NCBI GenBank assembly: GCA_902560725.1
Contig: CACEMR010000013.1
Coordinates: 1-35,966 of the forward strand
DNA length: 35,966 nt
Reading direction: 5' to 3'
Source of the DNA: an uncultured Alphaproteobacteria bacterium
Lineage (GTDB): Bacteria; Pseudomonadota; Alphaproteobacteria; HIMB59; GCA-002718135
Shown here: positions 1 to 35,966 of the stretch, in pieces
Position numbering within the stretch: position 1 is the first letter of the stretch
Layout: each line of letters opens with the position of its first letter
Notes under the pieces: generated by a model
Seen by the model: the letters and a program-made list of their open reading frames with translations, nothing else
Told to the model about the DNA's origin: nothing
Database searches by the model: none
Program-made: the position numbers and the translations under genes

Positions 1-41
1 CTTAGTAAAGTTTTCTTTTTCTTATCTTTTTTACAAAAAAG

Positions 42-67
42 AAAACGGGGTTCGGCCCCGTTTTTTT
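42..67 (+). terminator. Rho-independent terminator of an upstream gene
   Basis: A 9-bp perfect stem (AAAACGGGG at 42-50, CCCCGTTTT at 56-64) closes a TTCGG loop and runs into seven T residues (61-67). The GC-rich core stands out strongly from the AT-rich surroundings. It most likely ends a gene to the left of the window. An A-rich stretch lies on its left side, so it could also work on the minus strand. The ccm operon starts 37 bp downstream, so its promoter must lie between about 65 and 103. Confidence 0.85.
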
Positions 68-103
68 ATTGTTTAAAATAAAATATTATTTAGACAAAGA
101 AAA

Positions 104-709
104 ATGCTTTTAGTTCAGAATTTAAGCTTATACAGATCAAATATTAAAATATTTGATGATGTAAATTTTTCTTTAGGATCTAGTAAAATAATAATCCTAA
201 AAGGAAAAAATGGGTCTGGAAAAACATCTCTTTTAAAAACTATTTTATTTTTACTGCAACCCTCTTCAGGTTCTATATATTGGAAAAGTAAAATAATTAA
301 AAAATCAATTTATGATTTTTATAATAACCTTACATTCATTGGTGACAAAAACACTAGTATAAGACAATTAACCATTGCCGAAAATATAATAATTTGGAAA
401 AAAATATTTTTATCTAAAGTTGGTAATGAAGAAATTAACAATATTTTATCTATTCTAAAACTTGATAATTTTAAAAATAAAAAAATTAATACATTATCTT
501 TAGGTCAAATAAAAAAGTTGGAATTAATAAGATTAATAATTGAAAATAAAAGATATTGGATTTTAGATGAGCCTTTCACAAATTTAGACACTGAAACCAT
601 AGACATTATAGCGCAATCCTTTGAGGACCATTGTAAAAATGAAGGATCTATTTTATTTAGTACACACCAGGACGTTAGATTTAAAATGTTTGAAGAAATA
701 ACTTTGTAA
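104..709 (+). CDS. ccmA: Heme exporter ATP-binding protein CcmA
   Basis: ATPase subunit of the CcmAB(C) ABC complex, which drives release of holo-CcmE from CcmC in System I cytochrome c maturation at the inner membrane. The 201-aa protein is normal for CcmA. It has Walker A GKNGSGKT (residues 34-41), an ABC signature LSLGQ (131-135), Walker B WILDE (152-156), D-loop NLD (160-162) and the switch histidine in STH (H188). It is the first gene of a tightly packed ccmABCDEFGH operon, and ccmB starts 2 bp after its stop. The ABC domain alone would not identify the substrate; the neighbours do. Confidence 0.93.
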   Translation: MLLVQNLSLYRSNIKIFDDVNFSLGSSKIIILKGKNGSGKTSLLKTILFLLQPSSGSIYWKSKIIKKSIYDFYNNLTFIGDKNTSIRQLTIAENIIIWKKIFLSKVGNEEINNILSILKLDNFKNKKINTLSLGQIKKLELIRLIIENKRYWILDEPFTNLDTETIDIIAQSFEDHCKNEGSILFSTHQDVRFKMFEEITL

Positions 710-711
710 AT

Positions 712-1386
712 ATGTATAATTTTTTAAAAAAACTAATAAATTTTTTTTATAGGGAATATAAAATAAATTTAAGTGGTTTTCATGATATATTAACAAATAT
801 TTCTTTCTTTTTTATTTCAATATTTATTTTTATTTTTTCAATTGGTCCTGAAAAAGAAACTTTATCTTTATTAAGTGTAGGAATAGTTTGGAGTTTAATA
901 TTGCTTAGTCTAACATTATCATTAAGAAAGTTTTATCAAGATGATTTTGATAATGGAAATTTGTTAATAATGCATCTAAATGGATTTAGTTTTGAGTTGA
1001 TTTGTATTTTAAAGACAATCTCTCATTTCATTTATGTGCAAATTCCTTTTTTGATTTCAATACCAATAGCTAGTATTTTATTAAATATTTCTTTTGATAA
1101 AATATATTATTTATTAATAAGTTTTCTTTTTGGATCTCTTATATTATCAAACTTAGGATCGATTTCTTCATCTATGAACCTATTAAATCAAAGAAATTAC
1201 TTACTCGGAAGTATTATTGTAATGATATTTAGCATACCAGTTATAATTTTTTCAGTGGCTGTAATTAATCAAGAAGAGAACTTTCATTATTTAATTAATA
1301 TATTATTAGGAATATTATTAATTGTATTTGCAATAAATCCATGGGCTAGTGGCGCTTGTTTAAAGTTAGCTTTACAAAATAATTGA
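712..1386 (+). CDS. ccmB: Heme exporter membrane protein CcmB
   Basis: Permease partner of CcmA in the cytochrome c maturation ABC complex. The 224-aa length is close to the family norm of about 220 aa. The protein is strongly hydrophobic, with about six predicted membrane segments (for example around residues 25-45, 50-70, 100-125, 130-155, 160-185 and 195-218). The N-terminal stretch resembles the usual CcmB start, where a short amphipathic region precedes the first helix. It starts 2 bp after ccmA, and ccmC begins 3 bp after its stop, so the three are translated from one message. No catalytic motif is expected in this family, so the call rests on hydropathy, length and position. Confidence 0.88.
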   Translation: MYNFLKKLINFFYREYKINLSGFHDILTNISFFFISIFIFIFSIGPEKETLSLLSVGIVWSLILLSLTLSLRKFYQDDFDNGNLLIMHLNGFSFELICILKTISHFIYVQIPFLISIPIASILLNISFDKIYYLLISFLFGSLILSNLGSISSSMNLLNQRNYLLGSIIVMIFSIPVIIFSVAVINQEENFHYLINILLGILLIVFAINPWASGACLKLALQNN

Positions 1387-1389
1387 GAT

Positions 1390-2085
1390 ATGAGATTTTT
1401 AGTAAATCCTAATAGGTTTAATAATTTTTCAGATATCATTATTAAGCCCTTAACAATTATAGCAGGAATTTTTATAATTACTGGTTTAATTTTTTCTCTT
1501 TACCTTTCTCCTGACGACTATCAACAAGGATCAACTGTTAGGATAATGTATATACATGTTCCTAGCGCGTGGTTATCACTAATGACATATTTAATAATGA
1601 CTATCTATAGTATTGCTGCTCTGGCATTTAGAACCCCCTTTGGATTTATTATAAATACTGCAGTGGCGCCTATAGGGGCAGTATTTACTTTAATATGTAT
1701 TATTAGTGGATCGTTGTGGGGAAAGCCGATGTGGGGAACTTGGTGGGTTTGGGATGCGCGATTGACTTCAGTTGCTGTTTTGTTTTTAGTTTATTTGATC
1801 ATAATATTTATAAATCTATCTTTTGAAAATAGAGTCGTTAGGGAAAAAATAGCTGCTATATTTATTCTTGTAGGATTTGTAAATCTTCCAATTATAAAAT
1901 TTTCTGTCGATTGGTGGAATACATTACATCAGCCAGCAACTATCAGTAAGTTATCTAAACCTAGCATAGACCCTTCTATGATGACACCACTTATCATTAT
2001 GACATTTGCTTTTATTTTTATTGGAATTTTAGTAGCAATCTTAAGAGTAAAAACAGAAATACATAATAGAAAGCATAATATATAG
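1390..2085 (+). CDS. ccmC: Heme-handling protein CcmC
   Basis: Inner-membrane heme-handling protein that loads heme onto the periplasmic chaperone CcmE. The 231-aa protein carries the tryptophan-rich WWD motif, GTWWVWDARLT, with W118, W119, W121 and D122. Two histidines sit where heme-ligating histidines are expected, H56 in YIHVPSAW and H180 in NTLHQPAT. About six membrane helices are visible. It lies between ccmB and the very short ccmD, the usual order. The 65-bp gap to ccmD is the largest inside the operon. Confidence 0.95.
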   Translation: MRFLVNPNRFNNFSDIIIKPLTIIAGIFIITGLIFSLYLSPDDYQQGSTVRIMYIHVPSAWLSLMTYLIMTIYSIAALAFRTPFGFIINTAVAPIGAVFTLICIISGSLWGKPMWGTWWVWDARLTSVAVLFLVYLIIIFINLSFENRVVREKIAAIFILVGFVNLPIIKFSVDWWNTLHQPATISKLSKPSIDPSMMTPLIIMTFAFIFIGILVAILRVKTEIHNRKHNI

Positions 2086-2150
2086 CTGTTTGTGACTATT
2101 AGTCCCTTGGATTAGATATCTTTATTGAATATTTTTGCTAATAGGAAAGA

Positions 2151-2255
2151 ATGTATTTTTGGTTCATCTTTGGGGCATATGCCTCTGCTTTTATATTGTT
2201 GTTTTTGCTTATTCTGATCAGTTATTTTGAATTTAAGAATAGAAGAAATCAATGA
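2151..2255 (+). CDS. ccmD: Small heme exporter protein CcmD
   Basis: A 34-codon ORF fills the expected ccmD position. It starts at ATG 2151 behind a good ribosome binding site (AGGAAAG, 2143-2149) and stops with TGA at 2253-2255, overlapping the ccmE start (ATGA). The product begins MYFWFIFGAYASAF, has one hydrophobic helix (about residues 3-25) and ends in a basic tail, FEFKNRRNQ. CcmD is a short one-helix protein that holds the CcmABC-CcmE complex together, and a tyrosine/tryptophan-rich start followed by a basic tail is typical. Such ORFs are often missed by length cut-offs. A minus-strand ORF covering 2112-2294 is not supported. Confidence 0.9.
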   Translation: MYFWFIFGAYASAFILLFLLILISYFEFKNRRNQ

Positions 2256-2692
2256 CATTACGGTTTCAAAGATTATTAATAATTTTAATATCAATAATAA
2301 TGATTTTAGGAGCTGTATTACTTATATTATACAATGCTCGCGAAAATATTTCTTATTTTTATACTCCATCTGAATTATTAGAGTCAAATATTGATAAAAA
2401 TAAACAAGTTAGGATTGGTGGTTTTGTTGAAAAAAATACCTTTATTAAAGTTTCTGCTGGTTCATTTAAATTTAGAATAACTGATAATATAAAATCTATA
2501 GATGTAACTTATAATGGTATTCTTCCTGATTTGTTTAGAGAAGGACAAGGAGCAGTAATTGAGGGAAATATGATTGGGCAAAATTCATTTAAAGCGAATA
2601 ATATATTTGCAAAACATGATGAAAATTACATGCCAGCCTCTATTAAAGACGATCTAGAAAATAAAGGTTATTGGAATAAAAATTATAAATGA
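2252..2692 (+). CDS. ccmE: Periplasmic heme chaperone CcmE
   Basis: Heme chaperone that covalently binds heme through a histidine and passes it to CcmF. The 146-aa protein has one N-terminal membrane anchor (about residues 8-28), a beta-rich OB-fold body and the signature KHDENYMP, in which H122 is the heme-attachment residue. The disordered C-terminal tail after the motif is normal. Its ATG overlaps the ccmD stop, and its own stop overlaps the ccmF start (ATGA, 2689-2692), which suggests translational coupling. Confidence 0.96.
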   Translation: MTLRFQRLLIILISIIMILGAVLLILYNARENISYFYTPSELLESNIDKNKQVRIGGFVEKNTFIKVSAGSFKFRITDNIKSIDVTYNGILPDLFREGQGAVIEGNMIGQNSFKANNIFAKHDENYMPASIKDDLENKGYWNKNYK

Positions 2693-4554
2693 GCTCTTTA
2701 ATTGGTTTTTTAAGTTTAATTGCTGCAACTGGAATTAATTTTGTTTTGCTCTCTTCTAAAATTTTTATAAATTTTAATATAAATAAATATAATACATTAG
2801 TTCGTTTTTCATCAATACTTACTTTTATTTCATTCTTCTCACTTATGTATGCATATATAACTTCAGATTTTTCAAATTTTAATGTTTTTCAAAATTCTCA
2901 TACAGATAAACCATTAATTTATAAAATTTCAGGCACATGGGGTAATCATGAAGGATCAATGCTGTTATGGATATCTATATTATCAATATATGGTTTCTTT
3001 TTTTCATTTACAAAAAAAATAGATATAGAATTAAAAAAACTTACACTTTTAATTCAATCATTTCTTCATCTTTTGTTTTCTTTTTTTATTATATTTACCT
3101 CTAACCCTTTTTTAATAAACTCTGTTGTCGTTACTGAAGGACTAGGGTTAAATCCTATTTTACAAGATCCTGGGTTAGCAATTCATCCCCCATTGCTCTA
3201 TGCCGGATATGTAGGCTACTCAATAATTTTTAGTCTAGCTATTGCTTCTTTGCTAAATAAAAATAACAATGAAGAATGGTTATATATTGCAAAAAAATGG
3301 TCTTTAGTTAGCTGGACATGTCTAACAGGTGGTATTGCTCTAGGCTCATATTGGGCATATTATGAATTGGGATGGGGAGGTTGGTGGTTTTGGGATCCTG
3401 TGGAGAATATATCCTTAATGCCCTGGATTGCAGGCTTAGCTTTAGTTCATTCTCTTTTAATGATTAGAGGTGAGCAGGTACTTAAAAGATGGATTATTTT
3501 TTTATCTATTTTATGTTTTTCTTTAAGTATTTTTGGAACATTTTTAGTAAGATCAGGAATACTTACAAGCGTTCATTCTTTTGCAGCAGATGCTTCAAGA
3601 GGATTATTTATTCTATTAATATTTTTTATAATTACAGGTTTTGGTTTTTTGGTATTTTTACTTAAAAAGCCAGAAACATCAAAACCAATAACTTTATTAT
3701 TTATTAATAAATTTTCTGCGCTTATCTTTAACAACATATTGATGATAATAGCAACATTAACAGTTTTACTTGGTACAATTTATCCTATCATTGTAGAAGT
3801 TTTAACCAATAAAAGAATTTCAGTAGGTGCTCCTTACTTTAACTCTACAGTAATACCGATAATGATACCTGGATTTTTATTAATGAGTATTGCTCCAATA
3901 TTGTCATGGCAAACAAACAAAATTAGGAGTGCAAGAAATTATGTAATTTTTTTCATTCTAATCAGTTTAATAATTGTAATTCAGTCGTATTTTTCCAAAT
4001 TTAATACTTGGGGAATTGTTGGTTTAATTTTAGGAAGCTGGATAATATTTGCTTCATTGTTTGCTGTGCTTACATCATATAAATTAAATTTTAATTTTAG
4101 GTTTTTCCAAAAAGTGAATCCTCATATTGCACATATAGGTGTTGGTATTGCAATAGTTGGAATAACTTTTTCAAGTGTATTTAAAAATGAATTTACTTAT
4201 AATATTGTTGAAGGAGAAAATTTTAAAATAAATAATACTGATATTGTTTTTGATAAAATTGAAACAACTAATGAAAAGAATTTTCAATCATTACGTGCTA
4301 ATTTCTTAATAAGTAAAAATAAAAAAGTGATAGGAAATGTCAAAGCAGGTAAAAATTATTACCCTGTTTCAAAAATGATTACTACTGAAGCTGGCATATT
4401 TCATGAATGGTTTAGAGATGTTTATTTTATTTTAGGTGAACAAAAAGATAACGAATGGCTTGTTAAAGTTCATGTTAATCCATTTGTAAGTTTTATATGG
4501 TTAGGGGTGATTATTATGGTTTATTCTGGCTTAATTGGGGTATCTAGAAGATGA
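2689..4554 (+). CDS. ccmF: Cytochrome c heme lyase subunit CcmF
   Basis: Large polytopic membrane protein that, with CcmH, transfers heme from CcmE to apocytochrome c. The 621-aa protein is slightly shorter than typical CcmF (about 640-660 aa). It contains the WWD domain WGGWWFWDPVENISLMPW (starting at W229). Histidines are found at expected ligand positions: H166 in AIHPPLLYAGY, H254 in LVHSLLM, H296 in SVHSFA and H479 in PHIAHIGVG. At least a dozen hydrophobic helices are visible, with a periplasmic domain near residues 500-595 before the last helix. It is coupled to both neighbours by 4-bp overlaps. Confidence 0.97.
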   Translation: MSSLIGFLSLIAATGINFVLLSSKIFINFNINKYNTLVRFSSILTFISFFSLMYAYITSDFSNFNVFQNSHTDKPLIYKISGTWGNHEGSMLLWISILSIYGFFFSFTKKIDIELKKLTLLIQSFLHLLFSFFIIFTSNPFLINSVVVTEGLGLNPILQDPGLAIHPPLLYAGYVGYSIIFSLAIASLLNKNNNEEWLYIAKKWSLVSWTCLTGGIALGSYWAYYELGWGGWWFWDPVENISLMPWIAGLALVHSLLMIRGEQVLKRWIIFLSILCFSLSIFGTFLVRSGILTSVHSFAADASRGLFILLIFFIITGFGFLVFLLKKPETSKPITLLFINKFSALIFNNILMIIATLTVLLGTIYPIIVEVLTNKRISVGAPYFNSTVIPIMIPGFLLMSIAPILSWQTNKIRSARNYVIFFILISLIIVIQSYFSKFNTWGIVGLILGSWIIFASLFAVLTSYKLNFNFRFFQKVNPHIAHIGVGIAIVGITFSSVFKNEFTYNIVEGENFKINNTDIVFDKIETTNEKNFQSLRANFLISKNKKVIGNVKAGKNYYPVSKMITTEAGIFHEWFRDVYFILGEQKDNEWLVKVHVNPFVSFIWLGVIIMVYSGLIGVSRR

Positions 4555-5075
4555 ATAGATTAATTTTAATTTCACCTTTAATAATACTTTTTGTTATTTG
4601 TTTATTCGTTTTAATATATTTAGTTAGTGGAAAGAATCCTAATAAGCCTCCAAGTGCATTGCTAAATAAAGACACTCCTTTATTTAAGAGTGTTTCTTTA
4701 TATGATGATAAGACTTTTATTAATAATGAAAGTATTAAAAATAAAAAAGTTTTAATAAATTTTTTTGCATCCTGGTGTACACCTTGTAAAGTTGAGCATC
4801 CTTTAATTTTTGAATTAGCTAATGAGAATCCTGATCTATACATTCTGGGTTTTAACCATAAAGATAAAAAAGAAGATGCAAAAAAATATCTTAAAGACGA
4901 TGGTGATCCTTATAATTTTGTTGGAATTGACTCAGATGGGTTGATTGCATTAGAGTTTGGTGTTTTTGGACTTCCAGAAACTTTTTTAATTAATGAAGAT
5001 GGAAAAATAATTTATAAATATATGGGCCCTCTAACAGAAAAAATAATAAAAGATGAAATTGAATCTCTTCTCTAA
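4551..5075 (+). CDS. ccmG: Thiol:disulfide oxidoreductase CcmG (DsbE)
   Basis: Membrane-anchored periplasmic thioredoxin that reduces apocytochrome c or CcmH cysteines before heme attachment. The 174-aa protein has one N-terminal helix (about residues 5-25) and a thioredoxin domain with active site WCTPCKVEHP (C76 and C79). The later segment FGVFGLPETFLINEDGK contains the cis-proline region typical of CcmG/DsbE. It starts inside the ccmF stop (ATGA) and overlaps ccmH by 23 bp. Start choice is supported by the overlap and the complete anchor. Confidence 0.95.
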   Translation: MNRLILISPLIILFVICLFVLIYLVSGKNPNKPPSALLNKDTPLFKSVSLYDDKTFINNESIKNKKVLINFFASWCTPCKVEHPLIFELANENPDLYILGFNHKDKKEDAKKYLKDDGDPYNFVGIDSDGLIALEFGVFGLPETFLINEDGKIIYKYMGPLTEKIIKDEIESLL

Positions 5076-5433
5076 AATTTCAATAAAAACTCTTTTGTTT
5101 TTTTGTTTTTTTGGAATTAGCTTAAGTGCGAATGAAAATATAGAAGAGAAAGTTAAAAAACTTACTTTAGAATTACGTTGTATGACTTGTCAAAATCAAA
5201 GTGTTTATGACTCAGATGCTGATTTCTCTAATGATATAAAAAATTTAGTTAAAAATAAATTTGAAGAAGGTGAATCAGAGTATGAAATTAAAAAATTCCT
5301 TGCTGAAAGATATGGGGAATATATTCTTTTTAGGCCTTTCTTTAATTATAATAACTTGTTTCTATGGGGCTTTCCATTCATATTATTAACAATTAGCCTG
5401 TTTTTCTTGATATTTAAGACCAGAAAAAAATAA
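5053..5433 (+). CDS. ccmH: Cytochrome c maturation protein CcmH (CycL type)
   Basis: Short CycL-type CcmH, the thioredoxin-like partner that presents apocytochrome c cysteines to CcmF. The 126-aa protein has a signal or anchor at residues 10-26, the redox motif LRCMTCQNQS (C43, C46), the conserved stretch SDADFSNDI and a C-terminal membrane helix (about residues 101-121). It lacks the C-terminal TPR half of E. coli CcmH, which in alphaproteobacteria is a separate protein, CcmI; no ccmI follows here. The start lies 23 bp inside ccmG. A weak AT-only stem after the stop could end the operon but is not convincing. Confidence 0.93.
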   Translation: MKLNLFSKISIKTLLFFCFFGISLSANENIEEKVKKLTLELRCMTCQNQSVYDSDADFSNDIKNLVKNKFEEGESEYEIKKFLAERYGEYILFRPFFNYNNLFLWGFPFILLTISLFFLIFKTRKK

Positions 5434-5486
5434 AATAGATTACACAATTTATTTTGTTTTTTTTTATTTAGCTTATATGGTCTATT

Positions 5487-5514
5487 CATAATTTGAAATA
5501 CTTCTTTAAGGGGG
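5487..5514 (+). promoter_or_regulatory. Strong ribosome binding site and possible -10 box of the binding-protein gene
   Basis: AAGGGGG (5508-5514) lies 4 nt before the GTG start codon at 5519 and is the strongest Shine-Dalgarno sequence noticed in the window. It decides the GTG start, since the encoded protein begins with a clean signal peptide. CATAAT at 5487-5492 is a possible -10 box; no convincing -35 box is seen. The strong site fits the high output expected of a periplasmic binding protein in an oligotroph. Confidence 0.55.
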
Positions 5515-5518
5515 AAAC

Positions 5519-6352
5519 GTGAAAAAATTTTTATTAATAGTTTTATCTCTTAGTGTGCTTGGATTGGCATCAATAGCTAATTCACAAACAATAAGAATTG
5601 GTACTGAAGGTGCTTACCCACCATGGAATAATCTTAATTCTGCAGGAGACTTAGAAGGTGCTGAAATTGATTTTGGTAACGAAGCTTGTAAAAGAATGGG
5701 AGTGACATGTGAATGGGTTACTCAAGATTGGGATGGTATAATCCCAGCTCTTCTTCAAGGTAAATATGATATTATAATTGCAGGAATGTCTATTACCGAA
5801 GAAAGAAAAGAAAAAGTTAATTTTACAACAGGTTATATGACAGATGGTGCAAGATTTGCTGTTTTAAAAAATAGTGGTTTATCAGACTTAAATATAGCTG
5901 GTATGGCAAAGGTTAATTTAAACAATGCTGGTGGTAAAGAACAAGCAGCTATTGGGCAATTGATTGCAGCTATGGATGGTAAAACCGTATGTGTTCAATC
6001 ATCTACAATTCATCAAAACTTTTTAGAAAAACATATGTCAGGTGCAGTAGATGTTAAATTGTATCAAGCAGTAGATGATCACAATCTTGATTTAGCAGCT
6101 GGAAGATGTGATGCTGTATTAGCTGATGTTGGTTCTATAATTGATTTTATGGAGTCAGACGGCGGTGTTGATGTAGCCTTTACTGGTCCTACTTTTTCAG
6201 GAGGAGTTTTTGGTGATGGTGTTGGTGGTGCTGTTCGTAAAGAAGATACTGATATTTTAGAATTGTGGAATGCTGCAATTTCAGAAATGTCTAAAGACGG
6301 TACAACTGCAGAAATTACTAAAGAATGGTTTGGTAGAGATATATCTATGTAA
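5519..6352 (+). CDS. Polar amino acid ABC transporter substrate-binding protein
   Basis: Family 3 periplasmic solute-binding protein of the lysine/arginine/ornithine/histidine group. The 277-aa protein has an N-terminal signal peptide (about residues 1-22, with cleavage near SIANSQ). The mature start IRIGTEGAYPPWNN, then GAEIDFGNEACKRMGV, WDGIIPALLQGKYDIIIAGM and TEERKEKVNFT are hallmarks of the family. Two cysteines near residues 60 and 67 are followed by another pair later in the protein, as in HisJ/ArgT-like proteins. Translation starts at GTG behind AAGGGGG. No permease or ATPase genes are adjacent, so it either works with components encoded elsewhere or is an orphan receptor. A basic amino acid is the likely ligand, but this is inferred. 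Confidence 0.9.
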   Translation: MKKFLLIVLSLSVLGLASIANSQTIRIGTEGAYPPWNNLNSAGDLEGAEIDFGNEACKRMGVTCEWVTQDWDGIIPALLQGKYDIIIAGMSITEERKEKVNFTTGYMTDGARFAVLKNSGLSDLNIAGMAKVNLNNAGGKEQAAIGQLIAAMDGKTVCVQSSTIHQNFLEKHMSGAVDVKLYQAVDDHNLDLAAGRCDAVLADVGSIIDFMESDGGVDVAFTGPTFSGGVFGDGVGGAVRKEDTDILELWNAAISEMSKDGTTAEITKEWFGRDISM

Positions 6353-6358
6353 ACTTTT

Positions 6359-6398
6359 TAAATTAGGTGGCCGATTTTCTTAAAGGCCACCTAATTTA
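6359..6398. terminator. Long perfect inverted repeat between convergent genes
   Basis: A 14-bp perfect inverted repeat (TAAATTAGGTGGCC at 6359-6372, its reverse complement at 6385-6398) encloses a 12-nt loop. It begins 6 bp after the stop of the binding-protein gene and contains the stop codon of the convergent asnB-like gene (6391-6393). No T-run follows on either strand, so it is not a textbook intrinsic terminator. A shared bidirectional terminator or a 3'-end hairpin protecting the mRNA of a highly expressed binding-protein gene are both possible. Confidence 0.6.
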
Positions 6399-8301
6399 TA
6401 CTTGAAAGTATTGGAACCTCATTGAAATTAATCTTTTTATCAATATTTTTATATCTTGTTTCAAAGCCTTTTTGCATAAGATAATTTTTTACTATTAACC
6501 AAATTGACTCGGTATTAATATTAGAATTAAAATCATTTCTAATTTTTTTTGTATCCCAATTATAATTATTAAATTTTGTTTCATTAATAGTATTTTTAAT
6601 CAATTCTATTTTTATTTCATGATTAAAATTTTTGCTAATTGGCAATCCTTGTTTAAAATTTTGATTAATTATATAATCGGGTAAAACATCTTCAAAACTG
6701 TCTTTGAGTATAGATTTAAGATTTCCACCTTTGATTTTTTTTTCTAAAGGTAAAGACAATAAATATAAATATACATTTTTATCTAAAAAAGGTGATCTGA
6801 TTTCAACAGAACTGGCCATCGCAGCTTTATCCCATTTGTGAAGAAAAAATTGCATAAAACCACAATGGGTTTTAAAAAAAGTATATTGAAAATCAACATT
6901 ATAAGATGAAATATCTTTTTCCATACTCTTTATTAAAACATCTATCTCTTCATCATGGTAGCCTAAATTACTTGCATTAACATAACCACTCATAAAATTT
7001 TCAAAATTTATAAAATTTTCAAAATTTATTGAAGCATTTTTAAAACTATTTCCTAACGAGCCAAAATATTTATTCATGAAATTAATATTTTCAGTGAAAT
7101 TAAATTTTTTATTCATTTTATTTAAATCTACAATATTATTAAAAAAAGAAAACGAGAGCTGAGGAAAAAAACTTGGATTTCCTAAAAATTCATCTGGTCC
7201 AAGACCATCAATGCTGACATCTATTCCCAGTTTTTTTTGAGCCTTATATAAATCTATTTGTTTTGAATATTCTTCAGTAATTTCTAATTGACTAAATATA
7301 TTTTCAAGTTTTTCTGAATTAAATTCTAATTCAGGATTTACTATATTATATTCCCTATCGTGAAGTTCAGAAAGTTTTTTAGCTTCATCAAAAGAGAGAT
7401 TATTTTCATAATTAACAATTGTAGGATTTAGGTCTATTTTTTTATTAATATCTTTACTAAACTCTAATTCATTTAAAATTGTAAATATAATAGATGAATC
7501 TATTCCACCACTTAATGAAGTTCCTATTTTTAAATCAGCATCTAATCTTAATTTAACAGCATCATGTAACTTTTGCTTAAGTTCTAGTTTGTTAGTTTCA
7601 TAATCTGGATGAATGGAAAATAAGTTCTTTAGTGGATAAAACCACTGTTTTTCTGAAATTGCAAGATTGTTTAAACTAATATCTAAGTACCATCCTGGTT
7701 TTATTTGTGAAATATTTTTAAATTTAGTAGAATTTATATTATAGACAGAAAGTTGTGACATGCCAATTGTGTCGTAATTAAAGTCAATCGAACCCAAGGC
7801 TCTAAAACCTTTTATTTCAGAACAAAAACTAATAATATCTTTGTCTTTCAATACATAAATTGGTTTAGTTCCCAACCCATCTTTTGCTATTATAATATTC
7901 TTTTTAACTTTATCTAAAATACATATTATCCAATCACCATTAAATAAATCGAAAGATCCTATTCCCCATTCTTTAAAAGAGTTTAAAGCTACTTCTGTAT
8001 CGCTATTGGAATAAAATTTATAACCTTTATTAATTAATTTTTTTCTTATTTCTTTATAATTATAAACTTCTCCATTAAATATTATTGAATATCTATCGTC
8101 GACGGACATTGGTTGTCTCCCTAAATTTCTTGGATCCATAACAGCATATCTAAGATGAGATAAAAATAAATTTTGAAATTCTAAAAAACCATTTTGATCT
8201 GGCCCCCTGTGCTGAATAAGAGAGCTCATTTCAACAATTGAGTTTTTCAATAAACTCTTATCTTTCAATTTACTAAAAATTATTCCTGCAAGTCCGCACA
8301 T
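6391..8301 (-). CDS. asnB: Glutamine-dependent asparagine synthetase (AsnB family)
   Basis: Class II glutamine amidotransferase fused to an asparagine-synthetase ATP-pyrophosphatase domain. The 636-aa protein starts MCGLAGI, and Cys2 is the amidotransferase nucleophile, so the start is certain. HRGPDQNG, SHLRYAVMD, FNGEVYNYKEIR and NSDTEV follow in the N-terminal half. The P-loop is LSGGIDSS (S264-S270), and VEIRSPFLDKNVY marks the C-terminal domain. The product may be free asparagine, or an amidated intermediate in surface polysaccharide or peptide synthesis, since many such paralogues lie in glycan clusters. It is transcribed away from a sulfotransferase gene only 25 bp off. It contains an 18-bp tandem duplication at 6992-7027. 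Confidence 0.87.
   Translation of the reverse strand: MCGLAGIIFSKLKDKSLLKNSIVEMSSLIQHRGPDQNGFLEFQNLFLSHLRYAVMDPRNLGRQPMSVDDRYSIIFNGEVYNYKEIRKKLINKGYKFYSNSDTEVALNSFKEWGIGSFDLFNGDWIICILDKVKKNIIIAKDGLGTKPIYVLKDKDIISFCSEIKGFRALGSIDFNYDTIGMSQLSVYNINSTKFKNISQIKPGWYLDISLNNLAISEKQWFYPLKNLFSIHPDYETNKLELKQKLHDAVKLRLDADLKIGTSLSGGIDSSIIFTILNELEFSKDINKKIDLNPTIVNYENNLSFDEAKKLSELHDREYNIVNPELEFNSEKLENIFSQLEITEEYSKQIDLYKAQKKLGIDVSIDGLGPDEFLGNPSFFPQLSFSFFNNIVDLNKMNKKFNFTENINFMNKYFGSLGNSFKNASINFENFINFENFMSGYVNASNLGYHDEEIDVLIKSMEKDISSYNVDFQYTFFKTHCGFMQFFLHKWDKAAMASSVEIRSPFLDKNVYLYLLSLPLEKKIKGGNLKSILKDSFEDVLPDYIINQNFKQGLPISKNFNHEIKIELIKNTINETKFNNYNWDTKKIRNDFNSNINTESIWLIVKNYLMQKGFETRYKNIDKKINFNEVPILSSIN
6992..7027. 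repeat. 18-bp direct tandem duplication inside asnB
   Basis: Two perfect head-to-tail copies of an 18-bp unit (ATAAAATTTTCAAAATTT on the plus strand) lie at 6992-7009 and 7010-7027. In the asnB-like protein they encode INFENF twice. The duplication keeps the frame. It looks like recent replication slippage in low-complexity sequence rather than a functional repeat. Confidence 0.9.
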
Positions 8302-8326
8302 TATATAAATATTATATTAAACTAAT

Positions 8327-9016
8327 ATGCATCTTAATAGTATAAAGATTAGTAAATATTATATGAAACACACCAGTGACTATGCTGTTTTTACAAATAA
8401 ATTAACAAGTCAAAGACTTGTTTTTTATCCAGTAGCAAAAAATGCAAATTCATCAACTAAACTTTTTTTATTAAAACATTTGGGCTTAGAAAATAAATTC
8501 TATTTTCTTGAAGACGATATGCCAAGATATTTAATAACAAAAGAAATGAGAAATAATTTAAATAATAAAAATGATCTTATAGGTTTTCTACCTCCTTTTA
8601 CTAAATTTAAAAAAATGAATGTTGATATTAAGTGCTGCATTGTTAGAGATCCAATAAAGAGATTTATTTCTACATACAAAAATCGTATTATGTTTCACAA
8701 AGATAAAAATTTTTTTAATCATTCAATTGACCAAGTAATTGAAAAACTTGAAAATAATTTAATAGAAAACAAACATTTTTTACCTCAAACTTATTGGCTG
8801 GGTAATGACTTAAGTTATTTTAGCTTTATAGGTAAAACAAATGATTTGTCTGATTTTATAAATAATATTAATAAATTTTTTGGACAAAATATTAGATTCC
8901 CATGGATACAAACTGGCGGAAAAAAAATAAATGTTAATTTAAATTCTGATCAGATAAATAAAATTAAAAAGATTTATGAAGAAGATTATTTTTTGCTAAA
9001 AGATGTTAATTTTTAG
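8327..9016 (+). CDS. Small PAPS-dependent sulfotransferase family protein
   Basis: Cytosolic carbohydrate-type sulfotransferase of the Sulfotransfer_2 kind, predicted to move sulfate from PAPS to an unknown acceptor. The 229-aa protein has a 5'-phosphosulfate-binding-like loop PVAKNANSST (residues 35-44) and a 3'-phosphate-binding segment CIVRDPIKRFISTYKNR with R112 and S115. No signal peptide or membrane segment is visible. It is divergent from asnB with 25 bp between starts. A second ATG at 8363 (residue 13, MKHTSDYAVF) would leave more room for promoters and is a credible alternative start. The acceptor cannot be named from sequence. Confidence 0.75.
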   Translation: MHLNSIKISKYYMKHTSDYAVFTNKLTSQRLVFYPVAKNANSSTKLFLLKHLGLENKFYFLEDDMPRYLITKEMRNNLNNKNDLIGFLPPFTKFKKMNVDIKCCIVRDPIKRFISTYKNRIMFHKDKNFFNHSIDQVIEKLENNLIENKHFLPQTYWLGNDLSYFSFIGKTNDLSDFINNINKFFGQNIRFPWIQTGGKKINVNLNSDQINKIKKIYEEDYFLLKDVNF

Positions 9017-9065
9017 AATATCACAATTTACTTTTTTGAATTAAAGCCTTATGAAGTAGTTATAA

Positions 9066-9347
9066 ATGAATTCACTACTTGGATTAATAATACAACTAAT
9101 AAATTTATATCAGTTTATTTTAATAGTCTATATTATAGGTACATGGCTTTTAAATTTTAATATTATTAATGCATCAAATAGATTAGTTTTTACCTTGATG
9201 GATTCTATGTACCGTCTATGTGAACCAAGTCTTAATATAGTTAGAAAATACTTACCAAGCTTTGGGAGTGTAGATTTTTCACCTATCATAGTTTATCTTG
9301 GGCTCTGGTTTATAAAAAGTTTACTGATTGAATACTGGCCAAGGTAA
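9066..9347 (+). CDS. YggT family integral membrane protein
   Basis: A 93-aa membrane protein with two hydrophobic regions (about residues 8-30 and 68-88). Between them is the family signature, a CEPSLNIVRKYLPSFGSVDF stretch followed by SPIIVYLGLWF. YggT proteins are widespread and linked to osmotic stress tolerance, division or thylakoid-type membrane organisation, but the molecular role is unsettled. The gene lies 2 bp before folD. My recollection of other alphaproteobacteria is yggT, a DUF167 gene, then folD; the DUF167 gene is absent here. Confidence 0.85.
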   Translation: MNSLLGLIIQLINLYQFILIVYIIGTWLLNFNIINASNRLVFTLMDSMYRLCEPSLNIVRKYLPSFGSVDFSPIIVYLGLWFIKSLLIEYWPR

Positions 9348-9349
9348 TA

Positions 9350-10234
9350 ATGACAAAGATAATAGATGGCAAATTAATAGCTCAAAATCTAAGAGATGAT
9401 TTAAAAAAAGAAATATCTCAATTAAAAGAAAAACATAATAAGGTTCCTGGATTAGCTGTGGTACAGGTTGGAAATGTGGCGGCAAGTAGTGTTTATGTTA
9501 AGGCTAAAACAAAAAGCGCTTTAGAGGTAGGTATTTCTATTATTGATCATCACCTAGAAGATAAAACAACACAAGAAGAATTAATTTCTCTAATACATAA
9601 ACTTAATAATCAAGAAAATGTTAATGGAATTTTAGTACAACTTCCTCTTCCTAATCATATGAATGAACAAACTATTCTGGATAGTATTGATCCTAGTAAA
9701 GATGCTGATGGATTTCATCCATTAAATGTTGGTAAGCTGTCTATCAGTTCAAAAAATGATGATAATTTATTAATACCATGCACGCCCTATGGATGTCTAA
9801 TTATGCTCAAAGGTCTAAACATTGATTTAAAAGGAAAACATGCAATTGTAATAGGCAGATCAAACATTGTTGGAAAGCCTATGGCTCAATTATTACTAAA
9901 GGAATCATGTACAGTTACAATTGCGCATTCCAAAACTGTAAACTTACCTGAGTTATGCAATGAAGCTGACATTTTGGTAGCCGCAGTAGGAAGGCCGGAA
10001 ATTGTTAGGGGTAATTGGATAAAAAATGGAGCGATAATAATTGATGTAGGTATAAATCGAATACAAAAAGAAATTAATGGCGAGATTAAAAATAAACTTG
10101 TTGGTGATGTGAGTTTTTCAGAATGTGAGAAAAAAGCTTCTGCAATAACTCCTGTTCCAGGAGGCGTTGGCCCAATGACTATATCTTGCTTACTTCGTAA
10201 CACAACAATAGCTTTTAAAAATTCTATAAAATAA
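9350..10234 (+). CDS. folD: Bifunctional methylenetetrahydrofolate dehydrogenase/cyclohydrolase FolD
   Basis: Interconverts 5,10-methylene-, methenyl- and 10-formyl-tetrahydrofolate, supplying one-carbon units for purines; purH in this window uses 10-formyl-THF. The 294-aa protein has the catalytic YVKAK segment (Y49, K53), VQLPLP (96-101), DADGFHPLNVGKL (D120), CTPYGC, the NADP-binding IGRSNIVGKP (168-177) and the C-terminal PGGVGPMT. Length and motif spacing match E. coli FolD. It starts 2 bp after the yggT stop and converges on the glycosyltransferase gene at 10246. Confidence 0.97.
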   Translation: MTKIIDGKLIAQNLRDDLKKEISQLKEKHNKVPGLAVVQVGNVAASSVYVKAKTKSALEVGISIIDHHLEDKTTQEELISLIHKLNNQENVNGILVQLPLPNHMNEQTILDSIDPSKDADGFHPLNVGKLSISSKNDDNLLIPCTPYGCLIMLKGLNIDLKGKHAIVIGRSNIVGKPMAQLLLKESCTVTIAHSKTVNLPELCNEADILVAAVGRPEIVRGNWIKNGAIIIDVGINRIQKEINGEIKNKLVGDVSFSECEKKASAITPVPGGVGPMTISCLLRNTTIAFKNSIK

Positions 10235-10245
10235 TAATAAAAATC

Positions 10246-10998
10246 CTATCTTGTATTTAAACCTTTGTAACCTTTGTTATGTATAATGTAAGGTTTAAGC
10301 AATTCACTATCACTAACATTGGTCTTATAACTATCAGAATTCACTTCTAAAATTTTTTCTTTGTAATTTGAGTATTCTAAAACTTTTTGATGCAAAAATT
10401 TAAATCTCCACCTGGTTGCATCAAGAGCATGACAATCAGTAAATGCTGGTAATGCATAGATTAAATCATAAATATACAGTCTTGTATAAAGATTGAAAAA
10501 TTCATTAGATATACTTTCACCTTTTTGATTTAAAAGTTTATTATTAAAAGCTAAAAAACCAGTTTCAGTGTAAAAATTTATTCTTTCATGAAGAGTTAAA
10601 AAAGTATCTGAAGGTAAACATAAGTCAAACCAATCTTCAGGTATTGATTTTATAAATTCTATATCACTATCTATATAAAATATACTATCAGCATATTTTC
10701 TTGAATCACTTTGAGAAAAAACTTTATAAGAAAATCTACAAGCATCTAAAAGAAAACTTGCTTCAGCTAGTTTCTTGTGTCTTTCAAAATTTCTTTTCAC
10801 AAAATTATAACATTCAGGTTGAGACGAATAAATATTAATAAAGTGTATATTTTTATTTTTTGGATATTGATCTATTTCATCCTCTACATAACAATACAAA
10901 GGGATTAATTGGTTCGTATTTAAGTATGTATCAATTAGTTTATATGCATATTTTTCATACAATTTTTTGTTAAAAGTAGTGACAAAAATTTTTTTCAT
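10246..10998 (-). CDS. Putative glycosyltransferase with GT-A type DxD motif
   Basis: A 250-aa cytosolic protein. The clearest feature is FYIDSDIEF around D110 and D112, an acidic DxD pair after a hydrophobic strand as in metal-dependent GT-A glycosyltransferases. An N-terminal strand MKKIFVTTFN, a cluster ACRFSYKVF before the DxD and a C-terminal HNKGYKG also fit this fold. No membrane segment is visible. It is the last gene of a minus-strand set after an ialB-like gene and argG, with a 30-bp gap to argG. Donor and acceptor are unknown. I do not assign it to a numbered family. Confidence 0.6.
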   Translation of the reverse strand: MKKIFVTTFNKKLYEKYAYKLIDTYLNTNQLIPLYCYVEDEIDQYPKNKNIHFINIYSSQPECYNFVKRNFERHKKLAEASFLLDACRFSYKVFSQSDSRKYADSIFYIDSDIEFIKSIPEDWFDLCLPSDTFLTLHERINFYTETGFLAFNNKLLNQKGESISNEFFNLYTRLYIYDLIYALPAFTDCHALDATRWRFKFLHQKVLEYSNYKEKILEVNSDSYKTNVSDSELLKPYIIHNKGYKGLNTR

Positions 10999-11028
10999 AA
11001 TTGAGATATATATTTTAAATAATTCAAG

Positions 11029-12213
11029 TTATTTTAAGTTTTTAAGACGAATAGAATTAATTTTAATAAATCCTTCTGCATCTTTTTGATCATAGTCGCC
11101 CTTCTCATCAAAAGAAACTAGACTATTATTATATAAACTGTTTTGAGATTTTCTACCAAGTACAATTACATTTCCTTTAAAAATTTTAATTTTTACATCC
11201 CCACTTACTTTTTTTTGTGTTGAGTCAATTAGTTTTTGTATTGCGTATCTTTCTGAAGAGAACCATAAACCGTTATATATAATCTCTGCATATTTTGGCA
11301 TTATTTCATCTTTTAAATGAGCTTCACCTCTGTCTAGTGTTATACTTTCAATTGCTCTGTGTGCATGTATCAAAATTGTACCACCTGGTGTTTCATAAAC
11401 ACCCCTGGACTTCATACCAACAAATCTATTTTCAACTATATCCACTCTTCCAACGCCATGTTTTTCAGCAATTTTGTTGAGTTTTGATAGTATCTCATGT
11501 GGCTTAAGTTTTTTTCCATCTAATTTGATGGGATCACCTTTTTCAAACTCAATAGTTATAGTTTCAGGATCATCTGGTGTTTCCAATAGATCTTTTACTC
11601 TAGTGAATATATATTCAGGTGGCTCAATCCACGGATCCTCTAAAATTTTTCCCTCTGAGGATGTATGGAGTATATTGGCATCTGTACTAAAAGGTGGCTC
11701 ACCTAACTTGTCTTTAGTAACAGGAATTTGATTTAACTCAGCAAATTTAATTAAATCATTTCTAGTTTCAAATTCCCAATCTCTCCAAGGTGAAATAACT
11801 TTAATTTTTGGATTATTTGCATAGTATCCAAGCTCAAATCTAACCTGATCATTTCCCTTACCAGTTGCTCCATGTGCAACTGCGTCTGCGCCAACTTCTT
11901 TCGCAATCTCTATTTGTCTTTTTGCAATGAGTGGTCGTGCAATAGCTGTACCTAGCAAATAATTTCCTTCATAGATAGTATTTGCTCTAAACATTGGAAA
12001 TACATAATCTCTAACAAATTCTTCTTGTAAATTTTCAATGTAAATCTCTTCTACTCCAAGACTTTGTGCTTTTTTTTCTACAGGTTTAAGTTCTTCTCCT
12101 TGACCGATATCGGCAGTGAAAGTAACAACGGGACAATTATAAGTATTCTGTAACCATTTAAGAATAACGCTGGTATCCAAACCGCCAGAATAAGCTAAAA
12201 CGATTTTCTTCAT
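11029..12213 (-). CDS. argG: Argininosuccinate synthase ArgG
   Basis: Condenses citrulline and aspartate with ATP to argininosuccinate in arginine synthesis. The 394-aa protein opens [15 protein letters not shown] with the PP-loop AYSGGLDTS (residues 7-15). [22 protein letters not shown] and PWRDWEF are further family signatures. The best start is ATG at 12213, which overlaps the stop of the upstream ialB-like gene by one base (TGATG). A TTG one codon earlier is unlikely. The downstream glycosyltransferase on the same strand may be co-transcribed. No argH is nearby. Confidence 0.97.
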
Positions 12214-12683
12214 CAACAGTCTTCAATTAATTTGTTAAATGCAGAAGTAAAACCTTTCAGTGTGTAAGTATCATTGGTAACAGTACCTCTTGAAGATTCA
12301 CCTGTTACAACTAAATCTAAACCCTTTTTCATAGCAAAAATTACTTTATTATCTTCTTCTGTCCATGCAGCACTTGGTACATCTACATTTGTATAAAAAA
12401 TGTAATTTCCTCCGTCTATATTTACATTTATGTCTGGTCCAATTTTATAATCATAACCTGCTTCGATTTGAATTACGGTTTCTGCGGTCCCAATGTTCTT
12501 ATAAACAAGAATATAAAATTCACCTCTATTTTTTTCAGGTGATAAATCACTTTGTATAGCTAAACTTCCTATGTAACAGTACTCATCTGTTTTTACAAAA
12601 CTCCATTTTCCTTTTTCAAGAGTTATTGCTTGGAATGAAAAAAAAGTGCAAAGTGAGAAAAAAAGTCCTAAAAATATTTTCAT
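12213..12683 (-). CDS. Secreted IalB-like (invasion-associated locus B family) protein
   Basis: A 156-aa exported protein with a signal peptide (about residues 1-19). The body has [14 protein letters not shown] (C36), and the C-terminal region has [19 protein letters not shown] and ends in cysteine (C156). This tail is typical of the alphaproteobacterial IalB family, in which paired cysteines probably form a disulfide. Family members are periplasmic or outer-membrane proteins of unclear function; the invasion link comes from Bartonella and should not be carried over to a marine free-living cell. Its stop overlaps the argG start, so the two are probably co-transcribed. The family call is moderately firm. 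Confidence 0.7.
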
Positions 12684-12753
12684 CTATTTCACCTTTTAGT
12701 ATATCTTACACAATTAGTTAAGAGTGATTAAAGGTAAGTAGTAAAAATTAAAC

Positions 12754-13287
12754 ATGGATAAATCTAAACTTTCCGAATTAATGGTCAAAGTTAAGAATGA
12801 CCGCGACCAAATAGCATTTTCAAATTTATTTGATTTTTTAGCCCCTAAATTAAAGGCATATTTTATACAAAATGGTCTTTCTGCTGACATTTCAGAAGAA
12901 TTAACACAAGAGGTTATGAGCATTATATGGTCAAAATCTGATAGGTATGATTCTTCTAAATCTGCAGTTACTACTTGGGTTTATACCATTGCAAGAAATA
13001 AAAAAGTCGATTTTTTCAGGAAAACCGCAAAAATTAATGTCAATGATGATGATATAAGGGAGTTTTTGTATGAAAATGGTGATGAAGATAAATTATCCAG
13101 AAAAGAAGCCGCTGAACAGGTAAATAGGATCAATAAGGAACTCAACCAAGATCAGCGAAAAATGATCAAAATGAACTTTTTTGAAAACAAAAGTCATAAA
13201 AAAATTGCAGAGGAGCTTGAAATTCCTTTGGGCACAGTTAAATCAAGAATAAGAAATATATTAATAAAAATGCAGAGATTGTTATGA
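12754..13287 (+). CDS. rpoE: ECF RNA polymerase sigma factor (RpoE/ECF11-like)
   Basis: Extracytoplasmic-function sigma factor of 177 aa. Region 2 covers about residues 22-92, with ELTQEVMSIIWSKSDRYD and TTWVYTIARNKKVDFFRK. Region 4 covers about residues 125-175, with the helix-turn-helix KIAEELEIPLGTVKSRIRN. The following gene is a ChrR-like cupin protein whose start overlaps the sigma stop (ATGA), the arrangement of the ECF11 RpoE-ChrR pair that answers singlet oxygen in Rhodobacter. The role in photo-oxidative stress is inferred from this pairing. The 70-bp region upstream shows no promoter I could recognise. Confidence 0.88.
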   Translation: MDKSKLSELMVKVKNDRDQIAFSNLFDFLAPKLKAYFIQNGLSADISEELTQEVMSIIWSKSDRYDSSKSAVTTWVYTIARNKKVDFFRKTAKINVNDDDIREFLYENGDEDKLSRKEAAEQVNRINKELNQDQRKMIKMNFFENKSHKKIAEELEIPLGTVKSRIRNILIKMQRLL

Positions 13288-13913
13288 ACGGTACATTAGT
13301 TAAAAACCAGCTTATTTTTGATTATGCCTCTGGTTCCCTAGGTTTTTCAAAGTCGGTATTTGCTTCCACATATTTGTATTTAAATTCAAAAGCATCAAAT
13401 ATAAATTCTACATTTGAAGCCATGCTTGGTGAAGATTTATTAAACAACGATAACATACCTGTTACAAAACTCAAATATACCGATTGTTTAAAAAATGAAA
13501 AAAATGATACAAATGAGATCTATGCTGATGTAAGCCCCATATCTAAGCTTGTTGGTCCATTAAACCAAATTAAATGGAAACAAGTTTATAAAGGCTTCAA
13601 AGAATTTAACCCTAAAGTTTCTGATGAAAATGAACTTAAACTTATTAAAATGGATCCTGGGGCATCTGTTCCTCTTCATTCACACGGAGGCCAGGAATAC
13701 ATATTAGTTTTAAATGGTAGCTTTTGTGATGAGTATGGCAAGTACAATAAAGGCGATATGCAAATCAACGATCAAAAAATTAAGCATACACCAATTGCAT
13801 GTAAAGACGAAGGATGTATTTGCTTAACAATTACTGAAAAGGAAGTAATATTTTTTGGTAGATTTGGATCTTTCTTAAACCTATTTACTTTTATAAAATC
13901 TTTTTTTAAGTAA
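13284..13913 (+). CDS. ChrR-like cupin anti-sigma factor with a zinc-less N-terminal domain
   Basis: Probable regulator of the preceding ECF sigma factor, translationally coupled through ATGA. The C-terminal half (about residues 110-200) is a ChrR-type cupin with HSHGGQEYILVLNGSFCDE and KHTPIACKDEGC. The likely metal ligands H132, H134, E138 and H168 are all present. The N-terminal half resembles the ChrR anti-sigma domain (IFDYASGSLGFSKSVFASTY), but the histidine and the two CxxC cysteines that bind zinc in Rhodobacter ChrR appear as Y, N and A. No early histidine is present either. It may bind sigma without zinc, or may have a changed control mode. Length is normal at 209 aa. Confidence 0.78.
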   Translation: MNGTLVKNQLIFDYASGSLGFSKSVFASTYLYLNSKASNINSTFEAMLGEDLLNNDNIPVTKLKYTDCLKNEKNDTNEIYADVSPISKLVGPLNQIKWKQVYKGFKEFNPKVSDENELKLIKMDPGASVPLHSHGGQEYILVLNGSFCDEYGKYNKGDMQINDQKIKHTPIACKDEGCICLTITEKEVIFFGRFGSFLNLFTFIKSFFK

Positions 13914-13922
13914 TTTACTAAA

Positions 13923-13944
13923 ACTTGTTTTATAATAAACAAGT
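13923..13944. promoter_or_regulatory. Palindrome at the start of the asparaginase gene
   Basis: A perfect 8-bp inverted repeat (ACTTGTTT at 13923-13930, AAACAAGT at 13937-13944) flanks the six bases TATAAT. It lies between the chrR-like stop and the GTG start (13943), whose first two bases are in the right arm. It could be an operator over a -10-like box or an RNA hairpin limiting initiation. No T-run follows, so it is a poor terminator for the sigma/ChrR operon. Confidence 0.5.
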
Positions 13945-14935
13945 GAGATTAATAAAAACAAATTTCAAAAGAGCAAATATTGTCGAAAGTTATCACAAAA
14001 TAAAACTGCTGATAAAAGATTTAAATGGAAAAACTCTAATCAACAGTGGAAATGAAAATGACTTCATATATCCAAGATCTTCAATAAAAATTTTTCAGGC
14101 GATTCCCTTTATTAATTCAAATGCTATAAATAAATTTAAACTTAGTTCAAAAATTATCGCATTAAGCTGTTCATCTCATAGAGGTGAGTCCTATCATTTA
14201 AAAGAGTTGGAAAAATGGGCTGAAAAGATAAAGTTTAATATAAAAAATTTGCAATGTGGTACTCATTATCCATTAAATCAAAAAGCTGCAGTTAAGATTT
14301 TAAAATCAAACAAAAAAATAAATCAATTATATAATAATTGTGCTGGTAAACATTTAGCTATGATTACAAGCTGCATAATGAATAACTATAATACAAAAAA
14401 TTATCTTGAATTTAATCATCCGCATCAAATAAAAATTAGGGAAATATTTGAAAAATTTTCAGGTAATAAAATTAATATTAAAAATTATGGAATTGACGGT
14501 TGTAGCGCCCCTCAATATTCATTCAAAATTAAAGATATAAATTCATTGCTTTTGAATCTAATCAAGAGTTATAAAAATAAATTTGAAAATTCTAGTGAAA
14601 CTAAAGTCTTAATTGACTCAGTCATTAAAAATCCAAATTATATTGGGGGCTCAGATAGTTTAGATAGCACTATAATGAAAATATCTAATAAAAAAATTTT
14701 TTGCAAAGGTGGTGCCGAAGGGGTTTTTCTATTTATTGATTTAAAAAAAGAGATAGGGGGAGTTATTAAAGTCGCCGATGGAAATGAAAGAGCAATTCCA
14801 TATTTGATATTTTCATTGTTTAAGAAATTGAAAATAATGAACAGTGCTGAATTAACAAATTTAAAAAAAATATATAGTTTTAAATTACTAAATCATGCTA
14901 ATCTTTCTGTAGGTAGTGTAGAGACTATGTTATAA
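13943..14935 (+). CDS. ReAV-type L-asparaginase (Asparaginase_II family)
   Basis: Predicted to hydrolyse L-asparagine to aspartate and ammonia; it belongs to the Rhizobium etli ReAV class, unrelated to E. coli AnsA/AnsB. From the GTG start the protein is 330 aa. It has an SxxK pair in PRSSIKIFQ (S46, K49), S78 in SCSSHRGES, the metal-site segment NNCAGKH (C133, K136), C187 in GIDGCSAPQYS and KGGAEGV near residue 255. These sit two residues before the positions I recall for ReAV. The GTG start puts the RLIKTNFKRANIVES segment where family N-termini begin; a TTG six codons upstream is less likely. The window also encodes an asparagine synthetase-like enzyme. Confidence 0.85.
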   Translation: MRLIKTNFKRANIVESYHKIKLLIKDLNGKTLINSGNENDFIYPRSSIKIFQAIPFINSNAINKFKLSSKIIALSCSSHRGESYHLKELEKWAEKIKFNIKNLQCGTHYPLNQKAAVKILKSNKKINQLYNNCAGKHLAMITSCIMNNYNTKNYLEFNHPHQIKIREIFEKFSGNKINIKNYGIDGCSAPQYSFKIKDINSLLLNLIKSYKNKFENSSETKVLIDSVIKNPNYIGGSDSLDSTIMKISNKKIFCKGGAEGVFLFIDLKKEIGGVIKVADGNERAIPYLIFSLFKKLKIMNSAELTNLKKIYSFKLLNHANLSVGSVETML

Positions 14936-15356
14936 TTAATATCGAAGAAGCAACTATTAACAAAGTAAGGGGCAATCTTAATTCGATAAATGGTTTTTTA
15001 TTAGAATTTTTTGCATATATTATAAAATAATCAGATATTAATTGAGAAAATAAAAAGAAGAGTGTTGCAGTAATTAAATTATAAAAAGAAAAATTAAATT
15101 CATTGAGAGTAATAATAATTAATGCAAATAAACTGGGAATGAAACCATAAATTACTCTAAAATTATTGATTTTTTCCTCTAATTTCCAATTTATAGCTCC
15201 TATAAATGCAGTTATTATTAAAATGTAATTTAATATAATCTGTTTAAATATTTCTTCATTTATTAAATATAAAAAATATTTATCTAAGATTATATAAAGA
15301 AATGGAAATAAACCACAATAAGAGAGAAAATATTGGATATTAAATTTAGGAAACAT
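14925..15356 (-). CDS. DUF3429-type inner membrane protein
   Basis: A 143-aa protein with about four to five hydrophobic helices. It opens FNIQYFLSYCGLFPFLY, then has TAFIGAINWKLEE and FIPSLFALIIITL, matching the DUF3429 pattern of a GLxPF start followed by FLGAIHW. The histidine common in that motif is asparagine here. Function is unknown; these proteins are small inner-membrane proteins. Its 3' end overlaps the asparaginase gene by 11 bp. Its start lies only 5 bp from the divergent kinase start. Confidence 0.68.
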   Translation of the reverse strand: MFPKFNIQYFLSYCGLFPFLYIILDKYFLYLINEEIFKQIILNYILIITAFIGAINWKLEEKINNFRVIYGFIPSLFALIIITLNEFNFSFYNLITATLFFLFSQLISDYFIIYAKNSNKKPFIELRLPLTLLIVASSILIIT

Positions 15357-15361
15357 TTTTA

Positions 15362-16237
15362 ATGATTGATAATGAAGATCGTAAACATATAGAAAAACTA
15401 ATAGATAATAAAAAAATTATAGATAGCAAGTTATTATCTAGTTCATTTGGAATTAATTGTTTTAAAATTACAACCTCAGATAAACAAGATCTTATTACAA
15501 AGTTCTATAAGAAAAAAAATAATGATTTCAATGCTATAGTATCTGAAGCTAAAAATCTTATTTTTTTAAATGATCTAAAATTAAATTTTTTTCCTAAGGT
15601 ACACAGAAGTAATAGCCATTATTTAATTATGTCGTTTATAAAAAACAATGAAATTAAACCAAACAAAACTGAAGAGGATTTACTTAATGCAATAATATCA
15701 ATTCATTCAAATAAAGATGAAAAATATGGTCTTAACTTTGATTCACAAATTGGCGGAATAAAGCAAAAAAATAAAAGAAGTGATAATTGGGTAGATTTTT
15801 TTAGAGATTTAAGACTTGGTTACGTTTACGAATTAATAAACTCCTCTTATCCAATGGATGGCTCTATAAATGCAAAAATTGAATTGTTATTAAAAAATTT
15901 AGGAAATTTTATTCCAAAAAATCCAAGAGCCTCATTGTTGCATGGAGATTTGTGGGAAGGAAATATATTATTTAATTTTAAAAGTTTTTCTGGTTTTATT
16001 GACCCTGGGTCTTTTTATGGTCATAACGAAATGGAAATTGCATATTTAAGATGGTTTAATCCAAAATTTATCGACAATAATTTTTTAGAAAAATATCAAG
16101 AAAGAATTTACATTGATAGTGACTACATGAAATATGAATTTATATATCAGCTTTATTATTCTTTACTAAATGTCTATTTATGGGATAGGTCTTATATTGA
16201 TAATGTATCTGAATTATTGAAAAAATTAAAATTATAA
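15362..16237 (+). CDS. Fructosamine/ketosamine-3-kinase family protein
   Basis: Protein-kinase-like small-molecule kinase predicted to phosphorylate ketosamines (glycated amines), starting their repair or breakdown. The 291-aa protein carries the family signature LLHGDLWEGN (H194 to N201, catalytic D196), the metal-binding D214 in FIDPGSFYGHNEMEIAYLRWF, and a family-like N-terminal lobe with FKITTSDKQDLITKFYKK. No membrane segment is present. Its ATG is only 5 bp from the start of the divergent DUF3429 gene, so its promoter must lie within that gene. A related aminoglycoside or choline kinase fold is less likely given the DPG-YGH-E motif. Confidence 0.85.
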   Translation: MIDNEDRKHIEKLIDNKKIIDSKLLSSSFGINCFKITTSDKQDLITKFYKKKNNDFNAIVSEAKNLIFLNDLKLNFFPKVHRSNSHYLIMSFIKNNEIKPNKTEEDLLNAIISIHSNKDEKYGLNFDSQIGGIKQKNKRSDNWVDFFRDLRLGYVYELINSSYPMDGSINAKIELLLKNLGNFIPKNPRASLLHGDLWEGNILFNFKSFSGFIDPGSFYGHNEMEIAYLRWFNPKFIDNNFLEKYQERIYIDSDYMKYEFIYQLYYSLLNVYLWDRSYIDNVSELLKKLKL

Positions 16238-16267
16238 ATTTAATAATAATTTAACTAAGAAAAAAAA

Positions 16268-17323
16268 TTATACACAGGGATTAGGATCAGATAAGTGAAT
16301 ATTTTCTATCTCATTTAATATTTCTTTAGGAAGAGTTAAATTAATACTATCAATATTTTCTTTGAGTTGGTCCATGTTGGTTGCGCCAATTATATTACTT
16401 GTTACAAATGGTCTATCGTTTACAAAAGAATTAGCAAACTTAGAAGGGGGAATACCGTGTTTTTTTGCTATTTTAAAGTATGACTCAATTGCTATCTCTC
16501 CTCGTTTTGTGTGGTGACGATTAAAACGTCTAGGCCAAAGGGTATATCTAGCATTTTTTGGTTTTTTATTTCCTATATATTTTCCACTAAGCCTTCCTCC
16601 AGCCAATGGCGAGTAAGCAAGTAAACCACATTTTTCTCTTATGGATACTTCTGAGTTACCTATATCAAATACTCTATTTACTAAACTATATGCATTTTGA
16701 ATCGACATCATTCTTGGAAGTCCTTTTTTCATAGCAATTTCTAAAAATTTCATCATGCCCCAAGGTGTCTCATTCGATAAACCGACAAATCTAACTTTTC
16801 CAGCTTTAACAAAACGATTAAGATTATACAAAACCTCTTCAATTGCAGTCCAATCATTGTCTTTTGGATCATATTCAAAATCAAGAATACCAAATCTTGG
16901 AACTTTTCGCTCAGGCCAATGAAGTTGATAAAGATCAATATAGTCTGTTTTTAGTCTTTTAAGACTGCCATCTATTGCTGCTTCCATATTTTTTTTATCA
17001 AATCCCAAACTTTTGGATCCTTCTCTAATCCACTCTAGATCATCTTCAGACTTGGAAGCAATTTTTGAAGCTAGAACTACTTTATCTCTATTTTTTCTTT
17101 CTAGAAACCAATTTCCAATTATTTCCTCTGTTTTACCATATGTTTCTTTTCTTGGCATAATTGCATAAAGTTCAGCTGTATCAAAAAAATTCACTCCTCT
17201 ATCAAGGGCGTAATCCATTTGCTGGAAACCCTCTTCTTGAGTATTTTGCTCACCAAATGTCATAGTTCCTAAACAAATTACACTGACATCAATATCTGTA
17301 TTTCCTAATTTTCTATACTTCAT
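16268..17323 (-). CDS. Tas-like NAD(P)H-dependent aldo/keto reductase
   Basis: TIM-barrel oxidoreductase of the aldo/keto reductase superfamily, closest in pattern to E. coli Tas and Kv-beta-like enzymes. The 351-aa protein has the start MKYRKLGNTDIDVSVICLGT and the catalytic tetrad D48 and Y53 (FFDTAELY), K87 (LASKIA) and H135 (YQLHWPER). LAYSPLAGGRLSGKY and FVTSNIIGATN mark the C-terminal cofactor side. The substrate is unknown. It is convergent with the fructosamine-kinase gene and divergent from the Bax-inhibitor gene. A link to the neighbouring ketosamine kinase is possible but not shown. Confidence 0.9.
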   Translation of the reverse strand: MKYRKLGNTDIDVSVICLGTMTFGEQNTQEEGFQQMDYALDRGVNFFDTAELYAIMPRKETYGKTEEIIGNWFLERKNRDKVVLASKIASKSEDDLEWIREGSKSLGFDKKNMEAAIDGSLKRLKTDYIDLYQLHWPERKVPRFGILDFEYDPKDNDWTAIEEVLYNLNRFVKAGKVRFVGLSNETPWGMMKFLEIAMKKGLPRMMSIQNAYSLVNRVFDIGNSEVSIREKCGLLAYSPLAGGRLSGKYIGNKKPKNARYTLWPRRFNRHHTKRGEIAIESYFKIAKKHGIPPSKFANSFVNDRPFVTSNIIGATNMDQLKENIDSINLTLPKEILNEIENIHLSDPNPCV

Positions 17324-17342
17324 ACTATTTTTTCAAAATGCC

Positions 17343-17388
17343 TTGAAATTAACAGATTTATAGCGATATTAGTAATTAATAAAAGGAG
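17343..17388 (+). promoter_or_regulatory. Possible promoter and strong ribosome binding site of the BI-1 gene
   Basis: AAAAGGAG at 17381-17388 lies 5 nt before ATG 17394 and is a strong ribosome binding site that fixes the start. TTGAAA at 17343-17348 and GATATT at 17365-17370 are spaced 16 bp apart and could be -35 and -10 boxes, but the -10 match is weak in such AT-rich DNA. Confidence 0.4.
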
Positions 17389-17393
17389 AATTT

Positions 17394-18146
17394 ATGGCTT
17401 TAGACTTTAATCAAAAATCATTTACTAAAACAGTAGATCAAGCGTCAATTGATGAAGGATTGCGAGCTTATATGCTTAAAGTCTACAATTATATGACTAT
17501 TGGTTTGTTACTTACTGGTTTTATCGCATATTTTTTTGGTAAAGCATCAATTGTTACCAATGAAGTAGGACAAATTGTAGGAGTCACCCAAATTGGTGCG
17601 TTATTATTTGGTTCTCCCTTGAAATGGATTGTTATGCTGGCACCATTGGGTTTTGTTTTTTACCTAAGCGCTAGAATTAATAGAATGTCTGTATCTGCTG
17701 CTCAAATTACTTTTTGGCTGTTTGCTAGTATAATGGGATTATCTCTTGCATCAGTATTTATTGAATTTACTCAAACTTCAATTGCAAGAGTGTTTTTTAT
17801 CACTGCTGGAACATTTGGTGCAATGAGTTTGTATGGTTATACAACTAAAAGAGATCTAACAAAATTAGGTGGTTTTTTATTTATGGGCCTTATCGGCATT
17901 ATAATTGCAAGTGTTGTAAATATGTTTGTCGGATCAACTGCTTTACAATTTGCTATATCAGTTATTGGTGTTCTTGTTTTTGTAGGTTTAACTGCTTATG
18001 ACACTCAAAATATAAAAAATATGTACTACGGCGGAGATAGTGAAGATATTGGCTCAAAAAAAGCTTTGATGGGTGCATTAAAATTATATTTAGATTTCAT
18101 AAACTTGTTTATACTTTTACTTCAGCTATTCGGTCAAAGAAGATAA
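17394..18146 (+). CDS. Bax inhibitor-1 family membrane protein (YbhL/YccA type)
   Basis: Seven-helix inner-membrane protein of the BI-1/TMBIM family, linked in bacteria to pH-sensitive calcium leak or to control of FtsH. The 250-aa protein has a hydrophilic N-terminus (about residues 1-28), then hydrophobic segments near 30-48, 64-85, 97-118, 125-143, 152-175, 181-202 and 222-245. GLTAYDTQNIKNMYYG, with its conserved aspartate, is the clearest family signature. It has its own ribosome binding site and ends at a strong terminator, so it is probably a single-gene transcript. Confidence 0.92.
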   Translation: MALDFNQKSFTKTVDQASIDEGLRAYMLKVYNYMTIGLLLTGFIAYFFGKASIVTNEVGQIVGVTQIGALLFGSPLKWIVMLAPLGFVFYLSARINRMSVSAAQITFWLFASIMGLSLASVFIEFTQTSIARVFFITAGTFGAMSLYGYTTKRDLTKLGGFLFMGLIGIIIASVVNMFVGSTALQFAISVIGVLVFVGLTAYDTQNIKNMYYGGDSEDIGSKKALMGALKLYLDFINLFILLLQLFGQRR

Positions 18147-18176
18147 TAAAAACTAATATTATTTTACTTTTATTAT

Positions 18177-18211
18177 ACCCAGTCTGTTTTATTGATAGAC
18201 TGGGTTTTTTT
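18177..18211 (+). terminator. Rho-independent terminator after the BI-1 gene
   Basis: A 9-bp perfect stem (ACCCAGTCT at 18177-18185, AGACTGGGT at 18197-18205) with an 11-nt loop runs into seven T residues (18205-18211). It ends the BI-1 transcript. The ATG of the next gene lies only 2 bp further on, at 18214. Confidence 0.88.
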
Positions 18212-18213
18212 AT

Positions 18214-19998
18214 ATGACAAATTTAAATAATAAAATATCAAAAATTTTAATTGAATTTAATACAGAAAATCAAAATACTGCATTCAATAAAATGCAAAAA
18301 ATTTATGAAATAAAACCATATGATATTGAAATAAATAAAATATATGGGAAAATGGCAGTTAAATTAAATGAAAAAAATATAGCAACACAATCCTTTAAGT
18401 ATATCTTATCAAAAATACCAAATGATAAAGAAATTTTAAAAATTTATTATCAATTGCTTATTACATTAAACAAATTTGATGAGGCTTTAAATTATATTGA
18501 TAAACTGCTCAAAATTGAAAAAGACAATTTTAAAGCTATTAAAGATAAGGCTTTTGTTTTCTATAATTTAAAAAAATTTAAGTCAGCAAGAAAATATATT
18601 GATTTAGCTATAGAGATTGACTCGGAAGATTATTTTGCACAAAATATAAAAGGATTAATACATCTTAAAGAAAATAATTTTAAAGATGCAATACCTTATT
18701 TTAAAAAAGCAATTAAACTAAATAAATATTATTTAGATAGCTACAACAATCTTGGTGTTTGTTTTTTTGAGTTAGATAATATTTTATTAGCTTTTAGTTG
18801 TTTTAAAAAAGCATATAGAATTAATCAAAAAAACCCTTTAACTTTGAATAACTTAGGGAATGTTTTAAGCCTGATCTACAAAAATGAATTAGCTCTAATC
18901 TATTATAAAAAAGCATTATCAATTAATCCTAATTATGGAGAATTATTAACTAATTTATCTATGTGTTATATGAAAATGAATGATGTAAAAAATGCAAATC
19001 TTTATTTTAAAAAATCTATCGCTATGAATTCAAATGACAGTGAATTAAAATATGCATACTCAACTTTTCAACTTAATATTGGCAATTTAGATTTAGGTTG
19101 GATGTATTATGACTCACGCTTTTATAAACGAAAGAACCATAAGAGTATAAAAAACTTCAATTTAGTTAAAAATAAATTAGCAAATACAGAAAGTATTGAT
19201 TTTAAAAAAAATACTTTGATTCTAAGAGAGCAGGGACTTGGTGATGAAATTGTATTTAGTTCAATTTACCCAGATATTATTAAAAATTTTAATAGTGTGA
19301 AAATAGAATCAGATAAAAGGTTAATAAACATTTTTAAAAACTCATTTAATAAAGATATTTTTTACCCTGAAGGTTTATTTTCATGGAATGAAAAAAAATT
19401 AAATGAATTTGATCAAATTTTTTATATTGGCAGTCTAGCAAAATTTTTTAGAAAAAGTGAAGCTGAGATACCAGGATTGCCTTATCTTATTGCTAATAAA
19501 GAAAAAATAAAATCCATTAATGGCAAACTTGAACAATCAAACAAAATACTCAGGGTTGGAATTTCGTGGAAAAGTAAAGATAATATTTTAGGAAATTTAA
19601 AATCATTGTCTATTAGTGACTTTATTCCTCTCTTTAAGAAAAATAGATCAATTATTAATTTACAATATGGGGACATAAGAAAAGATTTAGATAAAATAAA
19701 ATTTTATAAAAAAAATATTATTTTATTAAAAGATGTAGATATATTTAATGATCTTGATTCATGTATTGCATTGTTAAAAAATTTAAATTTTTTTATTACA
19801 ACTGATAACTCTACTGCCCACATGGCAGGTGCTTTAGGAGTAAAAACAATACTTTTACGCCCAGCAAAGTCTTCTGCACATTTTTATTGGAAACCTAAAG
19901 ATGGATTCTCAATTTGGTATAAAAGTGTTAAAGTCATTGATATTAAAGAATCAGTATCAAAGGTAATAAATGCAATTGATAAAATTATTTCAAAATAA
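18214..19998 (+). CDS. TPR protein with C-terminal glycosyltransferase-9-like domain, copy 1
   Basis: A 594-aa protein with tetratricopeptide repeats across about residues 20-290 (for example AIPYFKKAIKLNKYYLDSYN) and the linker GNLDLGWMYYDSRF. A GT-B-like C-terminal domain follows. That domain has LILREQGLGDEIVFSS (R338 to E345) and DNSTAHMAGALGVKTILL (D531, H536), as in GT9-like glycosyltransferases fused to TPRs. It may glycosylate proteins or surface glycans; donor and acceptor are unknown. A same-length paralogue follows 2 bp later. Its ATG is 2 bp downstream of a strong terminator with no room for a normal ribosome binding site; the next in-frame ATG is at residue 27. Confidence 0.78.
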   Translation: MTNLNNKISKILIEFNTENQNTAFNKMQKIYEIKPYDIEINKIYGKMAVKLNEKNIATQSFKYILSKIPNDKEILKIYYQLLITLNKFDEALNYIDKLLKIEKDNFKAIKDKAFVFYNLKKFKSARKYIDLAIEIDSEDYFAQNIKGLIHLKENNFKDAIPYFKKAIKLNKYYLDSYNNLGVCFFELDNILLAFSCFKKAYRINQKNPLTLNNLGNVLSLIYKNELALIYYKKALSINPNYGELLTNLSMCYMKMNDVKNANLYFKKSIAMNSNDSELKYAYSTFQLNIGNLDLGWMYYDSRFYKRKNHKSIKNFNLVKNKLANTESIDFKKNTLILREQGLGDEIVFSSIYPDIIKNFNSVKIESDKRLINIFKNSFNKDIFYPEGLFSWNEKKLNEFDQIFYIGSLAKFFRKSEAEIPGLPYLIANKEKIKSINGKLEQSNKILRVGISWKSKDNILGNLKSLSISDFIPLFKKNRSIINLQYGDIRKDLDKIKFYKKNIILLKDVDIFNDLDSCIALLKNLNFFITTDNSTAHMAGALGVKTILLRPAKSSAHFYWKPKDGFSIWYKSVKVIDIKESVSKVINAIDKIISK

Positions 19999-20000
19999 AA

Positions 20001-21788
20001 ATGAATAGTGAAGAAATAAATTCAATTCTTAAACAATTTTATGAAGGTGATAAAAATATTGCATATACAAAGTTAAAAAAAATTTTTAATGAAAATAAAA
20101 ATAATACAAAATTAAGATTCAATTTAGCTGTGATTCAACAATCATTAAATTTAAACAATGAAGCAAGATCTAATTATAAGTTTTTAATTAATTCTGAGCA
20201 AGATATCAAATCAATGTTTAATTTATACTTAATTGAAGTAAAGGAAGAAAGATATTTAGATGCTTTAAATTTAATAAATAAAATTATCGATAAAAATAAT
20301 GATCATGAAAATATTTTCGAAGATAAAGCTTTTATTTTATATAAATTAAAGAGATATTCTGAGTCAATTGCAATTTGTAAAGAAAAACTGGAAATAAAAA
20401 AAGACAACATTAATTTTTTAAATATTTTAGGGCTAAATTATTTTGCTAATAAGGACAATAAGAGATCAAAAGAAATATTCAATAAGGCTCTATTAATAGA
20501 TAAAAACAATATTTCAGTTTTAAATTCAATAGGGAGAATATATCATGAAGAAAGAAACTCAAAAAAAGCTGAGGAATATTTATTAAAAGCCTATAATTTG
20601 AAACAAGACTCGTATGAAATAGTTAATAATTTAGCTGGTTTCTATAGAGAAGAGAGTGATTACTTAAAGGCAGTAGACTACTATAATAAAGCACTTAAAA
20701 TAAACCCAGATAATCCATCTATTATTAACAATTTAGCAAAAACTTATTTTGATATAGGAGATTTAGATTTAGCAGAAAATTATAGTTTAAAGGCTTTAAA
20801 GTTAAATGAAAATGATGGAAATATTAAAAAAATATTATCATTTATTTATTTAAAAAAACAAAATTATAAACTTGGTTGGTCATATTTTGATGGCAGATTA
20901 AACTTAACTGACTTCGTTGAGAAAAATACTACTATCAATAAATTAAGAAAAAAACTTTATACCAAAAATAATATTGATGTTAATTCCAAAATATTGATTT
21001 TAAGAGAACAGGGGGTTGGAGACGAAATTCTTTATGGAACAATCTATAAAGATACACTTAAAAATTTACCAAATGCTAAAATAGAATGTGATAAAAGATT
21101 AATAGATTTGTTTAAAAATTCATTTACAAAATATAAAAATAGTTTTGTTGAACTTGGCTCCATATCAAATAATGATAATAAGTTGAAAAGTTTTGATAAT
21201 GTTTTGTATGCAGGAAGTTTGGGAAAATTCTTTAGAAGAAAAAAAGAGGATTTTAAATGTGACAATTATTTAATTGCTAATGAAAACAAAATAGAAAAAT
21301 ATAGATTATACCTTAAGCAATTTAATAAAAAAATTAATATTGGCATATCGTGGAGAAGTTTTAAGAATAGATATTCTAATGAAAAATCTTTATCACTCTA
21401 TGATTTTGATAAAGTTTTGAACTCTAAAGATTGCAATTTTTTTAACCTACAGTATGGTGATGTCGATTCAGAAATATTAGAATTTACAAAAAAAAATAAT
21501 ATCGAAATAATTACAAACAAAGAAATAGATTTATTTAATGACTTAGATAGCTTGGCGGCATTTTTAAAAAATATTGATCTTTTTATCACTGTTAGTAATA
21601 GCACAGCACATTTATCAGGCGCTTTAGGAACAAATACTATATTAATCAAGCCATCAAATCATGCATTATTCCATTATTGGAATCAACCAACAAATAAAAC
21701 CCCTTGGTATAAATCAGTAAAAATAATTGATAAAGATGAATTGAAAAATATTAATATAGCAAAAGAATATGTTAATTTTGATAATTAA
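20001..21788 (+). CDS. TPR protein with C-terminal glycosyltransferase-9-like domain, copy 2
   Basis: A 595-aa paralogue of the preceding gene, starting 2 bp after its stop. TPRs cover about residues 10-285 (for example AVDYYNKALKINPDNPSIIN), followed by the linker KLGWSYFDGRL. The C-terminal domain holds LILREQGVGDEILYGT (R335 to E342) and SNSTAHLSGALGTNTILI (S532, H537). Equal length, equal domain order and matching motifs point to tandem duplication, while the TPR sequences have diverged strongly. The aspartate before NSTAH in copy 1 is serine here. Co-transcription with copy 1 is very likely. The end overlaps the convergent glycosyltransferase gene by 17 bp. Confidence 0.78.
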   Translation: MNSEEINSILKQFYEGDKNIAYTKLKKIFNENKNNTKLRFNLAVIQQSLNLNNEARSNYKFLINSEQDIKSMFNLYLIEVKEERYLDALNLINKIIDKNNDHENIFEDKAFILYKLKRYSESIAICKEKLEIKKDNINFLNILGLNYFANKDNKRSKEIFNKALLIDKNNISVLNSIGRIYHEERNSKKAEEYLLKAYNLKQDSYEIVNNLAGFYREESDYLKAVDYYNKALKINPDNPSIINNLAKTYFDIGDLDLAENYSLKALKLNENDGNIKKILSFIYLKKQNYKLGWSYFDGRLNLTDFVEKNTTINKLRKKLYTKNNIDVNSKILILREQGVGDEILYGTIYKDTLKNLPNAKIECDKRLIDLFKNSFTKYKNSFVELGSISNNDNKLKSFDNVLYAGSLGKFFRRKKEDFKCDNYLIANENKIEKYRLYLKQFNKKINIGISWRSFKNRYSNEKSLSLYDFDKVLNSKDCNFFNLQYGDVDSEILEFTKKNNIEIITNKEIDLFNDLDSLAAFLKNIDLFITVSNSTAHLSGALGTNTILIKPSNHALFHYWNQPTNKTPWYKSVKIIDKDELKNINIAKEYVNFDN

Positions 21789-22473
21789 ATTTTTTGCTTA
21801 AGTATTCATCTCTTTCATTAATCCATTCTTTAGCATATTCAACATCTTGCCATTCTGAAAACCAAGGCCCGCCTCTAGTATAATGAACAGCGAAAGGCTT
21901 ATTGTGATTATGGTTTGATGTCCAGCCTTCTAACCAATTCCATCTCTCATCTAATTTTCCGATTTCTTCATTTTTACACCATTTAAATTGATGCAAGTAC
22001 GCCCCATTTTCACTATTAACAGTTTCAACAGTAAGATTTTTAGTACTTGGATGTGAACAATTAAAAAGAATAAAACTAGACCAATTTTTCCTAGGATAAA
22101 TGGTTTGTTTTTGACCATCCATTTTGTGTTTTTCTTTTGGTGTGTAATCGTGTTGAACACAATAAACAGCTTTTGAATCATCTAAGTTTTTTATTAAATT
22201 ATTTACATCATCTAAAAAAATAAAATCACAATCACAAAAAACGGCCCAACCAGTATAGTTCATTAACTTAGGAACTAAAAATCTTGAATAAGTAAACTGT
22301 GTAGAAGCAAGTGGGTCTACTGTTCTTGTATATAATTTTTTTGCTATAAGTTCATCTAATTTTAAAGAAAATACTTTTACTGTAGTTGATGCTCTTTTTA
22401 ATAATGAATATTTGCATATTCTATATGCAATATCCTCCTTAGGATCATAACCAATAAAAAAATTTATACTCAT
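21772..22473 (-). CDS. Putative GT8-like glycosyltransferase
   Basis: A 233-aa cytosolic protein with GT-A glycosyltransferase features. It has an N-terminal FFIGYDPKEDIAYRIC, an STQFTYSRFLVPKL segment, the DxD-type motif FCDCDFIFLDDV (D81, D83), WSSFILFNCSHP and a late HYTRGGPWF histidine that could help bind metal. These resemble GT8-like proteins found singly in marine bacteria and phages; the family number is an inference. It converges on the second TPR-glycosyltransferase, and hemY ends directly upstream of its start, so it may ride on the mic60-hemY transcript. The substrate is unknown. Confidence 0.68.
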   Translation of the reverse strand: MSINFFIGYDPKEDIAYRICKYSLLKRASTTVKVFSLKLDELIAKKLYTRTVDPLASTQFTYSRFLVPKLMNYTGWAVFCDCDFIFLDDVNNLIKNLDDSKAVYCVQHDYTPKEKHKMDGQKQTIYPRKNWSSFILFNCSHPSTKNLTVETVNSENGAYLHQFKWCKNEEIGKLDERWNWLEGWTSNHNHNKPFAVHYTRGGPWFSEWQDVEYAKEWINERDEYLSKKFNYQN

Positions 22474-23775
22474 TTAAATAATATTTTTACTTATCATTTT
22501 TGGATTAGATAAAACAAGTGAATTAAAATAGCCTGAATCAGATAAACTATTCCACTCATATTGAGATTGATTGGTATTTTCACAAATCCACACATTTTCA
22601 ACAAGTGAATTTTCTGATCTCAATAACCAAGAATCACTTTTTTGTTTATCATTATTTTCTCCAAGTTCAATATCAGACATAAATAAACATATCTCTCTTG
22701 TTGGGTTTGTACCAATTAATCCAGTAATATTTTCTCTTGCTATATTCCAGTTTTTATTTTGTATAGCAAAAAATATTAATAATTTTTTAGACTCTTCAAA
22801 ATCACTATTACTTTTTATAATTTGATTAATAAAAACAAGATCATCTATTTTATTTTTAATTATTATTTGAGTTATTATTGATCTTAATAAAGAATTTGGA
22901 TTTGTGTACCAATATTTTTTTATTAATTTTTTTAATTTGCTTATGTTATTTAAGCTGGAAACAACTTCTAAATGTAATTTTATAAAGGGAGGAAAGTTTT
23001 TTTTCAAATCAAGAGCTTTAGTTATATTTTTATTGGCATCATTAAGATTGCTTTCTAATTTTATTTTTGCAATTTCGTAAAATCCAATAGCTTTGTTTTC
23101 TTGGTAAATATCTTTATCAATTATTTTTTTTGCATATGCTTTATCGGTTATTGTAATTAACTGATTCCAGTTTTTAGTTTTAGCAACAATATTAATTAAT
23201 GTTTCATATAATTTTTCAATAGAAGGATTAAGATTAAAAAGTTTTTCTCCATATAAAAAAGCATGATGGTAGTCTTGATTTTTTAAGTTCTGCTCCATCA
23301 AACCTCTATAACCTAATGATTCAGTTTTTTTAGATTTTATCATTGTTTCATATACCTGAGATAACTCATCATACTTTCTCTCTATTTTATAAACTTCAGA
23401 TTTAAGCAGTAGTGATAATGAAGGATCGTTTTTTAAATATGAATTCATTTTTTTATGAGATTTTATTGCATTACGATTGTCTTTATTTGCAATTGCTATC
23501 ATGGCCTCTACAAAATGAAAGTAACCTCTTTCTAATTTTTTATATTTATTGTTAAGAAAATATTTCTTAACTGAAAATCTAGATCTAAAAAATACATAAA
23601 TTAATAAGTAGAATAGAAATAAAAATACAAGAAACACTCCAGCAAAAATATTTGACACAAAAGAATATTTATAATTCCCTATATCCAAAGATATAATAAA
23701 TGGATTAGAAAAAATAAAAGTAAGAATAGTTAATAGTAAAATTAATTGTATAACAAAAATTATAAGCCTATACAT
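22474..23775 (-). CDS. hemY: HemY family membrane-anchored TPR protein
   Basis: Inner-membrane protein with two N-terminal helices (about residues 4-24 and 42-64) of the HemY_N type, followed by TPR-like helices to about residue 370. The 433-aa length fits. HemY sits in heme-synthesis operons but is not a known enzyme; the name must not be confused with the protoporphyrinogen oxidase of Bacillus. In many alphaproteobacteria the tail carries a four-cysteine segment (WxCxxC...W...CxxCG.F). Here the tail VWICENTNQSQYEWNSLSDS and following GYF keeps one cysteine only. It overlaps the upstream mic60-like gene by one base (TAATG). Confidence 0.8.
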   Translation of the reverse strand: MYRLIIFVIQLILLLTILTFIFSNPFIISLDIGNYKYSFVSNIFAGVFLVFLFLFYLLIYVFFRSRFSVKKYFLNNKYKKLERGYFHFVEAMIAIANKDNRNAIKSHKKMNSYLKNDPSLSLLLKSEVYKIERKYDELSQVYETMIKSKKTESLGYRGLMEQNLKNQDYHHAFLYGEKLFNLNPSIEKLYETLINIVAKTKNWNQLITITDKAYAKKIIDKDIYQENKAIGFYEIAKIKLESNLNDANKNITKALDLKKNFPPFIKLHLEVVSSLNNISKLKKLIKKYWYTNPNSLLRSIITQIIIKNKIDDLVFINQIIKSNSDFEESKKLLIFFAIQNKNWNIARENITGLIGTNPTREICLFMSDIELGENNDKQKSDSWLLRSENSLVENVWICENTNQSQYEWNSLSDSGYFNSLVLSNPKMISKNII

Positions 23776-24665
23776 TATTTTAAACTAAGCAATTCTTTTT
23801 TAAAAATTAAATATTTATTTATTTCTAAATAAGTTTCTTCAAAAATATTTTCATAATTGTCTACATTCTTGAGATTAACTAAAACATTTTCAATATTTTT
23901 ATTTTCAAGATGTAGTTTTGTTTCTTTAATTTTTAAAATTAAGTCATTACTTATTTTATTTTCTGAGGTGGGAGAAATTTCTAAGTAAGGTAAAATAATT
24001 TTACTAAATAAAGATTCTGGATTTGTATTAATAATTTTTTTTAGATATGAGTTTACTTCCTCATTAAATTTTATTTTAAGATATTCATGACCTTTGTAAG
24101 GTTTGGTTGATAAAATTGCAATTTTTTCAATATAGGTTGATTTATCACTATTTATTATTTTTTTTAAATAATTAAGTTCTTGATCAAACATTAAATTGTT
24201 TTCATATTTAATTAATATTAAATCTATAATTTCATTCTTATTACTATCTATTAAATCCAATTGTTCTTTGTTTTTAGTCAAAGATGTATTAGTTTGATTT
24301 TTTTTTAAATCTTTAATTTCATTAGACAATAAATCAAAATTATTATTTAATAACTCAATACTTTTGTTCAAGCTTGAGGCGTTATTATCTTTATTTTGTT
24401 TTGATAATAAATCTATATTATTTTTAATTTCAGATAATATTGATTCATTTTGTTTTATTTCAACTACAATTTTTTCAATTAACTGTGAATTTTTTTCAAT
24501 ATCTTTTTTAATTTCTTGTTCAAAGTTATATTGACTTGTAGAAATTATGTTTTCATTTTTATAGTTAATATAAAGAATATATAATACTCCAATAAGACAA
24601 ATTAAAAGAATAAAGCTAAGGGATAACTTAGAGATTATATAAAAATTATCTAATATTTTTTTCAT
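23775..24665 (-). CDS. Mic60/mitofilin-like membrane protein (divergent)
   Basis: A 296-aa protein with one N-terminal helix (about residues 12-33), then a long coiled-coil rich in K, E, N and L (about residues 45-150) and a helical C-terminal part. This architecture, together with one-base overlap with hemY, matches the alphaproteobacterial Mic60 (mitofilin) gene, which lies next to hemY in the heme operon and shapes intracytoplasmic or cristae-like membranes. Sequence similarity cannot be judged by eye, and the C-terminal mitofilin signature looks degenerate. The usual hemC and hemD neighbours are absent. It is divergent from tsaD. Confidence 0.58.
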   Translation of the reverse strand: MKKILDNFYIISKLSLSFILLICLIGVLYILYINYKNENIISTSQYNFEQEIKKDIEKNSQLIEKIVVEIKQNESILSEIKNNIDLLSKQNKDNNASSLNKSIELLNNNFDLLSNEIKDLKKNQTNTSLTKNKEQLDLIDSNKNEIIDLILIKYENNLMFDQELNYLKKIINSDKSTYIEKIAILSTKPYKGHEYLKIKFNEEVNSYLKKIINTNPESLFSKIILPYLEISPTSENKISNDLILKIKETKLHLENKNIENVLVNLKNVDNYENIFEETYLEINKYLIFKKELLSLK

Positions 24666-24727
24666 TTCTTTTTTTTAACATTATTAGATTGTTGTTTCAC
24701 AGAAGAAAATATTGTACGGGAAATAAT

Positions 24728-25729
24728 ATGCTTGTTTTTGCAACAGAAACGTCTTGTGATGAAACTTCAATATGCCTGATGGAGAATAATAAAATTATTG
24801 AACATACTATATTTTCCCAAGAAATTCACAATAAACATGGTGGCGTTGTTCCAGAGTTAGCGTCTCGTTCTCATTTAGAAAAACTGCAAGAAATGACAAT
24901 AAATTTATTCAGCAAAAAATATATAGACCCTAGTCAAATTGATGTATTTTGTGCAACATGTGGTCCTGGATTAATTGGTAGTTTATTAGTTGGGTCAACA
25001 TTTACAAAATCTTTATCAATAAATTTTAATAGACCTTTTATTCCAGTTAATCATTTGGAGGGACACATATTATCTACAAGTTTTAACAATGAAATAATAT
25101 ATCCTCACCTTGTTTTACTTTTAACTGGTGGTCATACACAAATTTATTTAATGAAAAATAATATGCAAATTGAATTGCTAGGCGAAAGTCTAGATGATGC
25201 GATTGGAGAAGCATTTGACAAAACTGCAAAATTGATTGGATTGGGTTATCCTGGTGGTGCTGAAATAGAGAAAATGGCTACACTGGGGGATGAAGATTAT
25301 TTCTTATTACCTAAGCCATTAATTAATAAAAAAAACTTAAATTTTTCTTTTTCAGGAATAAAAACCCACATTAACTTACTAACAAAAAAAAATGAAATAA
25401 ATGATAAATTTGTTAGTAATCTTTCAGCTTCTTTTCAAAAAACAATAATTGAAATAATTTCTGAAAAATTAATCACCGGTCTTGATGTTCTTAAGCAAAA
25501 AAATATCATTGTAAATTCTGTTTCTATTGTGGGTGGTGTAGCTAACAATAATTATATTAGGCATAAATTAGAAAATTTATTTGATAAGAGAAAAATTAAA
25601 CTTTATTATCCATTAAAAGAAATGATGAGTGATAATGCTGCAATGATTGCATGGGCGTGTATTAAAAATTATAATAAAGATAAAATTAATATTTTTTTTA
25701 AACCAGATCCCAGACTTAAGATTGTATAA
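24728..25729 (+). CDS. tsaD: tRNA N6-adenosine threonylcarbamoyltransferase TsaD
   Basis: Transfers the threonylcarbamoyl group to A37 of ANN-decoding tRNAs with TsaB and TsaE (t6A synthesis). The 333-aa protein starts MLVFATETSCDETS at ATG 24728, behind GGGAAA at 24718-24723. A TTG 13 codons upstream gives an unconserved extension and is rejected. The metal-binding HxxxH is NHLEGH (H109, H113). LTGGHTQIY, the segment from DDAIGEAFDKTAKLIGLGYP into GGAE, and DNAAMIAWA are further signatures. A 2OG oxygenase gene starts 1 bp after its stop, so the two are co-transcribed. Confidence 0.96.
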   Translation: MLVFATETSCDETSICLMENNKIIEHTIFSQEIHNKHGGVVPELASRSHLEKLQEMTINLFSKKYIDPSQIDVFCATCGPGLIGSLLVGSTFTKSLSINFNRPFIPVNHLEGHILSTSFNNEIIYPHLVLLLTGGHTQIYLMKNNMQIELLGESLDDAIGEAFDKTAKLIGLGYPGGAEIEKMATLGDEDYFLLPKPLINKKNLNFSFSGIKTHINLLTKKNEINDKFVSNLSASFQKTIIEIISEKLITGLDVLKQKNIIVNSVSIVGGVANNNYIRHKLENLFDKRKIKLYYPLKEMMSDNAAMIAWACIKNYNKDKINIFFKPDPRLKIV

Positions 25730-25730
25730 A

Positions 25731-26477
25731 ATGATTGATGAAATTTTAGAAAATTTTAAAAATTCAGAACTTTGTAAAAAACCCTTTTGGTATAAACATG
25801 TTAAAAATATTTTTCCTATTTCATATTATAAAGAATTAATTGAAAATCTTCCTAATATCTCAAAATATACTGCAATTAATAAAACTGGAGCTGTAAGTAG
25901 TGACTATTCAAGTGAAAGATTTGTATTTGATTTAACTAATGAAAATATAGATAAACTTGAAATAAATAAAAGAGATACTTTTAAAAAATTAGTAGGAGTT
26001 TTTACAAATCCTAAATTTTTTAATGTAATTAGCTCTGAATTTAAAGATACAATTAATGATAGAATAAAAAATTTTAGTGAATACGAAAAGAAAAATTTTG
26101 GAGTTAACAACTTTCAGTTTAGTGGACATATGTCATTAGTAAAAGATTTTAAAAAATATAAACTAGGAGTTCATACAGATACTAGCAAAAAATTTCTTAC
26201 TTTTTTATTCTATATTCCTGAAAATAATGATTTGGAAGAATTAGGTACTGCTCTATATGAAAAGGATGAAAAAGCAGATATAGATTTTGGAATAGAGAAC
26301 AATAAACATATCGATGAAAGGTATTTCAAACTTATTAAAAAGATTCCTTTTTTGCCTAATACGCTTTTGGTTTTTCCTCGAACAAATAATACTTATCATG
26401 GTGTTCAAAAAATTAATATTGAAGGTGTAGAAAGAAACCTAATCCAGCTTAATTACTATTTTAAAAATATAATATAA
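25731..26477 (+). CDS. 2-oxoglutarate/Fe(II)-dependent oxygenase
   Basis: Predicted non-heme iron hydroxylase of 248 aa. The iron-binding facial triad is visible as GVHTDTSKKF (H148, D150) and TYHGVQ (H223), with R235 in VERNLIQLNYYF as the likely 2-oxoglutarate ligand. It resembles small prolyl-4-hydroxylase-like or sugar/lipid-modifying oxygenases common in marine genomes. An ATG inside tsaD at 25647 would add 28 unconserved residues; ATG 25731, 1 bp after tsaD, is preferred. An FkbM methyltransferase gene follows 3 bp later, so hydroxylation then methylation of one acceptor is plausible but unproven. Confidence 0.82.
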   Translation: MIDEILENFKNSELCKKPFWYKHVKNIFPISYYKELIENLPNISKYTAINKTGAVSSDYSSERFVFDLTNENIDKLEINKRDTFKKLVGVFTNPKFFNVISSEFKDTINDRIKNFSEYEKKNFGVNNFQFSGHMSLVKDFKKYKLGVHTDTSKKFLTFLFYIPENNDLEELGTALYEKDEKADIDFGIENNKHIDERYFKLIKKIPFLPNTLLVFPRTNNTYHGVQKINIEGVERNLIQLNYYFKNII

Positions 26478-26480
26478 AAA

Positions 26481-27281
26481 GTGAACGAGATAAAAGATAT
26501 TGAAGATTATAAAAGAAGATTAAATGAAAAAGAAAGATTAATTATTTTTAAAATATTTGATGAATATTCAAAAAAAGAATTAAGCTTTTCAATTAAAAAT
26601 AATATAACTCATGAAAGAGCGACAACTTTATTTACAAAAGAACCTCTTACAATAAGTTGGATAAGAAACTTTGATAATAAAAGTATTTTTTTTGATATTG
26701 GGGCAAACATAGGTGTCTACAGTTTATATGCAGCACTAATAAAAGATATACAGGTTATTTCTTTTGAGCCTGAGTCAAAAAATTTTCAAACCTTGATAGA
26801 AAACATCTTAATTAATAAATTAAGTAGTAAAATATCTGCGTATCCAATTGGAATTAGTGATAAAACAGAATTTAGTAATTTATATATTAGTCAGTTTACT
26901 TTTGGGGGTTCACATCATTCTATAGGAGAATACCCAACAAATTTGCAAACATCAGAGCCTATTAAAACTGATGTAAAGCAAGGGATTTTTACAACATCAC
27001 TGAATGATTTTTTAATAAAATGGGATATGGAAATTCCCAATTACATTAAAGTAGATGTAGATGGAATTGAGCACAAAATTTTTAATCAAGCAGATAAAAT
27101 TTTAGGTAATAAAAATTTAAAATCAATATTGGTAGAAATAAATGAAAAAAGACCAGAAGACAAATTAATATTAAATAAATTACTAAAATATGATTTTAAA
27201 ATAGATTACAAACAGATGAATAATGTAAAGAAAAATATTCAATTTAATAAAGATTATGTAGAGTATTTGTTTTGTAGATGA
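26481..27281 (+). CDS. FkbM family SAM-dependent methyltransferase
   Basis: Predicted O-methyltransferase of 266 aa, usually acting on hydroxyl groups of sugars or lipids. The SAM-binding loop is IFFDIGANIGVYS (motif at residues 72-81), followed by VISFEPESKNFQTL (E96, acidic residue after strand 2). The FkbM signature TTSLNDFL and the downstream YIKVDVDGIEHKIF complete the family pattern. It starts with GTG at 26481, 3 bp after the oxygenase stop, with no separate promoter space. The N-terminal 60 residues are a family-typical helical extension. The acceptor is unknown; the neighbouring oxygenase may create it. Confidence 0.87.
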   Translation: MNEIKDIEDYKRRLNEKERLIIFKIFDEYSKKELSFSIKNNITHERATTLFTKEPLTISWIRNFDNKSIFFDIGANIGVYSLYAALIKDIQVISFEPESKNFQTLIENILINKLSSKISAYPIGISDKTEFSNLYISQFTFGGSHHSIGEYPTNLQTSEPIKTDVKQGIFTTSLNDFLIKWDMEIPNYIKVDVDGIEHKIFNQADKILGNKNLKSILVEINEKRPEDKLILNKLLKYDFKIDYKQMNNVKKNIQFNKDYVEYLFCR

Positions 27282-27293
27282 TATTTATTATCT

Positions 27294-27704
27294 GTGTCAA
27301 AAAAATATTGGTTATTGAAATCTGAACCTGGTACTTGGTCATGGGAAAGCCAAGTAAAGGAAGGTCCATCAATGTGGGACGGTGTTAGAAATTATCAAGC
27401 AAGAAATAATTTAAAAGAAATGAAAAAAAATGATTTATGTTTTTTTTATCATTCAGTTACAGAAAAAAGTATTATTGGTATTGTCAAAGTAGTTAAAGAG
27501 CATTACCAAGATCCTACAGACAAAATGGGAAAATTTGTAGTTGTCGATGTTGAAGCTGTAAAAAAATTGAAAAATTCTGTTTCCCTTGATCAAATAAAAG
27601 CAAATAAAAATCTAAAAAATATTGCTCTTATTAAACAGAGCAGATTGTCAGTTATGCCACTTAGGAAAATTGAGTGGGACACAATAATAAAGATGTCGGA
27701 TTAG
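27294..27704 (+). CDS. EVE domain-containing protein
   Basis: A 136-aa single-domain protein of the EVE (PUA-like) superfamily, thought to bind modified bases in nucleic acid. YWLLKSEPGTWSWES at the start, WDGVRNYQARNNLKEM, LCFFYHSVTEKSIIGIVKVV and the C-terminal LSVMPLRKIEWDTI are family hallmarks. Translation starts at GTG 27294. It is 12 bp downstream of the FkbM gene. An EVE gene in the tsaD neighbourhood is common in alphaproteobacteria, as I recall. The biological role in this setting is unknown. Confidence 0.9.
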   Translation: MSKKYWLLKSEPGTWSWESQVKEGPSMWDGVRNYQARNNLKEMKKNDLCFFYHSVTEKSIIGIVKVVKEHYQDPTDKMGKFVVVDVEAVKKLKNSVSLDQIKANKNLKNIALIKQSRLSVMPLRKIEWDTIIKMSD

Positions 27705-27760
27705 CTTAAAAGTATAAATTACTTATTGATATTTAAATAATTTAGAATTAATCTCAAAAT

Positions 27761-29683
27761 ATGGAAATTAAAAAACAGTGGTTAGAAAATGCCAAGATTG
27801 ACAAAGAAAAATATTCATTAATGTATGGTCAATCCTTAGAAAATAATGATAAATTTTGGGAAGAACATGCAAGTCGTATTCATTGGTATAAAAAATTTAC
27901 AAAGATAAAAGACATAAAGTATTCAAAAGAAGATGTTAGCATTAAGTGGTTTGAAGATGGAAATCTTAATGTATCTTACAATTGTATAGATAGGCATGCA
28001 AAAAATAACCCTAATAAAATTGCAATAATATGGGAAGGTGATGATCCAAATGAAACAAAAAAAATTACTTATAAAGATCTTCTAACAAATGTTTCAAAAG
28101 CTGCAAACGTACTTAAAAAAATTGGTGTTAAAAAAGGCGACAGAGTAACAATATATTTAACTATGATTCCTGAGTTAGCTTATATGATGTTAGCCTGTGC
28201 TAGGATAGGGGCAATTCATTCTATTATATTTGGAGGTTTCTCTGCTGAGTCTATAGCTGGTAGAATTAAGGACTGCAAATCTGAATATGTAGTAACTGCT
28301 GATGAAGGCATTAGAGGGGGTAAAATTATTCCTTTAAAATTAACCACAGATAAAGCTTTGGAGTCATGTCCAGATGTTAAGAAATGTCTGGTTATTAAAA
28401 GGACAAATAAAGAAATAGAATTAAAAAAAGAAAGAGATTTGTTTTATGAAGATTTTTTTAATGATGTAGATGATTATTGTGAGCCAGAAGTTTTAAATGC
28501 TGAAGATCCTCTATTTATTTTATATACATCTGGGTCAACTGGTAAACCAAAAGGTGTTATGCATACATCTGGCGGTTATCTTGTTTATGCATCAATGACA
28601 CATGAATATATTTTTAATTATAATAGTGAAGATATATATTGGTGCACAGCTGACATCGGATGGATTACTGGACATAGTTATATAATATATGGACCTTTAT
28701 CAAATGGTGCTACCACATTAATGTTTGAAGGTGTTCCTAATTATCCAGATTTTGGAAGATTTTGGCAAATTGTAGATAAACATAAAGTTAATATTTTTTA
28801 TACAGCTCCTACAGCTATTAGAGCATTAATGCGTGAAGGTAATGATCATGTTACAAAAACAAGTAGAGAGTCACTAAAACTCTTAGGTACTGTAGGTGAA
28901 CCAATTAATCCCGAAGCTTGGAAATGGTATTTTGAGATACCGGGTAATTCAAATTGTCCAATAGTTGATACATGGTGGCAAACAGAAACAGGAGGTATAT
29001 TAATTTCTCCTCAAACCGGTGCAATTGAATTAAAACCAGGTTCTGCTTCTAAACCTTTTTTTGGAATTGAGCCATGTATTGTTAACAAAGATGGTCAAGA
29101 ACTTGAAGGTGAGTGTGAAGGAATGTTATGTCTAAAAAGATCATGGCCTGGACAAATGAGGACTGTATATGGAGATCATAAAAGATTCATTGAAACATAT
29201 TTTTCACAGTTTGATGGTAAATACTTTACTGGAGATGGTTGTAAAAGGGATAAGGATGGTTATTATTGGATTACTGGTAGAGTTGATGATGTTATAATAG
29301 TATCTGGACACAATCTAGGAACAGCAGAAATAGAAAGTGCTTTTGTATCACATCCTAAAGTTGCTGAAGCGGCAGTGGTTGGTTATCCTCATGAAATTAA
29401 AGGTAATGGATTATACTGTTATATTTCTCTAAATGTAGGAGTAGATAGTTCAAAAAGTTTAGTTAATGAATTAAAACAAACTATTAGAGAAAAAATTGGA
29501 CCTATAGCTTCGCCAGACTTCATCCACGTAACTAGCGGATTGCCTAAAACAAGATCAGGCAAAATAATGAGAAGAATACTTAGAAAAATAGCATCTAATG
29601 ATTTTGAAAATTTAGGTGATACATCAACTTTAGCAGATCCTTCTGTAGTTAAAACCCTTATTGATGAAAGAGAAAATAAATGA
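27761..29683 (+). CDS. acs: Acetyl-CoA synthetase
   Basis: AMP-forming acetate-CoA ligase; activates acetate via acetyl-AMP. The 640-aa protein is full length. It has the P-loop-like [25 protein letters not shown] for adenine binding, [20 protein letters not shown] at the hinge, [13 protein letters not shown] and the C-terminal [11 protein letters not shown], whose lysine (K601) is the one acetylated by Pat-type enzymes in relatives. The stop codon abuts the stop of the convergent tdk with no spacer. It is probably monocistronic; the 56-bp upstream gap shows no clear promoter. Confidence 0.96.
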
Positions 29684-30235
29684 TCAGCGAGGCTCCCAAT
29701 GCTTCAAACACCTTGGTTCATAAATATTTGCAGCGCCTACTTGTGTTCTCTCTCCACCTTCTTTTTTTCTATAAGTCTTTGTAGCTTCAATACCACAGAC
29801 ATTACAAAAGCCGTATATTTTTAAAATTTTATCAGAAAGACCAAGCAACATAGAAGATGTTTCCCATGGCTTACCTCTTGAATCTTGGTCTAAACCTGCA
29901 CAAACTACGTCTATTCCCTTGTTTAAAATTTTTTCGACATTATCAAGTGTTTCATCATTTTTCATAAATTGAATTTCATCTAAAAAAACTACATCAACGA
30001 TATTTTTTTCAAATTTAAAATCTTTTAGTGTTTGCTTCCAATTAACCATTGCATAACAATCATGACTTAAATCGTTATGAGTTATTATTTTGTTGTCAGA
30101 GTATCTGTTATCTATACTTGGTTTAATTACAATAATTTTTTTGTTTTGGTGCTTTGCCCACAATATTCTTTTGAGCAGCTCACTGGTTTTACCAGCAAAC
30201 ATAGCCCCAACTATAGTTTCTAAATTTCCTCTCAT
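29684..30235 (-). CDS. tdk: Thymidine kinase (TK1-like, type II)
   Basis: Salvages thymidine to dTMP. The 183-aa protein has Walker A GAMFAGKT (residues 10-17), the DEIQF segment (D86, E87) and the zinc-binding lasso with C144, C147 (FCNVCG), C176 and H179 (RCLKHW). The fourth ligand is histidine rather than cysteine, as in many bacterial enzymes. NIYEPRC near the end fits the thymidine-binding lasso. It converges on acs with adjoining stop codons and is divergent from rsmB across 71 bp of AT-rich DNA that should hold both promoters. Confidence 0.94.
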   Translation of the reverse strand: MRGNLETIVGAMFAGKTSELLKRILWAKHQNKKIIVIKPSIDNRYSDNKIITHNDLSHDCYAMVNWKQTLKDFKFEKNIVDVVFLDEIQFMKNDETLDNVEKILNKGIDVVCAGLDQDSRGKPWETSSMLLGLSDKILKIYGFCNVCGIEATKTYRKKEGGERTQVGAANIYEPRCLKHWEPR

Positions 30236-30306
30236 TAAATTAGCAATATTTAAATAATTTATATTACATTTAAAATTAAAAGTAATTAAATAGATTTTAA
30301 TATTTT

Positions 30307-31575
30307 ATGAATAACGGTATTAAATTAAGAATAAAGATTTATCATATTTTATTAGATGTTCACAAATTTAGTCTAACAATAGATAATTCTTTCATAAAGA
30401 ATAAAGTATATTCTCTCAATAAAAGAGATATTGCATTCATAAATAATGTTTCTATGAATTCTATGAGATACTTTTTTCATACAAATAAAATTTTAGATAT
30501 TTATACTAAGAAACGACCTGGATTAAATGATAGGATATTAATGTGCAGCGCTATAACACAAATTGTTTTTTTAGATTTTAAAAGCTATGCAGTTATAAAT
30601 AGCACAGTAGAAGTAGCAAAGAAAATAAAAAAATTTCATGGTTTTTTTAATGCTGTTTTAAAAAAAATATCAGCAGATAAAGGTAAATTAAAAAATATTA
30701 ATATTGAATACAGTGATTTACCATTGTGGTTTCAAAAAAATACACAAAACTTAACAAAATTTTATAAAGAAAATTTTTTAAATTCTTTTTTTCACGAACC
30801 AGATTTACATATCGTATTTAAGAATAAAAAATATTTATCTAGTTTTAAAGAAGATATTTTTCCTACTTCAGAGAGCTCAGGATTTTTTATAAAAAGAAAA
30901 AAAATTATTGATATTCCATCTTTTAAAAAAGGTAATTGGTGGGTTCAAGATTTTTCATCTTCATTTCCTCTCACTTGTATAGAAAATAAAATAATTGAGA
31001 AGCAGTCTATAGATTTATGTGCAGCTCCTGGTGGAAAATCATTTCAAATTATTTCAAAGGGAGAAAATATTATTCTTAATGATAAAAATAAAGAAAGAAT
31101 TAAACTTCTTGAAGAAAATCTTAAAAGATTAAAATATAAAGCTAAAATAATTAATAATGATGTCACAAGTTTAAATGACAAAGAAAAGTACAATTTTATT
31201 ATACTTGATGCACCATGTTCTGCTGTTGGAACAATCAGAAAAAATCCTGAAATATTTTTTAAATCTGAAGAACCAAAGCTTAATTATCTAGTCGAGCTTC
31301 AGAAAAAAATGCTTGATAAAGCTGCGGCCATTACTAAAAAAAATGGTATAATTCTCTATATGGTTTGCTCATTTCTCCAGATTGAAACAACAAATCAAAT
31401 AAAAAATTTTCTAGAAAGAAATAGTACTTTTTCAACTTATAAGTTTTCTAATAATAACAAAAACTTATATTATGATAATTTAATAAAAGATAATTTAATG
31501 TTTACATTACCTACTAAGATTAGTGGATACAATATTGATGGTTATTTTGCGGTATATTTAAAAAGAATTAAATGA
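30307..31575 (+). CDS. rsmB: 16S rRNA m5C967 methyltransferase RsmB (Sun/Fmu)
   Basis: SAM-dependent RNA cytosine-5 methyltransferase. The 422-aa protein has an N-terminal NusB-like helical domain (about residues 1-135), then the Rossmann domain with DLCAAPGGKSFQI (SAM loop), LDAPCSAVGTIRKNPE (C304) and YMVCSFLQIETTNQ (C354, the catalytic cysteine by family rule). It heads an overlapping trio: its stop shares ATGA with the heparinase gene. A rsmB-heparinase-purH order is familiar from alphaproteobacteria. Confidence 0.92.
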   Translation: MNNGIKLRIKIYHILLDVHKFSLTIDNSFIKNKVYSLNKRDIAFINNVSMNSMRYFFHTNKILDIYTKKRPGLNDRILMCSAITQIVFLDFKSYAVINSTVEVAKKIKKFHGFFNAVLKKISADKGKLKNINIEYSDLPLWFQKNTQNLTKFYKENFLNSFFHEPDLHIVFKNKKYLSSFKEDIFPTSESSGFFIKRKKIIDIPSFKKGNWWVQDFSSSFPLTCIENKIIEKQSIDLCAAPGGKSFQIISKGENIILNDKNKERIKLLEENLKRLKYKAKIINNDVTSLNDKEKYNFIILDAPCSAVGTIRKNPEIFFKSEEPKLNYLVELQKKMLDKAAAITKKNGIILYMVCSFLQIETTNQIKNFLERNSTFSTYKFSNNNKNLYYDNLIKDNLMFTLPTKISGYNIDGYFAVYLKRIK

Positions 31576-33104
31576 AAATTTTAAGAAAAATATTTTTTGT
31601 ATATATATCATCAAAACTTTTAAAATATAATAATCAATTAACTTTCAATGATTTGAATTTTAAAAAATTAGACTTTACTAATTATAAACAAATTAAATCT
31701 TTTATTTTTAAAAAAGATTTTCATGAATTAAAAAATAAATATGTCCAAAGTTTTGAATTTTTAAATTTTTCAAAAAACTTAGGTGGTAAACTGGGAATCA
31801 ATTTGTCTAAGGTTAGTATTTTGAAATGGTTTAATATAAATAAAAAAAAAATTGGACATCCTTGGACTGAAGATCTTTCATCAAAAAGACTAATAAATTT
31901 ATTATATAATTATGAATTTATAAACTCATCTTCAACTGTTAATGAAACTAAACTTTTAAACAAAATTATACTATTTCATATGAATAGAGTAATGTTTGAT
32001 TTTAGACATAAAAATATTGATGAAATTACATCATATGATTTAATTGCAAATACTTTGTCTATTTTTGTATTAGATAAAAATAATGATAGAAATATTAATT
32101 ATTTAGATCTTATAATTAACAATCAAATTGATAGTCTTGGTATGCACAAAAGTTATAACATTTTGGAGCATGCTAAATTTTTAAACAATATTTCTGAATT
32201 AAAAAATATTTGCTTATATTTTAAATATACTATTTCTAATAATTTAGAAGAAAGCATTTTTAAAATGAAATCTTTACTTAACGAATATTTTCATTTTGAT
32301 GGATCAATTCCATTATTTAATGGGGCCAATAATAATTATACAAAAAATATATACGAATCTCTTAACAAAGAAGAGTTTTTCAAATCTAGAAGCTTTTCCA
32401 AAACTAAAAATGGATTAGCTTTCTATTCCAGTAAAACCAAAAAATTATTTTTTGATGTTGTCCAACCAAAAAAAAACAAAATTTCACAAAATCTAAGCGC
32501 TGGAACTCTTGCTTTTGAATTTAGCTGTTTAGGTGAAAAGATTATTACTAATTGTGGTGCATCTGAAAGTCTTGGTAGGAATCCTGAATATTTAAGATAT
32601 AGCGCCGCTCATTCAACAATTATAGTTCAAAACACAAATGTTAGTGAAATAAGAGAAGGTGATCATCATCTTAAATATCCTCAATATGTTTCTTTCCACA
32701 AAAATATTTCAAATAAAAATACATTTTTTGAAGGTTCTCATAACGGATATCAGAAAAAATTTGACAAAATTATTAAAAGAAAAATAGAAATATCAGATGA
32801 TAAAAATAAAATTATTGGCAAGGATACAATTATCTCAGTTAGAAATACTAATGATAGAATAATTTATCACATAAGATTTCATCTTGCTCCTGGTATGAGT
32901 TACAATTTTACAAATGGTATGAAGAATATTATTTTAAAAACAAAACTAGAGAATATTTGGTTATTTAAATGTGACGAAGAAGTTGTTATAGAGGATAGCA
33001 TATTGGTCGATAATAACACTACAATTCCAACAAAACAAATAGTGATGAAAGGTGTTATAAATACAAATAAATTAATAAAAACATGGTCATTAGAAAAAAT
33101 ATGA
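31572..33104 (+). CDS. Heparinase II/III family protein
   Basis: Predicted polysaccharide lyase-like protein of 510 aa. The N-terminal half (about residues 30-270) is an alpha-helical toroid-like region. The C-terminal half is beta-rich with SAAHSTIIVQNTNVSEI, SHNGYQKKF and RIIYHIRFHLAPGMSY, the pattern of Hepar_II_III domains. No signal peptide is clear, so its site of action is uncertain. True substrate need not be heparin; such genes between rsmB and purH are conserved in alphaproteobacteria, perhaps for uronic-acid glycan turnover. It overlaps both neighbours by 4 bp. Confidence 0.85.
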   Translation: MKILRKIFFVYISSKLLKYNNQLTFNDLNFKKLDFTNYKQIKSFIFKKDFHELKNKYVQSFEFLNFSKNLGGKLGINLSKVSILKWFNINKKKIGHPWTEDLSSKRLINLLYNYEFINSSSTVNETKLLNKIILFHMNRVMFDFRHKNIDEITSYDLIANTLSIFVLDKNNDRNINYLDLIINNQIDSLGMHKSYNILEHAKFLNNISELKNICLYFKYTISNNLEESIFKMKSLLNEYFHFDGSIPLFNGANNNYTKNIYESLNKEEFFKSRSFSKTKNGLAFYSSKTKKLFFDVVQPKKNKISQNLSAGTLAFEFSCLGEKIITNCGASESLGRNPEYLRYSAAHSTIIVQNTNVSEIREGDHHLKYPQYVSFHKNISNKNTFFEGSHNGYQKKFDKIIKRKIEISDDKNKIIGKDTIISVRNTNDRIIYHIRFHLAPGMSYNFTNGMKNIILKTKLENIWLFKCDEEVVIEDSILVDNNTTIPTKQIVMKGVINTNKLIKTWSLEKI

Positions 33105-34594
33105 AAAAAAATTATGCATTAATATCAGTGTACGATAAATCTAATTTAAAATATTTATGTAATAATCTTGAAAAAAATAATTATAAATTTATTTCAACTG
33201 GATCGACTTGTAAAAAAATTAAGTCACTTGGCTTTAATTGTATAGAAATTTCTAAAGTTACAAAGTTTAAAGAAATATTAGACGGTAGGGTAAAAACTCT
33301 AAATCCTAAAATTTATGGATCAATTCTTTTTAAAAGAAACAATAAAAAACATATTAATGAATTTAAAAACCTTCAAATTCCAAAAATAGATATAGTGGTT
33401 ATTAATCTTTATCCATTCAAAAAATTTTTAAATAATAAAAATCATGAAAAAACCATTGAAATGATTGATATAGGGGGAACAAGCTTGCTAAGAGCATCAA
33501 GTAAAAACTACAAATATGTCACAACTATTTCTAATACATATGAATACAAATTATTAATACAAAATTTAAAAATCAACAAAGGATTTACAGATTTAAATTT
33601 TAGAAAAGAAATGGCAACTTCCGCATTTAAGAACACTGCTGAATATGACAAATTAATATACGAATGGATGCAATTAAAAAAACAATCAAATAAGAAAAAA
33701 AAATTAAGATACGGAGAAAATCCAAACCAAAAATCTTTTATTTTAAATAGCACATCAAGTTCTATATTTGATTACCAAATTAGTGGTAAAGAAATAGGTT
33801 ATAACAACATTATTGATGTAGATAGTGGTATTAAATGCTTAAAGGAATTTACAAAACCTACATGTATAATTATTAAACATAACAATCCATGTGGAGTGGC
33901 ATCATCTAATAATATTAACTTAGCTTTTAAAAGAGCCTATGAAAGCGATAGTAAAAGTGCATTTGGCGGTGTTGTACTTTTAAATAGAAAAATTGATGAA
34001 AGTTTTTCTAATTTTATTAGCAAGTTTTTTTTTGAAGTAATTGTTGCGCCATCTTTTGAAAAAAAAGCTGTTAAAGCTTTATCTCAAAAAAAGAAATTAA
34101 TCTTATTAAAATTAGGAAATATAAGTCTTAAAAAACAAGAAAGTCGTTCAACATTATTTGGCACAATTTATCAAAATATAGATAATTCAAAAATAAATAG
34201 AAGTTTTTGCAAACTAGTAGCTCATAAAAAAGTAAGTGTGAGTTCTATGAATGATATAATTTTTGGTATTAAAATAGTTAAACATTTAAAATCAAATGCT
34301 ATTGTGCTTGCAGCAAACGAGCAAACTGTGGGCATAGGTAACGGTCAAACAAACAGAGTAGGCGCATTAGAAATTGCTATTAAAGGTCTTAATAAAAATT
34401 TTAAAAATAAAAAGTTTATTTGTGCCTCTGATGGATTTTTTCCTTTTACTGATAGTTTAAACTTATTAAAAAAAAATAAATGCAAAATAGTTGCTACACC
34501 ATCTGGTTCAATTAATGATCAGGAAAATATTATGTATGCCAACAAAAAGAAAATTTCATTATATTTTATAAAAAATAGATTGTTTAAACATTGA
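33101..34594 (+). CDS. purH: Bifunctional AICAR transformylase/IMP cyclohydrolase PurH
   Basis: Carries out the last two steps of purine synthesis, using 10-formyl-THF from the FolD branch. From ATG 33101 the protein is 497 aa, slightly short for the family. The cyclohydrolase part has ISVYDKSNL, ISTGSTCKKIKSLG, ILDGRVKTLNPKIYGSIL and NLYPF. The transformylase part has LRYGENPNQKSF, IIKHNNPCGVASS (catalytic K-H pair) and SDGFFPFTDSL. ATG 33101 overlaps the heparinase stop (ATGA) and gives the conserved start; ATG 33083 adds six unconserved residues. Its stop overlaps a small ORF. Confidence 0.95.
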   Translation: MKKNYALISVYDKSNLKYLCNNLEKNNYKFISTGSTCKKIKSLGFNCIEISKVTKFKEILDGRVKTLNPKIYGSILFKRNNKKHINEFKNLQIPKIDIVVINLYPFKKFLNNKNHEKTIEMIDIGGTSLLRASSKNYKYVTTISNTYEYKLLIQNLKINKGFTDLNFRKEMATSAFKNTAEYDKLIYEWMQLKKQSNKKKKLRYGENPNQKSFILNSTSSSIFDYQISGKEIGYNNIIDVDSGIKCLKEFTKPTCIIIKHNNPCGVASSNNINLAFKRAYESDSKSAFGGVVLLNRKIDESFSNFISKFFFEVIVAPSFEKKAVKALSQKKKLILLKLGNISLKKQESRSTLFGTIYQNIDNSKINRSFCKLVAHKKVSVSSMNDIIFGIKIVKHLKSNAIVLAANEQTVGIGNGQTNRVGALEIAIKGLNKNFKNKKFICASDGFFPFTDSLNLLKKNKCKIVATPSGSINDQENIMYANKKKISLYFIKNRLFKH

Positions 34595-34740
34595 ATAAAA
34601 AAGTTAAAGAACCTAAGTATTTAAAAGATCTTGTTAAGCAATTCCCAAAAATTACTAGTGGAAGAAAAAACTTTTCTCAACATCATGGTAGAATATTAAA
34701 AACCCTATATTTGATTAAAAAATATATTAAAAAAAACTAA
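34591..34740 (+). CDS. Unrecognised 49-aa basic protein coupled to purH
   Basis: An uninterrupted reading frame of 49 codons begins with TTG at 34591, overlapping the purH stop (TTGA), and ends with TAA at 34738-34740. The product is highly basic. Its central segment ITSGRKNFSQHHGRILKTLY looks less random than the flanking AT-rich sequence, with G, R, Q and H residues that are rare in chance frames here. The overlap resembles the other translational couplings in this operon. No ribosome binding site is obvious beyond that. It overlaps the convergent sulfotransferase gene by 4 bp. I do not recognise the family. Confidence 0.5.
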   Translation: MNKKVKEPKYLKDLVKQFPKITSGRKNFSQHHGRILKTLYLIKKYIKKN

Positions 34741-35966
34741 TAGTTGAATTTGTTTATCCACTTTTCTAAATATTTTAGTGAATCTTTGGAATTACTATAG
34801 TTTTTCCAACGATCAATGGAGGAACTATACAATGGACTAATAACCTGACTATAACTAGGTGTTGATATTTTTGTTCTTTTTTTTGCAGTTATATAAAATT
34901 CTTCCAATTTTTTTTCATATTCTAATCCCAAGAAATTTATTAGGTTTTTAATTTGTACACTAAAATCATTTACAACATTTTCATATTTAATAATAAAGTA
35001 ATTTAAATCTAATTGACCTTCATAAAATTCAAACAAGTCCAACACCTTATCATAAAACGTTAAAGTATCTTTCCATTTAAGAAAATTAACCATTGCATCA
35101 TTGATTTTGAAAGAGCTAAAAAAACAACTAATAATGACATCACATGGATGTCTCATTGCTAAAATTACTTTAGATTTTGGAAAAATACATTTTATAAAAC
35201 CTAATTCAATCATTGATAGTGGAAGTTTATCAATAATAATCTTTTTTTTATCTTCTTCGCTTTCAATAATTTTTTTAAAGTAATCATTTCTTATATTATC
35301 TTTTTCTTTTTGAGTAATGTTTATTAATTCTACAAGATCGTTATTTTTATTATTAAAAAAGTTATGACGAAGGTCTATAAGATATGGTTTTTCTTCAAGT
35401 ACTTTAATTTTAGAGTGCGTTCTCAAAATAGTATCTAGTAATGTTGTTCCTGATCTTGGAAATCCAACTAAAAAAACTAAATTTTCATCATTTTGATATT
35501 CTAAATTATTTACAATTTTTTCTATATTTTTTTTTGTGTAAAATTTTTTATACTTTTCCATTGTTTCAAGTATTTTGTTACCATTGTATTTTTTGTTTTC
35601 ATCTAGGTTAAATATAAAATTATTTCTTTCTTCTACTTTTTTGTATGCTTCATTATAATTTTTTAATTTCTCTAAGTTTTTTGACTCTAGATCTAAAAGC
35701 TTACCATAAAAAAATTTATCATTTTTAAGTTTAATCTTCAAATTAGTAATAGAAATTATATTTTGTGAATCTTTAAATTTTTTTTCTCTATTTAATAATA
35801 AGCATTTGTATAAATTAAGTATCTCAAGCTCATATTTGTTTTCAAAAATTTTAAAAGCGCCATCTATTAAGGTTTGTAGTTTTTTTAAATCATTCGTGGA
35901 CTCTAATAAATTTAAAAGCTTTTTATAGCTATCAAAAAAATATTTATCACAGTTAATAGATTTCAA
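34737..35966 (-). CDS. TPR-sulfotransferase, 5' end outside the window
   Basis: C-terminal 409 or so residues of a larger protein. The frame runs off the window edge, and the first in-frame start-like codon at the edge (TTG) is not credible, so the N-terminus is missing. A helical, TPR-like region precedes a Sulfotransfer_3-type domain with VFLVGFPRSGTTLLDTIL (5'-phosphosulfate loop, encoded near 35440-35480) and VILAMRHPCDVIISCFFSSF (3'-phosphate site). TPR-sulfotransferase fusions of this kind are frequent in marine bacteria, and acceptors are unknown. It is the second sulfotransferase in the window and is not closely similar to the one at 8327. Confidence 0.85.
   Translation of the reverse strand: MKSINCDKYFFDSYKKLLNLLESTNDLKKLQTLIDGAFKIFENKYELEILNLYKCLLLNREKKFKDSQNIISITNLKIKLKNDKFFYGKLLDLESKNLEKLKNYNEAYKKVEERNNFIFNLDENKKYNGNKILETMEKYKKFYTKKNIEKIVNNLEYQNDENLVFLVGFPRSGTTLLDTILRTHSKIKVLEEKPYLIDLRHNFFNNKNNDLVELINITQKEKDNIRNDYFKKIIESEEDKKKIIIDKLPLSMIELGFIKCIFPKSKVILAMRHPCDVIISCFFSSFKINDAMVNFLKWKDTLTFYDKVLDLFEFYEGQLDLNYFIIKYENVVNDFSVQIKNLINFLGLEYEKKLEEFYITAKKRTKISTPSYSQVISPLYSSSIDRWKNYSNSKDSLKYLEKWINKFNY

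Follow-up and report, generated by a model that had tools for sequence, protein, structure and literature searches.

The ChrR-type anti-sigma factor described here has lost all four zinc ligands of its anti-sigma domain and has kept the metal-binding site of its cupin domain. It is encoded in the window, i.e., the whole stretch of 35,966 nucleotides that was analysed, from an uncultured alphaproteobacterium of the HIMB59 lineage. Comparison with related sequences indicates that the loss of the zinc site is not peculiar to the window gene but spans its whole order and recurs across the Alphaproteobacteria. We consider it rather probable that this protein combines a zinc-free anti-sigma clamp with a release of the sigma factor that is triggered by the cupin, as predicted below.

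The gene for the ChrR-type protein (positions 13,284 to 13,913, forward strand, 209 amino acyl residues in the translated open reading frame) overlaps by 4 bp (ATGA) with the gene for its presumed partner, an ECF sigma factor of 177 residues (12,754 to 13,287, forward strand). The latter is of the ECF type according to its regions 2 and 4 (Pfam Sigma70_r2 and Sigma70_r4_2), and its putative ECF11 label is taken from its ChrR partner. The family model TIGR02451 (NCBIfam anti_sig_ChrR) matches the window protein almost end to end with 117.5 bits, just below the cut-off of 124.5; as this is a near miss, the assignment to the ChrR family rests on the domain fold, the cupin ligands and the adjacency to a sigma gene. 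Of the features of the TIGR02451 family, the N-terminal ChrR anti-sigma fold, a cupin with the ligand set HHEH and the adjacent ECF sigma gene are all present, and the solved structures nearest by sequence are chains of ChrR from Rhodobacter sphaeroides. The cupin domain (13,536 to 13,865, residues 85-194) scores well above the cut-off of Pfam Cupin_7 and matches the fold of ChrR in PDB entry 2q1z; its ligands H132, H134, E138, and H168, which correspond to H141, H143, E147, and H177 of ChrR, are invariant in the order. The sequence-only reading had described a ChrR-like regulator coupled to an ECF sigma gene and possessing an intact cupin with exactly these four residues, and both statements are confirmed. 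Compared with ChrR of R. sphaeroides (PDB 2q1z and 2z2s), the anti-sigma factor of the ECF11 sigma factor sigma-E, the window protein shows the same succession of anti-sigma domain and HHEH cupin, and its gene likewise lies beside an ECF sigma gene, whereas the four zinc ligands of the R. sphaeroides anti-sigma domain are all replaced.

This replacement can be read from the alignment of a profile built from the anti-sigma domains of zinc-less ChrRs, the window protein included, which fits residues 4-58 of R. sphaeroides ChrR (2q1z) without a gap (E 3.5e-17). In the anti-sigma domain of the window protein (13,284 to 13,451, forward strand, residues 1-56), ChrR H6 corresponds to L5 (codon 13,296 to 13,298), H31 to Y30 (13,371 to 13,373), C35 to N34 (13,383 to 13,385), and C38 to A37 (13,392 to 13,394). 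Residues 1-67 contain neither histidine nor cysteine, the first cysteine of the translated protein being C68 and its first histidine H132, so that a displaced His/Cys zinc site is impossible and the site has not moved. The HxxxCxxC set is absent from every relative examined in the genus, the window protein lacks the ZAS motif H/C-x24/25-H-x3-C-x2-C, and Pfam zf-HC2, which matched a zinc-retaining ChrR weakly, does not match it. An earlier alignment of ASTYLYLNSKAS with ATHLSLCDEC, giving tyrosine for histidine and asparagine and alanine for the two cysteines, was right according to the 2q1z register, and the loss of the zinc site deduced from it is supported; a search for displaced ligands found none, and both the profiles and the fold show that the N-terminal half has remained a ChrR anti-sigma domain.

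The latter conclusion draws on several comparisons. Scored with a profile of zinc-retaining domains, the window domain reaches 10.6 bits and its own shuffled versions no more than 4.7; with the profile of zinc-less domains, it reaches 23.9 bits. In profile-profile comparisons, the domain of the genus matches the zinc-retaining domains with 93.6% (E 2.2e-7) and the zinc-less ones with 96.9% (E 1.7e-10); for the far more diverged domain of a sister family, these values are 14.9% and 89%. The AlphaFold monomer model of the window protein has a mean pLDDT of 72.5, with values below 50 at residues 38-61, i.e., where helix 3 should end, and at residues 70-80. Its best match is ChrR 2q1z by Foldseek as well as by VIA-align, the latter superposing 141 residues in the range 6-185 (Z 18.3, rmsd 2.6), and the best unrelated entry covers only the cupin (Z 14.1). 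A model of a sigma-ChrR complex, obtained for the L028/L244 gene pair by reading through the intervening stop as a tether, was poor (pTM 0.41). A natural sigma-ChrR fusion in L028/L244 had been considered and was rejected, given the TAA stop between the two genes.

Within the genus, each of Y30, N34, and A37 is found in 74 of 74 sequences, the window included. Calculated from 475 sequence pairs in which synonymous change is not saturated, dN/dS amounts to 0.097 in the anti-sigma domain, 0.27 in the linker, 0.05 in the cupin, and 0.016 in the C-terminal tail, and the anti-sigma domain of the genus is therefore under purifying selection. With the same Y/N/A residues in all 74 congeneric sequences, purifying selection, and a retained match to the ChrR anti-sigma domain, the loss in the window gene is neither an error nor chance nor decay. 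The hydrophobic C-terminal tail GSFLNLFTFIKSFFK (13,866 to 13,910, forward strand, residues 195-209), predicted to be helical in the AlphaFold model, is constrained more strongly within the genus than any other part of the protein and may be in contact with the membrane or with the sigma factor.

The related loci of the order stem mostly from single-cell alphaproteobacterial genomes; in 79 of 79 of them, chrR directly follows the sigma gene, and the 4-bp overlap is found in nearly all of the 73 loci of the genus. The gene order argG, ialB-like gene, sigma gene, chrR is common to the genus and to the sister family (G037-G060), in all fetched members of which the anti-sigma zinc ligands are absent and the cupin site is kept; the census counts of 100 for the genus and 32 for the sister family include some genomes twice, via two collections. 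In the sister-family loci (L027-L030, L067, L068, and L151-L170) the anti-sigma domain is barely recognised by profiles, and the cupin, the gene order and the sigma neighbour are retained. Relatives in viral contigs were not found. The interval that separates the sigma gene from the divergent ialB-like gene contains a block of 28 bases, TTTAGTATATCTTANNCAAWTAGTTAAG (12,695 to 12,722), which is conserved in most members of the genus and is present a single time in the genome to which the window belongs; perhaps it is a two-way promoter. The ECF11-like promoter pattern TGATC-N17-20-TAA is rarer in the window than in shuffled sequences.

For a wider view, 386 genomes of the class were searched with the family model, giving matches in 209, and a census set was formed from nearly all listed places that scored above the cut-off, plus a selection of weaker matches. 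Among the 154 full-length ChrRs from outside the order, all four zinc ligands are present in 112, three in none, two in seven, one in 14, and none in 21. The resulting proportion of 42 zinc-less proteins among 154 is a biased rate, weak matches having been added deliberately. The cupin set HHEH is kept in 154 of 154 ChrRs outside the order and in all within it, with or without the zinc finger, the demand for full length favouring intact cupins. The absence of three-ligand proteins suggests that, after one ligand is lost, the others follow soon. On a tree for which only the linker and cupin columns were used, at least 19 changes of the zinc state are required (shuffled mean 46); three of the changes are forced by well-supported branches and many forks are open. 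As zinc-less ChrRs are scattered on this cupin tree, the losses seem to be mostly independent. The residues that take the place of the ligands are not random, since among the 42 zinc-less ChrRs the C35 position is occupied by N, D, or S in 25 and the C38 position by A or S in 28, and tyrosine stands at the H31 position in eight of the 22 in which the histidine is lost. Zinc-less ChrRs of other alphaproteobacterial families (e.g., L106, L113, L122, L145, and L147) thus resemble the window protein in keeping the HHEH cupin with zero to two zinc ligands and in the recurring replacements of H by Y, of the first C by N, D, or S, and of the second by A or S, but some of them, unlike the window locus, lack a neighbouring sigma gene. 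The frequent N, D, or S at the C35 position might cap a helix; this idea is suggestive but was rejected, the model having one continuous helix (residues 21-49) there.

According to the mechanism that we propose, the window protein would act in the cytoplasm as the anti-sigma factor for the ECF sigma factor whose gene lies directly upstream, and its N-terminal helical domain would still clamp this sigma factor. The helical bundle would be held by helix packing in place of a zinc ion, on the model of RseA from E. coli and RskA from M. tuberculosis, class I anti-sigma factors whose helical domain is zinc-free and binds an ECF sigma factor (PMC7406223). Unlike the window protein, RseA and RskA have other sensory parts and no cupin, and a sequence search of the PDB with the profile of zinc-less domains returned only ChrR and designed helical proteins, so that the likeness is one of mechanism and not of detected homology. 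Sigma binding by RsiW from B. subtilis is also independent of zinc (PMC7406223), yet RsiW, unlike the window protein, retains a zinc-binding motif. Class I anti-sigma domains with and without zinc are intermixed on their tree (PMC7406223). Since its anti-sigma domain has no zinc-bound cysteines, a switch based on zinc-finger oxidation would not be available to the window protein, and release of the sigma factor would most likely proceed via the metal of the cupin domain. The ChrR cupin of R. sphaeroides is needed for the response to singlet oxygen, i.e., for release, and E147 and H177 are essential (PMC6852236). Singlet oxygen reacts rapidly with a model peptide of the zinc finger, and the authors of that study do not decide whether the finger, the cupin or both act as sensor (PMC6432622). 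Against a zinc-free clamp speaks that R. sphaeroides ChrR needs the zinc of its anti-sigma domain in order to inhibit sigma-E (PMC6852236). The sequence-only reading had offered zinc-free sigma binding and sensing by the cupin only as two alternatives; they are compatible and probably true together, the part that stands being the loss of the zinc site and the mechanism remaining a prediction. That many scattered ChrRs, including every ChrR found in the order, would hold their sigma factors without zinc and sense oxidative stress by the cupin metal alone is a wider proposal, to which we give slightly less than an even chance.

Other explanations agree with parts of these data. Sigma binding might be zinc-free and the trigger might lie elsewhere, in regulated proteolysis of ChrR, in a partner protein or in the oxidation of other residues, the cupin being structural. 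In R. sphaeroides, singlet oxygen promotes the turnover of ChrR and other proteins are required for it (PMC6852236), and a linker cysteine (C68) is present in the genus. However, all ChrRs sampled have the same four metal ligands in the cupin, and mutating two of them blocks the R. sphaeroides response (PMC6852236), so we regard a trigger outside the cupin as unlikely. Least compatible with the data is a remaining metal site in the anti-sigma domain that uses other or displaced ligands. The domain does have Asp, Glu, and Asn residues, which are potential metal ligands, but no support for such a site was found, and the lack of His and Cys up to residue 67, together with the lack of HxxxCxxC among relatives in the genus, makes it highly improbable.

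A loss of the anti-sigma function itself, the protein being a cupin regulator or an enzyme that is merely encoded beside a sigma gene, would fit with zinc being essential in the model ChrR (PMC6852236) and with the existence, in other families, of zinc-less ChrR-like proteins without a sigma gene, several of them beside a cysteine-synthase-like gene. Outside the order, an ECF sigma gene is adjacent in 31 of 42 zinc-less versus 102 of 112 zinc-retaining ChrRs (Fisher p 0.0085, kinship ignored) and missing in 11 of 42 versus 10 of 112; loss of zinc can thus accompany loss of anti-sigma work. For the window protein this explanation is unlikely (somewhat less probable than a trigger outside the cupin), as purifying selection acts on the domain and its replacement residues are invariant, the overlap with the sigma gene persists throughout nearly the whole genus, the sister family shares the gene order, and profile and fold match the ChrR domain. 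The window protein is not of the sigma-less orphan sort. In L120, L122, L124, L142, L146, and L147, sigma-less genes for zinc-less ChrR-like proteins are divergent from a cysteine-synthase-like gene (ETIGNTPLIRLKKAS...), followed in some of these loci by a gene for a secreted-looking protein of about 260-280 residues; possibly they constitute a ChrR-like orphan subfamily that has given up the anti-sigma function.

The preferred reading, a zinc-free clamp relieved through the cupin, bears on how this family is understood. In reviews, the anti-sigma domain of ChrR is presented as zinc-binding (PMC6852236; PMC8999054), and in view of the 42 zinc-less proteins among 154, weak matches included, the label "zinc-binding anti-sigma factor" fails for a good part of the alphaproteobacterial ChrRs. 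Zinc-free anti-sigma domains are already known, and the new part is the recurrent loss of zinc within ChrR; no text reporting such repeated losses was found, but they may be visible for some AS11 subgroups in the figure of PMC7406223. It is not settled which of the two sites of ChrR, the zinc finger or the cupin, senses singlet oxygen, or whether both do (PMC6432622; PMC6852236), and natural ChrRs with a cupin site and without a zinc finger provide a direct test of which metal site is the sensor. The host lineage, probably AEGEAN-169/HIMB59, would inhabit the sunlit surface ocean, where photo-oxidative stress is to be expected. If sensing by the cupin only holds true, the zinc finger would be dispensable for sensing family-wide, and oxidation of the zinc finger would not be the general mechanism.
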